A DNA stretch of 64,000 bases from the NCBI RefSeq assembly GCF_014673215.1, contig NZ_JACWMS010000002.1, positions 1,364,001 through 1,428,000 of the forward strand. Direction: 5' to 3'. Below the pieces are notes generated by a model, which was not told the DNA's origin, ran no database searches, and saw only the letters and a list, made by a program, of their open reading frames with translations. This stretch comes from Gordonia hankookensis (GTDB lineage Bacteria > Actinomycetota > Actinomycetes > Mycobacteriales > Mycobacteriaceae). Both the position numbers and the translations under genes were made by a program. Shown one piece after another: positions 1 to 64,000 of this stretch (position 1 is the stretch's first letter; every line of letters starts with the position of its first letter).

Positions 1-1254
1 GCACTGCTACGCCGAGACCTCCCTCGATTCAGGGATAACGGCCCGACAAATGGTGTGTTCGTCGACGACCTCAAAAACATGGCAAGCTGGGTGACCCAAC
101 TCGAGAACAGTTGCGTGGCGGTCCAGGGGCCACCGGGCACGGGCAAGACCTACAGTGCCGCACGCTTGATTCGGCAGCTGGTGCGCGCGGGGAAACGAGT
201 CGGAATCACCGCGGTCAGCCACCATGCGATTGGCAATGTGCTCGAGGCCGTGGTCGCCGCGTTCGCAGAGAGCGGCGAGCTCCCTCTGCTGACTGCTGTG
301 TGCAACCCCGGAGGCAGTTCGGTGCGGCGCTTGGCCGATGTGGCCTATTTCCGCGACAACAAGAAATGCGCAAAGGATGAGTTCAACGTGGTTGCCGGCA
401 CCACCTGGCTCTTCACCAACCAGGCGATGCGCGCCGCCCCGGTCGACGTGTTGCTGGTCGACGAGGCCGGACAACTCGCCCTCGCCGACGCCCTCGCCGC
501 TTCCACATCGGCCCGCAGCATGATCCTGCTCGGCGACCCGCTGCAGCTACCGCAAGTAGCACAGGCCAACCATCCGGGCATCTCCGGCCGCAGCGTGCTC
601 GAGCACATCGTCGGCGACGAGGTCACCCTCCCTGACGACAGAGGAGTCTTCTTACATCAGACTCGCCGTATGCATCCCGCACTGTGCCAGTTCCTCTCCG
701 AGCAGATCTACGACAACCGGTTGCTCAGCCACGACGACTGCGCCGGCCAGTCGACGGCTGCGGGGACCGGGTTGCGCTGGATACGTGCAGACCACCAGGG
801 CAACCGCACCTCCTCCGCGCAGGAAGCAGACCTCATCGCGGCGGAACTGTTGACGCTGATCGGCGCCGACTGGACCAATCAGAACGGGGAGACGAAACCA
901 CTTGAGGCGGAGGACTTCATGGTCGTGGCCCCTTTCAACGACCAGGTAACCACGATCCGTGCGCGGCTGGCGGAGGAGGCGGTCCTGTCGGACGTTCCGG
1001 TGGGGACGGTCGACAAGTTCCAAGGCCGTGAGGCGGCCGCAGTGTTCTTCAGCATGACCACTTCCAGCGGCGAAGACTTGACGCGTGGAGTGGACTTTCT
1101 GTTCTCCCGCAACAGACTCAACGTCGCGATAAGCCGCGCCCGCTGTCTGGCATACCTGGTCTGCACCGAGGAGCTTCTCAATACACGTGCTCGCACCGTC
1201 GAAGACATGAGGCTGATAGGCACGCTGAACGCTGTGGTCGAAGCGGCGGGGTAG
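1..1254 (+). CDS. Superfamily 1 DNA/RNA helicase, C-terminal part (5' end outside window)
   Basis: The frame is open from the first base, so the gene enters from the left and the GTG at 55 is internal. The visible part is the helicase core. Walker A is GPPGTGKT, Walker B is VDEAGQ, motif V is TVDKFQGRE and motif VI is LNVAISRAR near the C-terminus. This set and its spacing are typical of the Upf1/DNA2-like (AAA_11/AAA_12) branch of SF1, which unwinds nucleic acid using ATP. In actinobacteria such a core often follows an N-terminal RecB-like nuclease domain (TM0106 type). That would lie outside the window, so the full architecture is inference. The next gene on this strand is 620 bases away, so this gene ends its transcription unit. 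The helicase family is certain; the cellular role, repair or defence, is not. Confidence 0.85.
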   Translation, partial: ALLRRDLPRFRDNGPTNGVFVDDLKNMASWVTQLENSCVAVQGPPGTGKTYSAARLIRQLVRAGKRVGITAVSHHAIGNVLEAVVAAFAESGELPLLTAVCNPGGSSVRRLADVAYFRDNKKCAKDEFNVVAGTTWLFTNQAMRAAPVDVLLVDEAGQLALADALAASTSARSMILLGDPLQLPQVAQANHPGISGRSVLEHIVGDEVTLPDDRGVFLHQTRRMHPALCQFLSEQIYDNRLLSHDDCAGQSTAAGTGLRWIRADHQGNRTSSAQEADLIAAELLTLIGADWTNQNGETKPLEAEDFMVVAPFNDQVTTIRARLAEEAVLSDVPVGTVDKFQGREAAAVFFSMTTSSGEDLTRGVDFLFSRNRLNVAISRARCLAYLVCTEELLNTRARTVEDMRLIGTLNAVVEAAG

Positions 1255-1353
1255 TCGGTGCAGATCGCGAGCCGAACTCCGCGCCAGCGCGACCGTTGTA
1301 TCCCGACAGCCTGGTTTGCGTCACACTCGAAAGTCAGGGCGGTTGGCCGCTGC

Positions 1354-1530
1354 TCACTCTTCGTAGAGATCGGCAACTTCAGCGCGCCGCTTCGCCTCCT
1401 CCTCGGCGCGCAACTTCGCCGTCCGCAGGTGTGCGTATCTGCGCCCGTAGCTGTTCCGGTCCAGGCGGTCGGCAGGATTGTCGGGCTGGTCCGGTGGCGT
1501 GTTTTCGTCAGGTCCGTATCGACTAGTCAT
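1354..1530 (-). CDS. Small charged protein, 58 aa, unknown
   Basis: This short gene starts at ATG 1530 and ends at TGA 1354. A good ribosome binding site (GAGGG, seven bases before the ATG) precedes it. The product begins MTSRYGPDENTPPDQPDNPA. It then becomes a strongly charged helix rich in Arg, Glu and Ala (AKLRAEEEAKRRAE) and ends in DLYEE. There is no signal peptide, cysteine or membrane segment. The N-terminal third is Pro/Asp-rich and probably disordered. I recognise no family. Coding potential is supported by the Shine-Dalgarno site, the amphipathic C-terminal helix and the lack of any better frame here. It stands alone, convergent with the helicase gene and divergent from the hypothetical gene at 1874. 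Confidence 0.6.
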   Translation of the reverse strand: MTSRYGPDENTPPDQPDNPADRLDRNSYGRRYAHLRTAKLRAEEEAKRRAEVADLYEE

Positions 1531-1873
1531 TGTTCATCCCTCGTGCAGTTTGGGCTCGTCGTGTGCCGAGACGCAATCGTGATGATCGCGAGTGGCGGAG
1601 CTCCCTGTCCAGCAATTCGACAGAATCGACATGTCGACGGGCCGCCGGGGACGACAGCGACGGCCGGAGATGATCCTGGGCGACTTCCGCAGATGCCGCG
1701 GCTCGCTTCGCCCACGCGTCATATACTCAGCGCCGCGTGCGTCAAGGAAGGTGCTTCCGCCCCGGATTGTCCACGCGACAGGGTGAGGTTACGGAAAGTA
1801 CTCCCTCATAGGTAGACGTGATCGCGCTTGAGGGGCGACTCCGGGAACGCGACGGCAGTCAGATGGGAGACAC
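1531..1873. other. Non-coding stretch, nothing recognised
   Basis: No convincing gene is seen. Open frames here lack ribosome binding sites and have Arg/Pro-rich translations typical of chance frames in high-GC DNA. The stretch probably holds divergent promoters for the small gene at 1354-1530 and the gene at 1874. No repeat or hairpin stood out. Confidence 0.4.
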
Positions 1874-2311
1874 GTGGATATCGAATCGGAGTCAGAAACC
1901 GAACCGTGGGATGCCGACCCAGTTGACCAGCTTCCGCCGGTCATCGAGCCGGGACGGATCAGCCTGACTCTCTGGTCGGCGCCGTACTGGACAGACGAGA
2001 TGATGGCCTGGGATGTCGAGTTCTCGTGGACCGGCGGCCGCGAAGCCGAGTGGTACCAAGACATCAGCATGTCGACCGGCGGCCTCTCGGTCATGTCCAG
2101 TGCTCCCACGCATGGAACAGCGACCTGGGAGAACGGTCGAGATCTGCACCTCACCTACAGTTCAGCTGAACTTGATCTGGACGGCGAGGATGTGTTGAAA
2201 GGCGCCGCGCCGACCGCTGGACCGCCGGATTCGGACGAGGTGATGCGGTCACCGCAGGTCTGGGTGAAACTCGCCGAGACGGTGTTGGGTTTCGTTCACG
2301 GTCTCATGTAG
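1874..2311 (+). CDS. Hypothetical acidic protein, 145 aa
   Basis: The start is GTG 1874, giving an acidic N-terminus (MDIESESETEPWDADPVDQ). A segment rich in Trp and beta-prone residues follows (LTLWSAPYWTDEMMAWDVEFSWTGG), and the C-terminal part contains VWVKLAETVLGFV. No signal peptide, membrane helix or cysteine motif is present, so a soluble cytosolic protein is expected. I do not recognise the family. It stands alone; the next gene, mcrC, converges on it about 100 bases away. The amino-acid composition looks like a real protein. A later in-frame start cannot be excluded because the ribosome binding site before GTG 1874 is weak. Confidence 0.55.
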   Translation: MDIESESETEPWDADPVDQLPPVIEPGRISLTLWSAPYWTDEMMAWDVEFSWTGGREAEWYQDISMSTGGLSVMSSAPTHGTATWENGRDLHLTYSSAELDLDGEDVLKGAAPTAGPPDSDEVMRSPQVWVKLAETVLGFVHGLM

Positions 2312-2413
2312 TTCACTGCCTGAACGTTCGGCGACGGATGCTCTGCCGAAACTTGCTGACATGTAGTTGCTTGCAGGCGGATGTTCGCGCCGGATCGTCA
2401 AACCTGAGCCGGC

Positions 2414-3628
2414 CTAAGCCAATGTCGACGGTACGGTTCTGGAGCCCGCCGCCGCGGTAGCAATTACCTGACCGAGGTCCGAGAGCTCTTGCTCAACCTG
2501 CCCGGGAGAACCACTGAGGTCGAGCGACCTCAGAACCAGCCTCGTCCCGGCATGCCGGACGATGACAGTCCTGCTACCGTCTTCGTCGTTCTCGTGACGA
2601 CAGTAAATGAGCACGCCCTCGGGCAGGTCCAACGCCGTGGTGTAGGCGAGGAGTTGGTAGTAGTCCCCGCTTCGGCCGCGTCCGTCTTTGGCGAGCTTGT
2701 ACTTGATGTCGCCGACGTACAGCGGCTCGCCACGCGGGTTGCGGAACAGCAGATCCGGCATCATAGTCACCCGTCGCCCCGTACCCAGATGCACGATCGG
2801 CTCATCTATCACATCGAGACGCCCCCTCAGTTCGCGTCTCAAGCGTTCGGTGACGAAACGCTGGAAGAGGTCGTTCATGTCGATCATGAAGGACGATGCG
2901 GATGCGGTTCCCTGGGAGTCGGTGAGTGTGAGGTTTGCGAGGACGAGCCGGGCGAGTCCCAACGCGGGTGCATAGTGCTGGTTCAGACGGCTCAGTTGGA
3001 TGCGGTCGACGTCGTCGGGGGCGACTGTCTGGTCCGCGACTCCGTCGAGCGCCACGAGTTGACGCATCAATCGTTGTCGGTCGGTCGGATCGATCCGGGG
3101 AACGCGAAGTGCACGTTGGACTGCGGCCCGCAGAACCCGGTTCTCCGCGATGTCTTCGGTGAAGTCGTCGAACGTGCACGCCACCGGTGTGAGAACTCCC
3201 GCGCGCCGGAACTGCCGTGGCACGTCCAGTCGACCGCGCAGGGCAATCACGGTCTCTTCTACGGTCTTGTAGGACCGCAACACTCCGCGCGCCAGCGTTG
3301 TCTCGAGGGCCCGTGCAAAGAAGGCGATCACGGACGGAAGCAGATCTGATGAGACATCGTACTCGAATGCCTCTCGGCGCCAGGCATTGTGGGGAAGTCC
3401 TGGCTCTAGGAGCAGAAAGAGATTCTCAGGGTTGATCTTCGGGCGGATGAGCAATCGGATGTCACCTACGACCAGTGTTCCGACATACGATGTCGCCGTG
3501 ACGCGCCACCGAGCACCCGGTGCAGGCGTTACTGCGACGAAACCGGTCGATTGGAGAACCTCGGCTTGCGTGCGCGTCAGGTCGAGGTCTCGAAACTCAT
3601 ACTCCCTGAGGACCACTCCTGCATTCAT
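2414..3628 (-). CDS. mcrC: McrC, nuclease subunit of a McrBC-type modification-dependent restriction system
   Basis: McrC binds the McrB ring and cuts DNA carrying modified cytosines. The protein of 404 aa has an N-terminal beta-rich half and a central IAENRVLRAAVQRAL helix typical of McrC. The C-terminal nuclease has PD at 291-292 and D307-I-K309 in DIKYK, a full PD-(D/E)XK active site. I chose ATG 3628, whose A is also the last base of the mcrB stop (TGATG), so the two genes are translationally coupled. A start 72 bases further upstream would lie inside mcrB and adds only an Arg-rich segment. Family and catalytic residues are directly visible. The exact modified base recognised is unknown and depends on the N-terminal domain of McrB. 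Confidence 0.92.
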   Translation of the reverse strand: MNAGVVLREYEFRDLDLTRTQAEVLQSTGFVAVTPAPGARWRVTATSYVGTLVVGDIRLLIRPKINPENLFLLLEPGLPHNAWRREAFEYDVSSDLLPSVIAFFARALETTLARGVLRSYKTVEETVIALRGRLDVPRQFRRAGVLTPVACTFDDFTEDIAENRVLRAAVQRALRVPRIDPTDRQRLMRQLVALDGVADQTVAPDDVDRIQLSRLNQHYAPALGLARLVLANLTLTDSQGTASASSFMIDMNDLFQRFVTERLRRELRGRLDVIDEPIVHLGTGRRVTMMPDLLFRNPRGEPLYVGDIKYKLAKDGRGRSGDYYQLLAYTTALDLPEGVLIYCRHENDEDGSRTVIVRHAGTRLVLRSLDLSGSPGQVEQELSDLGQVIATAAAGSRTVPSTLA

Positions 3629-6381
3629 CAGATCTCCGGCTCGCCGCCGTCTGACATCTCGCCGATCGATTCGCCTGCCAAGTCGTTGAAGCGTTTCCAC
3701 ACCTGGTCGAATCGGAAGTAGTTGATCCGTGTGGCGTCGCCGAAGAACTGGTCCTCGATGAATGGTTCGACGTCATATACCCAGATGCGTTGCAAGGCAT
3801 CTTTGTCCAGCCCGCGCTTCATGAAGTGGCTCGGTCCGAGTTGCAGGTGAGGTCCACCGAGCTCACGCTCGAGCTCATCGTTGACCTGTGCGACCACGTC
3901 TCCCACCCAAGCCGGTTCACCTTCCCGCTCGAGCCAGCGAGCGAGCAGTCCAGCCATCGGACCGTGATTCGGAAAGAACGGGACGAAGTGAAATCGTCGT
4001 CGGAGTGCCGCGTCGACCAAGGCGATGGACCGATCGGCTGTATTCATCGTTCCGATGAACCAGATGTCTTTGGACAACTCGAACGGGTCGTCGGGGCGAT
4101 ACAGAGTTCGAACCGGAGTGTTTCGATACTCGAAGAGAAAGAGTAACTCGCCGAGCACCTTTGGCAGATTCGCGCGGTTGATCTCGTCGATGATCATGAG
4201 ATGGCGCCGCCCCGGCGCATCGTTGGCGCGGGCCGCAAGCTCGGCGAGCGGACCGCGCTGCAGTCGGTAGGTCATGAGGCCGTCAGCATCGGTCTCGGGT
4301 CGGTACCCCTCGAAGAAATCTTCGTACGAGGTCGACGGATGGAACTGGACGACAGGCCGACGTGCAGGGTCGGGGACCAGTGCCTCTGCCAGTTTGCGGG
4401 CAAAGTATGTCTTCCCAGTTCCGGGTGGGCCATAGAACACGACCTGCTTCTTGTCTTTGAGCAGTGCCACGATGTCGTCGACGAAGCTGCGGTCGACGAG
4501 CATCTGCTCAGCGAGATCGTCGAGAGGATCGACGACGGGCTCGAGGCTCGGACTCTGGTCGTGTTCGGCGTACCAGTATAGGAACGCGCCCATGCCGAGG
4601 GGATCACCGGGGAAGAAGCGGTCGAGTCGTGCGTGGAGAGCGTCGTTGGAAGCGACTTGAAGCTCGCCGCGTCCGGCCGCGTCCGGCGCCGCGATGCCCA
4701 TCAGCTTGAGCATCCGGAGCTTGCCCTTGGGGCCGGTGTACGGGTACACGGTAATGAACTTCTCCGGATGGGTGATAGCGAGCATCTTCATCATCACCGA
4801 CTCGCCGAACCCTCTGACCCGAAGGGTTTCGTCCTCCAGTGCCCGGTTGATTCGTATCGCCGGCGCGTCGTCTCCCCAACAGACGTATGAGAATGTGTCG
4901 ATGATGCGCTGATACTCGGTGTCGTCCGCATCACGGATGCTCTTGTTGAGCGTCGACATCGGGCCGGTACCGCCGTAGCGCTGTGTGTTCCAAATGGGAC
5001 GGAGGTCGGCGCGGTCGACAATTGACAGCTCCTCAGGATCAAGTAGCTGTGCAAAATCGCGACGATCTGCTTTGTCTTGTTCATGGCCGGGTGTCGGGTA
5101 GCCGGTCGCGGATTTGAACTCCGCCACTATGGCAGTCAAGCCGTCGTCGTTCGCATCCATGGTGGTGGTGTCACCGTTAAGTTCTGCCATGATCGGTGCG
5201 ATGTCGCGGGCTGCTTGGAGAACCTCAGCTCGTAGATCCAGCGATGGGAACGTCGACCGGTCGAACCAGCGCGCGTAGATCACTTCGCCTGTGCCGCCGC
5301 CGGTGAACCCGACGTCTCGGCCGACACGTGACCTTCCTGCGAGGACCTCGTAACCTTCCAGCGGATGGCTGTTGATCACTTCGACGGCGTGCTCGGTCGC
5401 TCCGGGTTGGGCATCGGGGAATGGGCGAAGTCCGACGGCAAGTCCGTTCGCGTTGAGCCAGAGTCGGAGCGACAGGCCGTAGGTGCCGGGTACGCGCCAA
5501 TCAGTCCAGAGATCGCCGCGTGGCCACACGGTATCCCACATCACGCCGGGGGTATGTGCCTTTAGGGTTCGTCCGGCGGCCTCGGCGACGGACGACTCGA
5601 GGGCGGAGCCGATGTGTTGTGCGACCGCTACCAAAGCGGCTGCGTTGTCCCGGTACAACTCCGGGTCGTCACCCCGGTTCTTCGCCCCTTCGCGGAGAGC
5701 GGCACGCTCGCAAAGGACTTCGTCGAGGAGAACCGGGCGCTCGTCCGCCCACCAGGCAGCCACCTGCTCGAAGCGGCGCGGGTCCCCGTCGATCTCTGTT
5801 GCGCACCGGAAGAGCTCAGCGTATCTCTCGCCCTGGTCGTCGAACTCCGAGTTCCCGGTCAGGTAGGTCATGTACTCGGCCGACTTCGGCCACGCCGCCG
5901 GCCATGCCGCCGAATCGTCGAGAGCCCAGTAGTAGGAGGCGACGAACGGTGCGCGTTTGGGGCTCGGGTGGGCGCCGACCCGAATCTCCTGGAGGTGGTC
6001 GGCGAGTAGACGGACCTTTCGAACGGCGTCGTCGAGGCCTTCAGGAGTCGACAGCGCGTCGAGCAGCACACTCACGGCGATGTCGGGGTCGGGCGACATC
6101 TTGTTGATCTGGTTGATGATCATCTGCCCGGCGGTACCGCTGTATCCGGATTCGAAGTTGCGTACCCAGCGATCGGTATCGGCTTGGAACTTGCTCAAAT
6201 CCCGAGACCGGCCGAGTGTCTCGAGGAACTGACGCGCTTCGGACGCATGCGGGGTGAGGCGCGCCTCTCTCCATGAGATGCGTGTCTCGTCACCTGCGGC
6301 GTTGAACCGGGCGACGTGTGCTCGGTGCCACCGCTGCCGAAGCTCGACCTCTCGCACGTCGATGTCCTCACGGTCGGTCAT
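3628..6381 (-). CDS. mcrB: McrB-type AAA+ GTPase subunit with large N-terminal region
   Basis: McrB forms a GTP-driven AAA+ ring that translocates on DNA and activates McrC. In this protein of 917 aa the motor occupies about residues 640-880. Walker A is GPPGTGKT at 651-658, Walker B is LMIIDEIN at 728-735, and TMNTADRS at 778-785 is the NTAD signature that gives McrB its GTP preference. About 620 residues precede the motor, far more than the roughly 160-residue DNA-reading domain of E. coli McrB. I do not recognise that region; it may hold the modified-base reader plus a helical scaffold. ATG 6381 has GGAGG six bases upstream. mcrC follows with a one-base overlap. The system is probably intact. 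The upstream flank carries a decayed helicase gene and another modified-DNA unit, suggesting a defence island. Confidence 0.9.
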   Translation of the reverse strand: MTDREDIDVREVELRQRWHRAHVARFNAAGDETRISWREARLTPHASEARQFLETLGRSRDLSKFQADTDRWVRNFESGYSGTAGQMIINQINKMSPDPDIAVSVLLDALSTPEGLDDAVRKVRLLADHLQEIRVGAHPSPKRAPFVASYYWALDDSAAWPAAWPKSAEYMTYLTGNSEFDDQGERYAELFRCATEIDGDPRRFEQVAAWWADERPVLLDEVLCERAALREGAKNRGDDPELYRDNAAALVAVAQHIGSALESSVAEAAGRTLKAHTPGVMWDTVWPRGDLWTDWRVPGTYGLSLRLWLNANGLAVGLRPFPDAQPGATEHAVEVINSHPLEGYEVLAGRSRVGRDVGFTGGGTGEVIYARWFDRSTFPSLDLRAEVLQAARDIAPIMAELNGDTTTMDANDDGLTAIVAEFKSATGYPTPGHEQDKADRRDFAQLLDPEELSIVDRADLRPIWNTQRYGGTGPMSTLNKSIRDADDTEYQRIIDTFSYVCWGDDAPAIRINRALEDETLRVRGFGESVMMKMLAITHPEKFITVYPYTGPKGKLRMLKLMGIAAPDAAGRGELQVASNDALHARLDRFFPGDPLGMGAFLYWYAEHDQSPSLEPVVDPLDDLAEQMLVDRSFVDDIVALLKDKKQVVFYGPPGTGKTYFARKLAEALVPDPARRPVVQFHPSTSYEDFFEGYRPETDADGLMTYRLQRGPLAELAARANDAPGRRHLMIIDEINRANLPKVLGELLFLFEYRNTPVRTLYRPDDPFELSKDIWFIGTMNTADRSIALVDAALRRRFHFVPFFPNHGPMAGLLARWLEREGEPAWVGDVVAQVNDELERELGGPHLQLGPSHFMKRGLDKDALQRIWVYDVEPFIEDQFFGDATRINYFRFDQVWKRFNDLAGESIGEMSDGGEPEI

Positions 6382-6531
6382 TGCTACCTCCTCGCCTCGT
6401 CGAGGGTAGCGATTCGCGCCAAGGCCTGAGATGGCTTTGCAATCGACGCGCGAGGCGCCGGGAGTTTGTGGACACGGTCGGCGTCGGCTTGACGTCGATG
6501 GTCGCCGAACCCGCTGCAGGGCGACGGTTAG

Positions 6532-7127
6532 CCGCCGAAATTCATCGATCCTGTCGACCGGGCACGCCAGGCCTGCTACGCATTACGCGACTATGTGGAA
6601 CTCGATCCCCGATGGACGCCAGGCCGAATCCGGTGGGACCACATGGTGGTGCTGCCACAATCGGAGATCCCCGCCGACTTCTCGCTGCCGGACTGTCCAC
6701 GCTGGAAGATCATCGACCGCAACCAGCTCGACCAGCTCATGCGGGTGCGGTTCATCGCCTGCGCCCCGACGAAGGCGCAGGATGCGGCGGATGACCAGAT
6801 CGACGTTCGGATGGCCCGAGGACATCGCACTCCTGACGACGGGGAGGCGTCATCCCGAGCAGGTCGAGCGGCAGGCCGAAGGCAACAAGTCTTACTGGGA
6901 TACCTTCTGGGACGAGGATCAGGTGTTCTATGGTCACGTCCTCGGTTTCAAACGTCTCGAGCGACGTGTCGTCGTGCTCGGGCTGAACGAGCCAAAGCCG
7001 CGAGATCGGTCGAAAGAGTGCTTGTATGTGGTACTTTCGCGTGCGCCAGATCAGCTCGTCGTGTGGAGATTAAGACTTTGTTCGACAGGTCGGGGGACCG
7101 GATGTTGCGAGGCGGTTGGGAGTCTGA
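6532..7127 (+). pseudogene. Remnant of a NERD-domain helicase gene (internal deletion, frameshifts, stop)
   Basis: Two separated pieces of one known architecture are visible. From about 6532 one frame encodes part of a NERD nuclease-like domain (PVDRARQACYALRDYVELD, then IRWDHMVVLP and DCPRWKIIDR). From about 6815 another frame encodes the extreme C-terminus of the helicase (WPEDIALLTTGRRHPEQVE, then YWDTFWDEDQVFYGHVLGFK and LYVVLSRAPDQLVV). Near 7060 the frame slips again: CGD, an in-frame TAA, then DFVRQVGGPDVARRL and the natural stop at 7125-7127. Hundreds of residues of the helicase motor are missing. In intact relatives NERD and a UvrD-like helicase form one protein, so this is a decayed gene. 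It lies between two modified-DNA units and probably records turnover in a defence island. Confidence 0.75.
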
Positions 7128-7212
7128 ATCGGGCTACCGGCCTGTTGTGCGCCGCTCGATTTGCAGCATCGCCGAGACCGAAACGCTACGCCATATTCGG
7201 TCCGTCCGTCGA

Positions 7213-9291
7213 TCACGCCGACCAGCCATCCTGACCGCGCAGGTCCGCACGAACAGTCTGTGGTTGCGAGTTCCGAAGAACCTGATCGGCTTCGTAGATG
7301 GTCACTTCGGGCTCGTCGCTCAGAGTATGTGTCACCACCGCGAGCTCCCACGCATCGTCATGCTCCGCGACCCGGCACTCGTTGGCTGTGAGCAGCACTA
7401 TCGGTAATGACCCACTCACTCCTTTGACCTCGACGTGCCACTCCTCGCCCGCAGGGGTCGTGACCGTGAGATCCCAACCCATGTTGAAGGTGTGGACGTC
7501 GTCTACCGCTGCCTGCCAGTGGGTCTCGTAGTACTGCGTGACCGCGTCCATCGCCGCTTGTTCGACGAGTGCGTTGTTCTTGGGTGAGCCGAATGCTGCA
7601 CCGTATGGGCCGAGGGTCACGGTGGTCAGCGGGACGTCATCCGGCGCAGGCCATGGCGGCAACAGCGGCTCGAGTGCGGCCAGCTGAGACCGAGAGATCC
7701 AGGAGGGATTGGAGCCCTGGGGGACGGTGAAGACCTCAAGGTCGGAGAGATCGGGAACAGCGGCGATGTCGCCGGCGCGGAGACGGTCGGGCTCGTCGAG
7801 AATTCGAATTGCGGTTGGAACTATGTGGCGAACCCGAGCGGCGTGGTCATCGTCCTTCCAGTAGCCACCGCCGAGACCACTGGTTTCGTAACTGCCGCCG
7901 GTCGTCCATCCGATACCCCAGATTCCGCGAGGCGCGGAGCCGTCTCGGGTGCCGGACATCCACAGGATCGCTCTCTGTCCGGCAGTGATCATCTGCGAGC
8001 GGTAGTTGTCGGCGACGCTCCACCCGTCAACGAACGATTCTCCGTCGGCAATCTCAGCAGGCAGATCGTAGATGTCGGGATTGCACTTGAATACCCAAGC
8101 ACCCAAATCATGCTCGGTGACTGCGCGATTGGTCATTCGGGACTCCGTACTCTGAGATTGTGGCGTAGCCGGTTGTTGAGGTCTGGTCGGCGATGACACA
8201 CCGCCACCAACCTGGCTCATCCAGGTGTGCGGGTCATCTGATCGGAGTGTGCTCGGATCGATGGAGTACGTGCGACCGTCGTCCCCGAACAGCTCGTGCA
8301 CGACTCCAGGACCCCAGGCCGAACTGCTGCTGACCTGCCGAGGCAAGTACTCACCGACGATGATGCGCCCGGGTTCGGTAACGCGCGAGAACGGCCGGTA
8401 TACGCCCGGTGGAGCGGTGGCAATACGTGCACGAACCCCTGTGACAGTGTGTTCGGACGGTAGCGGTTGATAGGCTTCGTCGTCCTCGGTCCATGTGTAA
8501 TCGCATTCGCCGCATCGGTATTCAGGTGTGAACGGAGACGTAATTACACAACCGGCGATATCGGTGCCGGGGCCAGGCGGTCCCGCGGGCATACCCCAGA
8601 TCACCTGGAAGGTCCGTGTCGCCGAGCAACTTGGGCACAGCGGTCGGAACCCGAACATCACGTCGTCAGCCCCCGGAGCCAACGGACGGTGCAAGCGGTC
8701 GTGGCACGATGCGCAGACGGTGAGCGGCCCGGTCCCGAAGAAGTCCTGTTCCAGATCATCGACGAGCGCGTGCAGTTCCCACTCGGCTGCGTCGTATGGG
8801 TGTTCTCCACAGCATGCGCACGGTGCCCAACTGTCCGGACCCGGCCAGTCGGCCACCTCGGCGAGGCAGCCGCGTTCGTCGAGTTCGCGCCAGGGTGTCG
8901 GATCCGACGCCTCTGCATTGATCGCCTGGATCAACCGTTCGCCGAGTTCCTGCTCGAGAGTGGCGGTTCCGGCCGGGAGTGTGGTGGCAAGCCGGGCTTC
9001 GATCGAGGCGATCGACAGACCGAAGTCGAACGGCCCCATATAGGTGTGTTCGTCGGAGCGTGTTGCGTTCGAGGCGGTCTCGGATTCCTCGACGACGATG
9101 ATCGCCGGTGTGTGGCTGTCAGTCGTGACAACAACAAATAGATCGCCGGCGTCCCACCGTTCGGGAAAGCCGAATCGCAAGTCGTGTATCTCGACATCGT
9201 CGTCGGGGTTGAAATAGCAGTCGACTGCTTGCTGCCACGGTGTAGCCGTGACCAGGTGGACGCGGCTGATGAGCTTCGGGGAGTCGGTCAT
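7213..9291 (-). CDS. Multidomain modified-DNA protein: HNH-like zinc motif, EVE domain, DUF3883 nuclease-like domain
   Basis: This protein has 692 aa. Residues 1-140 are unrecognised. At 158-200 the pattern CACCGEHPYD...CASCHDRLH resembles the zinc-binding part of HNH/McrA-type nucleases. A second pair, LCPSC at 218-222 and CGEC at 260-263, looks like a zinc ribbon. At 397-500 is an EVE (PUA-like) domain starting AWVFKCNPDIYDL with GIWGIG; EVE domains bind modified cytosines. The end, 575-680, matches DUF3883, with MGWDLTV...HVEVKG; D...EVK is the expected PD-(D/E)XK-like core. The start ATG 9291 shares its A with the stop of the HhH gene upstream (TGATG), so the pair is coupled. The inferred role is recognition and cleavage of DNA carrying modified bases, beside McrBC. 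Domain calls are from visible motifs; substrate and activity are inferred. Confidence 0.78.
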   Translation of the reverse strand: MTDSPKLISRVHLVTATPWQQAVDCYFNPDDDVEIHDLRFGFPERWDAGDLFVVVTTDSHTPAIIVVEESETASNATRSDEHTYMGPFDFGLSIASIEARLATTLPAGTATLEQELGERLIQAINAEASDPTPWRELDERGCLAEVADWPGPDSWAPCACCGEHPYDAAEWELHALVDDLEQDFFGTGPLTVCASCHDRLHRPLAPGADDVMFGFRPLCPSCSATRTFQVIWGMPAGPPGPGTDIAGCVITSPFTPEYRCGECDYTWTEDDEAYQPLPSEHTVTGVRARIATAPPGVYRPFSRVTEPGRIIVGEYLPRQVSSSSAWGPGVVHELFGDDGRTYSIDPSTLRSDDPHTWMSQVGGGVSSPTRPQQPATPQSQSTESRMTNRAVTEHDLGAWVFKCNPDIYDLPAEIADGESFVDGWSVADNYRSQMITAGQRAILWMSGTRDGSAPRGIWGIGWTTGGSYETSGLGGGYWKDDDHAARVRHIVPTAIRILDEPDRLRAGDIAAVPDLSDLEVFTVPQGSNPSWISRSQLAALEPLLPPWPAPDDVPLTTVTLGPYGAAFGSPKNNALVEQAAMDAVTQYYETHWQAAVDDVHTFNMGWDLTVTTPAGEEWHVEVKGVSGSLPIVLLTANECRVAEHDDAWELAVVTHTLSDEPEVTIYEADQVLRNSQPQTVRADLRGQDGWSA

Positions 9292-10007
9292 CAGGCGAGG
9301 TTTCTGCGCGCGTAGTTCCAAACCGCGTGATCCAACTCGGTGGCGTTGACGTCCCGCTTCGCCGCGACGGCTGTAAGCCATTGTCGGGCCTCGTGCGACG
9401 TGACGTGATGGCCCACCGCCTTCTCGACGAACCGGAGAATCCACGTGTCAGCTTTGATATCCGGGCTGCCGAGGAGCATTCCTAGGTAGGACCACGTCAC
9501 CGGACCGCAGCCCTTGACCGACAGATACGCGGTCTTCTGGTCCGGTGTACTGCCGAACTGGCGTGCGTGGTGAACATCGGCGTCGATGAGTGCTCGTGCC
9601 GCATCGACGACGATCGCGGCCTTCAGTCGTCCGCTCGCACGCGAAGAGTTGCCGACTATGCGAACGAAATCTGCCGGGTCGACCTGTGCGAGGACGTCGA
9701 GGTCGTCGAGGGGGCGAGCTTGATAGTCGCGCCATCTGCTGACTACGGCACGTACGCCGCTGTGGGGGCCGCCATAGCGCGCTTGGATGGAGAACACGGC
9801 ATCGATCAAGGCCGCTTCGATCTCGCCGGGCCAGCCGCCTGGCCAAGTAGTAAGGCTGTCATGGAGTGTGCTGGTGATGTAGCTGTCCAGCGTTTCAACC
9901 TGGTCCACGAGATCTCTCCTCAACCGCTTGTGGGCGTCCGCAGTGTGATCGCGGACACGGGGGAGACTGTTACCGTCTGACCTTGCGGAACCGACGGCGG
10001 CCAACAA
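9291..10007 (-). CDS. HhH-GPD fold protein, putative DNA glycosylase/lyase
   Basis: In this 238-residue protein, a helix-hairpin-helix is seen at about 163-180 (SVKGCGPVTWSYLGMLLG), followed by KADTWIL with Asp187. The endonuclease III/AlkA superfamily has the same arrangement: an LPGVGxKTA hairpin and then VDTHV with the catalytic aspartate. The conserved lysine of bifunctional glycosylases is not obvious and no FeS cysteine cluster is present, so a monofunctional or non-catalytic member is possible. The start is uncertain: TTG 10007 opens the frame, but a GTG near residue 34 is an alternative. It is coupled to the EVE/DUF3883 gene by a one-base stop/start overlap. The inferred function is base excision or recognition that feeds the nuclease partner. 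The fold is likely; the specific role is speculative. Confidence 0.65.
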   Translation of the reverse strand: MLAAVGSARSDGNSLPRVRDHTADAHKRLRRDLVDQVETLDSYITSTLHDSLTTWPGGWPGEIEAALIDAVFSIQARYGGPHSGVRAVVSRWRDYQARPLDDLDVLAQVDPADFVRIVGNSSRASGRLKAAIVVDAARALIDADVHHARQFGSTPDQKTAYLSVKGCGPVTWSYLGMLLGSPDIKADTWILRFVEKAVGHHVTSHEARQWLTAVAAKRDVNATELDHAVWNYARRNLA

Positions 10008-10429
10008 GTGACTTCCAGCTTGTCAGGGGGCGATACTCTTCCTGCCGTCTGCCGGGCGATCCTGGTCATCGGCCTGATGGAAACGATGCGAACAAGTCAG
10101 TCTTTGGAGAGACACCATGGGCGAGGTCGTTGAGCTCGGCGGCACTGCAGCGATTCTGGCCGTGGCGGTGAACCAGAGGCAGTCCCCCTGCCGACATCTC
10201 CCGGCGCACCGATCTTCGACCCTCATTCGTCCGTTCGAAATGTCGGTGCCCTGACACCGTTGACCTGGTCGCGATCAACGAAGCGTCCTGCGGTGTCATT
10301 CGCGTGAATGGAGGGTCCTGGACGTGTCGGAGGTCGTTCGCATCGTTGTTAGGATCTGACCGCAGAAGAGAACGGCTGAGCCTGGGGGAGCGAATGCTGG
10401 TTGATCCTGAGATCCTGCGTGTCAGCGAT

Positions 10430-10632
10430 CACGTAATTCCCCAGGTTGACGGGGTTGTCCGTCACGTAATTCCCCACCCTGAGGCGTGTCTGCCGGAGTT
10501 GGGGTGCTGCTACAGGTTCGCTCCTGACATCTGAGGTGTGTCTGAGTTAATCCGGCCCGATGCCGAATTAAGTCAGACGCAGAACACACGGGTGGGGAAC
10601 TTCGGTGAGCACACCTGGGGAACTTTCTTGAG
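10430..10632. repeat. Four GGGGAA-type motifs in inverted orientation, possible IS-end debris
   Basis: Two copies of CACGTAATTCCCCA stand at 10430 and 10463 on the plus strand. Two related units face the other way, GGGTGGGGAACTTCGGTG at 10590-10607 and CCTGGGGAACTTTCTTGAG at 10614-10632. Multiple imperfect repeats at both ends are a feature of IS21-family elements. No transposase gene remains between them, so the assignment is inference. Confidence 0.4.
10540..10578. other. Strong hairpin, 12-bp stem
   Basis: GTCTGAGTTAAT at 10540-10551 pairs with ATTAAGTCAGAC at 10567-10578, 11 of 12 pairs, with a 15-base loop. No T-run follows, so a factor-independent terminator is not clearly supported. 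It sits at the centre of the inverted GGGGAA motifs and may be part of the same element. Confidence 0.45.
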
Positions 10633-10957
10633 CCTCGTCATAAGCAAGCAGCGCGTAAACACCGGCGGTGGCTGCGGCGTCCCTACACCAACGATCGGCA
10701 TCCAGAAGAAGATCAACCCCGCGCCGTTGACGGTTTAGAGCGGGTCGCAGGCGGAGCCGACCTTCTGCTGCTGACATACTCGACGCAGTCGCGGCCGACG
10801 GATCGTTCTGTAGTGTCATCCGCGTGAATGGACCGTCTTCGGGTTCTCTGTTCAATCTCGTGCCAGGCGAATAACACTCGCGTTGCACCACGAGGCGGAG
10901 GCTGCACGAGCAGTGGCACCTAGGTTCAAGCAACGCTTCTGTTTGCCCAGGTTGCGG

Positions 10958-11308
10958 CTAGGAGGACTGGCGTTCGACGATTGTGTCCACAAGTCGAATG
11001 AACTGCGACAGGAACGCGTCTTCGCCGTAGGAGTTGACCTTCCAGAAGATCGCCTGGCTGCCGCCGGACGTAATAGCGACGAGGCCAAGATCTCGTTCGT
11101 GTCCCACCAGTGTCACTGTGAGACTCAGGCGGTTGGCGCCGACCATGCTGTAGCGCTCGAAGACCATTGTCGAACAACGAACGTCACCGACGTTTAGGTC
11201 GCTCGAGTCCTCGAAGCTCGCCGACGAACTACCGGAGAGGACGCCTCGGTGGATTGCGCGTGCGACTTCGTCGAAGTCGCCGGTGAATGTGCGCTCGTGT
11301 TTAGCCAT
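10958..11308 (-). CDS. DUF6054-like small protein
   Basis: The start chosen is ATG 11308 (MAKHERTFTGDFDEVARAIH), with GGAG nine bases upstream. A longer frame begins 66 bases earlier but overlaps the presumed leader. The product of 116 aa has a two-layer alpha/beta look: RAIHRGVLSGSSSASFEDSS, then alternating strands (STMVFERYSMVGANRLSLTVTLVG) and a final helix (FLSQFIRLVDTIVE). It resembles the DUF6054 family, whose function is unknown. No signal peptide or membrane segment is seen. It is the last gene of the minus-strand run that begins with the EspC-like gene at 14918, about 50 bases after the lipoprotein gene. A role linked to the T7SS substrates is possible from position only. Confidence 0.6.
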   Translation of the reverse strand: MAKHERTFTGDFDEVARAIHRGVLSGSSSASFEDSSDLNVGDVRCSTMVFERYSMVGANRLSLTVTLVGHERDLGLVAITSGGSQAIFWKVNSYGEDAFLSQFIRLVDTIVERQSS

Positions 11309-11358
11309 GTGCTCTGTCTCCGGGTCAGCGTGGTGCTGTTTCGGCAGGTTGCAAGCGG

Positions 11359-12219
11359 TCAGGGTGCGGGCCACGCCGGCGATTGGGGCAGAGTGGGAAA
11401 TCCTTCATCGCCGAACAGCTTCGGGATCAACACTGCGACATCACCATCAGGCGCAATAGGATTCTGGCCGCGGTATGCCGGGATCTGATCGAGCATGCCT
11501 GCTGCCCATATCGTGCAGGGTTGCTCGCTGACGGGCGGTTCGGGCGTGCGGGTTGTGGCCCATGGCACTGCGTCGAACTTCCACGGATAGAACACGTCGA
11601 ATTGCGGTGCACGCGTGCCTGTTCCCGTTGCGGCTTCGCGTTGAACGTTCGCACGCGGATCTACCGCTTGTGGAGGGAGTTTGGCGGTGAAGCTGAATTC
11701 GTAGGCACTGAGGTAGTCGCTCTCTGGTTCCGAAGTGGCCACCTCAGCTCTACCGCTGCCCAGGTAACATCCGCGTGCAGACACCTCTGCGTGCGAAGCC
11801 CGAATCTGCGCGATATGCGCGTACATGGTGCCGAAGAGAGCGGGAAACGTACCCTCAGGCCCTTTCGGTGGGTAGAGACAACCTATCCTGTTCTCGACGC
11901 TTGGCTGTGGAGCGGCGTTGAGAGCGCCGGGGTAGGTGGCCTTCCTCCCATACACAGATAGCTGACAGGACTCCAGATAAGCCCGTGCGAGCTCGGCAGG
12001 TCTGCTGTACAGATCAATTCCATCGGTAGCTGACCAGACGACATTGTATGGACCTGCGATGTCAGTGGGGTAGCGGTAATCCTGCGGCGAGACAGGAGTA
12101 GGTGCGGTCCTCGAGCTGATCGTGAGCGATTGTTCAGCGGGTGAATCCGGAGTCGCACAAGCGGTCCCAGTAGCCAAAGCCATGATGACTAGCGCCGCTG
12201 CGACGCACTTCAACTTCAT
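11359..12219 (-). CDS. Predicted secreted lipoprotein, 286 aa, unknown
   Basis: The N-terminus MKLKCVAAALVIMALATGTAC is a short positive region, a hydrophobic core and a cysteine at 21 preceded by GTA. It is a weak but plausible lipobox, so export and lipid anchoring are expected. The mature part is Pro- and Tyr-rich with several further cysteines (ESCQL, IGCLYPP, GCYLGSG, QPCTIW), suggesting disulphides outside the cell. No known domain is recognised. The gene starts one base after the stop of the large T7SS-type gene, so it is very likely co-transcribed with it. It may be a surface partner or an immunity-like factor for that operon; this is inference from gene order. Confidence 0.65.
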   Translation of the reverse strand: MKLKCVAAALVIMALATGTACATPDSPAEQSLTISSRTAPTPVSPQDYRYPTDIAGPYNVVWSATDGIDLYSRPAELARAYLESCQLSVYGRKATYPGALNAAPQPSVENRIGCLYPPKGPEGTFPALFGTMYAHIAQIRASHAEVSARGCYLGSGRAEVATSEPESDYLSAYEFSFTAKLPPQAVDPRANVQREAATGTGTRAPQFDVFYPWKFDAVPWATTRTPEPPVSEQPCTIWAAGMLDQIPAYRGQNPIAPDGDVAVLIPKLFGDEGFPTLPQSPAWPAP

Positions 12220-14598
12220 CTAGCTCGAACCGTTCAGAATAATGTCGTCGTAGTTGTCGGGGTCAGTGGGATCGAAATTCATTGTTCCCTGGTGGTTTCC
12301 AGTGCTGGTGCCCGCCCGAAGCGATGCCAACAGCTTCTCGTTTCCTAGTGCGCTCTCCATCGCGCTCAAGAGTTCACCTCGGTCCCCCTTGTGCTCTGAA
12401 AGGATATCTGCGAGTGGCTTGAGTTGCCCATCGTCGCTGAACCACTCCGCGGGCGCTCCGGCATCTGGTGTTGCTTGGACTCCTTCGAGAGCGCCGTACA
12501 CGAGGTGGATCTCGTCCTCAGCTGCCGTGCCGCCGGTTCCGGCAGGCGTCGGGGGTCGGAATTCAAGGTCTCCCGCGGATTCGTCGGGCAAAAGCCAGGG
12601 ACCCGCGACTGCCCCTGCAGTTCCCGCTGTCATCGCGGCTGGATGCGGGACACTAGTCAATCCGGCAGATGCCGAACTGACTATGTCCCTGATTCGTTTG
12701 CTGGCTGCGTTCTCCGCATCCGTGCTCGCATTCTCGTCAATCTGGAGATCGTATTCGGCTCCGTAGAGTCCAGACTGACCTAGTGCGCGAAGATTTGCAC
12801 TGAGCTCCGCCAACGATCGCGCTCGGTGTGGTTCTGAGGACGCCAGTTCGCCCGCGGCAGTGCCGTTGCGAACTGTCTGATCAAGGATGTCCCGGTAGAG
12901 ATCCGCGCCCGCGCCAGTGCCGTCTGGGTTCTCCGGTGTCGCGGCGCCGTAGGTGTTGTCGCTCGCGATAAGCGTGAAGAGCCTTGCGGCGCGGCGCTGC
13001 AGTTCCTCGGACGGTACGGCCGGATCGAATCCTGGATGGCCATGGGGTCCTGACTCGCCTCCGGCGAGGATGTTCAGATACGGCAGGGATGCCTCGCGGA
13101 GGGATTGCGCAATATGTGGATTTATCTTCCCGATGGCATCGCCAGAAGTGTTGGCGTTCATCAGATCTGAAAAATTATTGGAGTCCGCGGTGGAGGTGGT
13201 GTAGTCGAATAGTCCACTGAATGCGCGATCTGCGAGCGCGATCTTGGTAGGGTCACCGCTCCCGCCATCATCGCGAATCCAATCGATGAGATCCCCCGCG
13301 GCGTCGCCCCCATCATCCCAATCGTGTTTGAGCGCGTACCCGACCATTGTGTCCCTGTCATAGTCGGCAAGCTTCTCGCCGGTGGAGTATTCGCCGGTGA
13401 GGATGGCAGCTGACGCCTCGTGGTTTCTGGTACCCACCTCCATGAAGGTCCGAATCGTCGACTCGTAGTTGCGTTTCAACGCGTCCGGGTCATCCCTGCC
13501 CGTTCCGTAGACCATTTCGGGATGCTCGATACCCTCCACCGTTCGGCCGGCGCCCCCAACGCTCTTTCGGATGAGTTCGGTGCCGAATCGTTCTCCCGGC
13601 GGCGTCGATCCGGAATTGCTCAACAGACCGGCGAGCGGAACGTCGAGGCTCGCGATGCGCCGGTTGTCCATCGAGTTGTGGTTACCCGCCCAGTCCTGCG
13701 CCCACCCAGGTAGGTACTGATACCCGGTATTTGCGCCGACGTCCTCGTTCGACAGGGTGAGCAGACCCTGGCCGAGCGCCTTCGACCAGGCGTCTCCGGC
13801 GGGTGTCTGCATGCCATCGAACTTGGACTGCAAGTCGAACAGACCGTCTGAACCCACCGAACCGTAGAACATGTGTAGGTACTCCTGGGCGCCGCGCGGG
13901 ACGTCGTCCAGCTTCTCGCCGTTCAACAGCCGGGCGATCTGCTCGTCGCTCAGACCAGCGGCGCGCAAACTGCGTCCGACCTCGGCGGCTTCTTCGTCCG
14001 TCCATCCATCGGCGGCCATCTGGCCGTGGCGTCGACCATCTTGCGCGCTGAGGGTAAGCGCCGGCGGTGCGATGGAATGTAGATTCCCGACGGCAGTCCG
14101 TATGTGAGCGGCGTGATCGGACGCGGTGGTCGCCAGCTCGTCAGCCCTGCCCTTCACGAAGTCGGTCATCTCGCGTTCCATATCGGCGATCTGCCCCGGA
14201 GTCAGGTCCTCGTCCTCCTTCGGGACGTACCGCATCTTCCACGAGGGGTCGGATTCGCTGACCAGCACGAAGCGCTGCGAGGTGGCTCCAAGAAGGGCGC
14301 CGTTCACCGAGGTCTTCGATGAGTCGATAGCCGCGGCGGCGCTGTTCAACGCGGTCTGGAGATCATCGACTTTGCCGGCGACTCTCTTCGCCCATCCGTT
14401 CTGGTCACTTGCGCGAACGTTGGCCGCTGACCTGGCATCACCGGCCCAGGACGTGGTGGGCACCTGGTCGACCACGCGTTCAGCGGCTTCGGAGTTCTCT
14501 CGTATGGCGTCTGCGAGGTCGGTCAGTTGTACCGCCGCCAGCTCCCATGGCCGCCACGAATCCATGATCGCCTTGGTGAGGGGTGGGTGCCCACTCAT
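12220..14598 (-). CDS. Large T7SS substrate-like protein with N-terminal W-A-G helical hairpin, 792 aa
   Basis: The start ATG 14598 overlaps the stop of the EspC-like gene (ATGA). Residues 10-110 form an ESX-type helical hairpin: SWRPWELAAVQLTDLADAI, then a turn with W51-A-G53, the WXG-like motif, then a second helix. The following roughly 650 residues are alpha-helical and soluble, with no recognised enzyme motif (for example LSNEDVGANTGYQYLPGWAQ and RTFMEVGTRNHEASAAILTG). Related large proteins paired with EspC-like partners occur in mycobacteria and relatives as presumed ESX substrates. No signal peptide is present, consistent with T7SS export. No T7SS core genes (EccC and others) are in this window, so the machinery must be elsewhere. 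Export and any toxin role are inferred. Confidence 0.65.
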   Translation of the reverse strand: MSGHPPLTKAIMDSWRPWELAAVQLTDLADAIRENSEAAERVVDQVPTTSWAGDARSAANVRASDQNGWAKRVAGKVDDLQTALNSAAAAIDSSKTSVNGALLGATSQRFVLVSESDPSWKMRYVPKEDEDLTPGQIADMEREMTDFVKGRADELATTASDHAAHIRTAVGNLHSIAPPALTLSAQDGRRHGQMAADGWTDEEAAEVGRSLRAAGLSDEQIARLLNGEKLDDVPRGAQEYLHMFYGSVGSDGLFDLQSKFDGMQTPAGDAWSKALGQGLLTLSNEDVGANTGYQYLPGWAQDWAGNHNSMDNRRIASLDVPLAGLLSNSGSTPPGERFGTELIRKSVGGAGRTVEGIEHPEMVYGTGRDDPDALKRNYESTIRTFMEVGTRNHEASAAILTGEYSTGEKLADYDRDTMVGYALKHDWDDGGDAAGDLIDWIRDDGGSGDPTKIALADRAFSGLFDYTTSTADSNNFSDLMNANTSGDAIGKINPHIAQSLREASLPYLNILAGGESGPHGHPGFDPAVPSEELQRRAARLFTLIASDNTYGAATPENPDGTGAGADLYRDILDQTVRNGTAAGELASSEPHRARSLAELSANLRALGQSGLYGAEYDLQIDENASTDAENAASKRIRDIVSSASAGLTSVPHPAAMTAGTAGAVAGPWLLPDESAGDLEFRPPTPAGTGGTAAEDEIHLVYGALEGVQATPDAGAPAEWFSDDGQLKPLADILSEHKGDRGELLSAMESALGNEKLLASLRAGTSTGNHQGTMNFDPTDPDNYDDIILNGSS

Positions 14599-14918
14599 CG
14601 GGGTGACTCGTTCTCCGGGAGAGTGGACAGGGTGCGAAACTTGGTCGCGTTCTCGTCGTCTGCGTCGACCGAGATCGCCCGAGCGGCGCGTACAGCGGAA
14701 GCGAACGTCTCCCACTGTCCGGACACCGCAGTCTGAGCCTGAGTCAGTTTCGTCGTTGCGTCGGAACCGGCGCCGACGAGTGGTGAGTTCGGCATCGCCG
14801 CGTTGATGGTTGCGGTGACATCGGGTCTAGGTGCAGATTCGATGAAGTGCCCCATCCCCTCCAAAGCGCCCGCGATGCCGTCCATGGCGCCTGGATTGAC
14901 GGTGAATTCCCCGCTCAT
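14595..14918 (-). CDS. EspC-like (DUF2580-type) T7SS-associated small protein, 107 aa
   Basis: ATG 14918 follows a GGGGGG run at a normal distance. The protein begins MSGEFTVNPGAMDGIAGALEG, which fits the EspC/DUF2580 pattern of a short strand (FxVxPxxL) and then a long helix. A second helix contains GQWETFASAVRAARA. Length, low aromatic content and lack of a signal peptide agree with the family. Such proteins are secreted by ESX systems, usually with a larger partner encoded next to them. Here the partner is the 792-residue gene, coupled by an ATGA overlap. It heads a four-gene minus-strand run: EspC-like, large substrate, lipoprotein, DUF6054-like. Confidence 0.6.
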   Translation of the reverse strand: MSGEFTVNPGAMDGIAGALEGMGHFIESAPRPDVTATINAAMPNSPLVGAGSDATTKLTQAQTAVSGQWETFASAVRAARAISVDADDENATKFRTLSTLPENESPR

Positions 14919-15501
14919 CGTTCCCCCCGATGGTCGTTGTGAGCACGTGGCTTGGTGCGCATTCTACGTCGCCTATCTCGCTCACCGATCATCGGGACGG
15001 ATCAGTCGCATCCATCTCGGAGGTGGCTTGCACCAGGTCTCCGTCCAGGTCGAAGCCGGTACGCAGCGCCAACATGCTTGGCAAGGCAGCGTGTGGTCGC
15101 ATCGCCGAACTCCTCCACTTGAACGAACCGATCGAGTCGAATATGCGCATCAGTGTCTGGACGCGAACTGCCGGACGCGGTGGTGGGCGGAACCAAGAGT
15201 TGGTCGACCGCCTCGCATCTGAGGCCCGCTCTGAGGGTTCTGTTGAACCGGAGGAGACAGGCTGCCAAGTATGCCGGCCTTGCCTGTGGCGTCGGGGATG
15301 TCGTCACTGCTGGCAGTGGTGCAGACGCTTGCCGCGCCACGATTGCCGGTTTGGGTAGTGTCGCCGGCGGGTGGGGATGCGGTGCAGCAGGTGCCGCGAT
15401 ACCGATGCCCGGCGTCAATGTGGTGGCAGCGGCGTTCTCGGCGCGGGTGGCGCGTGGGCGTTCGGTTGAGTTGGTTCTGAGATAGGTAAGGCGGTCTGCT
15501 A
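14919..15501. other. Non-coding stretch with a possible toxin-tail remnant
   Basis: No intact gene is seen. On the plus strand, about 15270-15485, one frame reads AAKYAGLACGVGDVVTAGSG and then GGWGCGAAGAAIPMPGV. This resembles the Gly/Ala-rich C-terminal segments of some T7SS effector proteins. It has no start, no ribosome binding site and an unrelated upstream translation. I take it as a possible decayed tail only. Confidence 0.3.
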
Positions 15502-15811
15502 TTGAGTCGCGCTCATGTCACTGACGACGCCGGCTGGGACAACGTGCGAAGGAAGACCGGCGCGCTTGGTATCGTCATCGCGCTGCTCGCTGCCTTCGGA
15601 GTGTTCTGGGCGGGTGGTCGGGGCCGTGCTACTCGGCTCCCTGCAGCCCCTCATTGCCGTCGGCACCTGGGGGATCGGCGCGATGCTGGTAGTTGTGGCG
15701 CCGGTTACTCTCCTGGCAGTGGCGAAGAACCGAAGGTTCTGGACGTCGGTCCTCTGGGGCGAGGTGGCTGTCTGTGTCGTCGGCGGAATCTGGGCGTGGT
15801 CGCTGTGGTGA
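15502..15811 (+). pseudogene. Small membrane protein gene with a frameshift
   Basis: From TTG 15502 one frame gives a charged N-terminus and a membrane helix (GALGIVIALLAAFGVFWAGG). Near 15610 that frame turns into Arg-rich nonsense, while the +1 frame continues with good membrane helices (VVGAVLLGSLQPLIAVGTWG, AMLVVVAPVTLLAVA, VCVVGGIWAWSLW) to a stop at 15809-15811. Joining the two gives a three- or four-helix inner-membrane protein of about 100 residues. Either the gene is broken by a one-base indel or the sequence has an error at about 15605-15612. The family is unknown. It follows the possible toxin-tail remnant, so a membrane immunity protein is conceivable but unproven. Confidence 0.45.
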
Positions 15812-16118
15812 GGGAGGAAACGCCGAACTTCAGGCACGACCAACCGTCTGGTGGTTCGCTCCGGAGGTCGCGTTCGGCATCGCGATCGTTGTCAGCGTGT
15901 CGTTTCAGCAAACAGTTTGCCGAGACAGCCTTGTCCCGCCGGTGATCGCGCTCCTGGCACTCGCTGGGGTGGGACCGCTTGCGTGGCTTGATCAGTCATG
16001 TCGTCGTGAGTTCGGATCGATTGCTCGCGCTGGCATCTGGATCGCGGCGACCTCGTCTTTGGTGGTGGAGGTGCTGATCCCGCTGGGGCTGGTGATGTGC
16101 GGTTTCAGCGAGCTTTGA
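15810..16118 (+). pseudogene. Membrane protein remnant without a usable start
   Basis: The frame ending at 16118 contains WWFAPEVAFGIAIVVSV, SLVPPVIALLALAGVGPLAW and AGIWIAATSSLVVEVLIPLG, three clear membrane helices. No ATG, GTG or TTG with a ribosome binding site stands at its beginning. A good candidate start, GTG at about 15808 (GTGAGGGAGGAA), lies in another frame, so a further frameshift near 15830 is likely. Together with the preceding gene this makes two adjacent broken membrane genes. The function is unknown. Confidence 0.4.
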
Positions 16119-16179
16119 GGTTCGGAGAATGCCAGCGAGTACTGTCCGCGCGGTCTGGCATTCTCGACGATCGGCACTC

Positions 16180-18024
16180 TCAACTCTGCTTTCGAGGAAA
16201 GTCGATGGGCCAGCACCAGATTCTTGCACCCTCCTCCGTCAGTCGAGTGTGCTCATTGACGCGGATCAGAAGGTCTGCGTCGTGGCTCCGCCGCACCCGG
16301 TACGCAAAGCCCCCATGAGGCGAGAGCCCCGCCAGAGGCGGGAGATTCGGATCGAACTCGACCACGAGGTTCTCGTCGTCCAGCTTTCGCCACCAGGATC
16401 GAAGTCTCTTGAGTGCGTCGGCGCTCATGCCCTTCCCCGAAGTCGCCATGTACTCACCATGATCACGAAGCCTTCGGCACGGCACCGACTTGCCGTGGCC
16501 GCTCGTCGTCTGCCACGGCCAGCTCTTGTTGACAATCTGACGTGGTGACAGCTGGGCGTCGTAGGTCTTCAAGTGCCACGAAACGGCCTGTCGGGTTACA
16601 CCAAACATTGCCGCTATCTGAGATTGGTTGTAGCCCTTGGTCTTCAACTCCTCGATCACAGCTTTGCTCAGCCCGCCTTTGCAGTTGCTCGGCAGATCAA
16701 CCTCGCTGCACACAGTGCTCTGATCGAACGGACTGCAGACCCAACCCGCGACGACCGCGAGACGACTGGGTCGATGCACTGCGAGGAAGCCGAATGGACG
16801 CTCGAAACTGACCTCAGCAACCTTGATCGCGTACCGGTCCCGGCTGGGCGCGCCGGTGGGCATGAGAGCAAACGCAGAGACGGCGGCGGCCTCGAACCCG
16901 CCACTGTAGAACCGTGCCAACACACTCTGTGCGCCGCGAGAGACGTATAGCGGGACGGCACTCAGCAAGGGAAGGTGTGACGTGGCCGGGTTTGTCACGG
17001 ACTGCAACCCGAAGAGGTCGGTGTAGTCCAGCAGGTCGTGCCGGGAATTGATGTCAAACGCAGGGAGGCGCAGCCGAAGCTGATTCTCCGGGGTGCTCGC
17101 CTGTACCTCCTTGACCGTCAGGCCGGGGGCATCACCGACGAAATCGCTCGCTAGGTCGACCTGGGCCTCACCCGCCAGTTCTCGCAACCCGGCGGATAGC
17201 ACGTCGCCCGCTGGGAGTGCGCCAACGAGTAAGTGGACGTCGACGTCGCCGTCTCCCTCCACCACAACTCGAGTCACGCCGCCGTCGAGAACAGCGGCAG
17301 TCTTGATTTCGGGCGTGGTGCGGTCGAGCCAGTGCTGCTCGGGGGCGTCTCCGTCATCGTCGTGTCGTTTGCGTTGATAGCTGTCGAACGGCGTACGCCA
17401 TTGCACCCGTGTGACCAGAGCAGAGGCCATCACGAGTTTGCTCTGGGGGCTGACGTCGAGGGGGAAGCGACGGATGAGCCCGTCTGTCTGGTCGGCTGCC
17501 CACTGATCGAGCGGCGCCTGTTCGGTCAGCTGACCGAACACACCCTCAGGTAGCTGCGATGTCCACTCGTCACGTAGCGGGATTCCGTTGCGTGCCCAGA
17601 TGCCGACAGCGGCGTTGGTCGAGGAGCCCGACCTGAGAATGTCGACCAGTTCAAGCGCGTCACGTTGGGCGGAATCTGACGGGCGCTCGATCGCTTCGGC
17701 AAGTTCAGTGCTCGCCGGTTCATCGGCAGCTGAGGCAAGGAGTGCCAGCAGTGGCCAGACTCCGGCCCCCGAAACGACGTAGTCGTCATCAGACTGGGAC
17801 GCGCACCAACGAGCGGTCAGCGTATTCACCGCAGCAACGACCGGGCTGATCCGCGGCGAGTGTGTCGAGTCGGCCGAAGGTGCCGAGTCGCGGCGTGCCT
17901 CTTCCGACAGAGCTTGCGAGGGGTGAGACAGTTCAGGACCGTGCTCGATGATCGTGTCCGACAGACTTTGTCGGTGTGCATTGCGCATGGCCGGAATCAT
18001 TACATGAGCAGGTGACACTGACAC
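16180..18024 (-). CDS. Serpin-fold protein fused to a C-terminal helix-turn-helix domain, 614 aa
   Basis: Residues 58-431 show serpin hallmarks in order: AVNTLTARW...VVSGAGVWPLLALLAS (helix A/B region), KLVMASALVTRVQWRTPFD (strand 3A region), GGFEAAAVSAF at 375-385, which matches the reactive-loop hinge of inhibitory serpins, and FERPFGFLAVHRPSRLAVVAGWVCSP at the C-terminus. Serpins trap serine or cysteine proteases. After residue 445 the same frame continues into a second domain: GYNQSQIAAMFGVTRQAVSWHLK at 464-486 is a helix-turn-helix, followed by RLRDHGEYMATSGKGMSADA and SWWRKLDDENLVVEFDPNLP, the layout of a known stand-alone actinobacterial regulator. No signal peptide is present, so it is cytosolic. 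The GTG start at 18024 is uncertain, as no strong ribosome binding site is seen. The fusion is visible; a protease-sensing regulator is inference. Confidence 0.75.
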   Translation of the reverse strand: MSVSPAHVMIPAMRNAHRQSLSDTIIEHGPELSHPSQALSEEARRDSAPSADSTHSPRISPVVAAVNTLTARWCASQSDDDYVVSGAGVWPLLALLASAADEPASTELAEAIERPSDSAQRDALELVDILRSGSSTNAAVGIWARNGIPLRDEWTSQLPEGVFGQLTEQAPLDQWAADQTDGLIRRFPLDVSPQSKLVMASALVTRVQWRTPFDSYQRKRHDDDGDAPEQHWLDRTTPEIKTAAVLDGGVTRVVVEGDGDVDVHLLVGALPAGDVLSAGLRELAGEAQVDLASDFVGDAPGLTVKEVQASTPENQLRLRLPAFDINSRHDLLDYTDLFGLQSVTNPATSHLPLLSAVPLYVSRGAQSVLARFYSGGFEAAAVSAFALMPTGAPSRDRYAIKVAEVSFERPFGFLAVHRPSRLAVVAGWVCSPFDQSTVCSEVDLPSNCKGGLSKAVIEELKTKGYNQSQIAAMFGVTRQAVSWHLKTYDAQLSPRQIVNKSWPWQTTSGHGKSVPCRRLRDHGEYMATSGKGMSADALKRLRSWWRKLDDENLVVEFDPNLPPLAGLSPHGGFAYRVRRSHDADLLIRVNEHTRLTEEGARIWCWPIDFPRKQS

Positions 18025-18229
18025 GACGTCATGTGCAATTCGCTCGGCAGGTTCAAGAGCTGTCCAGTCCTAGCAGGCGTGACGATTTCAAGGAGTGAAG
18101 GGCAGCCGCCTGGGGCGTCCATTGATCGCCAGGCGTTGCCAACGGCTGGTCCGCAGGAGCACGAGGTAAGTAGTGTGCGTAGCCAATTGGTACGAGTGGG
18201 CTACAGACATCGCCGCTGAGCTGTCGCTA

Positions 18230-19609
18230 ATGTCCGGTTTCGTGTCTCCTTACCGGCGCTTGGCCGTGGCCGCCGCCATCGGCGTGATTGGTGCAACGTT
18301 CGTCGCGTGTGGTTCAAGTGATGGGATGCCAGGGACGACCTCGGCGTCGAATTCAGCTGTCGCAACGAGTCCGACGCCCACGGTGGTAGTGCTTGATGCA
18401 TCGGATTCGATGAACACAGACGACGCGCCGGGTCTGCGCATCGATGCCGCGAAATCGGCGGTGACCGCGCTGGTGGACTCGCTGCCGGACACCGCAAAGA
18501 TCGGGGTGACCGTGTTCGGTGGAAGCGTCCCATCCGAGCGGGGCCCGAGAAGGGGCTGCACTGATGTGCAGACTGTGTCGCAGTTGGCGGCGCTCGACAC
18601 TCGGGATCCGCGACCCGAGATCGCCGCGGTGACGGCTCAGGGATGGTCGCCGGTAGGCGGTGCGTTGCTGGCGGCTGCCCAACCTCTGGCAGGTGCAGAG
18701 GGGGCAATTGTCCTTGTCTCCGACGGAGAAGCAACTTGTCCGCCAGATCCATGCGTGACCGCCGAGCAGATCCGGTCAGCGAATCCAGAAATCACGATCA
18801 GTGCGATCGGACTGAAGACGGACTCCGAGCAACTCCGTTGCATCGCGAATGCCGGAGGTGGAGTGTTCGTCACGGCTGATAACACCGAACAGTTGACAGC
18901 ACGATTGTCTACGGTGCAGTCCGTCGACGCAGCGGAAAGCCTGAGTGCCGAGGGGCTGTACGGCATATCGCTGGGAGAGTCGCTCGGCGACATTCAGAAG
19001 TCTCATGCCGACTTCCCGTCCGGAGGCGGGGCGGCAGTGGTCGAGTGGCGAGAGTGCAGATGGCACTTCGAAGGCGGGACTCTGACGCAGATCGAGCCGA
19101 TCAACGATACCGTGACCATCGACGGCGTGAGGCGTGGAACGCCGATGTCACGGCTTGTGGAACTCTTCGGCGCACCGATCCAGGTCGATGAAACCGTCAA
19201 GCGTGCGTACTTCACCGCAAATGAGGCACTGGGAACAGCGTTCGTGGTCGACTACGACGGCGACACAAGCAACGGGACGGTACGCGCGATCAGCCTCTGT
19301 AAGTGCCTGCCGGAACAGAAGACTCCGGAACTCACGGCGCCGGTGCAGGAGAAGAACTGCGGCCCCACAGCCGCTTTCCCGAAACTGCGGGTCATCTCTT
19401 CCGGCGTGAGCTGTCAGGAGGGCCTGCGTCTGATCGAGAGGTACGTGGCCGATCCGAGGACCCAGGCCGGCGACCGGGGTGCGCAGGTAGGCGAATGGGC
19501 GTGCAACATTTTCGGCGCAGCGCAGACAGATGCCGGTGAGCCCGTCGTGAAGTGTGAACGCCCAGACGGGGCAACCGTCGACGTGCGAGCTCCACGTGCT
19601 CCCGGCTGA
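18230..19609 (+). CDS. VWA-domain lipoprotein
   Basis: The start ATG 18230 gives MSGFVSPYRRLAVAAAIGVI...FVAC, a lipoprotein signal with the cysteine at 27. An upstream start at 18173 would place extra residues before the signal and is unlikely. A short Ser/Thr linker leads to a von Willebrand factor A domain: VVVLDASDSM holds the metal site D56-x-S58-x-S60, with VTVFGG and IVLVSDGEATCP further on. The C-terminal about 220 residues have paired cysteines (RECRW, CKCLPEQ, NCGPT, SCQEG, WACNIF, VKCER), consistent with an extracytoplasmic domain. The role may be adhesion or assembly of a surface complex; there is no operon partner to say which. The cutinase gene follows after 107 bases on the same strand. 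Confidence 0.75.
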   Translation: MSGFVSPYRRLAVAAAIGVIGATFVACGSSDGMPGTTSASNSAVATSPTPTVVVLDASDSMNTDDAPGLRIDAAKSAVTALVDSLPDTAKIGVTVFGGSVPSERGPRRGCTDVQTVSQLAALDTRDPRPEIAAVTAQGWSPVGGALLAAAQPLAGAEGAIVLVSDGEATCPPDPCVTAEQIRSANPEITISAIGLKTDSEQLRCIANAGGGVFVTADNTEQLTARLSTVQSVDAAESLSAEGLYGISLGESLGDIQKSHADFPSGGGAAVVEWRECRWHFEGGTLTQIEPINDTVTIDGVRRGTPMSRLVELFGAPIQVDETVKRAYFTANEALGTAFVVDYDGDTSNGTVRAISLCKCLPEQKTPELTAPVQEKNCGPTAAFPKLRVISSGVSCQEGLRLIERYVADPRTQAGDRGAQVGEWACNIFGAAQTDAGEPVVKCERPDGATVDVRAPRAPG

Positions 19610-19716
19610 CATGGACGGGAACTGAGTAACACGCGTCCAATAAGACGGTCCGTCGCGTATTGCGCAGACCACGGGCGGCAAGGACATGAACGGGAACTCC
19701 GTTCGGAGAGTGGTGA

Positions 19717-20526
19717 ATGATGGCTGATGACCGCGTTCGACGTGGCCGCCCGAACCTTCGCATGGTGGCTGTGTGCTTTGCCGCCTGCTTGGGAGTGATC
19801 GTGCACAGTTCTGCGGAAGCAGCAGCGGCGCTGACGACCAAGCAAACGCAGTGCACCAATCTGGTTGTGCTCGGTGCCCGCGGTTCGGGGCAGGGGATGA
19901 ATGAAGGCAAGGCGCCGGGCTTCGGGCCGCAGGCATCGGGCGCGGCTCGAGCGGCGGTCGCCCGCGTCACACGCAGCGGTTCGGTCCGCTTCGCGAAGCT
20001 TCCTTACGACGCGGTCAAGCTCGGCACAGTCTTTCAGAACATGGCCAACGGAAAATACAACGGGAGCGTCCAGAGTGGAGCGAAACTCCTTCGCTCGGTG
20101 TTGACGAGCATTAAGAAGTCGTGTGGCACCAGGACTGCTTTCCTGCTTGTCGGGTACAGCCAGGGTGCCGAAGTCATCAGAACTGCGGTGGCGAGCGGTC
20201 TTGCCCGTGACGTGCGTGACCGAATCGCTGGGATCGGACTCATCGGCGATCCCACCTATCGAGGTCTCGCCCGGTCACCCATCGATGCCGGTACACACGA
20301 CAACTTCGGTGGTCTCGTCGTCGGCAAGGGGCGCCGGAGTGGGGGTGCGATCCCTGCCGATCTGAGCGCCAACACAGTGCATCTGTGTCAACCCCGTGAT
20401 CCTGTGTGCAACAACGTAGCCGCGCTCAAAGAGGTAGAACACACGCAGTACTATGTCTCAACTGCTTCGCAAGGTCGAATTGGTGCGTCCATCTACAACA
20501 GGCTGGCGGCCAACGGTTTCCGTTGA
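19717..20526 (+). CDS. Secreted cutinase-family serine esterase
   Basis: The precursor of 269 aa has a signal peptide (about residues 15-38, MVAVCFAACLGVIVHSSAEA). The mature enzyme shows the cutinase triad: GYSQG with Ser148, Asp228 in LCQPRDPVC between two cysteines, and His242 in VEHTQYY. Family members hydrolyse ester bonds of cutin, lipids or polyesters outside the cell, and mycobacterial relatives (Culp proteins) act on lipids. Length and disulphide cysteines are normal. ATG ATG at the start leaves a one-codon ambiguity. The gene stands alone between the VWA lipoprotein and a convergent serine hydrolase. The natural substrate cannot be told from sequence. Confidence 0.9.
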   Translation: MMADDRVRRGRPNLRMVAVCFAACLGVIVHSSAEAAAALTTKQTQCTNLVVLGARGSGQGMNEGKAPGFGPQASGAARAAVARVTRSGSVRFAKLPYDAVKLGTVFQNMANGKYNGSVQSGAKLLRSVLTSIKKSCGTRTAFLLVGYSQGAEVIRTAVASGLARDVRDRIAGIGLIGDPTYRGLARSPIDAGTHDNFGGLVVGKGRRSGGAIPADLSANTVHLCQPRDPVCNNVAALKEVEHTQYYVSTASQGRIGASIYNRLAANGFR

Positions 20527-20709
20527 CCTGCTCTCCGGAGGGTCGGTGCGATTACTTGCTGAAGCCCATGGCGGACGCCGTCAGCCCATCAGTGGCGGTG
20601 GAGGGAATAGCCCGGGCTCTAGTGGATCGGCCGGATCAGTCGAGTCGACCGACGCGCTCCACAGACTGCGACAAGGATTTTGTTGATAGCGGGAGCGTGC
20701 GCGAGTGAG

Positions 20710-22155
20710 TCACCCATCTCTCCTCCCCGGCGAACCGGGCAACCCCGGAACACACGTCACCGCAAAGCAACCCGGATTCCCCTGCAGTGGCGCCCGGAGC
20801 GGCTTCGACCCGCATGCGATCACCGTGCAGTCCTTCGGCGCATACGGTCCGACGCCGAGCGCACCCAGCGCCACATTCGGGTCGGCGAACTGCACAGGAT
20901 CGAAGTTCAGGTTCATCGTCGGCTGATACGGACCAAGAGCTGGGAGTCGAGGCGATCGGAATGCGGCGGCGAGTCGTCGGAAGAACTCATGGTAGAGCTC
21001 GCTGTTGAGGCTCGCGCTCAGCACGGTGCCCGGGTCGGGGGAGACGTCGCCGAGGAAGCCGTTCCAGCTCACCAGCAGGCCGAGACTCGGCACGATGAAG
21101 TTGTTCTGCTGCAGGAACCCGACCATCGCGTAGGCGTCCGACGGGAGCCCGGCGAGGGGTGCGAGGTTGGACGTCTGTCGCGACGGGAACGACGGCCCGG
21201 TACACGGAGAGCTGTTGACCCAGAACAGATATCCGTAGCAGCGATTCGCCGACGACGGCGACCGCAACTGCCGGATGTACCCCGAATCGATGATTCGCTT
21301 GCCGTGCCACACGCCGTCGTTGACCATCAGCAGGCCGAGTCGCGAGTAGTCGGCGGGCGGCATGAACAGAAAGGCGTAGCCGTAGGTGTTGCCGCTGCGA
21401 TCGCGGGTCCAGAAGTAGTCACTTTTCTTGATGCCCAACGGGCCAAACAAGTTTCGCTGCGCGAATGCCTGCAGATCCTCGCCGACGGCATGCTGCACCA
21501 CATAGGCGAGCAGGTCCGGGCCGTGCTGGGTGTACTCGAAGAACGTGCCCGGACGGTGCTCGACCGGCAGCGCGAGCGCTTCTCTGCCGATGTTGGGGTC
21601 GACGTCGAGGCCGGCGGTCAGCGCCTCGCTGATGATCGACTGCCGCAGACCCGACGTCTGCGTGAGCAGATCCCGGACAGTGATCGCGGCGTGCGCCTTG
21701 TCGACCTCACCGGCCGGGAGGTAGCGCGCGATCGAGGCACCCAGGTCGAGTTTGCCCTGCGTGTACGCGATCCCCGCCAGCATGGACACGACGCTCTTGG
21801 TGGAGCTGAACAGATTCCACGGGGTGTTCCCGGTCAGCGAGTTGAGCGGCCCCGTCCCGACCAGACAGTTGTTACGGAACACCTGGATGTGGGTGCGCAT
21901 CCGCGATGCGGCGAACGCGATGGCGTCGTCGAGGCGGCGTTTGTCCAAGCCGACCGCCGATGGGGCAGCGGTCTGCGGATTACCGGAGCCGGACGGTTCG
22001 GCGCACTGCTGCTGTTGCCGAGGACCGGCGGGGGCAGCGTAACTCTCGCCCGGTGACAGGCCGACGACCATGCCGACAGCCACGAGCAGCGACACTACAA
22101 GCGCCGCCAGAAGGCGACGGCCGGGAACACCCCGACGACGAACGCGACCGACCAT
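20710..22155 (-). CDS. Secreted beta-lactamase/class C-fold serine hydrolase
   Basis: The start ATG 22155 is chosen because GAGGGG stands six bases before it. The protein of 481 aa begins MVGRVRRRGVPGRRLLAALV, with a hydrophobic core ending in ESYAAPAG, an export signal. The serine-hydrolase motif SxxK is S117-S-T-K120 (LFSSTKSVVSM). LTQTSGL and YTQHGPDLL follow in the usual order for class C beta-lactamase-like esterases and D-peptidases. The C-terminus is extended by about 90 residues with cysteines and Pro/Gly. An extracellular esterase or peptidase is likely; true beta-lactamase activity is not implied. Its transcription converges on the cutinase gene, 183 bases away, and the neighbouring minus-strand genes are also hydrolases. 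Confidence 0.82.
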   Translation of the reverse strand: MVGRVRRRGVPGRRLLAALVVSLLVAVGMVVGLSPGESYAAPAGPRQQQQCAEPSGSGNPQTAAPSAVGLDKRRLDDAIAFAASRMRTHIQVFRNNCLVGTGPLNSLTGNTPWNLFSSTKSVVSMLAGIAYTQGKLDLGASIARYLPAGEVDKAHAAITVRDLLTQTSGLRQSIISEALTAGLDVDPNIGREALALPVEHRPGTFFEYTQHGPDLLAYVVQHAVGEDLQAFAQRNLFGPLGIKKSDYFWTRDRSGNTYGYAFLFMPPADYSRLGLLMVNDGVWHGKRIIDSGYIRQLRSPSSANRCYGYLFWVNSSPCTGPSFPSRQTSNLAPLAGLPSDAYAMVGFLQQNNFIVPSLGLLVSWNGFLGDVSPDPGTVLSASLNSELYHEFFRRLAAAFRSPRLPALGPYQPTMNLNFDPVQFADPNVALGALGVGPYAPKDCTVIACGSKPLRAPLQGNPGCFAVTCVPGLPGSPGRRDG

Positions 22156-22270
22156 GAGAACCCCCTCGATGCCGCGGTGCACCATCTCGGATGGTGGCAC
22201 GTCAGCAGCGTCAGGGTCAGCAGTTCACGAGTATCCGCAGTTCAGAAGGCTGCAATCAGGGAGCGCAGCA

Positions 22271-23080
22271 TCACCCGGCCGCCTGCCGGATCACTCCCGC
22301 CACGGCCGCCGGATGCGAGACCAGCGACGCGTGCGACGACGCGATCTCCGTCGTACGTGCACGTATCCGCTTGGCCGCGTCGCGCTGGGCGGCGGGCGGG
22401 ATCACTCGGTCGTTCGCCGACACCACGTACCAGCTCGGTGTCGTCGCCCATGACGGCCGCCCGCTGAGTTCGAGGTTGGCCGACGCCGCGAACGACTTCT
22501 GATGGGCGAGCATCGTCTTGATCGCGGCGGGGCTGACGTCCTGGGCGAAGATCTTCGGGAATGCCGACGCCTCGATGTAGGCGTCGAGGTTGTATCCGCC
22601 GACACCCGCCGAGTCACGCACGACCTTGAGCTGTAACGCGGGCGGTAGCAACTGGCTGCCCGGGTACTGCAGCGGGTTGATCGCCGAGGCGATCGGCTCG
22701 CCGGCGCCCGGGGCGAACGCGGCGACGTACACGAGACGCGTGACCTTCGGGTCGTGGATGTTGGTGATGACGGCGCCACCGTAGGAGTGCCCGACGAGGA
22801 CGACCGGGCCGGGCAGGGTGCGGATGGTGCGGTCGACCACCGCCGAATCATGGGCCGGGCCGCGCAACGGATTGTCCACCGCCACCACGCGATAACCCTC
22901 TCGCCGAAGGATCGAGGCGACACCGTCCCAACTCGTCTTGTCGGCGAACGCGCCGTGCACCAGCACGATCGTCGGCCGCGGCGCCGCTTGCGCTGTCGGC
23001 ACCGCGCACGTGAGCGTGATGCCGATGGCACAGAGAGCAACAGTGAGCGTCGCCAGCATGCGGCTCAGACGTCGGGACAT
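22271..23080 (-). CDS. Exported alpha/beta hydrolase
   Basis: This protein of 269 aa has a clear signal peptide (MSRRLSRMLATLTVALCAIG...TAQAAP). The mature part starts with PTIVLVHGAFADKTSWDGV, the oxyanion-hole strand of esterases of the EstC/hydroxynitrile-lyase-like branch. The nucleophile is Ser99 in GHSYGG. The acid is in SANDRVIPP and the histidine in SSHASLVSHP, so the triad is complete. The substrate is unknown; small esters are typical of the branch. It is probably co-transcribed with the alpha/beta hydrolase 27 bases upstream (23108-23926). Confidence 0.82.
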   Translation of the reverse strand: MSRRLSRMLATLTVALCAIGITLTCAVPTAQAAPRPTIVLVHGAFADKTSWDGVASILRREGYRVVAVDNPLRGPAHDSAVVDRTIRTLPGPVVLVGHSYGGAVITNIHDPKVTRLVYVAAFAPGAGEPIASAINPLQYPGSQLLPPALQLKVVRDSAGVGGYNLDAYIEASAFPKIFAQDVSPAAIKTMLAHQKSFAASANLELSGRPSWATTPSWYVVSANDRVIPPAAQRDAAKRIRARTTEIASSHASLVSHPAAVAGVIRQAAG

Positions 23081-23107
23081 GGCATTCTCCTCGGATCGGT
23101 GATCGAG

Positions 23108-23926
23108 CTACGCCTTCGGATCGATGCTATGCGCTGTGAGGAAGGCGAGGGCGTCGGTCGCGAGTTCCTGCCAGCCGCGATCGGCGGAGAGGCTGTGCCC
23201 GCGGTCGGGGTAGAGCTTGAATTCGGTCGGCGACGAGCTGCGCTTCTGCACCTTGTACCCGGCCTCGACGGTCGACGCCGGCACCGTGCGATCCTTCCCG
23301 CCCGCCATCATCAGCAGGGGACCTTCGCGGCCCTCGAGATCGATCGCCGCCGGACTGTGCCGCTGGAAGTTCGCGAATGCCGCCTCGAACAGCGGGCGGC
23401 ACGGCGACGGGATGGCGAACTCGGCGAACAAGGCGTCGGACTCGGCGCGATCGACGGCACTGGCGAACCCCGCGTGAAAGGTGTCGGCGGTGTGCGCCCA
23501 CGTCTTGTGTCGCAGGCCCGGGTGGGCGAGGACGGGTGACGCGGTCTTCAGCTGAACGAGTGGCGGTGGCTTCTTGACGCCGCGGAAGGCCGCCGGTGCG
23601 ATCGCCACGCACGCCCGCGCGAATCCGCTCGCATGCAACTTCTGTGCGATGAGCCCGCCGAACGAATGCCCGATCACCACCGGCGACGCGGGCAGTGCGG
23701 TGATGATCTCTTCGTAGTGCTTGGTGATCGCGTCGATGCCGACATCGTCCTGCGTCGAGGCGTCCGCGCGGGTGTCCGCCGGAGTGGCGGCCTCTCCGGG
23801 CCAGCCCGGGGCGACGGGCGCGAACCCAGCATCGGCGAAGAACGTCACCCACGGGTCCCACGACGACGCGTGCAGCCACAGGCCATGTACGAACACAACA
23901 GGTATGGCGTTCGGGGATGATGTCAT
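23108..23926 (-). CDS. Cytosolic alpha/beta hydrolase
   Basis: The start ATG 23926 has GGAGG five bases upstream; the frame is open for another 108 bases but without a ribosome binding site. The protein of 272 aa reads IPVVFVHGLWLHASSWDPW, then GHSFGG with the nucleophile Ser88, then LLMMAGGKDRTVP with the acid, and LYPDRGHSLSADRGW with the histidine. The triad is complete and no signal peptide is seen. The family is broad (esterases, lipases, haloperoxidase-like), so the substrate is open. It lies 27 bases before the exported hydrolase, suggesting a two-gene unit. Confidence 0.8.
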   Translation of the reverse strand: MTSSPNAIPVVFVHGLWLHASSWDPWVTFFADAGFAPVAPGWPGEAATPADTRADASTQDDVGIDAITKHYEEIITALPASPVVIGHSFGGLIAQKLHASGFARACVAIAPAAFRGVKKPPPLVQLKTASPVLAHPGLRHKTWAHTADTFHAGFASAVDRAESDALFAEFAIPSPCRPLFEAAFANFQRHSPAAIDLEGREGPLLMMAGGKDRTVPASTVEAGYKVQKRSSSPTEFKLYPDRGHSLSADRGWQELATDALAFLTAHSIDPKA

Positions 23927-24047
23927 CGCAACCTCCGGGATGCTGAGCTCGACCGCGTCCGATGATCTGGGGACGTTACTCGCAGATGCCGCGTTGCGCT
24001 GGGCATATGGCGTCGCCGATCCGGCGACACGCACACAGAGGTTGCCG

Positions 24048-25757
24048 CTAGACGCTCACCGCACTCACCTGATCCAGATAACTCAACCAGCCGCCGAACG
24101 TAGTGATCTCCTCCGCATCGTCCAGAGCCGATGGGCTGCAGGAGAATCCGATAACTCGGCGTCCGTGTGAGAGTTCAACCGATCCCAGCGTCATCGGCTC
24201 GGGCAGCTCGCTCAGGAAAGAGGCGAGTGCAGCAGGGGAGAGACGCCAGATCCCGCCGTCGATCGCGCTCTCGACACCGGGGTCGGCCACCAGGCCGGGC
24301 TTCGGAGGCGTCGTGTCCAGTGCGTACAGACGGTATCCACGCGCGGTCCGGTCAAACCCGACGAAACGGGCTCCGCGACTGCGCAGTTCGTGCTCCAACG
24401 GCTGGCCGGGCAGATGAGCACCGACGACGAACAGGTCCGTCGTCGGCGCACCGGCCGCCTCGATCCACGGGCCGCCCGCGGACAAGGGTGGGGCGCATCC
24501 CGGCGCAGCAACTGACTCCGGCGCTTCGTGGACACGTCGGGCGATGTCCAGGGCCACCGCGTCGTGGAACGCCGGAGCCAGGACGGTCACGCCGAACTGC
24601 CCGTCGCCGACGGTGCCGGCGGGTACCGCCACGCCGCACATGTCGAAGAGATTCGTGAAGTTCGTATACGTGCCGAGCCAGGCGTTGACCCCGATCGGAT
24701 CGTCGGCGACCTCGACCGCCGACGGCTGCCCGGGCGCGGTCGGTACGAGGAGTGCGTCGCAGTCGGCGAGCAGCGCCATGCTCTGCGTGCGGAGATCGTC
24801 GAGGCGAGCCAGATCGGTGACCATCTCAGACGCACTGATTCCTGCAGCGCGGGAGATGATCTGTCCCACAACCGGGTCCACCTCATCCGGGTGGGCGTCG
24901 ACGTAGGCGCCGACAGCGGCGTGGCGCTCGGCGACCAGCGCGCCATCGTAGAGGAGGCGTGCTGCTTCGAGGAAGGTCGCAAACAGAATCGGACGTATCT
25001 CGACGCCATCGCGGAGCAGATGGTCGACGGTCCGCTCGAACGCCGCGTTCCAGCCTGGTGCCATGTCGACGAGAACATCCGGAATCGCGACACAGGCGTT
25101 CGTGGGCGCCGCGAGCGGGATGTCCGAGGGAATCGGCCGGGTGCCGTCACCGCCGGCCATCACCGACATGGCGACGTCGGCGGTGTCGATGTCGCGGGCC
25201 ATGATCGTGACCGCATCCCATGATCGGCAGGCCGGCAGCACACCGGTCGTCGAGACGACACCGAGGGTCGGCTTGATGCCGACGATGCCTTGGAACGCGG
25301 CCGGCACCCGACCCGAACCGGCGGTGTCGGTGCCGATCGCGATGTCGGCGAGCCCGAGCGCGACCGCCACCGCAGATCCCGAACTCGAACCACCCGAGAC
25401 GAACTCGGGGCGCCGGGCGTCACGGACACCGCCGTACGGGCTGCGCTGCCCGACCAAGCCGGTGGCGAACTGATCCAGATTCGTCGTACCCACCACCGTC
25501 GCACCGGCGCTACGCAATCGGGCCACCGCGACCGCGTCCTCGGATGCCGGCGTGGTGGAGAAGCCGGGGCACGCGGCAGTCGTCGGGTAGCCCTCCACGT
25601 CGACGTTGTTCTTCACCGCCAACAGCAAACCGGCCAGAGGTCCGGTCGCCGTATCGAACTGGGCGCGGATGGAATCGTGATCGGCGATATGGATCCACAC
25701 CTCGGGCCGGTCCACCGCGGTCAGGGCGTCGGCGAAAGCGTCCACACGATCGGTCAT
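24048..25757 (-). CDS. atzF: Allophanate hydrolase
   Basis: This enzyme splits allophanate to two ammonia and two CO2, the last step of cyanuric acid and biuret breakdown. The protein of 569 aa has an amidase-signature domain with Lys49 (LAVKNNVDVEG), the Ser of GGSSSGS at 122-128 and nucleophile Ser148 (TDTAGSGRVPA). A C-terminal domain of about 130 residues (DLFVVGAHLPGQPLEHELRS to FGGWLSYL) is typical of AtzF. ATG 25757 has AAGGAG upstream and overlaps the stop of the alpha/beta hydrolase gene (ATGA). No urea carboxylase gene is adjacent, so the enzyme serves the cyanuric acid route and not the urea amidolyase route. It is the last gene of the operon that starts with the NCS2 permease. Confidence 0.9.
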   Translation of the reverse strand: MTDRVDAFADALTAVDRPEVWIHIADHDSIRAQFDTATGPLAGLLLAVKNNVDVEGYPTTAACPGFSTTPASEDAVAVARLRSAGATVVGTTNLDQFATGLVGQRSPYGGVRDARRPEFVSGGSSSGSAVAVALGLADIAIGTDTAGSGRVPAAFQGIVGIKPTLGVVSTTGVLPACRSWDAVTIMARDIDTADVAMSVMAGGDGTRPIPSDIPLAAPTNACVAIPDVLVDMAPGWNAAFERTVDHLLRDGVEIRPILFATFLEAARLLYDGALVAERHAAVGAYVDAHPDEVDPVVGQIISRAAGISASEMVTDLARLDDLRTQSMALLADCDALLVPTAPGQPSAVEVADDPIGVNAWLGTYTNFTNLFDMCGVAVPAGTVGDGQFGVTVLAPAFHDAVALDIARRVHEAPESVAAPGCAPPLSAGGPWIEAAGAPTTDLFVVGAHLPGQPLEHELRSRGARFVGFDRTARGYRLYALDTTPPKPGLVADPGVESAIDGGIWRLSPAALASFLSELPEPMTLGSVELSHGRRVIGFSCSPSALDDAEEITTFGGWLSYLDQVSAVSV

Positions 25758-26425
25758 TGCGGTCTGCTCCTTGCATAGGTGAGGTCGTCGTGCTCGACGA
25801 GCCGCCGGTCGTCGAGCAACGGTGTGAAGGCGTTCTGCAGGTGCGCGGCGTGCCCGGTGTCCGGCAGCACGCGATACCGGATACCCGTCAACGTCGACAA
25901 CGCTTGTACCGATTCGTGCCGCGCGACGGGCGACCACTCGCCGACGGTTAGCATCACCGACGCCGGATCGATCGACGGCGGTCGCGGTTCGAACGCCCGG
26001 AACATCGCCAGTTCGCGGCCGACGGTGTCGGCGTCGGCGGTTGTCATGTCCGGATGCCACCTCGGTCCGTACAGCGCACGGCCGAACCCGGTGACGCCGT
26101 CGGCACGGAATCCGGCGACCACGTCGTCGAGCAGTCCGGGGGCGAGTGAGCCGGCGGCGGATTCGTGCAGGATCGCCGCAGACATCGGTACCCCGCGAGC
26201 CGCGAGCTCGAGCCCGAGCGTGGCGCCCCCGCTGACGCCGATCACCAGCGCCCCGGCACACAACGGTGCCAGGGCCTGGATCTCGGTGTCGAGGTCGCCC
26301 GACTGCGGTCGGACCGGGACGTGCACGGTGAAGCCATTCCGCGACAGCGTCATTGCGGTCTGGTCCCACACGGTTGGGTCGACGGCGACGCCGCAGATCA
26401 GGATGGCGCGTGGATCACCGTTCAC
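25754..26425 (-). CDS. Small alpha/beta hydrolase in the cyanuric acid operon
   Basis: The product of 223 aa opens with [18 protein letters not shown], an oxyanion-hole strand. The likely nucleophile is the Ser in [13 protein letters not shown]. The acid may lie in [13 protein letters not shown] and the histidine in [15 protein letters not shown]. The cap is short, so a small substrate is expected. GTG 26425 overlaps the stop of the biuret hydrolase gene (GTGA), and its own stop overlaps the allophanate hydrolase start (ATGA). It is therefore firmly inside the operon. Known cyanuric acid routes use AtzE/AtzG/AtzH for carboxybiuret but no alpha/beta hydrolase of this kind that I know of. It could act on carboxybiuret, on an N-substituted triazine-derived urea or on an ester entry compound; all are inference. 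Confidence 0.75.
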
Positions 26426-27129
26426 GTCGCGGCAGCGGCCACAGGTGCTCCCACTGCGGACAGTAACTGGGCCGACGTCGCTGTGGCTCCGAACACCCCG
26501 CCCTGCATGGCGATCATGCTGAGCGCGGCGAGATGGTGGTCATGGTCGGTGGCACCGGTGCAGTCGGAGAGGACGAGACACTCGTAGCCACGGTCGTTGG
26601 CTTCCCGCATCGTGGTGTGCACGCATACATCGGTGGTGATGCCGGTGAGGATCAGATGCGTGATGCCGGCGCTGCGCAGGATCAGATCCAGGTCGGTGGC
26701 GTAGAACGCGCCCTTGCCGGGCTTGTCGATGATCGGTTCACCAGGAACCGGGGCAACCTCCGGAACGATCTCCCACCCGGGCTCGCCCCGGACCAGGATC
26801 CGGCCGCACGGACCGACCGAGCCGATCTCGGCGCCGGCACGCGCCGAACGCCAGCGCTTGTTCTCGGGCAGGTCGCTGAGATCGGGGCGGTGACCCTCAC
26901 GGGTGTGCACGACCAACATGCCCTTCTCGCGGCAGGCGGCGAGGACCTCGGCGGTCGGCGCGAGTCCCGCTCGCGTGAGGGACAGGTCGTAGCCCATCGA
27001 GTCGACATAGCCGCCCGGCCCGCAGAAGTCGACCTGCCAGTCGATCAACACCAGTGCGGTGCGGCTGATGTCGACCGCGCCGTCGTAGGGCCACGGATAG
27101 GGATGTGCATCAACAGGTGTGGTCGTCAT
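26422..27129 (-). CDS. biuH: Biuret amidohydrolase (isochorismatase-like family)
   Basis: Biuret hydrolase converts biuret to allophanate and ammonia. The protein of 235 aa matches the rhizobial BiuH pattern closely: [28 protein letters not shown] with the catalytic Asp, [44 protein letters not shown] with the catalytic Lys, and [20 protein letters not shown] with the nucleophile Cys and the cis-peptide region. ATG 27129 overlaps the stop of the ring-opening amidohydrolase gene (ATGA). Substrate assignment rests on this signature and on the flanking atzD- and atzF-type genes. Confidence 0.9.
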
Positions 27130-28169
27130 GTCGGATCTCCGAGCTCGTAGAGGAAGGTCACGCTGCCGCCGCCGGGCCGGCCCTGATGTTCGGCCCCGCC
27201 GGACACGTACACCGCGCCGTCACCCTTGACCGCAGCGGCCAGCGCACCGACGGCGGCGCGCGCGTGCCGTGTGGAGTTGATGTCGGAATCGGTCAGCATG
27301 GTGTGGCGCAGACCGCGGATGCTGCCGCTCGGGTCGGCCTCGGCCTTGACGAAGAGCTGTCGAATCGTGCCGCCGCGCTGGTCGATGAGTGCGGCAGCGT
27401 CCGTCAGCGCGTCCAGGTCGAATCCGTCCTTCATCTCGGTGTGCAGGGCACGCAACGGATTCGATGCATTCGGACTCTCCGCGACAACGAGGATGTGACA
27501 CGAGTCGAGCTCCGCACCGGCGCTCGCCGACGCCCGGTTCGACCATGCCGTACCACGCCCGGCCAATGCGTCGCGCGCGGCGTCGACGTCGATCTCGTCG
27601 AGCGCCACCGCGATCCCGAGCGAGCTCGCCGCACGCGACCGACCCATCGACTCATACGTGTCCGCCGATGCGGGTTCGATTCCCTGCGAACGCAGTTCGG
27701 TGATGTCGGTGGAGGTGAGCAGTGGGCACTTGACCAGGACGAGATGCACATCGGACGTCGCGACCCCGAGGTCGGCGATCATCTTCGCGACAGTGTCACG
27801 GACGGCGTCCATCTGGCCTTCCCGCCCGAGGTCGGCGAGCGGGATGGGCGCGGTCGTCGTCGCGGCGGCTACCATGCCGCGGTCATAGTGCTCACCGGAA
27901 TCGTCGTCGGCAATCAGGAGATTGACGTGTGGGGAGAGCACTCCTTCGGTGCCGCCGGAGAACACTGTCACCGCATCGGGGCGGAGGTGAGGTTCCCAGG
28001 CGGCGGCCGACAGGGTTCTACTGAAGTCGTTGACGCACCCGTTGCCCTCGGTCTTGCCGATGACGGCGAGGATGGATGTCGGGTCGACGCCGTGCTCGGC
28101 GGCCAGTCGTAGTGCACTGGTGTCGTCGGGTCCCGCGGTGGGAAATGTCAGGAGTCGGACTCCGGTCAT
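27126..28169 (-). CDS. atzD: Ring-opening amidohydrolase, probably cyanuric acid hydrolase
   Basis: This family contains only cyanuric acid hydrolases and barbiturases. The protein of 347 aa has the three-repeat layout with Lys-Ser pairs: Lys39 ([15 protein letters not shown]) with Ser71 ([12 protein letters not shown]), Lys147 (LVKCPLLTS) with a Ser in [10 protein letters not shown], and Lys275 ([11 protein letters not shown]) with Ser323 ([15 protein letters not shown]). ATG 28169 has AAGGAGG upstream and overlaps the permease stop (ATGA). Neighbouring biuret and allophanate hydrolases argue for cyanuric acid. Barbiturase remains possible, because residues that set substrate choice were not aligned. 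The product is carboxybiuret, which decarboxylates to biuret. Confidence 0.85.
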
Positions 28170-29524
28170 ACCGTAACCTCCTTGTCAGGTGTGGTTGTCG
28201 TCGTGGGGGATTGCTTCTCGGGTCGCCGCCGGCGGCGGGGGAGATGGTGGAAGAAGAGGTTGAGGACTAAGGCGGTGATCACGGCGCTGCTGATCGCGTT
28301 GCCGAAGATGATCTGCACCTCAGAGGGGAACTGTGAGTAGATGTCCGACGACACGATCGGGATCATCCCGGCGCCGAGGGCGAGAGAGACGATCAGGAGA
28401 TTGTCGTTGTCGCGGTAGTCGACCTGGGCCAGGGTGCTGATGCCCGTTCCGGCCACGGTCGCGAACATGAGAAGGCTGACGGAGCCGATCACCACGCCGG
28501 GCAGGCTGGCGATGGTCTCACCGAGTTTGGGTATCAGGGCCAGCACGATGAGGAGACCGCCGGCGACGACGACCACCGAGCGTGCTGCGACCTGGGTGAT
28601 CCGGACGAGGCTGACGTTCTGCGCAAAGATGGTGTCGGGGAACGACGTCCACAACCCCGCCAGAACTGCGGAGGCGCCGTCGGCGGCCAGGCCGCGAGCG
28701 ATTCGCTTCGGTGTCACGTCGGTGCCGGTGGTTTCTCCGATGGCCATCATGTACGCGGTGGACTCGATGAAGATCACCAGCATCACGATGCTCATCGAGA
28801 TGATCCCGGCGACCGGGAACGTGGGGGCGCCGAAGAGGAAGGGTTGCGGGATGCCGAACCAGGCGGCGTCGCCGACGCCGGAGAAGTCGGTCAACGACAT
28901 CAGCGCTGCGACAGCGGTTCCGAGGACCAGAGCGATCAGCACCGCAGCTTGCCGAAGAATGCCTCGGGCGTAACGCATCAGGGCGACCGCCACCAGGATG
29001 ATGCCGAGCGCGAGGGCCAGATGGGAGCCGCTGGCAGGCTGATCGTCGAAGGTCATGGACACGGCCTTGCCGATGAGGCTGAGTCCGATCATGGTCACGG
29101 CAGCGCCGCGGACAGCCGGTGGGAAGTACTTCAGCAACTTCGAAAATGGCACGGCGACAAGCAGTCCGAACACGCCGGCGCCGATCATCGATCCATAGAC
29201 CGCGTTGATCCCGTACTCCTGGCCGATCATGATCATCGGGGTGACGGCGGTGAATGACGCGCCGGCCACCACCGGCAGCTTGGCACCCAGCACTTTTCCG
29301 ACACCGGCGGCCTGGATGATGGTGACGATGCCGGCGATCAGCAGGTCGGCGTTGACGAGGAGCCCGATGGTGCGTTTGTCGAGATCCATCGCCGCACCGA
29401 ACACCAAAGGCACTGCGACGCAACCGGTGTACATGACGAGGACGTGTTGAGCGCCGAAGACGGCGGTCTGCCATCCTCGGAGCCGGCGCTGCTCGGGGCC
29501 GGCAGTGGGCGAAGTCGTTGGCAT
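28166..29524 (-). CDS. NCS2-family nucleobase/cyanurate permease
   Basis: This is an integral membrane protein of 452 aa with about 14 hydrophobic segments (for example QTAVFGAQHVLVMYTGCVAV, AVTMIGLSLIGKAVSM, LVIFIESTAYMMAIGETTG). The IESTAYMMAIGE and SFPDTIFAQNVSLVRITQVA segments are typical of the xanthine/uracil permease (NCS2) family, where they line the binding site. The start ATG 29524 lies inside an inverted repeat that is probably the operator. It is the first gene of the operon, coupled to atzD by an ATGA overlap, so the likely cargo is cyanuric acid or a related ring compound. Cargo is inferred from the operon. Confidence 0.85.
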   Translation of the reverse strand: MPTTSPTAGPEQRRLRGWQTAVFGAQHVLVMYTGCVAVPLVFGAAMDLDKRTIGLLVNADLLIAGIVTIIQAAGVGKVLGAKLPVVAGASFTAVTPMIMIGQEYGINAVYGSMIGAGVFGLLVAVPFSKLLKYFPPAVRGAAVTMIGLSLIGKAVSMTFDDQPASGSHLALALGIILVAVALMRYARGILRQAAVLIALVLGTAVAALMSLTDFSGVGDAAWFGIPQPFLFGAPTFPVAGIISMSIVMLVIFIESTAYMMAIGETTGTDVTPKRIARGLAADGASAVLAGLWTSFPDTIFAQNVSLVRITQVAARSVVVVAGGLLIVLALIPKLGETIASLPGVVIGSVSLLMFATVAGTGISTLAQVDYRDNDNLLIVSLALGAGMIPIVSSDIYSQFPSEVQIIFGNAISSAVITALVLNLFFHHLPRRRRRPEKQSPTTTTTPDKEVTV

Positions 29525-29605
29525 ACGAAATTCGTATACGTTTGATGTGTCTCTTGCGTTAGACGGTGTAACCAACACGTAAAACGAGGAGAGTTCGTAT
29601 ACGAA
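29523..29605. promoter_or_regulatory. Two GntR-type operator palindromes around the permease start
   Basis: TTCGTATACGAA at 29594-29605 is a perfect 12-bp palindrome. At 29523-29537 ATACGAA-A-TTCGTAT is a perfect 7+7 inverted repeat that runs into TTCGTATACG at 29531-29540, the same core as the distal site. The proximal site covers the permease ATG (29524). The core GTATAC with flanking T/A fits operators of FCD-type GntR regulators, and such a gene lies just upstream (29637). The sites should control the cyanuric acid operon by blocking transcription. Confidence 0.65.
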
Positions 29606-29610
29606 AACGA

Positions 29611-29656
29611 AGGTCACAGAAGGTCGTGGAGTAAGGTCACAGAAGGTCGTGGAGTA
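29611..29656. repeat. Tandem 23-bp duplication at the end of the GntR gene
   Basis: AGGTCACAGAAGGTCGTGGA plus GTA occurs twice in a row, 29611-29633 and 29634-29656, identical. The second copy encodes the C-terminus and stop of the GntR protein (LLHDLL, TGA at 29639-29637); the first copy is a non-coding duplicate just after the stop. It adds spacing between the regulator and the operators. Confidence 0.8.
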
Positions 29657-30338
29657 GCGCCTCGTCCTTCTGTACATGTTCGTCCATCAGGTAGCCGGCC
29701 TGGACAGGCGACCCGTCGAGGATGGCACCGGCGATCGCGGTGTGATCGCGCCAGCAGCCATCGGCCCGGCTTTCGACGTCGCGGTCGAACACCCACGCGA
29801 TCCGTCGGAACGTGTGCTCCAGCATGCGGGCGAGTTCGCCGTTCCCGGACGCCTGTGCGACCAGGGTGTGGAACCGCAACACGAGGGGTGGGACCTGATC
29901 GTGCTGATGGGTGCGCTCGGCGTGGCGACCGGACTCGGTGACCTGCCGGAGTTCGGCGGCGACGGTCCCCCCGAGCCGCTCGGCCGCAAGCCTGGCGCCG
30001 AGCACCTCGAGACCCCGGCGCACCTGCATGAGTTCGAGAGCGTCGACGCGGGAACTGCCGGAGACGGTGGCACCTTTGTATCGCTCCAACGTGACGAAGC
30101 CTTCGCTCTGGAGCTGGGACAGCGCTTCGCGGACGGGGACGCGCGAAACGCCGAAGCGCCCGGCCAACATGGGCTCGGGGAGCCGGTCGCCGGGACTGAG
30201 CCGGTTGTCGAGAACGTCGTCGCGGATGGCGGCGGCGATCGACTCCCGGGTGGCCGGGCGGATCGCCGTACTGTCGGAACTCACCTCCTCAGAATAGGCC
30301 GTCGGGTGCCGGGGTTGGGCCACGGATGTCGAGACCAT
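29637..30338 (-). CDS. GntR-family regulator (FCD type) of the cyanuric acid operon
   Basis: The winged helix-turn-helix is at RESIAAAIRDDVLDNRLSPG...VSRVPVREALSQLQSEGFV, the GntR signature. The C-terminal half (LELMQVRRGLEVLGARLAAE, FHTLVAQASGNGELARMLEH, WRDHTAIAGAILDGS) is an FCD ligand-binding domain, which usually binds small carboxylates or similar metabolites with a metal. Several starts are possible: ATG 30338 is chosen, GTG 30284 has GAGGAG directly against it (too close), and the frame is open to 30443. It precedes the permease gene on the same strand with two palindromes between them, so it most likely senses the pathway substrate or product and represses the operon, perhaps including itself. 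Confidence 0.75.
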   Translation of the reverse strand: MVSTSVAQPRHPTAYSEEVSSDSTAIRPATRESIAAAIRDDVLDNRLSPGDRLPEPMLAGRFGVSRVPVREALSQLQSEGFVTLERYKGATVSGSSRVDALELMQVRRGLEVLGARLAAERLGGTVAAELRQVTESGRHAERTHQHDQVPPLVLRFHTLVAQASGNGELARMLEHTFRRIAWVFDRDVESRADGCWRDHTAIAGAILDGSPVQAGYLMDEHVQKDEALLHDLL

Positions 30339-30451
30339 CAGTGCATCAACACTTCTGGCGCATCTCAGTCGATGGGCGAGGCCCGGATTCGTCACGTAGC
30401 CGTAACAGACCCCACACGTCCACGTCATCGGCCGCGCCCACACTCATCCGA

Positions 30452-30490
30452 GTGTGATCACACATGGCATTCGGATCGGAGTGATATCAC
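30452..30490. promoter_or_regulatory. Two perfect palindromes upstream of the GntR-amidase gene
   Basis: GTGTGATCACAC at 30452-30463 and GTGATATCAC at 30481-30490 are perfect palindromes with centres 28 bases apart, just before GTG 30492. They share the half-site GTGAT and lie where a promoter and operator of the plus-strand operon should be. The fused GntR protein encoded next is the natural candidate to bind them. This is inferred from position and symmetry. Confidence 0.55.
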
Positions 30491-30491
30491 A

Positions 30492-32669
30492 GTGGCAACG
30501 GACATACTGACGCCCACCATCGGGGAAAGCGTCTACCAGGAGATTCGACGCAAGATCCTCGACGGTCGGATCGCCCCGGGTACGCGGGTATCCATCAGAT
30601 CGCTTGCGCAGTCGCTCGGCGTATCCACGATGCCCACACGTGAGGCCCTCAAGCGCCTGCACTTCGAAGGACTCGTCGAGTTCGACCGTCGCGCCGTGAC
30701 CGTCACCAGCCTGAACGCCCGTGAGATCCGGCAGCTCTTCGCCATCCGATTGACACTCGAATCGCAGGCAACCGAATGGGCCCTGCCGCGACTCGACCAC
30801 GAATCCATCGTCTCGATGCGCAAGATCCTCGACCAGATGGCCTCATCCGGCATCACCGCTCACGAATGGCGCGAACTCAACCGCGAGTTCCATCAGACGT
30901 TCTATGACTGCGCCGACAGCCGTTACCTTGGCGAACTGATCCGGAACACATGGGACCGGGTCCAGCCGTACATGGCGATCTATGCCACCGTGCCACACAC
31001 CCTCGACGAGGCGCGACGTCAGCACGAGCAGATGTTCGACCTCATGTGCGACGGCCGACTGGACGAACTCCTCGACGCGACACGACACCATCTCGAGCAC
31101 ACTGCAGACGCCATCGTCGGCGCTCTCGACGGCGGACTCGGTTCGGACAAGGAGCACCACGTGAACTATGCGGAACTGACCATCGACGAGCTGCATCGCA
31201 TGATCCGCAGCGGGGAGACCACCAGCGCGGCGGTGACCGGCTGGTACCTGAACCGGATCGACGACATCGACTCGATCGACAATCCCGACGGACTCCAGAT
31301 CAACTCGGTGGTGACGGTCAACGACCGGGCACTGCGAGATGCCGCGTACATCGACGAGATCTATGCCAAGACAGGCGAACTCGTCGGACCGCTGCACGGT
31401 GTTCCGATCCTGGTGAAAGATCAGGGCGAGACCGCAGGAATTCCCACTGCCTTCGGGTCCGAAGTATTCGCGGACTATGTACCGGATGCCGATGCCGTCG
31501 TTGTCCGACGACTTCGCGAGGCCGGGGCGATCATCCTGGGCAAGACGTCGATGTGCGACTTCGCCGCCGGGTGGTTCTCCTTCTCCTCACGCTCAGAGCA
31601 CACCAAGAATCCGTACGACCCCAGTCGCGAGACCGGCGGGTCCAGTGCGGGTACCGCAGCGGCCGTCACCGCGAACCTCTGCCTCGTCGGCATCGGGGAG
31701 GACACCGGTGGCTCCATCCGGCTGCCGTCGTCGTTCACCAATCTGTTCGGCCTACGCGTGACGACGGGTCTCATTCCGCGGACCGGCTTCTCCCCGCTGT
31801 TGCACTTCCAGGACACCCCCGGGCCGATGGCGAGGACCGTGACCGATCTGGCGCGCGTGCTGGACACTATCGTCGGATTCGACACCTCCGACGCCTATTC
31901 CGGTGTCGCGACCACGAACCCGGACGTCGGGGACTATCGCGCAGCGCTGGACGACGTGGCGTCGTCCGCGTTGGCCTCGTACCGAGTCGGGGTCCTCACG
32001 GACGCGTTCGGCCACGGAGTCGGCGAGGACCAGACGAACGCTGTCGTCCGAGCCGCGATCGACGAACTCGCCACATGCGGAACAACTGTCGTCGGGGATC
32101 TCGTCATGGGCGATCTGCAGAACTGGATTCGCGAGACCTCGCTCTACAGCTTGCGGTCCAAACAGGACATCGATGCGTTCCTCCGCAATCGTCCGACGGC
32201 ACCGGCGACCTCGGTCAAGGAGATCGTGGCGGCCGGCGCGTTCCACCCCCTCACCGACCTCATGCGCGACATCGGGGACGCTCCCGACGACGTCGACGAC
32301 AACCCCGAATACCTGCGCGGTCGTCTGCGGCAGGAGGAATGGCGTCGCGTGCTCGTCTCGATGATGGCCGAGGCCGACGTCGACTTCCTGGTCTACCCGA
32401 CCGTCCAGGTACCCGCGCCCACGCGTGACGACCTCGCCGCCAAGCGGTGGACCGCACTGGATTTCCCGACCAACACGGTCATCGCGTCACAGACCTCGCT
32501 GCCGGCGATGAGCATCCCTGTCGGCTTCACCGACGACGGACTTCCGATCGGGATGGAGGTGGTAGGGCGGCAGTTCTCCGAACGAGCCCTGCTCCGATTC
32601 GCCCGTGCCTGGGAGCTGGCCGCGAACCCGAGACGGCCCGCCGTGGCGACCGTGCTCGACGAGGGCTGA
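30492..32669 (+). CDS. GntR-family regulator reading straight into an amidase (725-aa continuous frame)
   Basis: From GTG 30492 (GGAG ten bases upstream) residues 10-75 form a GntR winged helix (IRRKILDGRIAPGTRVSIRS, STMPTREALKRLHFEGLVEF). Residues 80-215 form an FCD domain (REFHQTFYDCADSRYLGELI, RRQHEQMFDLMCDGRLDELL). No stop codon follows. The frame runs on into a full amidase-signature enzyme from residue 224, with Lys86, Ser161 and Ser185 in amidase numbering (LVKDQGETAG, GGSSAGTAAAV, DTGGSIRLPS). Separate regulator and amidase genes would be normal, so this is a fusion, or two products from one frame (see the internal start at 31161). The operon continues with PxpA, an NCS1 permease and a formamidase-type enzyme. 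The regulator probably senses the amide substrate or its product. Confidence 0.75.
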   Translation: MATDILTPTIGESVYQEIRRKILDGRIAPGTRVSIRSLAQSLGVSTMPTREALKRLHFEGLVEFDRRAVTVTSLNAREIRQLFAIRLTLESQATEWALPRLDHESIVSMRKILDQMASSGITAHEWRELNREFHQTFYDCADSRYLGELIRNTWDRVQPYMAIYATVPHTLDEARRQHEQMFDLMCDGRLDELLDATRHHLEHTADAIVGALDGGLGSDKEHHVNYAELTIDELHRMIRSGETTSAAVTGWYLNRIDDIDSIDNPDGLQINSVVTVNDRALRDAAYIDEIYAKTGELVGPLHGVPILVKDQGETAGIPTAFGSEVFADYVPDADAVVVRRLREAGAIILGKTSMCDFAAGWFSFSSRSEHTKNPYDPSRETGGSSAGTAAAVTANLCLVGIGEDTGGSIRLPSSFTNLFGLRVTTGLIPRTGFSPLLHFQDTPGPMARTVTDLARVLDTIVGFDTSDAYSGVATTNPDVGDYRAALDDVASSALASYRVGVLTDAFGHGVGEDQTNAVVRAAIDELATCGTTVVGDLVMGDLQNWIRETSLYSLRSKQDIDAFLRNRPTAPATSVKEIVAAGAFHPLTDLMRDIGDAPDDVDDNPEYLRGRLRQEEWRRVLVSMMAEADVDFLVYPTVQVPAPTRDDLAAKRWTALDFPTNTVIASQTSLPAMSIPVGFTDDGLPIGMEVVGRQFSERALLRFARAWELAANPRRPAVATVLDEG
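31161..32669 (+). other. Likely internal translation start giving a free amidase, 502 aa
   Basis: GTG 31161 (MNYAELTIDELHRMIRSGET) lies in the same frame as the upstream GntR part and has AAGGAG six bases before it, a strong ribosome binding site. The N-terminus that results is exactly where amidase-signature enzymes normally begin. So the cell may make a free amidase as well as, or instead of, the 725-residue fusion. The amidase alone has a complete Ser-cisSer-Lys triad. Its substrate is unknown; the family includes enzymes for ureides, biuret-like compounds and aryl amides. Confidence 0.6.
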
Positions 32670-32672
32670 GTC

Positions 32673-33461
32673 GTGGAGATCGACATCAACTGCGATCTGG
32701 GTGAGAGTTTCGGCGTCTACGTCTATGGGGCCGACCCGGACATGATGCCGCTCATCACCTCCGCCAACATCGCATGCGGAGCCCACGGGGGAGACCCGGC
32801 GGTGATGCGGGAGTCCGTGGATCTCGCCATCGCCCACGGCGTGTCGATCGGCGCGCACATCGGCCTCGAGGATCGCGCGGGCTTCGGACGCCGAGAAATA
32901 CCGACCACGCCGCAGCAGGCCTACGACCTGTGTCTCTATCAGGTGGGTGCGCTGGAGGCGTTCGTCCGCGTGGCCGGAACCGCCATGCAGCATGTGAAAC
33001 CACATGGCGCGCTGTACATGATGGCCAATCGCGATGCGGTTCTGGCCGACGCGATCTGTCTCGCAATCCGGAGCTGGAATCCGGCCCTGTGTCTGTATGT
33101 GCTACCGGGCTCAGCGCTCCACTGTTGCGCCGTCGAGCATGGTCTGACGGTCATCCCGGAGATCTTCGCCGATCGTCCCTACCAAGACGGCGACGTCCAG
33201 ATGTATGACCGCACCGCACAACTCATCGGGGGACCCGACGTCGTCGTCGCTCGAACTCTTGAACAGTTGGACGGGCCACACCGCGGAGAGATCCGCACGG
33301 TGTGCCTGCACAGCGATACCCCGAACGCGCCGGCACTGCTGCACGCCGTGCGTTCTGCCCTCAACGTCGAGGGCTACAGCTTCGTCTCGCCCAGTGCGGC
33401 GCAGATGGAGATGGTCACTCGCCCGAATCACACCGCATTGGCCCAGAAGGGATTCCTATGA
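32673..33461 (+). CDS. pxpA: LamB/YcsF-family protein (5-oxoprolinase subunit PxpA type)
   Basis: The sequence MEIDINCDLGESFGVYVYG and the segments SANIACGAHGGDP, GAHIGLEDRAGFGRR, HVKPHGALYMM and FADRPYQDG are the LamB/YcsF signature. In bacteria PxpA works with PxpB and PxpC to open 5-oxoproline with ATP. No pxpB or pxpC gene lies in this window, so here the protein may serve another lactam or cyclic amide in partnership with the amidases. GTG 32673 follows the amidase stop by three bases, and its own stop overlaps the permease start (ATGA). The length of 262 aa is normal. The family call is strong; its reaction here is open. Confidence 0.85.
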   Translation: MEIDINCDLGESFGVYVYGADPDMMPLITSANIACGAHGGDPAVMRESVDLAIAHGVSIGAHIGLEDRAGFGRREIPTTPQQAYDLCLYQVGALEAFVRVAGTAMQHVKPHGALYMMANRDAVLADAICLAIRSWNPALCLYVLPGSALHCCAVEHGLTVIPEIFADRPYQDGDVQMYDRTAQLIGGPDVVVARTLEQLDGPHRGEIRTVCLHSDTPNAPALLHAVRSALNVEGYSFVSPSAAQMEMVTRPNHTALAQKGFL

Positions 33462-34840
33462 CCACGCGAATCGAGACGCCATCGACGGCAGAACACGAAG
33501 GGCACCATGGACTGGAGGCCGAGTTCGAGAACGTGCCCGTCCCCGACTCCCACCGCAGATCCGTCTTCTCGGTGTCCGCGGTGTGGTTCGGGTTCCCGAT
33601 GGTCCTCACGTCCGCCATCTTCGGCGGGACCATCGTATACGGACTGGGCTTCTGGAAAGGCATCCTGTCCATCCTGATCGGCAATCTGGTGCTGTTCGCC
33701 TATGTCGGGTCGCTCTCCTACCTCGCAGGCAAGACCGGTAAGAACTTCGCGCTCAGTGCCGCAGAGACATTCGGCCGCAACGGCGCCAAGGTCGTCGCCG
33801 GCTTCCTGTCGACGGTGGTGATCGGCTGGTTCGCCTTCCAGACTGGACTGACCGGAGCCACCCTCGAAACCTCACTCGGATGGAACGCCACCTTGCTGGC
33901 GCTGATCGCCGGACTGCTCTACATCGGCATCACCTTCATCGGTATCCGTGCGCTCACGGTGATCGGCCTCATCGCCGCTCCACTGTTCATCGCGCTCGGA
34001 ATCGTCGCCGTCGTGATCGCCACCCGCACAGACGGTATCGGCTCGATCGCCTCGTTCCAGGGTTCGAGCAACGCCACGGTCCTGTCGATGGGCGCCGCCA
34101 TCACCGTGGTCATCGCCGGATTCGTCGACTCGGGCACCATGACCGCCGACTTCACCCGCTGGTCACGCAATGGCCGTGAAGCCGTCGTCGCGACGTTCAG
34201 CGCGTTCCCGATCGCCAACATGATCGCCATGGTCGTCGGCGGCATCGTCGTCGCCGCCGGCGCAGCCGTCGACCCCGCGAGTAACGGTGGCGACTTCCTG
34301 CCGATCCTGACCGAACACGGTCCCGTGCTGACCGTTCTCGCCGTCATCTTCGTGTTCGTCAACCTCGGATCCGTCTGCGCCCACTGCCTGTACAACGGTG
34401 CCGTCGGATGGAGCCAGCTCACCGGCTCGACGATGCGGCTGCTGACCATCATCCTGGGCGCCGTCGGACTGGCGATCGCCCTCGCCGGTGTCTGGAGCCA
34501 CTTCAGCACCTGGCTCAACCTGCTCGGGATCTTCGTCCCGTCGATCGGTGCGGTTCTGATCGTCGACCAACTGATCACACGCCGCGCAACCCGGCGGGCG
34601 GCCACGGCGTTCCGGGTACAGCCGTTCATCGCGTGGATCATCGGTGCCGCATGTGCGTACATGGTGCACCATTGGGCGCCGCAGCTCAGCGAGGCGATCG
34701 TCGGAATGGTCTGTGCGGCAGTGGCCTACCTCATCGTCGAAGCAGTTCTCCCGGAGCGGCTCCCTCGATCCGTGGCGACCGCCACCACGGAGATCGAGGT
34801 CTCCGAGAAGACGGCGTCGGACGCCGAGGTGTCGCAGTGA
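33458..34840 (+). CDS. NCS1-family permease (cytosine/purine type)
   Basis: This membrane protein of 460 aa has about 12 helices. VWFGFPMVLTSAIFGGTIVY, VIGWFAFQTGLTGATLETSL, FVDSGTMTADFTRWSRNGRE and FVNLGSVCAHCLYNGAVG match CodB-like NCS1 transporters, with the DFTRWSR loop typical of the family. NCS1 members take up cytosine, allantoin, hydantoin or similar rings with Na+ or H+. It is coupled at both ends by overlaps: ATGA with pxpA and GTGA with the amidase remnant. The cargo is likely the cyclic amide or ureide degraded by this operon. It carries a hydrophilic N-terminal tail of about 35 residues. Confidence 0.85.
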   Translation: MTTRIETPSTAEHEGHHGLEAEFENVPVPDSHRRSVFSVSAVWFGFPMVLTSAIFGGTIVYGLGFWKGILSILIGNLVLFAYVGSLSYLAGKTGKNFALSAAETFGRNGAKVVAGFLSTVVIGWFAFQTGLTGATLETSLGWNATLLALIAGLLYIGITFIGIRALTVIGLIAAPLFIALGIVAVVIATRTDGIGSIASFQGSSNATVLSMGAAITVVIAGFVDSGTMTADFTRWSRNGREAVVATFSAFPIANMIAMVVGGIVVAAGAAVDPASNGGDFLPILTEHGPVLTVLAVIFVFVNLGSVCAHCLYNGAVGWSQLTGSTMRLLTIILGAVGLAIALAGVWSHFSTWLNLLGIFVPSIGAVLIVDQLITRRATRRAATAFRVQPFIAWIIGAACAYMVHHWAPQLSEAIVGMVCAAVAYLIVEAVLPERLPRSVATATTEIEVSEKTASDAEVSQ

Positions 34841-35190
34841 CTCTCGCAACGGGCATCGACCTGACCCGGGCGTCGGCCGCCTTCGCGGGTGGGGATGACC
34901 CTGGGCCGATGCAGGGACCAGAGCTGATCGACTGTCAAATGGTGGATTCGGGCAACTTGTTGGGATTCCTGAACATCTTCAGCGTCATCGGGCAGCCGGT
35001 CATCTCGGTTCCCGCCGGCCGTACCGCCGACGGCCTGCCCGTCGGAATGCAGATCGTCGGGAGGCACCTTGCTGATGCCGACGTGCTGGGTGGGGCAGCG
35101 GCGTTGGAGCCAGCGCAAGGGTGGCGAGATCGATGGTGTGCGCCGTCGACCCCGGTCGCCGGAAACGTTCAGGCAGGAAGTGGACGATGA
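34837..35190 (+). pseudogene. C-terminal fragment of an amidase-signature protein kept inside the operon
   Basis: The frame from GTG 34837 to TGA 35190 encodes 117 aa. Residues about 40-95 (LLGFLNIFSVIGQPVISVPA, TADGLPVGMQIVGRHLADAD) are the conserved C-terminal part of amidase-signature enzymes. The Lys/Ser/Ser triad region is absent, so it cannot be catalytic alone. The GTG overlaps the permease stop (GTGA) and the stop overlaps the formamidase-type start (ATGA), so the fragment is in frame and translationally coupled. This suggests a large in-frame deletion of a former amidase gene that kept the operon coupling. It could be an inert relic or a translated linker. Confidence 0.7.
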
Positions 35191-36188
35191 CAGGACTCGA
35201 CGGACTCAACCCCACCTCCGGCGCGCTGGTGCTCGGTTTGGTGCAGGCACGTGTTCCCACTGTCTCCGGATCCGCGGACCTCAAGGCGACGGCCGAGAGG
35301 CTCGCCGATCAGGTCAGGCGTGCCAAGAAGGGAATGCCGACAATCGATCTCGTGGTCATGCCCGAGTACAGCATCAACGGTCTCGACCCCGACACGTGGC
35401 TGGACGACAGCCTGCTGTGCGACCGGGACGGCCCCGAGATGGCAGTGCTGGCCGACGCGTGCCGTGAGGCAGGCGTGTGGGGATGTTTCTCCATCATGGA
35501 ACGCAACCCGGACGGGGCGCCGTGGAACAGCGGCATCATCGTCGACGATCACGGCAGTGAGCGGCTCTACTACCGCAAGATGCATCCGTGGGTGCCCGCC
35601 GAGCCCTGGGCACCAGGCGACCTGGGAATCCCCGTCTGCGACGGACCTGCCGGTTCACGGCTGGCGCTCATCATCTGTCACGACGGCATGCTTCCCGAGA
35701 TGGCACGTGAGGCTGCGTACAAGGGGGCCAATGTCATCCTGCGCACCGCCGGATACACCTACCCGATTCGTCAATCATGGCAGATCACCAATCAGGCCAA
35801 CGCCTTTCAGAATCTCGCTTACACGGCATCGGTGGCACTCGCCGGGCCCGATCAGAACAACATCTGGTCGCAGGGAGAAGCGATGGTCTGCGACGTCGAC
35901 GGCACCGTGCTCGTGCACGGGGATGGAATCCCCGATCGGGTCGTCACTGCAGAGGTCGTTCCGGCCCGTGCCGACGCCGCCCGACGGAGGTGGGGAGTCG
36001 AGAACAACATCTACCAACTGGGTCATCGCGGGTACACCGCAGTCGCCGGTGGCGCCGGCGACTGTCCTTACACCTTCATGCGGGACCTGGTGGCGGGCGA
36101 GTATGCGGTGCCGTGGGAGAACGAGGTGGAACACGTCGACGGAACCGGGGCGGGGTGGGGTCCTCCGGAGAGTGTTCGGGCGAGGTGA
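35187..36188 (+). CDS. Formamidase/aliphatic amidase (nitrilase superfamily)
   Basis: The enzyme of 333 aa carries the nitrilase triad at Glu60 (MPEYSINGLD), Lys131 (YRKMHPWVP) and Cys164 (IICHDGMLPE). These positions almost match those of formamidase AmiF (Glu60, Lys133, Cys166), as does the total length. Such enzymes release ammonia from formamide or short aliphatic amides. ATG 35187 overlaps the stop of the amidase fragment. It is the last gene of the operon, so it may take the final small amide of the pathway. Formamidase versus aliphatic amidase cannot be settled by eye. Confidence 0.85.
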   Translation: MTGLDGLNPTSGALVLGLVQARVPTVSGSADLKATAERLADQVRRAKKGMPTIDLVVMPEYSINGLDPDTWLDDSLLCDRDGPEMAVLADACREAGVWGCFSIMERNPDGAPWNSGIIVDDHGSERLYYRKMHPWVPAEPWAPGDLGIPVCDGPAGSRLALIICHDGMLPEMAREAAYKGANVILRTAGYTYPIRQSWQITNQANAFQNLAYTASVALAGPDQNNIWSQGEAMVCDVDGTVLVHGDGIPDRVVTAEVVPARADAARRRWGVENNIYQLGHRGYTAVAGGAGDCPYTFMRDLVAGEYAVPWENEVEHVDGTGAGWGPPESVRAR

Positions 36189-36404
36189 GTGCGTAGTACG
36201 GGTGACGCAGGCAGCGATGTCGACCGGGCGACCTGGATGTGGTCAATCGTCGCTCCCTGCGCGTGAATCCGGACTGTTGCGTACCGGGTGGCCCCAGCGT
36301 GTCGGAGTGGTTCGAAGGTCATGATCGAGACGTGGCTGTCTATCGGGCATCCGGGTGTCACAGCGACATAGGATGCGCAGTAGGAACTTTCACATCCTGG
36401 GTGG

Positions 36405-36956
36405 CTACTTCGCCCCGTGTCGTTCGAGCCAGCGATCGGCCTCTTTGACCGCGTCGAATTCTTCGGGCGTCAGATACTTCTGGCAGGAGACGATCAAGCC
36501 TCCGACGCACTGCCCCAGGAACGCGAAGGCCGCAATGAACAGTGCTCCGCGCGCGACTGAGCTACCCGCCGATGCGGCGTACCCACCCGCCCCGGCCGCG
36601 ACGCCGATCCCGACGCGCTGGCGGCGTGTCAGCCGGGTGTTGTAGGACATCGGACGTCCTTCCGCCTTCTGCGCAGGCGTGCGTCGCAGGGGGCGCAACC
36701 CGAAGTAGAGGCTGGTGAGGATGACGCCCACGCAGATCAGGAGCATCGTGACCGCATACGCAGTGTTGTTCGGCATCTCCGCGACTGAGAGATAGATGAA
36801 TCCACCGACAATGCCGAAAGAGATTCCGCAACTGACCAGAGCCCAGCAGACGACGTAGGCCCGCCTGATCCAGTACGCAGGTCCGCGGTCATACCAGGTG
36901 GTTCCGAGGCTTTTGATGGATTTGATCGGTGGCCGCCGGGTCTCGTCGCGTGTCAC
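36405..36956 (-). CDS. Membrane protein, 183 aa, unknown
   Basis: GTG 36956 has AAAGGGA nine bases upstream. Two hydrophobic helices stand in the first half (AYVVCWALVSCGISFGIVGG, AYAVTMLLICVGVILTSLYF), followed by a basic loop (RPLRRTPAQKAEG) and a Gly/Ala-rich segment (GIGVAAGAGGYAASAGSSVA). A further helix (ALFIAAFAFLGQCVGGLIVS) and an acidic-amphipathic C-terminal helix (TPEEFDAVKEADRWLERHG) complete it. No family is recognised. It stands alone between the amide-catabolic operon and the DUF1214 remnants. Confidence 0.65.
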   Translation of the reverse strand: MTRDETRRPPIKSIKSLGTTWYDRGPAYWIRRAYVVCWALVSCGISFGIVGGFIYLSVAEMPNNTAYAVTMLLICVGVILTSLYFGLRPLRRTPAQKAEGRPMSYNTRLTRRQRVGIGVAAGAGGYAASAGSSVARGALFIAAFAFLGQCVGGLIVSCQKYLTPEEFDAVKEADRWLERHGAK

Positions 36957-37053
36957 CGGAACAAGTCCCTTTCAACCCCTCGACGTCGTTGGACGCCAAG
37001 CTCGGCGACCTGAGCACGAAGGAGTTTACAGTTCGGGCGGAAGACCGCGCCCG

Positions 37054-37884
37054 TCACGTACGGGTTCGTGCGGAATCCTTGACGACGGCTGGTAGCGCGT
37101 AGTCGCCTGTGCGTACCGCAGGGCTCGGCAGATACAGCCGCATGATGAGCCAGAACGGACCGTCAGGTGCGGGCAGCCAGTTGCTGGTCCGGGACTCGGG
37201 TTCCTTGTGGGAGATGACTATCTCGAGGGCGCCGTCCTCATAAGTGAGTCCAGGCGTCCGGTCACCGATGGAGTATCGGGCCAGCGGATTGTCATGGAGC
37301 TTCGCCTCGGGCCACCGGTAGAGCGTCACCGACCAGAAGGCGTCCACCGGTGGGAGGTGCCCGGCGGGAAAGCGAAGAACGTAGGAATTGTTGCCGTGCA
37401 GAGGTTCCCCCGCATCGTCGACGAGGGTGTTCGGATAGATGGTTTCCTCGGCGACGTTGCCGGCGTAGCCGTACTTCGCGACCCGCGCGCGTTGCAGGAA
37501 GTCGGTACCGTACGTGCCGACACCGGTGGTGGGCATCTCCCAGCCGTTGACGCGGTCGACCTGTTGGGCCTGGCGGGTGATGAGATCCTTGCCGGTCTCG
37601 ATTGCGCGACGCAGACCCGACGCGACCGCATCGTCGAGCCGGTCGGGGTCGAAGTCGCCACCCGGGCCGATTCCGAGGCGGGCGAAGAGAGCCAGCAGCC
37701 CCTCATCGCGTCGTGACGGCGGGTTCTGGGTCATGCCAACTGTCATGGCGCGGAAGAACTCCAGCGAATCCACGACGTCGGCAGGCACCGAGGTCGCCGC
37801 CGGTTGTGCGACCGGCAAAGGGGTGGTGTCGCCGATCCAGGCGCTGAGCGGGGTCAGCGTGTAGGAGTCCTGCGTCGCCCACAA
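37054..37884 (-). pseudogene. 5'-truncated DUF1254/DUF1214 protein gene
   Basis: Intact members have an N-terminal DUF1254 and a C-terminal DUF1214 domain, about 450-480 residues. Here the recognisable sequence begins abruptly at DSYTLTPLSAWIGDTTPLPV near 37880 and runs through VDAFWSVTLYRWPEAKLHDN, RYSIGDRTPGL and WLPAPDGPFWLIMRLYLPSP to the natural end. No start codon lies at the join, and the open frame further upstream is Arg-rich and unrelated. The N-terminal part, including any signal peptide, is lost. The break coincides with the break of a second DUF1214 fragment on the other strand. Confidence 0.7.
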
Positions 37885-37886
37885 AC

Positions 37887-38120
37887 ATGGTGGCGAACCC
37901 GATCGACCGGTACGGGGTGGGCAGCCTGGGCGATGACATGAACTACGACGACGACGGATCGCTCGAGATCCTCCTGCAGCACGAGATGCCACCTGCGGGC
38001 GCGACGAAGAACTGGATCCCGACGCCGGACGGGCCCTTCAACTTGTTCCTGCGTACCTATCTTCCTGGACCGTCCTTCGTCGAACAGGACTACGTGCCGC
38101 CGGCCGTCACGCGGATCTGA
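37887..38120 (+). pseudogene. C-terminal fragment of a second DUF1214 protein gene, opposite strand
   Basis: The 77 codons read NPIDRYGVGSLGDDMNYDDD, then LEILLQHEMPP and NWIPTPDGPFNLFLRTYLPG to the stop. This is the DUF1214 C-terminus, paralogous to the end of the minus-strand fragment. It begins within a few bases of where the minus-strand copy breaks off. Two 5'-truncated paralogues pointing away from one junction indicate a recombination or inversion with deletion. The fragment has no catalytic role that can be stated. Confidence 0.7.
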
Positions 38121-38275
38121 GCCCGACTCGGTATCGAACCCCGGCTTCGGTGCCGAGGAGGACGCCCGCGGCGCGGTCGAGCTGGGTGGTGATGAGGTCG
38201 GTCAAGTGGGTGGTCCTTTTGGGTGCGCGAGGGGAGTGGTCTCGATACGCGGGCTCGCCCCAGGGGCTCGCTCGC

Positions 38276-38316
38276 TACTCGACCAGCGGTGGGCGTACCG
38301 CACCGCTGGCCGAGTA
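38276..38316. repeat. REP-like hairpin
   Basis: TACTCGACCAGCGGTG at 38276-38291 pairs with CACCGCTGGCCGAGTA at 38301-38316, 15 of 16 pairs, with a nine-base loop. The left flank (CTCGATACGC, CTCGCTCGC) looks like the dispersed palindromic repeats common in high-GC actinobacteria. It lies between the DUF1214 fragment and the VWA gene and could also slow transcription at the end of the convergent genes. Confidence 0.6.
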
Positions 38317-38358
38317 CTCGACGCGAGTGTCGAGATCAGCGGTGCGGGACGTCCAGCA

Positions 38359-39624
38359 TCAGACTCGACCGCGCTTGCGGTTTCCCAGGTGATACGAATC
38401 GCGCGTCGCCTTGGAAGCATAGATCGCACCGGTGACGTGCACCTGCGCGCCGATCTCGTCGATCATCTGCAGTTCGCTGTCGATGACCGCGCGATCCCCT
38501 GGTGCGGCGCAGCCGGCCGCTTCCTGCAGCCGCTCACGCGATGTGCGGAGATGCGCCTGTCCTGCGTCGAGATCGCCGGCCTCGTAAGCCCGTGACGCCT
38601 CGAGCTTGGCCGCCTGACCTTCCTGATACAACCGCTCCGATTGCACCTTCGGGTCGGGCATGCGTTCACCGAGCTCGTCGCCCGGAACCACGTTCACCGA
38701 GATCGGCAGCGAGACTGTGTGTTCCGTGAGTGATGCAGTCTCGACGTACCGCAGTTCCAGCTCGGCGATCTGCGTGAGTCCGAGCGCGGCGAGTCCGTCG
38801 ACCTTCATCCGCAGCAGCAACTTGCGACTCTCGAGTGCATACAGATCGCCCAGCTCGATCATCACCTCGCCGTCGCCGATCTGGTGGGCGGGCAGGTCGT
38901 TGTACAGCGACAGTGACTGGACCTGCGGCTCATAACGGACGGTCAGGGTCACGGCCTGCGCTGACTTCGCCAGCAGGCCTTCCACTTCGCCGGCGATCGC
39001 GGCTCCGGCAGCGTCTGGGTCGTCGGCGAACACATGATTTCCGTTGCCCGACCGGGCAATTGCCGACAACAGTGTCTCGTCGTAGCCACGTCCGTAGCCG
39101 AGGGTCGATGTGACGACGCCGTCGGCGGCGGCCTTGGCGGTGATACTCGTGAACTCGTCGAGTTCCTGGATGCCGCGATTGACATGCCCGTCACTGATCA
39201 CCAGGACGGTACCTCCGCGGACGCCGGCCGCCTTGGCGCTGCGCCGCAGCTCCTGCAAGCCGCGGAGATATCCCGACGACAGGTCGGTGCATCCGCCGGG
39301 CACGATCGACCCGATCGCATCGACGGCGCGCTGCTTGTCGGCGAGCGGGCCCGCCGGGACCACCACCTGGGCGTCATCGTCGAAGGTGACGACACCGAAC
39401 ACATCCGACGGATCGAGTTGCGCGACAACACCGCCCAGCGCCTTCTGGGCTCCTTCCAGCGGCGGACCCGACATCGATCCGCTGCGGTCGAGAACCACCT
39501 GCAATGCCGTGGGTGCGCGGTCGGTGTCCGGGCCGGCCGGGGCCTCCAGTTCGAGCAGCAGGGTGACCTCGTCGGCAGCCTCGTGGGCGACGACCTCGAC
39601 GTCGAGAGCGGCGGAGAGTTTCAT
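38359..39624 (-). CDS. VWA-domain protein, cytosolic
   Basis: ATG 39624 follows GGAAGG at a normal distance. The protein of 421 aa has an N-terminal strand region (LLLELEAPA) and a von Willebrand A domain with the metal site D46-R-S48-G-S50 in VVLDRSGSMSG and GTVLVISDGHVN later. A beta-rich domain follows (VTLTVRYEPQVQSLSLYNDL, LLLRMKVDGLAALG). The C-terminus is a charged helix bundle (EGQAAKLEASRAYEAGDLDA). No signal peptide or membrane helix is seen. The layout resembles bacterial inter-alpha-trypsin-inhibitor/YfbK-like VWA proteins. It is divergent from the NrtR-like gene with 97 bases between them. The function is unknown. Confidence 0.78.
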   Translation of the reverse strand: MKLSAALDVEVVAHEAADEVTLLLELEAPAGPDTDRAPTALQVVLDRSGSMSGPPLEGAQKALGGVVAQLDPSDVFGVVTFDDDAQVVVPAGPLADKQRAVDAIGSIVPGGCTDLSSGYLRGLQELRRSAKAAGVRGGTVLVISDGHVNRGIQELDEFTSITAKAAADGVVTSTLGYGRGYDETLLSAIARSGNGNHVFADDPDAAGAAIAGEVEGLLAKSAQAVTLTVRYEPQVQSLSLYNDLPAHQIGDGEVMIELGDLYALESRKLLLRMKVDGLAALGLTQIAELELRYVETASLTEHTVSLPISVNVVPGDELGERMPDPKVQSERLYQEGQAAKLEASRAYEAGDLDAGQAHLRTSRERLQEAAGCAAPGDRAVIDSELQMIDEIGAQVHVTGAIYASKATRDSYHLGNRKRGRV

Positions 39625-39721
39625 CGGAATTCCTTCCTCCCACCCGGCATCCGACCGAGGCGGTGACTTTTCGCGTTTGTGAGTTTACTACTTTGCGCAG
39701 ACATTCGCATAGGGTTGAGTC

Positions 39722-40432
39722 GTGAACGCTCGCCCCAGCCCGCAATTGAGCGACTACCCGCGTCCGAATGTCGCCGTCGACATCGCGGTCCTCACGGTGG
39801 TCGACGGGACGTTGTGTGTGGTGGTCCAGCGCGGTGGTGACTCCGAGGGAGCCGCACTACCGGGCCGGTTCGTCCGAGAGCGCCGGACCGTCGACGAGAC
39901 GGTGCGCGAAGTCCTCGAACTGAAACTGGGGCTTTCGCCCGATCACGTCCGGCCGCATCTGCTGGCGGTTTTCAGTGATCCTGACCGAGATCCTCGCGGG
40001 TGGACGATATCGATCGCGCATGCTGTGGTGTTGCCGGCCGACGACCTGTCGGACGTCGTCGGAGAGTTGGCACCGCTGACGCCGGAGGGCCGTTTGGCGT
40101 CAGGGGAGCGGTTGCTCTACGACCACGACAAGATCATCTCAGCGGCCACCGACAAATTGCGCGAGCGCTACGAGGACCAGCCGGATCCTGACAACCTCCT
40201 CCATCAGCCGTACACGCTGTCGGAACTGCGGGAGCTACACGAGGCGATCCTCGGGCGGCGACTGATGCGTGACTCGTTCAACCGTCGGGTCCAGCCGCTG
40301 TTGGCGGCGGAGATCGATCCGGAGGGCAAGCCGGCAACGCGTGTGGGTGGTGGGCGACCGGCACGGCTCTACAGCAAGGACGCCCCGCCGACGGCGACGT
40401 TCGGGTGGAAGTTGCCGAGTGCGGAGGAATGA
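39722..40432 (+). CDS. NrtR-like regulator (NUDIX domain plus winged helix)
   Basis: Residues 10-150 form a NUDIX domain (VAVDIAVLTVVDGTLCVVVQ, GAALPGRFVRERRTVDETVR, REVLELKLGL). The NUDIX box lacks the paired catalytic glutamates (REVLELKLGL where REUXEEXGU is expected), so hydrolysis is unlikely. Residues 165-236 (QPYTLSELRELHEAILGRRL, DSFNRRVQP, GGRPARLYSKD) form the winged helix typical of NrtR. NrtR proteins bind ADP-ribose and control NAD or sugar genes. The start is GTG 39722. No NAD gene is adjacent, so the target is unknown; the divergent VWA gene is one candidate. Confidence 0.78.
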   Translation: MNARPSPQLSDYPRPNVAVDIAVLTVVDGTLCVVVQRGGDSEGAALPGRFVRERRTVDETVREVLELKLGLSPDHVRPHLLAVFSDPDRDPRGWTISIAHAVVLPADDLSDVVGELAPLTPEGRLASGERLLYDHDKIISAATDKLRERYEDQPDPDNLLHQPYTLSELRELHEAILGRRLMRDSFNRRVQPLLAAEIDPEGKPATRVGGGRPARLYSKDAPPTATFGWKLPSAEE

Positions 40433-40522
40433 GTGGAGTGGCGCCACGCCTGCCACGTCAGGAGCCCTTGGTGGCGCCGTCCCGATTCCGGGGTGATCGT
40501 CCATGTGAACCGCCTGTCAACC

Positions 40523-40858
40523 TCATCGTGCCCTCGACACCAGAGGCTGCTCGACTTCAGCCTTGTAGCCCTGGAACTCTCGGTTCAATTCGCGTCGAGT
40601 CTCGAAGTCGTTGTCGTATATCACGATGTCGGCGAACGAACGCATTCCGCGGTGCATCCGCCAGTACAAGCCGGACTGATGCTTCAGGACCTCTGATGCT
40701 GACGCCGGATCTGTCTCAGCGTCATGCCCTAGACGTGACAGTGCCCTGAGACCTGGCAGGAAGTTCGTCATATCGTTGGCCTGAAGGAGTGTGATCATCT
40801 TGTCGATCACCGCCGTCACCGCTGCAACGCGTATGCCGGCGTATTTTTCAGCGAACAC
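40523..40858 (-). CDS. Small hypothetical protein downstream of the toxin locus
   Basis: GTG 40858 has an AGAGG just upstream. The product of 111 aa is mostly helical and soluble (VAAVTAVIDKMITLLQANDM, LPGLRALSRLGHDAETDP, DNDFETRRELNREFQGYKAE). Base composition is lower in GC than in the catabolic operons, like the immunity gene beside it, which suggests transfer together. The family is not recognised. By position, last in the minus-strand run of WXG100, toxin and immunity genes, it may be a further immunity protein. That is inference only. Confidence 0.5.
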   Translation of the reverse strand: MFAEKYAGIRVAAVTAVIDKMITLLQANDMTNFLPGLRALSRLGHDAETDPASASEVLKHQSGLYWRMHRGMRSFADIVIYDNDFETRRELNREFQGYKAEVEQPLVSRAR

Positions 40859-40885
40859 CTCTATAGGCCGTAGCGCTTCTGAAAT

Positions 40886-40999
40886 TCAGAGGTCGAGTTC
40901 GAATTCGGAACCGCTGCAATCTTTTAGGACCTTGAACGGTAAGCTCCCGGTTGCAACCGACGATACGTTCCTGTTCTCTACAGAATCACGCGAATCGTG
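40886..40999 (-). pseudogene. Truncated second copy of the Imm35-like immunity gene
   Basis: On the minus strand 37 codons between an in-frame stop (41002-41000) and TGA 40888-40886 read SRDSVE, then TGSLPFKVLKDCSG and EFELDL. They align without gaps to the end of the neighbouring immunity protein (SRDLIE, AGNLPIKVFKDGSG), with about 16 of 36 residues identical. No start or N-terminal half remains. This is a relic of a duplicated or alternative immunity gene, as often seen at polymorphic toxin loci. Confidence 0.6.
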
Positions 41000-41014
41000 T
41001 CACAGCCACATGAA

Positions 41015-41260
41015 TTACGGGGCCGCCTCGAGCACAAATCCGCTGCCATCCTTGAATACCTTTATTGGCAGATTTCCGGCCAGTGCAGAGAGAATATCAT
41101 TCTTTTCGATGAGGTCACGAGAATTGTACGGGAAGTACCAGGCGTCCTCGACTTCCTGCACCGAAGATTCAATGATTACCAATGCAGTCCCGATGTTGCT
41201 CCCCATTCTGCCAACTTCGTTCTGTGCAATATTGAGCGCCTGCAGATAGTCAATGGTCAT
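41015..41260 (-). CDS. Imm35/YrhB-like immunity protein
   Basis: The product of 81 aa reads MTIDYLQALNIAQNEVGRMG, then ALVIIESSVQEVEDAWYFPY, NSRDLIEKND and LSALAGNLPIKVFKDGSGFV. The pattern is an N-terminal helix, strands with an aromatic WYFxYNSR and an (A)GNxPI(K/V)V segment. That is the Imm35/YrhB-like family, which occurs as immunity proteins beside papain-fold and other toxins. ATG 41260 overlaps the toxin stop (ATGA), so the two are made together. The role is to protect the producing cell by binding the toxin. Confidence 0.72.
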   Translation of the reverse strand: MTIDYLQALNIAQNEVGRMGSNIGTALVIIESSVQEVEDAWYFPYNSRDLIEKNDILSALAGNLPIKVFKDGSGFVLEAAP

Positions 41261-42660
41261 CTATACCTCATTAAGTAGGATTGAATATATCCTTGGTTTC
41301 CGAAGGTTCCGACGGACCCGGACTGTCCGTCAAGGAATCGAACGATCCCTCGTTGGTTGACAACGTTGAACACGTGTCCGACCTGATCGGGGCCTCGGTA
41401 ACCGAACACCACACCGCGAGCACCATCGCCAGCCTTGTCCATGATGCTCTCGATCTGTCCTTGACCTGACATCGGTTTGAACTTCGCACCGAAGTAGTCT
41501 TGTAGGTCTGTGACCGGCCTGGGCTCTCCGAGGGCCGCAGAGACCTTCTCACCGTCAAGCATGCGGTCTGTCGTAACCACACAATTCACGCAGTTGGTTT
41601 GCCCACCTCCAGGATTTACGTTCCGTATCGAACCTGCAAGGTTGTCGGCCGTGGCGGCACCGGTCTCACCGATGTCATTCACAGCCTGCGTCCCGGCGCG
41701 CTTGACCACCGCTTCCTCGAACGGCTTCATCTTCGAGGCGATCTCCACGGCCCGGGCTGCGAAGCCCCGTACCGAGGCCGCGACGGCGCGTGCCCCATCG
41801 ACAAGGGCCTCGATCACTCGGCGGATCTTTGCGGCGGCGGTTGCGATACGGGTGGCAACGGCAGCTTGCGCGGCCACCTCATCGAGACCGACGGTGAAGA
41901 TAGCGAAGGCAGCACCGGCAGCCTCGATCGCCGCCGTCTCGATCATCAGCTCCTTCAGAGTGGCGAGGATCTCGTGATGAGCATCGTCGAGATGGGTCGC
42001 GTACTCGGCACACGACGATCCGATCCGCTGAAACACCCTCGCCAGCTCGCCGGCGTGAGTGCTGACCGCCGTGCACGCGGCCGAGGCCTGTGCAACCTCT
42101 GGACTGCGCTGCACTGAGACCTTGGACGCAGCAGATCCGGCTACCGAAGTGCCGTTTGTCAGTTCTGCTGCAGCGGAGTTCCACGCCGCCTGGGCTGCGT
42201 GTAGTCGATCCTGGTGGCCGTTCGGCCAGGCATAGCCGACCAACCCGGCAACCAACGACCACCCTGGCGGCCCGCCGCCGCTACCGCCGCCGGCCTGCGG
42301 AAGCCGAGGAGTCGAGATCCTCGCCGCCCTGGGTGCTGCTGGAAACCTCCCACCCCTGCCGCCGACCGTCGACGACGTGTCCGCGTCGGCGTGATTCTGG
42401 CCCGTTGCGTGCAGCAACACAGCGACCTGGCCGGTTCCATTGACGAGCCCGGCGGCGGCTTCCATGGCGGAACGGGCCGATTCGTCGTAGGAATGCGACC
42501 ATTCGGTCCCTGCGTTATCCGATCCACCCATGCCGCCTGAGCTTCCCAAAGCAGCGGCGAGGCCTCGGATCGATCCACCTGTCGTGTCCGCAACCCTCGA
42601 CATCTGCGTGGCCGCGTCGGCATACTGTGCCGGGTCGACTGCGAGCACTGTCACGGCCAC
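41257..42660 (-). CDS. T7SS polymorphic toxin with C-terminal papain-fold (glutamine-deamidase type) domain
   Basis: In this protein of 467 aa, the first about 260 residues are Ala/Gly-rich helices of the ESX-substrate type (PAQYADAATQMSRVADTTGG, GELARVFQRIGSSCAEYATH), with a Pro/Gly linker. A hydrophobic Ala-rich stretch follows (AAIEAAGAAFAIFTVGLDEV). The end is a toxin domain: QTNCVNCVVTTDRMLDGE with Cys357 or Cys360, VGHVFNVVNQ with His429 and VRFLDGQSG with Asp444. This Cys-His-Asp order and the GHVFNVVNQxGxVRFLDGQ motif match the papain-fold toxin (Tox-PL/glutamine deamidase) family. GTG 42660 overlaps the WXG100 gene by ten bases, and an Imm35-like gene follows at once. It is probably exported to attack rivals or host proteins by deamidation or proteolysis. 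Confidence 0.8.
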   Translation of the reverse strand: MAVTVLAVDPAQYADAATQMSRVADTTGGSIRGLAAALGSSGGMGGSDNAGTEWSHSYDESARSAMEAAAGLVNGTGQVAVLLHATGQNHADADTSSTVGGRGGRFPAAPRAARISTPRLPQAGGGSGGGPPGWSLVAGLVGYAWPNGHQDRLHAAQAAWNSAAAELTNGTSVAGSAASKVSVQRSPEVAQASAACTAVSTHAGELARVFQRIGSSCAEYATHLDDAHHEILATLKELMIETAAIEAAGAAFAIFTVGLDEVAAQAAVATRIATAAAKIRRVIEALVDGARAVAASVRGFAARAVEIASKMKPFEEAVVKRAGTQAVNDIGETGAATADNLAGSIRNVNPGGGQTNCVNCVVTTDRMLDGEKVSAALGEPRPVTDLQDYFGAKFKPMSGQGQIESIMDKAGDGARGVVFGYRGPDQVGHVFNVVNQRGIVRFLDGQSGSVGTFGNQGYIQSYLMRYR

Positions 42661-42938
42661 ATGCCTTTGTTGGCGGCGACGGCGGCAGAGTAGTTGGTGT
42701 GGGCCGTTCGTCCTGTAGCGTCCAGATCGGCCAGCGCGGACTGCATCTCACGCGTTCCCTCGACCCAGCGGTCGTGGGCTTGCTTGTGGGCATCAGCGGC
42801 CTTGCCGGTCCACGACACGTGAAGATTGTCAACCACTTTGTCGACGTTGCGACAAATTGCCTCGGCGTCCTTGCCGAACTTGCGCATCAGCGTGACGATC
42901 CCGTCCAGCTCCGCGAGATCGACCATGAAATGGTCCAT
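42651..42938 (-). CDS. WXG100-family protein, partner of the toxin
   Basis: The protein of 95 aa is a helix-turn-helix hairpin with W43-T-G45 in the turn (NLHVSWTGKAADAHKQAHDR) and a second helix ending ANKGMWP. No signal peptide is present. ATG 42938 has a G-rich ribosome binding site (GGGGGA) directly upstream. WXG100 proteins form dimers that guide T7SS substrates; this one overlaps the toxin gene by ten bases and follows another WXG100 gene. The two probably form a heterodimer that escorts the toxin. Confidence 0.82.
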   Translation of the reverse strand: MDHFMVDLAELDGIVTLMRKFGKDAEAICRNVDKVVDNLHVSWTGKAADAHKQAHDRWVEGTREMQSALADLDATGRTAHTNYSAAVAANKGMWP

Positions 42939-42956
42939 TCCCCCGACTCCCCCCCG

Positions 42957-43274
42957 CTATCTCAAGTTCAGAAGTGCATGATCTGACGACAGCTCTCTTG
43001 TGTTCGCCACTTCCGTTGCCGCATATGTCTGTCCTGCCGATCCGAGTAGGGACGCTGTTGCGTCCAGACCGCCGACAACCTTTCGTGCCCCGTCGAGCCA
43101 GAGCTCCCAATCCTCTCGGAAAGCGTTCGCGGCCCGTCCCTCCCAGCCGCTGTCGAGGAACTTCTCAACGCGCGCCTGCAGTTCCCTCACTCGGTCATCG
43201 AGGCGATCTGCGGATGCACCGAATAATCGGCTCGTTCGGGCGAGTTCCTCAGGTGAGGCCTCAAGGTCTGACAT
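42957..43274 (-). CDS. WXG100-family protein, first gene of the toxin operon
   Basis: The start ATG 43274 (MSDLEASPEELARTSRLFGA) has AGGGGGATTCG before it; an upstream GTG-type extension of five codons is less likely. The protein of 105 aa shows W44-E-G46 in the turn (FLDSGWEGRAANAFREDWEL). The second helix reads GARKVVGGLDATASLLG. It heads the minus-strand run WXG100, WXG100, toxin, immunity. The paired WXG100 genes suggest an EsxA/EsxB-like dimer specific for this toxin. Confidence 0.82.
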   Translation of the reverse strand: MSDLEASPEELARTSRLFGASADRLDDRVRELQARVEKFLDSGWEGRAANAFREDWELWLDGARKVVGGLDATASLLGSAGQTYAATEVANTRELSSDHALLNLR

Positions 43275-43768
43275 CGAATCCCCCTGCACTGCGTGTTCGT
43301 CCAGTCAGCAGTGTAGATGGAATGGTTATGTCTTCTTGGGGCTGTAGCGAGTCCGTGTTGGTTACGGCCTCAACTCGGATTGCCTCCAAGCCAGGCAAAT
43401 CCGGCAATCGAAAGACGATCGCGACCGGTACCAATCAGGCATACCGGTCAGGAGTGCCTATGTCGCAAGGCCGCTTCCTGATCCGCATCATCGCGAGCAA
43501 GATGTCCGCAGTGCCCTGGAAACCAAAGGATGGATTCGAGCAACGTTGACGACAGCCCTCGGGCCCGTTTGCGATGGGATTTGGACGAACTTGGTGATGG
43601 TCGTGCAGTTGCTCGGCTGAATATCGCGGGTTAGCTCGGATTCAGCTCTACGATCTCATCGGTCACCTTCCGACGCGCACGCTCTTCCCACCTCTTGTGC
43701 GTCGGGAACGCTTGCACACTGGCCCGCGAGCATCGTCGAAGCCAGCTCCACTGTCAACCAATTCATCG
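43275..43768. other. Gene-free stretch upstream of the toxin operon
   Basis: No frame with a credible product is seen on either strand. Frames here lack ribosome binding sites and family-like motifs. The part next to 43274 should hold the promoter of the toxin operon. No repeats or hairpins stood out. Confidence 0.4.
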
Positions 43769-44056
43769 TCATTCATGGAACTGACCCTTGGGTAGTCGTG
43801 GACGAGCCGAACCGGGCCAATCTCCCTTGGCGATCACGGTCCACGTGTCGGGAGATGAGGTGAAGTCCATCCAGCGTCCATGGCCCAGGTATAGGGAGTA
43901 GAGGTGCTCGTCGGGAAAGTTTCCCATTCGAAGGTAGAGCGGTGTGGTCAAGGTTTCACCGCGAAACCACCCGACGTCGTCTGGGTCTGGCGTGAAAGTC
44001 GTCGCCGTGGCCAGCGCGGCCTCGAGATCGGGAACGGTAATTGCGCGCGCAACCAT
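43769..44056 (-). CDS. Small hypothetical protein, 95 aa
   Basis: ATG 44056 is chosen because AGGAGG stands five bases upstream; an ATG 18 bases earlier would overlap the LpqN-like gene and lacks a site. The product is soluble: MVARAITVPDLEAALATATT, WFRGETLTTPLYLRMGNFPD, EHLYSLYLGHGRWMDFTSSP. The pattern of an aromatic-rich beta sheet after one helix resembles small immunity or SMI1-like proteins, but no family is certain. It directly follows the LpqN-like gene and is probably in the same transcript. Confidence 0.55.
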   Translation of the reverse strand: MVARAITVPDLEAALATATTFTPDPDDVGWFRGETLTTPLYLRMGNFPDEHLYSLYLGHGRWMDFTSSPDTWTVIAKGDWPGSARPRLPKGQFHE

Positions 44057-44066
44057 TGAGACCTCC

Positions 44067-44603
44067 TCAGTCATCGAGATACGCGGACTTCACTGTCCGG
44101 AGCAGTGAAGACCAGTGCTCTGCGGTGTCGGACGCTGTGGTGCCAGTGCATTGCAGCAGATAGACGACGTTTCCCCGTTGATAGAGAACATGTTTGGTCA
44201 CCGCGAATAGCCAGCCCGCCGATTCATCTCGGTAAGAGCCGGCTTGGATGGTGCCACCTTCGTTTCGATCGGTGATGGGAAATCGCTCGGCTTGGTGCTC
44301 TGACCAGTCCGGTAGTCGGCGTGCGTCGTTGAACGCATCATCGAGTGCGTCGTTGACGTCGACACCGTGATCCACGATGAAACGAGTGAGCACAAGGACG
44401 ATGTTGTCGCGCAACGACGCCCACGGGGACTCGGGAGCGATAAGCGTTCTCAAGTAGCCGAGCTGTCGACCACTCGGGTCTTCCTGCCATTCCGATGCCG
44501 GTGCGTCTATTCGGATGTCGCCGGCAATGGTGCGCGGGTCGACAACTGGTGCCGCCGTTACCGACATCAGCCGCACTCGTTCATACAGACCGATCTCGCT
44601 CAA
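44067..44603 (-). CDS. LpqN/LpqT-like protein without signal peptide
   Basis: TTG 44603 has GGAGG nine bases upstream and gives 178 aa; ATG 44567 is the alternative, and the frame further upstream is Arg-rich and not coding-like. The sequence (DIRIDAPASEWQEDPSGRQL, NIVLVLTRFIVDHGV, TKHVLYQRGNVVYLLQCTGT, AEHWSSLLRTVKSAYLDD) follows the LpqN/LpqT alpha/beta pattern known from mycobacterial surface lipoproteins. Here there is no export signal or lipobox, so it may act in the cytosol, for example as a T7SS partner or immunity-like protein. Family moderate, role unknown. Confidence 0.55.
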   Translation of the reverse strand: MSEIGLYERVRLMSVTAAPVVDPRTIAGDIRIDAPASEWQEDPSGRQLGYLRTLIAPESPWASLRDNIVLVLTRFIVDHGVDVNDALDDAFNDARRLPDWSEHQAERFPITDRNEGGTIQAGSYRDESAGWLFAVTKHVLYQRGNVVYLLQCTGTTASDTAEHWSSLLRTVKSAYLDD

Positions 44604-44787
44604 TCGAACGGTCCTCCAACCTGTTTCCCAAGATGACTGCCGGTTTCGGTACCTGCGGCGACGCCGACCGGACCGCCACATATTCCCGACCTCGTCGATC
44701 AGCTCGTTGCCCCAGCGTATGCGATCACCGCGCCCGGAGGCCGTCTGGCCGAGTACACCCGCCCGGAGTCGATCCCGCGGCCTCACC

Positions 44788-45948
44788 TCACCGCACACTC
44801 GGCAGTGGAACACCCTTCTTGGCGAGGTCGTCGACCTGAGATTGATTGACGGGGGCCCATTTGCCCTTGCCGAACAGATGAATACCGTTGACGTCTACGC
44901 CCTTGAGCGACTGGGCTTCGTACTCGTAGTGGTAGTGGACGGCGACGCCGTCCCCGCCGACCGTGCGCACCGGATGCGAACCGTCGGGCACCGCCCGGAC
45001 AACACGCAACCGCATCTGTGAACGCCCCTGGACGTCGATCGTGCCGGCCTGGCGTCCGGGGTTGACCTGCCCGCCGGCTCCCGGTGCGGTGTTGGGTTCT
45101 GACCCCTGCGGGAGCGGCACGCCGACACCCTGATTGGTCATCGGGTTGGGTGTGATGAGGTTCTTCGAGAAGGTCCCGGTGGCACCGTCGTTGGCGTCGG
45201 GGTCGATCACGCGGGGGGTGGTCCGCGGATCACCGCCCGCAGGTATGTCGTCCAGATCGAAGACACGAGTGGTGCCGGTGTGGTGATCGCTCACGATGCA
45301 TCCGTTGGGGCAATCACCGGGCTCGATGGCAGAGCCGGGCAGATCCGGACTGCCCCCGATGCTCCTGGCATCGACGAAAGGCGCGTCGGGTGTGGTCGAA
45401 CGAGGGGGCGCAGTCGGTTGCGTTGTCGACGGCTGCGCGGGCGTCGGTGCTGGGGTGTCGGTCTCCGGCGCCGTCGTGTCTGGTGTAGGGGAGGTCGTCG
45501 TGCCGGGTTCGGGCGACGAGGACGACGGACCAGATTGCCGGGTCGCCGAGGGCGACTGTGTCCCACCGCCGTCGGAAGGCTGTGACCGCTGCTCTTCCGG
45601 GCCTGCCTGATCCGGGTTGTCGTGCGGGGTGTCGGATGACCGATCTGTGCCGCCCGGGGTGATCGGCGCGATCTGATTTCCGGTCTCGCCGGGTGAGAAC
45701 TTGTGTGGGCTGCGGTCGGGTTCTGCGCCGACCCGCGGATGATTGTCGTTGTTGTTCCCGCCCGGAACACTCTTGTGCGGACTGCGATCCGGCTCGGCTC
45801 CGTGACGTACGTGATTGTCGTTGTTGGTGCCGCCGGGAACGCTCTTGTGCGGGCTGCGGTCGGGCTCTGCCGACGCCGCTGCGGCGGGAGCTGCGATCGC
45901 GACCGCGACAGCAAGAGCAATGGCAGACATTCGGTGGGCGCGCATCAT
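44788..45948 (-). CDS. Secreted Pro/Thr-rich protein with three 24-residue repeats
   Basis: ATG 45948 has AGGAGA upstream and gives MMRAHRMSAIALAVAVAIAA...ASA, a clear signal peptide. The mature N-terminus holds a 24-residue unit in tandem: AEPDRSPHKSVPGGTNNDNH, the same with GGNNNDNHPRVG, and a third diverged copy AEPDRSPHKFSPGETGNQI. A long Ser/Thr/Pro linker follows (PGTTTSPTPDTTAPETDTPA), likely surface exposed and perhaps glycosylated. The C-terminal about 150 residues are soluble with a Cys pair (GDCPNGC) and end GKWAPVNQSQVDDLAKKGVP. No enzyme motif is seen. It may be a surface or released protein; the repeats suggest a binding function. Confidence 0.75.
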   Translation of the reverse strand: MMRAHRMSAIALAVAVAIAAPAAAASAEPDRSPHKSVPGGTNNDNHVRHGAEPDRSPHKSVPGGNNNDNHPRVGAEPDRSPHKFSPGETGNQIAPITPGGTDRSSDTPHDNPDQAGPEEQRSQPSDGGGTQSPSATRQSGPSSSSPEPGTTTSPTPDTTAPETDTPAPTPAQPSTTQPTAPPRSTTPDAPFVDARSIGGSPDLPGSAIEPGDCPNGCIVSDHHTGTTRVFDLDDIPAGGDPRTTPRVIDPDANDGATGTFSKNLITPNPMTNQGVGVPLPQGSEPNTAPGAGGQVNPGRQAGTIDVQGRSQMRLRVVRAVPDGSHPVRTVGGDGVAVHYHYEYEAQSLKGVDVNGIHLFGKGKWAPVNQSQVDDLAKKGVPLPSVR

Positions 45949-46211
45949 CGCTTCTCCTGACTCGTGAACGGGGACGGCCCTCACTGGGGCTGCGGTTCAC
46001 GCTAACCAGGTAGTCAGCCCGCAGAAAGTGGTCTCGTCTGCGCGAATGACCGCGGGAACATTTCACCGTTCCCAAGGCATCGCTGGGTTGGTGACCATCG
46101 TGACAACGGTGTCGGCGCGCACCGCCGAGACGAGGCCGAACACCGTGCCGAGGACGGCCAGTATGGAGCGTAGCGTTCGCGGATGTTCCCAGGTCGACGC
46201 GGCCACGAACA

Positions 46212-47762
46212 TCATCCGGCCAGGCCGAGATCCTCCCATCGGACGGCTCGCACCACCCATCCCATGGAAACTGCGTTCTGCACGCGGCGTCGTTCCTCGC
46301 GCGACATGTCGTCCCGCCGTGCGTCGACGGTCGGGGATGGTGGCACGCCGCGGAGTAATCGGTCGAGGGCTTCGCCGACGTGGTGGATTCGGTTGACCCT
46401 CGGCAGGTTCGGGGGTCCGGTGGCGTCGCTGTTGAGAGTCCAGGCCGGCCGACCGGTGTCGGGGCCTTCGCGGATGATGTGGGTCGTCCACTGTCCGACC
46501 TCGGGGCCGACCATCCGGTTGTGTTTCGGGCACGCCCCGGCGAGGTCCGAGACGTCAGTCCAACCTCCGTCGGCCCAGTCCCGCTCGGCGTGATGGATTT
46601 CCAGGCGGGTGAACGGCTGTGTGCACTCAGGACATGTGCATCCGGCGCCGTCACGAGCGAACAGCGCGAAACGCTGCGACCGGTTGGCGAGCCGCTGAGC
46701 TTCGCCGAGATAGAGAATCTCAGAGGTGTGATCGGCGAACACGGCCAGATGATGGTGCGCCTCAGCCGCCAGCTCGATGACGTCCTTGATGGGAAGATGT
46801 GCGCCACCGGCAGTTTCGCCCAGTCCGGCGCGCTCGCGCAGCTCGGATTCGGTGATCTTGACGATCAGATGGGGCGGCAGTCCGCGATGGCTCTTTCCTA
46901 GTACGCCACCATCGAGCGCCGCCTTGAGCAGAGCGGTGAGAGCGTCGTGGTTGCGCTTGGCCTGCGAGCGCGTATCCCGTTGCGCAGCCTCTTTGAGGCC
47001 TTTCGGGTCAGCATCGATCTTGCCTCCGCACGGTGAACTCTCGTCATCAGGATTGTTCATACCTGGTGCGGCCCACGCATCGAGAAGCGTGTCGAACATG
47101 GCTCGGGTGATCGGGTCGAGTGCGCCACTCAGCGCGCTCATCGATTGCGAGTCTTGCTTACCGAGAGTCAGGCCGCGCCGACGTGCCCGATCGTGGTCGT
47201 CGGTGAGACGTCCGTCGGGATCCAGATGAGCGATCACTTGCGCACCGAGCCGAGCAACGGTGGCCGGATCGAAGTCGCGGGCGTGCTGCGCCAGCAGGGT
47301 CTCGGCGGCACTCCTGTCCTCGGCGGTGACCGACGACGGGATGTGTCTCAGCGTTTTCAGGATCTGCTCGACGTGGTCGGGTCCGATGGCTCCCTCGGCC
47401 AGTGCTGCGGCGGTCTCCGGGCATGCGGGAGGAAGCAATTCGCCCTGCATCGAGTACATCTGTGCGACGGCTTCCATGTGACGCCTGCGGCGAGTCGGGT
47501 TGGTGATCCGCAATCGGGCCGCCATGAATGCGTGCAGCGATCGGTACCCGGCCTTGATGTGCGCTGCCCGGTCGGACACGTCGAGTACTCGGCGGTGTCC
47601 GATCCAGCTCATCCGCTTCACGGCGCGTTCATGAGACTCGGCGGCCTCGATGACTTCCAGATCGGAGGCGGATGTGGAAGATGCCACGCAGATTCGGTCG
47701 AGAACGTTGTGCAGCTCCGCGTACAGCGCAACGATCTCTGACTGCGAATCTGTCGTGTCCAC
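46212..47762 (-). CDS. DUF222 / 13E12-type HNH endonuclease
   Basis: The protein of 516 aa has an N-terminal DUF222 helical domain (VKRMSWIGHRRVLDVSDRAA, CPETAAALAEGAIGPDHVEQ, ETLLAQHARDFDPATVARLG). The C-terminal HNH domain reads CTCPECTQPFTRLEIHHAER, DWADGGWTDVSDLAGACPKH and NRMV. HNH residues and zinc cysteines are all present, so a DNA nuclease is likely. These genes are multicopy in mycobacteria and relatives (REP13E12 type). GTG 47762 has a G-rich site upstream. A perfect SOS box lies 26 bases before the start, so it should be induced by DNA damage through LexA. Confidence 0.88.
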   Translation of the reverse strand: MDTTDSQSEIVALYAELHNVLDRICVASSTSASDLEVIEAAESHERAVKRMSWIGHRRVLDVSDRAAHIKAGYRSLHAFMAARLRITNPTRRRRHMEAVAQMYSMQGELLPPACPETAAALAEGAIGPDHVEQILKTLRHIPSSVTAEDRSAAETLLAQHARDFDPATVARLGAQVIAHLDPDGRLTDDHDRARRRGLTLGKQDSQSMSALSGALDPITRAMFDTLLDAWAAPGMNNPDDESSPCGGKIDADPKGLKEAAQRDTRSQAKRNHDALTALLKAALDGGVLGKSHRGLPPHLIVKITESELRERAGLGETAGGAHLPIKDVIELAAEAHHHLAVFADHTSEILYLGEAQRLANRSQRFALFARDGAGCTCPECTQPFTRLEIHHAERDWADGGWTDVSDLAGACPKHNRMVGPEVGQWTTHIIREGPDTGRPAWTLNSDATGPPNLPRVNRIHHVGEALDRLLRGVPPSPTVDARRDDMSREERRRVQNAVSMGWVVRAVRWEDLGLAG

Positions 47763-47787
47763 CGCGCCGCACCCCCCAATGCTGCAA

Positions 47788-47803
47788 TCGAACGTATGTT
47801 CGA
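47788..47803. promoter_or_regulatory. LexA/SOS box
   Basis: TCGAACGTATGTTCGA matches the actinobacterial LexA consensus TCGAAC-N4-GTTCGA exactly and is a nearly perfect palindrome. It lies 26 bases upstream of the DUF222 HNH gene. Members of the 13E12 family in mycobacteria are known to carry SOS boxes, so LexA control is expected. Confidence 0.85.
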
Positions 47804-47935
47804 TGTGTCTAGATTATCGGGCATTGTCGGATTGCGCAAGCACGTATTTCATCGGTGTTTTTGAATCGGTGCGGTCAGAAAATGAGTGAGCCTCGAACAG
47901 CGGATCTGGCGTCGGAACTCTCCATCGATGCCAAC

Positions 47936-47946
47936 TGGTCAGACCA
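47936..47946. promoter_or_regulatory. FadR-type operator upstream of the GntR gene
   Basis: TGGTC-A-GACCA is a perfect 5+5 palindrome ending 15 bases before GTG 47962. It fits the TGGTnnGACCA-like sites of FadR-subfamily GntR regulators. A close copy stands before the transporter operon (48762), so the same protein likely binds both and represses its own gene. Confidence 0.65.
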
Positions 47947-47961
47947 ACTACTCTGACCTTC

Positions 47962-48732
47962 GTGTCCGAACTCATCCCGCAGGTCCCCGGGGTTGGCCGC
48001 AAGTACATGCAGGTGGTCAACCAGGTGCTCACCTCCATCAGCGCCGGCAGGCTGAGCCCGGGGGACCGGCTGCCCAATGAACGTGACCTGGCCGTCGAGT
48101 GCGGCACGTCGCGGCCGACGGTGCGGGATGCCCTGCTGGCGTTGGAGTTGTTCGGTGTGGTCGAGATCCGGCGCGGCTCAGGCTGTTACATCACCGAGCG
48201 CGGCCATCACCTGCAGAATCCCGCGCTCGGACTGCTCGACGCCACGCCGCAGGACCTTCTCGAGGCTCGGCTGCACCTGGAACCCACCATGGCACGGATG
48301 TGCGCCGGACGGCTGGATCTCGACCAGATCCGCCGGCTCGACGCGCTGATCGACGCCTCCGACCTCGGCGACGCCGATCCGGTCCGGGAACGGCGATTCG
48401 GCAGCTACTTCCAGCTCAGCCAGGCATTCCACTCGGAACTGGCGGGATACTGCGGCAATTCGGTGATCGCCGGGATGACCAGGCAACTGGTCGATGTTGC
48501 GTCGCATCCGATGTGGGCGCTGCTCAACGGATCGAGCGCCACCACCAACCAGTCCGACGTGCAGGCCGACGAGCACCGGCAGATCCTCGAGGCGATCGCG
48601 CTCGGCGACGAGGACGGTGCGGCCGAGGCCATGATCGATCACCTGTCCCGGATCGGCGGCGACCTGTTCGGCGGACACGCTGCGACCATCGCCCGGGTGC
48701 GTCGGCGACGGGGTGACCAGCCCGGCCACTGA
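47962..48732 (+). CDS. GntR-family regulator (FadR/FCD type)
   Basis: The winged helix reads GRKYMQVVNQVLTSISAGRL, PNERDLAVECGTSRPTVRDA and ELFGVVEIRRGSGCYIT, the classic GntR pattern. The C-terminal FCD domain has EARLHLEPTMARMCAGRLDL, SQAFHSELAGYCGNSVIAGM and QADEHRQILEAIALGDEDGA, with the metal-binding His residues of the type. GTG 47962 is the start. The gene lies 155 bases before the ABC transporter operon on the same strand, and both have a TGGTnnGACCA palindrome upstream. It therefore most likely controls the 48888-54581 operon and itself. Confidence 0.85.
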   Translation: MSELIPQVPGVGRKYMQVVNQVLTSISAGRLSPGDRLPNERDLAVECGTSRPTVRDALLALELFGVVEIRRGSGCYITERGHHLQNPALGLLDATPQDLLEARLHLEPTMARMCAGRLDLDQIRRLDALIDASDLGDADPVRERRFGSYFQLSQAFHSELAGYCGNSVIAGMTRQLVDVASHPMWALLNGSSATTNQSDVQADEHRQILEAIALGDEDGAAEAMIDHLSRIGGDLFGGHAATIARVRRRRGDQPGH

Positions 48733-48761
48733 CGCCGAACCCCGACCTGAAGCGGACAAAT

Positions 48762-48772
48762 TGGTAAGACCA
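48762..48772. promoter_or_regulatory. FadR-type operator upstream of the transporter operon
   Basis: TGGTAAGACCA differs from the site at 47936 by one base in the centre and keeps the TGGT/ACCA half-sites. It lies 116 bases before the ATG of the substrate-binding protein, near the expected promoter. The match links the GntR protein (47962) to this operon. Confidence 0.65.
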
Positions 48773-48887
48773 CTTGCGTAATCATCTTTGATTCTCGCGT
48801 TACGGTCGGGCAACTACGCCTTCCTACCGTCAATGACGTCGGCCTCACGCCGTACCCACGTCATCAGCGAGATGGAGGAGCGCAGCC

Positions 48888-49931
48888 ATGCGCCGTGCAC
48901 GATTCACCAAGAGACTGACCACCACCCTGGCCGCCGTCGCGGTCGCCGCGTCGACCGCCCTGGTCGCCGGCTGTGGCAGCGACACCTCGAGTGACAGCAT
49001 CGTGGTGGCCTCGCCCCAATGCGCCCACTGCCTTTCGATGTCGCTGCTGCCCGACAAGATGCCGGGACAAGACGTCACCTACCAGAACTTCACCAAGCTG
49101 TCGGATCTGAGCACCGGCCTCGCGTCGGGTCAGATCAACGTCGGACAGATCGACTACACCGCACTCGTCAGCCTCATCTCCAAGGGACTTCCGATCGTCG
49201 CGATCAGCGGGCAGGTCAACGGTGGCTCGGACTTCGTGGTCAGCCCGAAGCTGGGACTGAACGCCAACGACTGGCCCGCCTTCAGTGCCGCGGCGAAGAA
49301 GGCCAAGGCCGACGGTCATCCGCTGAAGATCGCATCACAGTTCGGCACCGTCCAGGACATCGAATTGCGTCTGGAACTCCCGATGAAGGGCATCGACCCC
49401 AACAACGATGTGGAGATGACCAACGTGCCTTATGAGGGTATGGGACAGGCGCTCTCGAACGACTCGGTCGATGCCGCGATCCCCGCCCAGCCGTTCGCCG
49501 CCGAGATCATCGACCAGAAGTTCGCCGAGCACTTCACCTTCCCCTACGACCAGGCCGCAGGTGATCTGACCAACGTCGTGGTGGTCAGCAAGGACTACAT
49601 CGCCAAGCAGCCCGACAAGGTCAAAGCGGTTGCGCAGGGCATGAGTGAACTGATCCCGTACCTGAAAACACCGGAAGGACAGCAAGACTGGGTCGGTGCG
49701 ATAAAGAAGTACACCAACGTGCCGCAGCCCGCGATCGACGAGGCCATGACGCAACTCTCGCCGAGCGTCGACATGCCGTTCACCCAGATCAAGGCGATCG
49801 CCGACGCCATGTACGCGCAGAAGCTGATCGCCAAGCCGCTGACCGACGCGCAACTGCGTGAGCACATCGACTACTCGATGCTCGCCACCGCAACCGGCCA
49901 GCCCTCCACGGAACTGGGCGACGCACAATGA
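48888..49931 (+). CDS. ABC transporter substrate-binding lipoprotein (SsuA/TauA/NMT1-like)
   Basis: ATG 48888 follows GGAGGAG at seven bases. The signal MRRARFTKRLTTTLAAVAVA...TALVAGC is a lipoprotein signal with Cys29, so the protein sits on the outer face of the membrane. The mature part has the periplasmic-binding fold of the NMT1/SsuA family: KLSDLSTGLASGQINVGQID, GLPIVAISGQVNGGSDFVVS, LKIASQFGTVQDIELRLELP and NVPYEGMGQALSNDSVDAAI. Relatives bind sulphonates, nitrate, pyrimidine precursors or aromatic acids. Cargo here is unknown; the operon enzymes suggest an amide or ureide. It overlaps the permease gene by four bases (ATGA). Confidence 0.88.
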   Translation: MRRARFTKRLTTTLAAVAVAASTALVAGCGSDTSSDSIVVASPQCAHCLSMSLLPDKMPGQDVTYQNFTKLSDLSTGLASGQINVGQIDYTALVSLISKGLPIVAISGQVNGGSDFVVSPKLGLNANDWPAFSAAAKKAKADGHPLKIASQFGTVQDIELRLELPMKGIDPNNDVEMTNVPYEGMGQALSNDSVDAAIPAQPFAAEIIDQKFAEHFTFPYDQAAGDLTNVVVVSKDYIAKQPDKVKAVAQGMSELIPYLKTPEGQQDWVGAIKKYTNVPQPAIDEAMTQLSPSVDMPFTQIKAIADAMYAQKLIAKPLTDAQLREHIDYSMLATATGQPSTELGDAQ

Positions 49932-50824
49932 GCGACTCGATGGTCCTGACCGAACCGCAGGCGCAGTCGGCCGCCGACCCGGTTCCCGGTCCGCAACCCC
50001 GCGACCTCCGACGCAGAACCGGCAACGCCTCCACGATGATTCGACGGATCGCGGTCGGGGCGGTCGTCCCGATCCTCATCCTGGTCGGGTGGGACGTGGT
50101 GGTACGGCTGGAGATCTTTCCCAAGGCGCTCATCCCGTCGCCGTCGACGGTGCTGTCCACCCTGAACGACTGGGCCACCGGATCGCAGGGCGGCATGTTC
50201 TACAGCGGCCAGCTGCCGGGCGACGTCGCTGCGACGCTGGAGCGAGTCGCGATCGGCTACCTGTCGGCCGCGGTGATCGGCGTCCTCCTCGGTCTGCTGA
50301 TCGGCGTATCCCGATGGGCCGATGAACTTCTCACCCCGACCATGCGGATCCTCGGGCCGGTACCACCCACCACCTGGATTCCGGTGTGCATCGTGGTCCT
50401 CGGCATCGGCGCCGTCACCAACTACTTCCTGGTGTTCCTGGGTGCTGTCTTCCCGATCGCGGCGTCGAGCACCGTGGCGGTCTCGGGAGTTGCCCGCGAT
50501 CTGGTGCGTGCTGCTCGGATGATGGGGCGCGGCCGTCTCGGCACCACGTTCGCGGTGGTCCTGCCCGCCGCATTGCCCGGCATCGTCGGCGGGCTGCGCA
50601 TCGGACTCGGCCTGGCCTGGATGATGGCGGTCACCTCGGAGATGCTGGCCGTACGCTCCGGCCTCGGCTACACCATCTGGAACTGCTACAACTACCTCGA
50701 CTACCCGGGCGTGTTCGCAGCGATGATCGTCCTCGGGATCTGCGGTCTGGCAACCGATATGCTCCTGCGCGCAATCACCGCATCGGCCCTCCGCTGGCAC
50801 ACCGCAACAGGAGTACGCGCATGA
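49928..50824 (+). CDS. ABC transporter permease (SsuC/TauC-like)
   Basis: The protein of 298 aa has a hydrophilic N-terminus of about 35 residues and six membrane helices (VGAVVPILILVGWDVVVRLE, IGYLSAAVIGVLLGLLIGVS, YFLVFLGAVFPIAASSTVAV, LAWMMAVTSEMLAV). The cytoplasmic EAA loop reads RAARMMGRGRLGTTFAVVLP AALPGIVGGLRIGLG, the contact site for the ATPase, as in BPD_transp_1 permeases for sulphonate or nitrate. It is coupled to the binding-protein gene and to the ATPase gene by ATGA overlaps. It forms the channel of the importer with the ATPase at 50821. Confidence 0.88.
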   Translation: MSDSMVLTEPQAQSAADPVPGPQPRDLRRRTGNASTMIRRIAVGAVVPILILVGWDVVVRLEIFPKALIPSPSTVLSTLNDWATGSQGGMFYSGQLPGDVAATLERVAIGYLSAAVIGVLLGLLIGVSRWADELLTPTMRILGPVPPTTWIPVCIVVLGIGAVTNYFLVFLGAVFPIAASSTVAVSGVARDLVRAARMMGRGRLGTTFAVVLPAALPGIVGGLRIGLGLAWMMAVTSEMLAVRSGLGYTIWNCYNYLDYPGVFAAMIVLGICGLATDMLLRAITASALRWHTATGVRA

Positions 50825-51612
50825 CCGCGACCGACACCACGACGTCCACGCCCGTGACCCTGGACCGGGTCACCAAGGAGTACTGGCAGAAGGGACGCTG
50901 CACCACCGCCCTCGACGAATGCACACTCGAGATCGCAGCCGGCGAGTTCTTCTCGCTGCTCGGCCCGAGTGGCACCGGCAAGACCACGCTGCTCAATCTG
51001 CTCGCCGGATTCGAACGACCCGACTCGGGCACGGTTCGGGTCGGCGATCGCGAGGTGCGCACCGCGGGACCCGACCGTGCGGTGGTCTTCCAGGCGCCGA
51101 CCCTGTATCCCTGGCTGACCGCAGCAGGCAACGTGGCCGAGGGCCTGCGACACCTGCACCTGTCGCGACGTGATCGCAAAGCGAGAGCGCTGCAACAGCT
51201 TTCCGAGGTCGGCCTGGAGCACGCCGCCGGTCGGTATCCGCATCAGATGTCCGGCGGGATGGCACAGCGCGTCGGCATCGCGCGAGCACTCGCCATGCAA
51301 CCCGACGTGCTCGTGATGGACGAACCGTTCGCTGCGCTGGACGCGTACGTGCGGCGCGAGATGCAGGAGCTCGCCGTGCGGTTGCAGCAAGAGCGTCAGG
51401 TGACCACCCTGTTCGTCACCCACTCCATCGAGGAGGCTCTGGTCCTCAGCGACCGTATCGCCACCATGGCCGACGGTCAGGTGACCGAGATCTTCGAGGT
51501 CGACTCGCCGCACCCGCGCGATGTGACGTCGTCGGAGTTCAACCATCTCCGGCGCGCGATCGCCGATCGCATCGAGGCAGGCGTGCGTGCCGAACGAGAG
51601 CGAGTCCGTTGA
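50821..51612 (+). CDS. ABC transporter ATP-binding protein (SsuB/TauB-like)
   Basis: The protein of 263 aa has Walker A in GPSGTGKTTLLNLLAGF, the Q-loop in VVFQAPTLYPWLTAAGNVAE, the signature MSGGMAQRVGIARALAM, Walker B in VLVMDEPFAALDAYVRREMQ and the H-loop in TLFVTHSIEEALVLSDRIAT. The pattern is of the nitrate/sulphonate/taurine class. ATG 50821 overlaps the permease stop (ATGA), and its stop overlaps the amidase start (TTGA). It drives the importer of the operon. Confidence 0.92.
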   Translation: MTATDTTTSTPVTLDRVTKEYWQKGRCTTALDECTLEIAAGEFFSLLGPSGTGKTTLLNLLAGFERPDSGTVRVGDREVRTAGPDRAVVFQAPTLYPWLTAAGNVAEGLRHLHLSRRDRKARALQQLSEVGLEHAAGRYPHQMSGGMAQRVGIARALAMQPDVLVMDEPFAALDAYVRREMQELAVRLQQERQVTTLFVTHSIEEALVLSDRIATMADGQVTEIFEVDSPHPRDVTSSEFNHLRRAIADRIEAGVRAERERVR

Positions 51613-52946
51613 CCACGGAAACCGCTGTCGACCAGTCACTCTCCCGATACGACGACTATGCGTGGACCAATGCTTTCGTCCACGTCGACGCCGACGAGGT
51701 ACGAACGGAGGCGACCGTCGCCCGTCCGGGGCCGCTGCACGGCGACCTGTTCAGCGTCAAGGACCTGTTCGCGGTCGCCGGTGTCCCGTCACGTGGGGGC
51801 AGTCTCGTCCTCGACGACTTTCGTCCCGACGTCGATGCCACGGCGGTCACCCGGGCGCGCCGGGCCGGTGCGGTCTTCTTCGGAAAGACCAACTGCGCGG
51901 AATTCGGTTTCGGCATCGACACCGAGACTCGCCTGGGCGGTCGGGTTCTGCACCCGACACGCGACGACCTCTCACCCGGCGGATCGAGTGGCGGCGATGC
52001 AGTGGCCGTCGCGACCGGCATCGTCGACTTCGCGATCGCCGGCGACTACGGCGGCTCCATCCGCTGGCCCGCTCAGGCACTCGGCATCTTCGGCCTCCGT
52101 CCGGGCGTGGGCAACGTTCCGACGTACGGCCGCATCGGCGGTCTCGGTGCCGACCGCAGCGCACCGATCGGACTTGCCAGGGCCCCATGGCGACTGGCGA
52201 GCGAACTCGAAGTGGTCGGTGTGATGGCCCGGTCCGCCGGCAAGATCGCCGACGTCATCGGTGTGCTCGCGGATCAGCAGGGGCGCGGGGAGCCGACAGG
52301 CCGCGTGCTGGTCACCGACGGCTCCGAGATCGCGCCGATCTCCGACGATGTGCGCGCTGCCTTGTCGTCGGTCGTCGAGCGGGCGCGGGAGAGTGGGCTG
52401 GTTGTCGACCCGGCAGGCGGACTGTTCGCCGGCGCCCTGGAGGCGTACACCGAGCTGCGCGCCAGGCTCGACGACCATCCGGATGTTCGCGAATTGTCCC
52501 GTGGGCGTGAAGAACTCCTCTGCGATTCCACCCGCGCGGTGCTGGAGACCGCGCCGCGGGAGGTGTTCGTCGGCAGCGAGGTCCGCGATGCATGGACGAC
52601 CGCCATGCGTGTCCGGCGGCGCATCGATGGCAGGTTGCGCGGATACGACGCCGTGATCATGCCGTGCGCGCCGACCGGAGCAGTGGGCTTTGCCGAAGAG
52701 GTGCAGGTCGGCGGCGGCTCGTTGACGGGTCATCAGCTGATGGCACATCTGCGGGCGGTGTCGCTCACCGGGCTGGCCGCATTGTCCGTGCCGGTCGGTC
52801 ACGGAGACGACGGGCGGCCGATATCGGTGCAGCTGGTGGGTGTTCCGGGGACCGAAAGCAGGTTGTGTTCTCTGGCAGAGGGTCTCGCGTCGTCGAATGA
52901 TACGCAGTTGGTGGGTGCAGGAATGGACGAGAGGAGGAGACGGTGA
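51609..52946 (+). CDS. Amidase-signature enzyme
   Basis: The start is TTG 51609, overlapping the ATPase stop. The protein of 445 aa has Lys51 (LFSVKDLFAVAG), Ser126 and Ser127 in PGGSSGGDAVAVA and nucleophile Ser150 (GDYGGSIRWPA), a full Ser-cisSer-Lys triad. The C-terminus (LRAVSLTGLAALSVPVGHGD, GRPISVQLVGVPG) is intact. Substrates in this family vary from indoleacetamide to ureides and maleamate. In this operon it probably hydrolyses the imported amide or an intermediate after ring opening. It differs strongly from the amidases at 31161 and 24048, so it is not a recent copy. Confidence 0.85.
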   Translation: MTTETAVDQSLSRYDDYAWTNAFVHVDADEVRTEATVARPGPLHGDLFSVKDLFAVAGVPSRGGSLVLDDFRPDVDATAVTRARRAGAVFFGKTNCAEFGFGIDTETRLGGRVLHPTRDDLSPGGSSGGDAVAVATGIVDFAIAGDYGGSIRWPAQALGIFGLRPGVGNVPTYGRIGGLGADRSAPIGLARAPWRLASELEVVGVMARSAGKIADVIGVLADQQGRGEPTGRVLVTDGSEIAPISDDVRAALSSVVERARESGLVVDPAGGLFAGALEAYTELRARLDDHPDVRELSRGREELLCDSTRAVLETAPREVFVGSEVRDAWTTAMRVRRRIDGRLRGYDAVIMPCAPTGAVGFAEEVQVGGGSLTGHQLMAHLRAVSLTGLAALSVPVGHGDDGRPISVQLVGVPGTESRLCSLAEGLASSNDTQLVGAGMDERRRR

Positions 52947-53638
52947 GCCGACCACGCATCGGATTCGTCGTCCCGTCGTCGAATCCGACCATGGAGCGAT
53001 TGCTGAACTCGACCGATCTCATCTCGACTCTGGGGATCTCGGCGGTCTGCACCCGAATTCGGGTCCGCACCGTAGGGGAGGGAACCGAATCGGAGAGTCA
53101 GTTCGCCACCGACACTTTGGCAGACGCGGCAGAGCTGCTCGCCGACTGCGAGTGTGACGTCATCATGTGGGCAGGCACGACCGGCTTCTGGCTGAGCAGG
53201 CACGCCGACGACTCGATCGCCGCAGCGATGCACACGCGCACCGGCACACCGGCGTCGACGTCGTATCGTGCACAGATGGCCGCCCTGTCCGAGGCCGGAA
53301 CGAAACGGATTGCGCTGTACACACCCAATGCCGATGCCCTGCATCGCCGAGTGCACGAATGCCTGAGCGATCAGGGCTATTCGGTTGAGGTGGACACGGC
53401 GGGTGGCATCACCCGCAACATCGATTACCCCAAGATCCCGCAGGCCGATCTGGACGCCACCGTCGCCGCCCTCGCCGGTGCCGAGGGCAGGCCGGTGGCG
53501 GTGATCTCCACCAACGTGTCCACCACCGCCGACCACGCGATCGACTCGGCCATCGCCACCGTGTGGTGGGCTGCGCGACTGGCCGGTGCGACGTCGATCA
53601 CCTACTGCCAGGCGCATCAGGCGGCCCGCGGTGAGTGA
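52943..53638 (+). CDS. Asp/Glu racemase superfamily enzyme (maleate isomerase/arylmalonate decarboxylase-like)
   Basis: GTG 52943 overlaps the amidase stop (GTGA). The 231 residues begin RPRIGFVVPSSNPTMERLLN, the N-terminal strand and PSSN loop of the maleate isomerase/AMDase group. CDVIMWAGTTGFWLSRHADD and ISTNVSTTADHAIDSAIAT follow. The first catalytic Cys (normally a CTSG-like motif at about residue 80) appears to be replaced (WAGTTG), and the second (normally CxxR/T near 190) by STNVS. Either the active site differs or the protein is not a cysteine-dependent isomerase. Reactions in the superfamily are cis-trans isomerisation, racemisation or decarboxylation. A related gene begins at 63945. 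Confidence 0.75.
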   Translation: MSRPRIGFVVPSSNPTMERLLNSTDLISTLGISAVCTRIRVRTVGEGTESESQFATDTLADAAELLADCECDVIMWAGTTGFWLSRHADDSIAAAMHTRTGTPASTSYRAQMAALSEAGTKRIALYTPNADALHRRVHECLSDQGYSVEVDTAGGITRNIDYPKIPQADLDATVAALAGAEGRPVAVISTNVSTTADHAIDSAIATVWWAARLAGATSITYCQAHQAARGE

Positions 53639-54581
53639 ACCGTATCCCCGCGACCTGCGCGGTTACGCCGAGCAACCCCCGATGTGGCGGTGGCCGGGAG
53701 GCAAGAAGGTCGCGGTCAGCGTGGTGATCAACTGGGAGGAAGGTGCCGAACACAATGTCCTCCACGGGGATGACTCGTCGGAGAACAGTGGTTGCGACGT
53801 CGCCGACGGTCGGCCGCGGTTCGGGGCGCGCGACCTGCGGACCGAGTCGATGTACAACTTCGGTACCCGGGTCGGAGTGTGGCGACTCCTCGACATCCTC
53901 GACACGTATCGCGTACCCGCATCGGTGTTCGCCTGTGGGATGGCCGTGGAGCGCTATCCGGAACTGGCCGCCGAGTTCGCGTTTCGCGGGCATGAGATCT
54001 GCGGGCACGGATACCGATGGATCGACTACCACGACGTCGCCGAGGAGACCGAGCGCGATCACATCGCACGGACGGTGGACGTCATCACCTCGGCGACGGG
54101 TCGGCCACCCCTCGGTTGGTACACGGGCCGCACCAGCCCGAACACTCGCCGCCTCGTCGTCGAACACGGCGGCCTTCTCTACGACAGCGACGCCTACGAC
54201 GACGAACTTCCATACTGGGACAGCGAGTTCGGCAAGCCGCATCTGGTGCTGCCGTACGCGTTCGACACCAACGACATGCGACTGGCCACCACGCCGGGAT
54301 TGGCAACCGGCCGTCAGTTCGGTGATGAACTGATCGACACCCTCGATGAACTGCTGCTCGGCGGATCCGAGGCGCCTCGCATGATGAGCCTGGGACTGCA
54401 CCTCCGCCTCGTCGGGCGACCCGCGAGGGCGCACGCGGTCCGGCGTTTCCTGGAATACGCGAGCGCACACCAGGACGTCTGGTTCGCCCGCCGCATCGAC
54501 ATCGCCCGCTGGTGGATGGGACAGAACGAGCTCAGGAGCGACGACGACTCGGTGAGAGCCCGCAGCCAACGGGCGAATTGA
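53631..54581 (+). CDS. Polysaccharide deacetylase-fold enzyme, PuuE-allantoinase-like
   Basis: GTG 53631 overlaps the preceding stop by eight bases and gives 316 aa starting MSEPYPRDLRGYAEQPPMWR. The segments VAVSVVINWEEGAEHNVLHG, ESMYNFGTRVGVWRLLDILD, GHEICGHGYRWIDYHDVAEE, PLGWYTGRTSPNTRRLVVEH and PRMMSLGLHLRLVGRPARAH are typical of the PuuE type, a metal-independent allantoinase, and of related cyclic-amide hydrolases in the deacetylase fold. Ring opening of allantoin or a similar cyclic ureide is therefore likely. Together with the amidase and the racemase-like enzyme it suggests a complete pathway for one imported cyclic amide. The exact substrate is unknown. Confidence 0.83.
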   Translation: MSEPYPRDLRGYAEQPPMWRWPGGKKVAVSVVINWEEGAEHNVLHGDDSSENSGCDVADGRPRFGARDLRTESMYNFGTRVGVWRLLDILDTYRVPASVFACGMAVERYPELAAEFAFRGHEICGHGYRWIDYHDVAEETERDHIARTVDVITSATGRPPLGWYTGRTSPNTRRLVVEHGGLLYDSDAYDDELPYWDSEFGKPHLVLPYAFDTNDMRLATTPGLATGRQFGDELIDTLDELLLGGSEAPRMMSLGLHLRLVGRPARAHAVRRFLEYASAHQDVWFARRIDIARWWMGQNELRSDDDSVRARSQRAN

Positions 54582-54616
54582 CCAACTTCTGGTCACTTCT
54601 GGTCGATGATCGTGGA

Positions 54617-55081
54617 GTGTCTCGCGTACGTGTTCCCGGTCGTTCACCGCTCTGGATCGTCGGGGCAGTGGTCGTCGTCGTGGTGATCGTCGTGCTGGTG
54701 TTGCACGGCCGATCGACCCTCGAGGACCGCGAACAGCGGAAGACGGAGTCGACCGCGAAGTGTCTCGACGTGATCCGCGCAGACGTCCGTGATCGATTGG
54801 CCGAGGCCGGCAGTGGCACGGCAGCGTCGCAATCGGCAGCCGCAGGGTTCTCCGATGTCACGACCCGCACCACCAGTGTGGGGCGCGACGACGAGTCCGC
54901 ATTGCGGGACGCGGGTCGTGAACGCTCGTCGGTGGCCACCGAATGGGCGGTGCGGGGATCGGTGTCGGTACCGGGTGATCTCCCGGGTGCCGCGCGTCTC
55001 GGGCCGACCAACACCTTCGTCTGCAATGCGGTGGTCCTCACCGATGACTCGGTGCTGGTGACTCATCGGACGATCAACTGA
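54617..55081 (+). CDS. Single-pass membrane protein, 154 aa, unknown
   Basis: GTG 54617 is chosen; a TTG at 54578 overlapping the preceding stop is the alternative. One membrane helix near the start (SPLWIVGAVVVVVVIVVLVL) follows a basic N-terminus, so the rest is outside. The outer part is charged and helical (EDREQRKTESTAKCLDVIRA, DVRDRLAEAGSGTAASQSAA) and then beta-like (TNTFVCNAVVLTDDSVLVTH), with two cysteines. It is 35 bases after the deacetylase gene, so it may be the end of that operon, but no functional link is visible. The family is unknown. Confidence 0.6.
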   Translation: MSRVRVPGRSPLWIVGAVVVVVVIVVLVLHGRSTLEDREQRKTESTAKCLDVIRADVRDRLAEAGSGTAASQSAAAGFSDVTTRTTSVGRDDESALRDAGRERSSVATEWAVRGSVSVPGDLPGAARLGPTNTFVCNAVVLTDDSVLVTHRTIN

Positions 55082-55164
55082 CCTCCGAGGCGCACGCGCA
55101 TCGCTCGACAATCCACCGCCGAGGGCATAATGGGCTGGCAGATGGTCGTTTTCGAGAGAGGTGA

Positions 55165-56208
55165 GTGGTGGCACGGAGCAGGGAATCGCGCCGCGGCCGA
55201 CCGGATCTGGGCGTCGCCGCGGTCGCCCGACTGGCGGGCGTGTCCACTGCGACCGTGTCGAACACCCTGAACCGGCCGGAGATCGTGGCACCCGCCACCC
55301 GCGACCGAGTGATGGCCGCCATCGAAGAACTCGACTTCGTCCCGAATCGTGCCGCCGGCGCACTACGCACCGGTTCCAATCGCCTCATCGGACTCGTGGT
55401 GCCCGACATCGTCAATCCGTTCTATGCGGAGATCACCGATGCGGTGTGCGCGGCGTCGTCACGCGCGGGGTACGCGGTGTCCCTCTGCGTCAGCGGCGAC
55501 GATCCGGACCGGGAGAGAGACCATTTCGCGGCGTTGGCCGAGCTCCGCGCCGCGGGTGCGATCGTGGTGACCTTGAGCGCCGATCAGCAACGGCTCGAAC
55601 GCCTGCGGTTGGTGGGAAGCCATCTGGTGCTCGTCGATCGGCGGGCGTCGGTCTCCGAGGGATGCTCGGTGGCCATCGACGACGTCCTGGGGGGTCGTCT
55701 CGCGACCGAACATCTGCTGCGCCTGGGAGGTCCGCTCGCGGTGGTGAACGGTGACCTCGGCATTCCCCAGTGCGCCGAGCGTGACGAAGGTGTGCGGGAG
55801 GCGCTCGCCGCACATAAGGTCGACCCGGGGGCGGTGATCATGCGGCACGTGACCGAGATGACCATCGACAACGGGCAGCAGGCCATCGAGGAGATCCTCG
55901 AAGCGGATCGGCCCCGGGCCATCTTCTGCACCAACGATCAGTTGGCCGTCGGGGTGGTGCGCGGACTGAGTGCCGCCGGGCTCTCGGTACCCGATGACGT
56001 TGCGGTGGTCGGCTACGGCGATCTCCCGCTCGCGTGGCAGTCGCTGGTCCCCCTCACCTCGGTGAAACAGCCGAAGAACGAGCTGGGTGAGCTGGCCGTA
56101 TCGCTGCTGCTCGATGAACTCGAGGCCGAGAGCGGCGGCACCGAACACGCCCATCAGGCGCAACGTCTCTCGCCCGAACTGGTGGTCAGGGAGTCGGCGC
56201 CGAACTGA
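55165..56208 (+). CDS. LacI-family regulator of the isomerase-like operon
   Basis: GTG 55165 follows GAGAGAGG. The headpiece LGVAAVARLAGVSTATVSNT LNRPEIVAPATRDRVMAAIE is the LacI helix-turn-helix and hinge. The ligand domain has LIGLVVPDIVNPFYAEITDA, SVAIDDVLGGRLATEHLLRL and VAVVGYGDLPLAWQSLVPLT, like sugar-binding LacI members. Its 347 residues are the usual length. A 16-bp perfect palindrome (56264) lies between its stop and the next gene and is the likely operator, so it should repress the isomerase/porter/dehydrogenase operon. The inducer is probably a sugar or sugar acid. Confidence 0.88.
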   Translation: MVARSRESRRGRPDLGVAAVARLAGVSTATVSNTLNRPEIVAPATRDRVMAAIEELDFVPNRAAGALRTGSNRLIGLVVPDIVNPFYAEITDAVCAASSRAGYAVSLCVSGDDPDRERDHFAALAELRAAGAIVVTLSADQQRLERLRLVGSHLVLVDRRASVSEGCSVAIDDVLGGRLATEHLLRLGGPLAVVNGDLGIPQCAERDEGVREALAAHKVDPGAVIMRHVTEMTIDNGQQAIEEILEADRPRAIFCTNDQLAVGVVRGLSAAGLSVPDDVAVVGYGDLPLAWQSLVPLTSVKQPKNELGELAVSLLLDELEAESGGTEHAHQAQRLSPELVVRESAPN

Positions 56209-56263
56209 CCCGCCGGACGTACACCACTCTCACCCGGGGGTTGTGATGCAGCACACCTCGGTG

Positions 56264-56279
56264 ATTTAATCGATTAAAT
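56264..56279. promoter_or_regulatory. LacI-type operator
   Basis: ATTTAATCGATTAAAT is a perfect 16-bp palindrome with CG at the centre, the hallmark of LacI/PurR-type sites, and it stands out as AT-rich in this GC-rich region. It lies 42 bases before ATG 56321 and directly downstream of the LacI-family gene. Confidence 0.8.
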
Positions 56280-56320
56280 CCACCGCGGTGGAGCTGATCG
56301 ACCCAAGGAGAGAATCGCGA

Positions 56321-57829
56321 ATGACGCAGCTCATGGACAGTTTTCAAACCGCATTGCCCCCGGCGAAGACGCGCCGCAAAGCGCGCGTCGGCCTGGTTGC
56401 GGGAGGCCTCGGCACCTACTGGCCCCAGTTCCCCGATCTCCTGCCACAGCTCGAGCAGTCGGCGGAATTCGTTGCCGAACGTTTTCGGGAATTCGACGCC
56501 GACGTGGTCGACGTCGGGTTCATCTCGGACGCACGCGACGGCGACCGGGCGGCCGAGGTCCTTCGTCGCGCCGACTGCGACATCATCGTCCTCTTTCTCA
56601 CGACCTACCTGACCGCGTCGATGGTGATGCCGATCGCGAAACGGTCGAACGCACCGATCCTGGTGATCGACCTGCAGCCCACCGAGAAGATGGACCACGC
56701 CACCTTCGACACCGGCGCATGGCTCGCGTACTGCGGCCAGTGCTCCGTGCCGGAGCTCGGCAATGTGTTCCGGCGCTCCGGCGTGCCGTTCCGCTCGGTC
56801 TCCGGATGGCTGAACCAGCCGAGTGCCTGGCGCCGTATCGAGCAGTGGATCAATGCCGCCCAGGTGCGCGCCACGTTGCGGCATGCGCGGCACGGCCTGA
56901 TGGGGCACGTCTACCCGGGGATGCTCGACGTCTCGACCGACATGACCCTGCTGCCGGCCACCTTCGGATCACATGTCGAGGTGCTCGAGTTCGACGACCT
57001 GCGGGTGCGCGTCGCTTCGGTGACCGACCGCGAGGTCACCGAACGCATGGACCTGGCCCGCGAGATCTTCGCCGTCGACTCCACCGTCGACGAGGATGAC
57101 TTCTTCTGGGGCGCCAAGGTATCCGTGGGCCTCGACCGCCTCGTCGACGATTTCGGGCTCGACAGCCTCGCCTACTATCACCGTGGTCTCGACGGCGAAC
57201 AGCATGAGCGGCTCGGCGCCGGGATGATCCTGGGCGCCTCGCTGCTGACGGCGCGCGGCATCCCCACCACCGGTGAGTTCGAGCTGCGGACATCGGTCGC
57301 GCAGTTGGTCACTCAGGTGGTGGGCGCGGGCGGCTCGTTCTGCGAGATCCAGGCGCTCAACTTCGAGGACGACGTCGTCGAGATGGGGCACGACGGCCCG
57401 GCGCACCTCGGCGTCGCCTCGCGTGAGCCCACTCTGCGCGGACTCGGTGTCTACCACGGCAAGCGAGGCTGGGGGGTCAGTGTCGAGTTCGACGTCCAGC
57501 ACGGACCGGTCACCGTGTTGGGACTCGGGCAGGACGCCGACGGCTCCCTCTCGCTGATCGCCTCGGAAGGCGAGGTGGTTCCGGGACCCCTACTGGCCAT
57601 CGGCAACACGACGAGCCGGGTCGACTTCGGCCGCGACCCTGGGGAATGGGTGGACGAGTGGTCGGGAACCGGTGTGGCACATCACTGGTCGTTGTCCACC
57701 GGACATCGCTCCGGTGACTACCGGGCTGCCGCGCAATTGTTGGGCATCGACTTCCGCGAAGTTCGCGGCATCACCGATCACGCCCGGAGTTCCGATCGTC
57801 CGATCACCCGACGGGAGACACACGCATGA
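56321..57829 (+). CDS. L-fucose/L-arabinose isomerase-like protein, copy 1
   Basis: ATG 56321 follows AAGGAG at ten bases and gives 502 aa. The pattern RVGLVAGGLGTYWPQFPDLL, DIIVLFLTTYLTASMVMPIA, VIDLQPTEKMDHATFDTGAW, GLMGHVYPGMLDVSTDMTLL and GSHVEVLEFDDLRVRVA follows the fucose/arabinose isomerase fold. The segment TFDTGAW replaces the usual EP.. metal region, so the reaction may differ. C-terminal acidic and His positions (VEMGHDGPAHLGVASREP, HHWSLSTGHRSGDY) could bind metal. It is the first gene of the operon and overlaps copy 2 by four bases (ATGA). It probably isomerises an aldose or acts on a related sugar; activity is not proven. Confidence 0.75.
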   Translation: MTQLMDSFQTALPPAKTRRKARVGLVAGGLGTYWPQFPDLLPQLEQSAEFVAERFREFDADVVDVGFISDARDGDRAAEVLRRADCDIIVLFLTTYLTASMVMPIAKRSNAPILVIDLQPTEKMDHATFDTGAWLAYCGQCSVPELGNVFRRSGVPFRSVSGWLNQPSAWRRIEQWINAAQVRATLRHARHGLMGHVYPGMLDVSTDMTLLPATFGSHVEVLEFDDLRVRVASVTDREVTERMDLAREIFAVDSTVDEDDFFWGAKVSVGLDRLVDDFGLDSLAYYHRGLDGEQHERLGAGMILGASLLTARGIPTTGEFELRTSVAQLVTQVVGAGGSFCEIQALNFEDDVVEMGHDGPAHLGVASREPTLRGLGVYHGKRGWGVSVEFDVQHGPVTVLGLGQDADGSLSLIASEGEVVPGPLLAIGNTTSRVDFGRDPGEWVDEWSGTGVAHHWSLSTGHRSGDYRAAAQLLGIDFREVRGITDHARSSDRPITRRETHA

Positions 57830-59322
57830 CGCAGACCATCCACCGCGCCGAGACGACCGGTGAGTCATCGGCTCCGCATCTCGCCCTGCGGCAGCCACCC
57901 GACCCGATGACGCGTGTCGGAGTTCCCAACGCGCGCATCGGTGTCGTCGCCGGCGGGCTGGGCGCCTACTGGCCGCAGTTCGACGGACTCAAGGACCGGA
58001 TCGACGACTCGTCACGGCACGTCATCGCCCGCATCGCCGACCTCGGGGCCACCGTGGTCGACGCCGGGCTCGTCTCCGACGTGACCGAGGGCGTCGCCGC
58101 CGCGAGGCTGCTGGCTGCCCAGGATCTCGATCTGATAGTCATGCTGGTACCGACCTATATGACGTCGGCGCAGGTACTTCCGATCCTGCGCGACGTCGAC
58201 GTGCCCATGGTTCTGCTGTCGCTGCAACCCGACCGCAAGATGGACCATGCACGATTCGGCACCGGGGACTGGCTGGCGTTCGCGGGCTCGGCAGGGCTGC
58301 CCGAGATCGGCGTGGCGATGGACCGCATCGGCAAGAAGCCTCGCGCCATCGCCGGCTGGCTCGACGACCCGCGCGTGTGGCGGAAGGTCACCCGGTACGT
58401 CGCGGCAGCCCGCACCACTCGTCTGCTGCGTACCGCACGACACGGCATGATGGGCCATCTGTATCCGGGCATGTACGACATCGCGACGAACATCACCAAC
58501 GTGGTCAAGGTCCTCGGCGGCCATGTGGAGGTGCTCGAGTTCGACGATCTCCGAGTGCGTTTCGAGAAGGTCGAACGTCAGGCGATCGACCGGGTGATGG
58601 CCGCGGTGGAGTCGGGATTCGAGCTGGCGCCCGGCGTGGACACCGACAACATCCGCTTCCAGTCACAGGTCTCGGCGGCGCTCGATCAGCTCGTCGACGA
58701 CTACGCATTGTCCACGTTGGCCTACTTCCACTTCGGTCAGCCAGGTGACATCTACGGAAAGCTCGCAACGGGGTTCCCCATCGGGGCCACCCTGTTGACC
58801 AGCCGTGGCATCCCGACCGTCACCGAATACGAACTCCGCGCGGCGATCGCGATGCTCGTGACCTCCGCCCTCGGCGGCGGTGGAACCCTCACCGAGGGAC
58901 AGGCACTCGACTTCGATGCGGGAGTCGTCGAGCTCGGCCACAACGACGCGGCCGACCTGGCGATCACCGAGCACCGGCCGGTGTTGCGCAACCTCGAGGT
59001 CTTCCACGGCAAGGGCGGTGGCGGCGCGTCCATCGAATGCGGTGTGGCGCTGGGTCCGGTCACACAGTTCTCCATCACCGAGCGTGGTAACGGCAGGCTT
59101 CGATTCATCGCGTCAGAGGGCGAGGCCGTGGATGGTCCGCACATCACCATCGGCAACACCACCACCCGCATCGACTTCGGCTGTGATCCGGGGCTGTGGA
59201 CCGAGGAATGGGCAATTTCGGGATCCACCCACCACTGGTCGATGGCGCGGGGACATCTCGCCGCGGACCTCGAAGTGCTGGCGGACCTCGTCGGCGCCGA
59301 ATTCGAAAGAGTGCAGCCATGA
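57826..59322 (+). CDS. L-fucose/L-arabinose isomerase-like protein, copy 2
   Basis: The product of 498 aa is a diverged paralogue of the preceding protein: ARIGVVAGGLGAYWPQFDGL, DLIVMLVPTYMTSAQVLPIL, LSLQPDRKMDHARFGTGDWL, GMMGHLYPGMYDIATNITNV and GHVEVLEFDDLRVRFEKVER match in order. Divergence is spread over the whole length, so the duplication is old. It overlaps copy 1 and the porter gene by ATGA. Two isomerase-like subunits in one operon may form a heteromer or handle successive substrates. The N-terminus carries an extra stretch of about 30 residues. Substrate unknown. Confidence 0.75.
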   Translation: MTQTIHRAETTGESSAPHLALRQPPDPMTRVGVPNARIGVVAGGLGAYWPQFDGLKDRIDDSSRHVIARIADLGATVVDAGLVSDVTEGVAAARLLAAQDLDLIVMLVPTYMTSAQVLPILRDVDVPMVLLSLQPDRKMDHARFGTGDWLAFAGSAGLPEIGVAMDRIGKKPRAIAGWLDDPRVWRKVTRYVAAARTTRLLRTARHGMMGHLYPGMYDIATNITNVVKVLGGHVEVLEFDDLRVRFEKVERQAIDRVMAAVESGFELAPGVDTDNIRFQSQVSAALDQLVDDYALSTLAYFHFGQPGDIYGKLATGFPIGATLLTSRGIPTVTEYELRAAIAMLVTSALGGGGTLTEGQALDFDAGVVELGHNDAADLAITEHRPVLRNLEVFHGKGGGGASIECGVALGPVTQFSITERGNGRLRFIASEGEAVDGPHITIGNTTTRIDFGCDPGLWTEEWAISGSTHHWSMARGHLAADLEVLADLVGAEFERVQP

Positions 59323-60767
59323 CCGAGACCTTGACACGAGTGCAGCCGCCCAAGGTGACGGCCTTCTCCATCCTCGTCGCCGTCGGCGCGAGCCTCGGCG
59401 GACTGCTCTACGGCTACGACACCGGCATCATCGGCTCCGCCTTGCTGTTCCTCCAAGACGATTTCGGCATCAGTGACGATCCGGGCCTGTTGTCGGTCAT
59501 CACGTCGATCACGTTGCTGGGCGCGATCTTCGGTGCCATCGGGACCGGTCCGCTGTCGGAGCGACTCGGTCGCCGTTGGACGGTGGTGCTGGTGGCGGTG
59601 GCGTTCATCGTGTTCGCCATCGGATGCGGACTGGCCCCGAACGTGGCCGTGCTCATCATCTTCCGGTTCCTGCTCGGACTCCCGGTGGGTGGCGCATCAC
59701 AGATCATCCCGACCTACATCGCCGAACTCGCTCCCAAACATGTCCGAGGCACCCAGGCCGTCCTGTTCCAGGTGATGATCTGCGTGGGCACACTCGTCGC
59801 ATACGCGACCGGGCATGCACTGGGGACGCACGCCGCGTGGCGGGAGATGCTGGCGTTCGCGGCCATCCCGGCAGTCGTCTTCCTCATCATCATGCTGATG
59901 CTCCCGGAGAGTCCGCGATGGCTGATCCTGAAGTCTCGTGAAGACGATGCGGCACAAGCGCTCGCGCGAGTGCGGCCCGCCGGCTATGACGTCTCGGCAG
60001 AGCTCGACGAGATCAGGTCGGTGAGTGAGCCGAAGACCGGCTCATGGCGCGATCTCCGGACACCCTGGGTGCGGCCGGCGTTGGTGGCCGGACTCGGCGT
60101 CGCCTTCTTCTCCCAGGCGACCGGGATCAGCGCCATCATCTACTACGCACCGTCACTACTGGCCCTGGCAGGATTCGGGACATCTGCCGCCACACTCGCC
60201 TCGATAGGTGTCGGCGTATCGCTGCTGGTGTTCACGCTCGTCGGCATGGCACTCCTGGAACGCCTCGGCCGACGGCAGCTGGTCTTGTGGGGGCTGCCCG
60301 GTGCCGTGGTGGTGCTCGCCGTCCTCGCCATGGTCCTACCGTGGACGGCCGGCGCCGGAGCCGAACTGAGCATCGGACTCCAGGTCCTCGTGATGATCTG
60401 TCTGGCTGGATATTTCGCCTTCAACGGGGGCAGCCTGTCGGTGATGACCTGGCTCTACATGGCGGAGATCTTCCCGCTCGAAGTTCGCGGCCGGGCGGTC
60501 TCCCTGTGTGCGTTCTGCCTGTGGGTCACGAACTTCCTCGTGACACTCCTGCTGTACTTCGCCGCGGACAAACTCGGCACCGGGTTGGTGTTCGGTGTCC
60601 TGGCGGTGGTGAACGTGATCGCCTGGCTGTTCGTGTGGCGCTGGGTTCCCGAGACCAAGGGCCGCAGCCTCGAGGAGATCGAGAGCTCACTCAAAGCCGG
60701 CACGTTTGCACCACGAGTCCACATCATCGACGCGCCCGCGTCGGACGAGATCGGAGCACGCCCATGA
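59319..60767 (+). CDS. MFS sugar porter
   Basis: The protein of 482 aa has 12 membrane helices and sugar-porter signatures: GGLLYGYDTGIIGSALLFLQ, GPLSERLGRRWTVVLVAVAF, PTYIAELAPKHVRGTQAVLF, LPESPRWLILKSREDDAAQA, GMALLERLGRRQLVLWGLPG and WVPETKGRSLEEIE. It imports a sugar or polyol by proton symport, as in AraE/GalP/XylE. It is coupled to copy 2 of the isomerase-like gene and to the dehydrogenase gene by ATGA overlaps. The cargo should be the sugar that the LacI regulator senses. Confidence 0.9.
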   Translation: MTETLTRVQPPKVTAFSILVAVGASLGGLLYGYDTGIIGSALLFLQDDFGISDDPGLLSVITSITLLGAIFGAIGTGPLSERLGRRWTVVLVAVAFIVFAIGCGLAPNVAVLIIFRFLLGLPVGGASQIIPTYIAELAPKHVRGTQAVLFQVMICVGTLVAYATGHALGTHAAWREMLAFAAIPAVVFLIIMLMLPESPRWLILKSREDDAAQALARVRPAGYDVSAELDEIRSVSEPKTGSWRDLRTPWVRPALVAGLGVAFFSQATGISAIIYYAPSLLALAGFGTSAATLASIGVGVSLLVFTLVGMALLERLGRRQLVLWGLPGAVVVLAVLAMVLPWTAGAGAELSIGLQVLVMICLAGYFAFNGGSLSVMTWLYMAEIFPLEVRGRAVSLCAFCLWVTNFLVTLLLYFAADKLGTGLVFGVLAVVNVIAWLFVWRWVPETKGRSLEEIESSLKAGTFAPRVHIIDAPASDEIGARP

Positions 60768-61780
60768 CCGCGGCACACATCCCCACCCAGATGAGAGCCT
60801 GGGTGCTGCACGGACCCGAAGACATCCGGATCGACGAGCGAGCCGTACCCGGCATCGGGCCATCGGAGGTGCTCGTCCGTGTCGGCTCGGTCGGGGTCTG
60901 CGGGAGCGACAAGCATTTCTATCAGCACGGCCGGGCCAGTAGTGATGTCGTCACGGAGCCCGTGGTCCTCGGGCACGAGTTCGGGGGCACCATCGTCGCG
61001 GTCGGGGAGGCGGTGGATGACTCGCGCATCGGGGAGCGGGTCGCCGTCGAGCCGCTGGTGCCGGACTGGACCTCCCGCGAGGCGAGGGCAGGGCGATACA
61101 ACATCGACCCATCCCAGAAGTTCTTCGGTGTGCCCGGGCTGGACGGCGGTCTCGCAGAGTACGTCGCCGTTCCGCAGGGCAACGCACACGCGATTCCCGA
61201 CACTGTGAGTGACAACGCGGCCGCGATGGTGGAGACGATCTCGGTGGCGCTGAACGGTGTCGAGAAGGCGGCATTGCCGATCGGGGCCCAGGTGCTGATC
61301 GCGGGGGCGGGACCCGTGGGTCTCTTCGTGGCGCAGTTGTGTCATGCCGCCGGCGCCGGGCGTGTGGGGATCGTCGAACCGAATTCCGCGCGGCGCGAGA
61401 TAGCGGCAAAGCTCGGCTGCGAGGCGTTCGAGAGCCTCGACGATGCCTTCGGCGACGTGCACGCGTTCATCGAGTGCACCGGTGTCGAGACGGTGCGGCA
61501 CGACGGCTTCTACAAGGTGCGGCCAGGAGGGCGGGTGGTGTTCATCGGAGTCGGTGGCGACGACGCGTCGGTGCCGATGTCCCAGGTCATCGAACGGGAG
61601 ATCACTCTGCACGGCGTGATGCGGTATGCGTTCACCTGGCCGACCGTGATCGGCATGCTGGCCAACGGAAATGTCGACGCCGACTCGCTGGTGTCGCGCG
61701 AGCTCAACTTCGACCATGCGGTGGAGGCCTGGACCGATCCCGATGCCGGCGAGATCAAGACGGTGATCAGGGTCGGGTAG
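60764..61780 (+). CDS. Zinc-type polyol dehydrogenase (sorbitol dehydrogenase-like)
   Basis: The enzyme of 338 aa has the medium-chain dehydrogenase layout: Cys46 (GVCGSDKHFYQHG), His71-Glu72 (LGHEFGGTIVAVG), VEPLVPD, and the NAD site GAGPVGLFVAQLCHAAG followed by VEPNSARREIA. The four structural-zinc cysteines of many relatives are absent (VEPLVPDWTSREARAGRYNI), as in mammalian sorbitol dehydrogenase. It oxidises a polyol or sugar to a ketose or lactone. ATG 60764 overlaps the porter stop. It ends the operon, just before a strong hairpin terminator. Likely partners are the isomerase-like proteins upstream. Confidence 0.87.
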   Translation: MTAAHIPTQMRAWVLHGPEDIRIDERAVPGIGPSEVLVRVGSVGVCGSDKHFYQHGRASSDVVTEPVVLGHEFGGTIVAVGEAVDDSRIGERVAVEPLVPDWTSREARAGRYNIDPSQKFFGVPGLDGGLAEYVAVPQGNAHAIPDTVSDNAAAMVETISVALNGVEKAALPIGAQVLIAGAGPVGLFVAQLCHAAGAGRVGIVEPNSARREIAAKLGCEAFESLDDAFGDVHAFIECTGVETVRHDGFYKVRPGGRVVFIGVGGDDASVPMSQVIEREITLHGVMRYAFTWPTVIGMLANGNVDADSLVSRELNFDHAVEAWTDPDAGEIKTVIRVG

Positions 61781-61816
61781 GCGAGGTGACTGCAACTCGA
61801 CCGAACTGACCGATTG

Positions 61817-61850
61817 TCGTGCCCCTGGGTGATGCGCCCCAGGGGCACGA
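61817..61850. terminator. Bidirectional hairpin terminator
   Basis: TCGTGCCCCTGGG at 61817-61829 pairs perfectly with CCCAGGGGCACGA at 61838-61850, 13 bp, with an eight-base loop. It lies between two convergent genes (stop 61780 and stop 61874). No T-run follows, as is common for actinobacterial terminators. Confidence 0.75.
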
Positions 61851-61873
61851 TCAGTTTCTGGTGATCAGCCTGG

Positions 61874-62518
61874 TCATCCCCGCACCGGTGTCCGCAACGT
61901 GCCGATCCCGGCGATGTCGATCTCGACGACGGAACCCGGCCGCAGTACCGCTCCATCCTCGCGGCCGGGTGGCAGATAATCCGGTGTGCCCAAGAGGAAT
62001 ACATCTCCGGGGTGAAGGGTGAACTGCTGGGACGCCCACACGACGAGCGCCTCCGGCCCGGCGTATGCGGCGGAGACCGGCGTGTGCTGGATGGTCTCGC
62101 CGTCCACGCGGGTGCGGATGATCGCATCGTCCCAGTCGGGGGCATCGGCGGGCGCGACGAGTCCCGCGCCCAGCGGGCAGAAGCCGTCGAGCCCCTTCGC
62201 GCGCGACCAGTGGGCGTCGACATCCTGTAGGTCGCGGGCCGTCACGTCATTGGCGACGGTGTAGCCGGCGATCACATTGCGCGCGTCGTCGGTAGACGTC
62301 AGGTGCCGACACCCCGTCCCGATGACGATCGCGAGTTCGCCCTCGCACACGATGCGCTGTGCGACGTCGAGAGGCAGGTGCAAGGGTTCCCCGTCGCCGA
62401 TCACAGAATGCGTGTTCTTGACGAAAAGCTGCGGGCGGGGCGGGGGAGTCGACGATTCGAGGGTGGGGAAGTTGCCGCCGGTGCCCCAGATCGTGCGGGG
62501 CCCGAATGATCCGCTCAT
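61874..62518 (-). CDS. Fumarylacetoacetate hydrolase-family enzyme
   Basis: ATG 62518 has GGAGG eight bases upstream; an open frame extends to 62590 without a site. The protein of 214 aa has PPPRPQLFVKNTHSVIGDGE, QRIVCEGELAIVIGTGCRHL with the metal-binding ExE, YTVANDVTARDLQDVDAHWS and SRAKGLDGFCPLGAGLVAPA, with LHPGDVFLLGTPDYLPP near the end. This is the FAH core for hydrolysis, decarboxylation or isomerisation of oxo-acids. It is divergent from the MFS gene with 125 bases between that hold a GntR-type palindrome, so both may be controlled together. The substrate is a dicarbonyl or oxo-acid by family, not known here. Confidence 0.85.
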   Translation of the reverse strand: MSGSFGPRTIWGTGGNFPTLESSTPPPRPQLFVKNTHSVIGDGEPLHLPLDVAQRIVCEGELAIVIGTGCRHLTSTDDARNVIAGYTVANDVTARDLQDVDAHWSRAKGLDGFCPLGAGLVAPADAPDWDDAIIRTRVDGETIQHTPVSAAYAGPEALVVWASQQFTLHPGDVFLLGTPDYLPPGREDGAVLRPGSVVEIDIAGIGTLRTPVRG

Positions 62519-62603
62519 CGCCGCTACCTCCGGGTTTGCAGGGTTTACGTACTGGTTACCGCGAACGCTTGTGGATCGGGTCATCAGCACCTAGGTTCTT
62601 GGC

Positions 62604-62623
62604 ATACCAACTTGGTATACCAA
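62604..62623. promoter_or_regulatory. GntR-type operator with nested palindromes
   Basis: ATACCAA-C-TTGGTAT at 62604-62618 is a perfect 7+7 inverted repeat and continues into TTGGTATACCAA at 62612-62623, a perfect 12-bp palindrome. The arrangement copies the one at 29523-29540 with C/G changed at one position of each half. The site stands in the divergent promoter region of the FAH-family and MFS genes. The regulator is not in the window. Confidence 0.65.
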
Positions 62624-62643
62624 ACTTCGAAGGAGTAGTCCCG

Positions 62644-63948
62644 ATGTCCAACACCCGTTGGCGCATGTTCGGCCTGTTGCTCCTCCTGGTCACGGTCAAC
62701 TACGTCGACCGCGGGTCCCTCTCCGTGGCGCTGCCGATGATCAAAGAGGACTTCCACATCAGTGCGGAGCTGACCGGTCTGCTCCTGTCGGCGTTCTTCT
62801 GGGCCTACGCGGTGATGCAGATTCCCGCCGGCTGGTTGATCGACAGGTTCGGCCCGCGCAAGCTGATCATGGTGGCCTGTTTCGGCTGGGGCGGTGCGAC
62901 GGCGATGTCGGGCCTGGCGCCGAACATCGGGATCATGGCCTTCGCGCGGGGAGCGATCGGCATCGCAGAGGCGCCGATCATGCCTGCCGGTGGCAAACTC
63001 AACGCAGCCTTTCTCACCGAGAAGGAACGCGGCCGTGGCGCAACCATTCTGGACGCCGGTGCACCGCTGGGATCGGCGGTCGGCGGTATCGCCATCACCG
63101 GTCTGATCGCTTTCACCGGCAGTTGGCGCTGGGCTTTCCTCGCTGCGGGTGTGGTCACCATGATCCTCGGCATCTGGGCATGGCGGGCCATCCGCGACAC
63201 CCCGGACGAGCATCCGAAGGTGAATCCGGCCGAGCTGGAGTACCTGACTCGTTCGCACGCCGAGGAGAGCGCCCGACATCGCTCCACGGGGCAGCGCGCG
63301 GGACTCGTGCACTATCTGAAGTTCCGCAGCTTCTGGGCGATGTGCCTGGGTTGGCTGGGATTCAACGGGGTCTTCTATGGATTGCTGACCTGGGGGCCGC
63401 TGTTCCTCTCGGAGAGAAAGGGTTTCGATCTCAACACGATCGGCTGGTCGACCTTCGTGATCTTCGGATCCGGGTTCGTCGGTGAGATCATCGGCGGTCA
63501 GCTCGCCGATCGGCTCAAGGAGAAGGGCTACAACACAAATTTGGTGATGCGGTCCCTGCTGGGCTTCGCCGGCGTCTGCGTGGTACTCGGCCTGGTCGGG
63601 GTGGTGCTCATGCCGGGTCCGGTCGCGGCGATCGCGCTGCTGTCGGTGGTTCTGTTCTTCCTGCGATGGGTCGGCCTGTTCTGGTCCGTCCCGGCCATTC
63701 TCGGCGGCCGCGAGGACGCCGGTGTGCTCGGTGGCGCAATGAATCTCGCCGGAAACGTGTCCGGCTTCGTCACGCCCATGGCGGTCGGGTTCATCGTCGG
63801 CGCGACTGGTGGCTACACCTGGGCGCTGCTCTACTTCGTCGGAGCGGGCATCATCATGACCGTCGCCGTCCTCGCACTCGACTACGCACAGCGACTCGCC
63901 CCCAAAACGGGGCAGCCGGCCACCACGACACCAGGAGTAGCGGTATGA
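62644..63948 (+). CDS. MFS transporter of the anion:cation symporter (ACS) type
   Basis: ATG 62644 has AAGGAG eight bases upstream and gives 434 aa with 12 membrane helices. VNYVDRGSLSVALPMIKEDF, GWLIDRFGPRKLIMVACFGW, ARGAIGIAEAPIMPAGGKLN and DAGAPLGSAVGGIAITGLIA are typical of ACS transporters for tartrate, hexuronates or other organic acids. It is coupled to the racemase-superfamily gene at 63945 by an ATGA overlap and divergent from the FAH-family gene. The likely cargo is a small organic acid or an oxidised aromatic product. Confidence 0.88.
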   Translation: MSNTRWRMFGLLLLLVTVNYVDRGSLSVALPMIKEDFHISAELTGLLLSAFFWAYAVMQIPAGWLIDRFGPRKLIMVACFGWGGATAMSGLAPNIGIMAFARGAIGIAEAPIMPAGGKLNAAFLTEKERGRGATILDAGAPLGSAVGGIAITGLIAFTGSWRWAFLAAGVVTMILGIWAWRAIRDTPDEHPKVNPAELEYLTRSHAEESARHRSTGQRAGLVHYLKFRSFWAMCLGWLGFNGVFYGLLTWGPLFLSERKGFDLNTIGWSTFVIFGSGFVGEIIGGQLADRLKEKGYNTNLVMRSLLGFAGVCVVLGLVGVVLMPGPVAAIALLSVVLFFLRWVGLFWSVPAILGGREDAGVLGGAMNLAGNVSGFVTPMAVGFIVGATGGYTWALLYFVGAGIIMTVAVLALDYAQRLAPKTGQPATTTPGVAV

Positions 63949-64000
63949 CCCGGATCGGAATGATCGTCCCGTCGTCGAACACCAGCGTCGAGGACACGAC
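63945..64000 (+). CDS. Start of an Asp/Glu racemase-superfamily gene (cut by window end)
   Basis: ATG 63945 overlaps the MFS stop. The 18 visible codons read MTRIGMIVPSSNTSVEDT, the N-terminal strand and PSSNT loop of maleate isomerase/arylmalonate decarboxylase-like enzymes. It resembles the gene at 52943 (RPRIGFVVPSSNPTMERLLN) but keeps the more usual SSNTxVE. The rest lies outside the window. Confidence 0.7.
   Translation, partial: MTRIGMIVPSSNTSVEDT

Follow-up and report, generated by a model that had tools for sequence, protein, structure and literature searches.

The repressors of cluster A phages are monomers composed of a helix-turn-helix (HTH) domain, a helix bridge and a stoperator domain, and bind a 13-bp asymmetric site; the HTH and stoperator domains must be covalently linked for DNA binding, trypsin and chymotrypsin cut preferentially at the bridge, and cleavage of the bridge by proteases is put forward as a lysis switch (sections of PMC9283540). 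According to the same sections, mutation of R45, W50, D104 or R108 in the L5 repressor abolishes immunity or nearly so, and mutation of K81 has an intermediate effect. Cluster A-like immunity systems are also noted in phages of Gordonia, Rhodococcus and Streptomyces (an excerpt of PMC6550527). In the 11 phage copies whose annotation we inspected, L5-type repressors are stand-alone genes of 113–192 aa.

In classical inhibitory serpins, P15 is Gly, P14 is Thr or Ser and P12–P9 are small residues. Thermopin (PDB 1SNG and 1MTP) and conserpin (5CDX) are listed as serpins alone. Prokaryotic serpins mostly carry N-terminal transport peptides, and their functions are obscure (sections of PMC8233489).

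The window (the whole 64,000-nucleotide stretch of Gordonia hankookensis DNA that was analysed) contains a gene in which both kinds of domain are encoded in one reading frame. Its features are as follows.

16180..18024, (-) strand: serpin-repressor fusion gene in full (614 codons and a stop), read from a GTG; which start codon is used is uncertain
17851..18024, (-) strand: N-terminal ~58 residues preceding the serpin core; start uncertain
16723..17850, (-) strand: serpin domain, residues 59–434 (PF00079, 3.6e-17); 62% identity to the stand-alone serpin of the congeneric genome G041
16870..16902, (-) strand: hinge of the serpin reactive-centre loop, GGFEAAAVSAF, residues 375–385
16672..16722, (-) strand: linker, residues 435–451; in-frame GTG at residue 438, close to the start of the Nedarya repressor
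16561..16671, (-) strand: repressor HTH domain, residues 452–488; L5 R45 = residue 478, W50 = residue 483
16504..16560, (-) strand: equivalent of the helix bridge (L5 residues 56–74), residues 489–507, from the 7R6R alignment, with boundaries from the sections of PMC9283540 cited above
16207..16503, (-) strand: stoperator domain, residues 508–606; L5 D104 = residue 536, R108 = residue 540

The first-pass annotation had read a serpin and a DNA-binding domain in one frame, and this stands: one uninterrupted frame, 614 codons long, spans 16180–18024 of the (-) strand, with the serpin at about residues 59–434, a linker of about 17 residues and the repressor at about 450–608. The frame stays open for 15 codons upstream of the GTG at 18024, giving 629 aa, and ATG codons that might serve as starts lie at residues 9 and 13. 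Upstream of the repressor it is open for 455 residues, compared to at most 163 at 75 viral repressor genes; because of this length, and because the serpin within it shares 62% identity with a stand-alone serpin, we consider the fusion to be more than a chance open frame. A simple scan of 15900–18300 found no sigma70-like promoter, and the junction between serpin and repressor holds no terminator-like site and has an unremarkable RNA fold (z -1.11). Single-sequence structure prediction for residues 9–614 (mean pLDDT 34, pTM 0.22) was too poor to carry any conclusion. The fusion and the identity of its parts are nevertheless well supported by the matches described below.

The C-terminal half can be assigned firmly, on its profile and residue matches, as an L5/cluster A immunity repressor. 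It matches the PHROGs family phrog_357, 'transcriptional repressor', over profile positions 10–168 of 170 (E 1.4e-73), and its sole PDB match at E 0.001 is the TipsytheTRex repressor (7R6R; E 5.8e-55, 166 residues aligned). HTH and stoperator domains are both present in the one chain, as expected of this repressor type. When L5 residues are numbered as the 7R6R chain minus 20, which we checked against the residues named in the sections of PMC9283540, the equivalents of R45, W50, D104 and R108 are all identical in the fusion; the K81 position is Val, as it is in the Nedarya repressor. The TipsytheTRex protein (7R6R, 7TZ1) shares HTH domain, helix bridge, stoperator domain and the immunity-essential residues with the fusion. 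The regulator-like DNA-binding region of the first-pass annotation is complete and its HTH real, but this half is an L5/cluster A phage immunity repressor (phrog_357, 7R6R) and not a generic regulator: matches of the HTH in Pfam and NCBIfam are weak (best 0.00016, below cut-off), and the generic candidates (HTH_28, MarR, ArsR, sigma-r4) fell below those cut-offs and were superseded by phrog_357.

Matches to the repressor half occur in 1082 of 50,697 phage records (1011 from Mycobacterium phages, 44 from Rhodococcus phages, 26 from Gordonia phages and one Fromanvirus). The highest identity among the phage matches listed is 65%, to gp79 of Gordonia phage Nedarya (Soupsvirus; residues 24–181 of the query fragment), which lies in the same starred four-row clade as the fusion repressor. 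Nedarya gp79 is a free repressor, and the phage carries ParAB and repeated stoperator-like sites across its genome. The repressor in the window differs from the L5-type phage copies in being host-borne, without phage neighbours and placed behind a serpin. Among the ten neighbouring ORFs we found no phage structural or replication families (PHROGs), the only phage-family match being a cutinase-like protein that hits an endolysin family, and the host genome has a single phrog_357 copy. We derived the Nedarya stoperator by k-mer counting as GGGGATWGTCAAG. Sites of this type with up to two mismatches number two in the window against 1.93 expected, and those with one mismatch number three in the 5.2 Mb genome against six for a reversed control. 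As these counts are at or below control, the targets of the repressor are not in the chromosome, unless its own site differs from that of Nedarya. A phage-encoded repressor with many stoperators in its own replicon was thus not what we found, assuming a Nedarya-type site (another site sequence is possible), and we rejected a prophage remnant on the lack of phage genes beside the fusion and of any excess of Nedarya-type stoperators. The 200 bp ahead of the fusion gene hold two TCAAG stoperator-like half-sites, at 18053 and 18088 on the (+) strand, compared to 0.24 expected on both strands; the motif is only 5 bp long and the count was made after seeing the sequence, and the half-sites are possible operators.

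The serpin half is matched by PF00079 with 63.1 bits (E 3.6e-17, cut-off 27) in two stretches, profile positions 13–176 and 250–370, and qualifies as a member of the serpin superfamily by profile; serpins in the PDB, including thermopin and conserpin, also match it by sequence. The hinge GGFEAAAVSAF at residues 375–385, which had been described as inhibitory in type, is confirmed as a sequence and looks inhibitory but for one position: P15 is Gly, P12–P10 are Ala and P9 is Val, and P14 is Phe rather than the classical Thr or Ser. The AAAV(S/T) run is conserved in the local serpin family, and P14 is Phe in 34 of 40 rows and Thr in one, with five of the 40 missed by the search pattern; in alignments, thermopin has Ala and conserpin Thr at this position. 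A Phe at P14 is atypical for inhibitory serpins and, as judged from sequence, would count against a reading based on inhibition. Judged by eye on the translation, the fusion protein has no signal peptide, as the first-pass annotation had noted. This cannot be taken as a special feature of the fusion, since the translated stand-alone relatives show none by eye either.

The nearest relatives of this serpin, within the same bacterial family, are the stand-alone serpins of G041 (62% identical to it) and G748, which group with it at 100/100 in a tree of 40 rows, share its hinge, and end just past the serpin fold without a DNA-binding domain (as seen in the translation of G041 and the frame length of G748). 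Over 374 codons, the fusion serpin and that of G041 differ by dN 0.28 and dS 1.05 (dN/dS 0.27). Between the repressor half and the Nedarya or Rhodococcus plasmid copy, the rate of difference at third codon positions is about double that at first and second positions, and dS is saturated. Third positions are the most variable in both domains, which suggests that constraint acts on each half, although it may predate the fusion. Carriage of the serpin by phages was rejected, since none of 50,697 phage records matched it at E 0.01.

The two halves occur together in only one of 59 genomes of the genus, that of the fusion itself. Elsewhere in this survey, G041 has the close stand-alone serpin, only the repressor is matched in G005 and G040 (partially in G040), and G025 and G056 have weaker matches. 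Repressors of the phrog_357 family were found in 22/401 genomes of the family, 18/397 of the order, 22/297 of genus g29, 14/148 of genus g22 and 2/138 of the class; most genome sets are even, overlapping samples of larger groups, and three of these phrog_357 sets include the genome of the fusion itself. By hand count among the matches listed in four of these five sets there are 38 different full-length host-borne copies (profile coverage beginning no later than position 12 and reaching at least 164, partial copies omitted, one with an internal stop). Of these, just two are part of an open frame longer than 350 aa, the fusion in the window (629) and a protein of G461 (655), and both of these frames contain serpins. 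That homologues always keep the two domains in separate genes, the finding that the first-pass annotation thought would tell against a true fusion, comes close to what we observe, with 36 of the 38 listed host copies outside serpin frames, but the G461 fusion is an exception.

G461 belongs to the same family and to genus g29, and its 655-aa open frame encodes the same two kinds of domain in the same order. Its serpin belongs to another clade and has an N-terminal Cys-rich segment, and its repressor is nearest to other g29 copies. By Pfam alone the G461 serpin scores 17.8 bits, below the cut-off, so the assignment rests on its 73% identity to the stand-alone serpin of G276; the repressor half is a phrog_357 member (8.6e-69). 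Frame and key residues are intact in both fusions. Among eight neighbours of the G461 fusion there is no phage structural gene, and the PHROG matches there are to enzyme families or families of unknown function.

We compared the two fusions in trees of repressor domains of at least 140 residues (41 rows) and serpin domains of at least 300 residues (40 rows), using one copy of each and leaving three long-branch repressor rows out of the AU run. The G461 serpin groups with the stand-alone serpins of G276 and G479 (97/95), far from that of the window, and forcing the two fusion serpins into one clade costs 406 log units (AU test, p=5.6e-5). The fusion repressor of the window clusters with those of two Gordonia phages and one Rhodococcus plasmid (99/97; 97/97 in the AU-run tree), and the two fusion repressors fall apart with AU p=0.022, less firmly than the serpins. 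Shared ancestry of the two fusions is thus rejected for the serpin part and weakly for the repressor part. Given serpins from different clades and repressors that are separated less firmly, the fusion probably arose twice independently, and the simplest account is that a resident serpin was joined to a locally available repressor on two separate occasions. As a rough inference, had the second partner been picked at random out of several thousand genes, it would rarely have been another serpin.

A second joined match to the fusion protein was found in none of 201 relatives, and no further fusion was found with the G461 protein in 198 and 148 genomes (partly overlapping sets), so that the constraint seen in each half need not reflect selection on the fusion itself. 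We found no plasmid-borne fusion in 72,556 plasmid records and excluded one on that basis, and a scan of viral contigs and GTDB r220 contigs with six short peptide patterns, which is insensitive, also found none. Shorter N-terminal extensions of repressors were observed in other settings. The host repressors of G865 and G742 (L096 and L097, genus g29) share an N-terminal extra of about 100 aa, without a Pfam match in the case of G865. A plasmid repressor of Rhodococcus pyridinivorans has an annotated N-domain of PF25687 (Mycobacteriophage Gene 3; 2.1e-12) in one strain, the domain being absent in another (L053 9656–10483; L155 2977–3483). We considered these extensions as a wider theme and dropped it, since PF25687 is unannotated in the second strain and upstream frames reach up to 163 residues at viral copies; a single clade of extended repressor copies was likewise rejected (p 0.038).

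Both fusions lie among genes of defence type. To the left of the fusion in the window are an AAA helicase with Mokosh-like similarity (MkoA, 2.4e-44), McrBC genes and a NOV_C protein; the Mokosh-like helicase, a partial gene at the window edge, and McrBC together occupy window positions 55–6381. Two further features of the window are listed here.

2414..6381, (-) strand: McrBC-type restriction genes (McrC 2414–3700, PF10117 4.1e-50; AAA partner 3628–6381, PF07728 6.3e-21)
6410..7404, (+) strand: NERD-helicase gene remnant, broken across two frames; the G041 serpin has an unbroken homologue next to it in divergent orientation

The neighbours of the G461 fusion include a NERD fragment, a GmrSD-N/DUF262 gene (PDC-M55C, 6e-59), a Nudix NrtR-like regulator, a metallophosphatase, an ADP-ribosylglycohydrolase and an acyl-CoA synthetase-like gene. 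NERD-helicase homologues were found in 4 of 18 serpin loci, namely as remnants at both fusion loci and unbroken beside one close stand-alone relative of each (window 6410–7404; L089 6147–6608; L034 10605–12302; L139 5958–7751), and in none of 7 repressor-only loci; the comparison covered 40 kb of the window and at most 20 kb of each other locus. Serpin and NERD-helicase may form an undescribed defence unit. The resemblance of both fusion loci to defence islands is suggestive, judged on these loci alone. Among described defence proteins (PADLOC), the fusion has only a weak HTH match (E 0.0081) and the G461 protein none. In three genomes (L089 11727–14981; L139; L141), genes for a Nudix NrtR-like regulator and an ADP-ribosylglycohydrolase are found close to serpins of the G461 clade, hinting at a link with NAD/ADP-ribose metabolism.

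From what is known of its repressor half, the fusion is likely to act against phages. We tentatively propose, with a little less than even confidence, that it is a host-domesticated superinfection-immunity protein directed at cluster A-like phages, in which the serpin guards the repressor in cis. An L5/cluster A repressor copy on the chromosome would have become fused, in frame, to the end of a resident gene for a cytosolic serpin. By homology, the repressor half would bind the operators and stoperators of an incoming cluster A-like phage and stop its early transcription; with less certainty, the serpin half may trap in cis any serine proteases that, left free, would cleave the helix bridge, and so keep immunity from being turned off by proteolysis. 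The published protease sensitivity of the bridge fits a guard better than a sensor. Counting against a guard, the internal GTG at residue 438 could yield a free repressor, making the fusion irrelevant. It is a more doubtful extension of this proposal that serpin-guarded immunity repressors constitute a new kind of host defence, captured repeatedly and armed with a suicide protease inhibitor against out-competition and proteolysis.

Along the lines of the one-shot protease sensor suggested in the first-pass annotation, the protein might be a protease-triggered switch: cleavage of the serpin loop or trapping of a protease would alter the conformation or fate of the attached repressor and free the DNA, and the fusion would thereby signal protease activity in infected or stressed cells. 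The conserved AAAV(S/T) hinge run, the absence of an evident signal sequence, and the position of the repressor C-terminal to the serpin, through which loop insertion could be transmitted, are all compatible with this. However, it is not evident why a host should let go of its anti-phage repression, and no host regulon sites were found for the Nedarya motif. In classical serpins, moreover, the C-terminal peptide stays bound after loop cleavage, and the linker therefore need not be released. We consider a switch of this kind quite unlikely. Re-targeting of the repressor to chromosomal sites as a host transcription regulator, with the serpin supplying the regulation, has in our view only a slim chance of being correct: self-regulation could follow from the two TCAAG half-sites, present at well above expectation, but that test was post hoc on a 5-bp motif, and there is no genome-wide excess of the Nedarya-type site.

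The junction might instead be neutral, an old phage repressor relic having been joined behind a serpin by chance deletion or recombination, with little or no joint function. Such an origin would be in keeping with the rarity of the fusion (1/59 genomes of the genus), with the scatter of host-borne repressors (e.g. 22/401 genomes of the family), and with the NERD-helicase remnants at both fusion loci, which point to local decay. Against it, the same pair of partners is joined in another genus, the two frames longer than 350 aa among the 38 listed full-length host copies both contain serpins, and frame and key residues have remained intact in both; we regard neutrality as unlikely. On the sequence evidence it is also very unlikely that serpin and repressor are in truth separate genes and that the stop codon of the serpin was lost through an error of sequencing or assembly. 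The serpin of the closest relative does end six codons past a shared SPFD motif, exactly at the position of the join. However, separate genes would require a frame accident and would still leave the repressor directly behind the serpin, the join has no promoter- or terminator-like site, and the second fusion lies in a single-contig genome (G461).

We know of no job for actinobacterial cytosolic serpins, and the fusion would provide one if either the guard or the sensor reading were true. With the same proviso, it would bear on the inactivation of cluster A repressors, for which bridge proteolysis is a published suggestion only, and would show that hosts had adopted an immunity protein of phages and equipped it with a protease guard. 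No title listed by our literature searches points to a serpin fused with a phage repressor, and no paper combining 'serpin' and 'immunity repressor' came up (most subscription journals were outside their scope); the words 'fusion', 'multidomain' and 'additional domain' are absent from the serpin phylogeny PMC8233489. The serpin-repressor fusion is thus real and recurrent, and was not found in print by these searches.

Two further L5-type repressors were observed in the course of the survey. Phage DLane (L162, NC_042317.1; Cheoctovirus), which we take not to be a cluster A phage, carries one near a gene noted as AttP. The 51-kb Mycobacterium intracellulare 'plasmid' pM018 (L154, NZ_AP024256.1) encodes a phage tail protein and a PD-(D/E)XK nuclease as well as an L5-type repressor, and is probably an extrachromosomal cluster A-like prophage.
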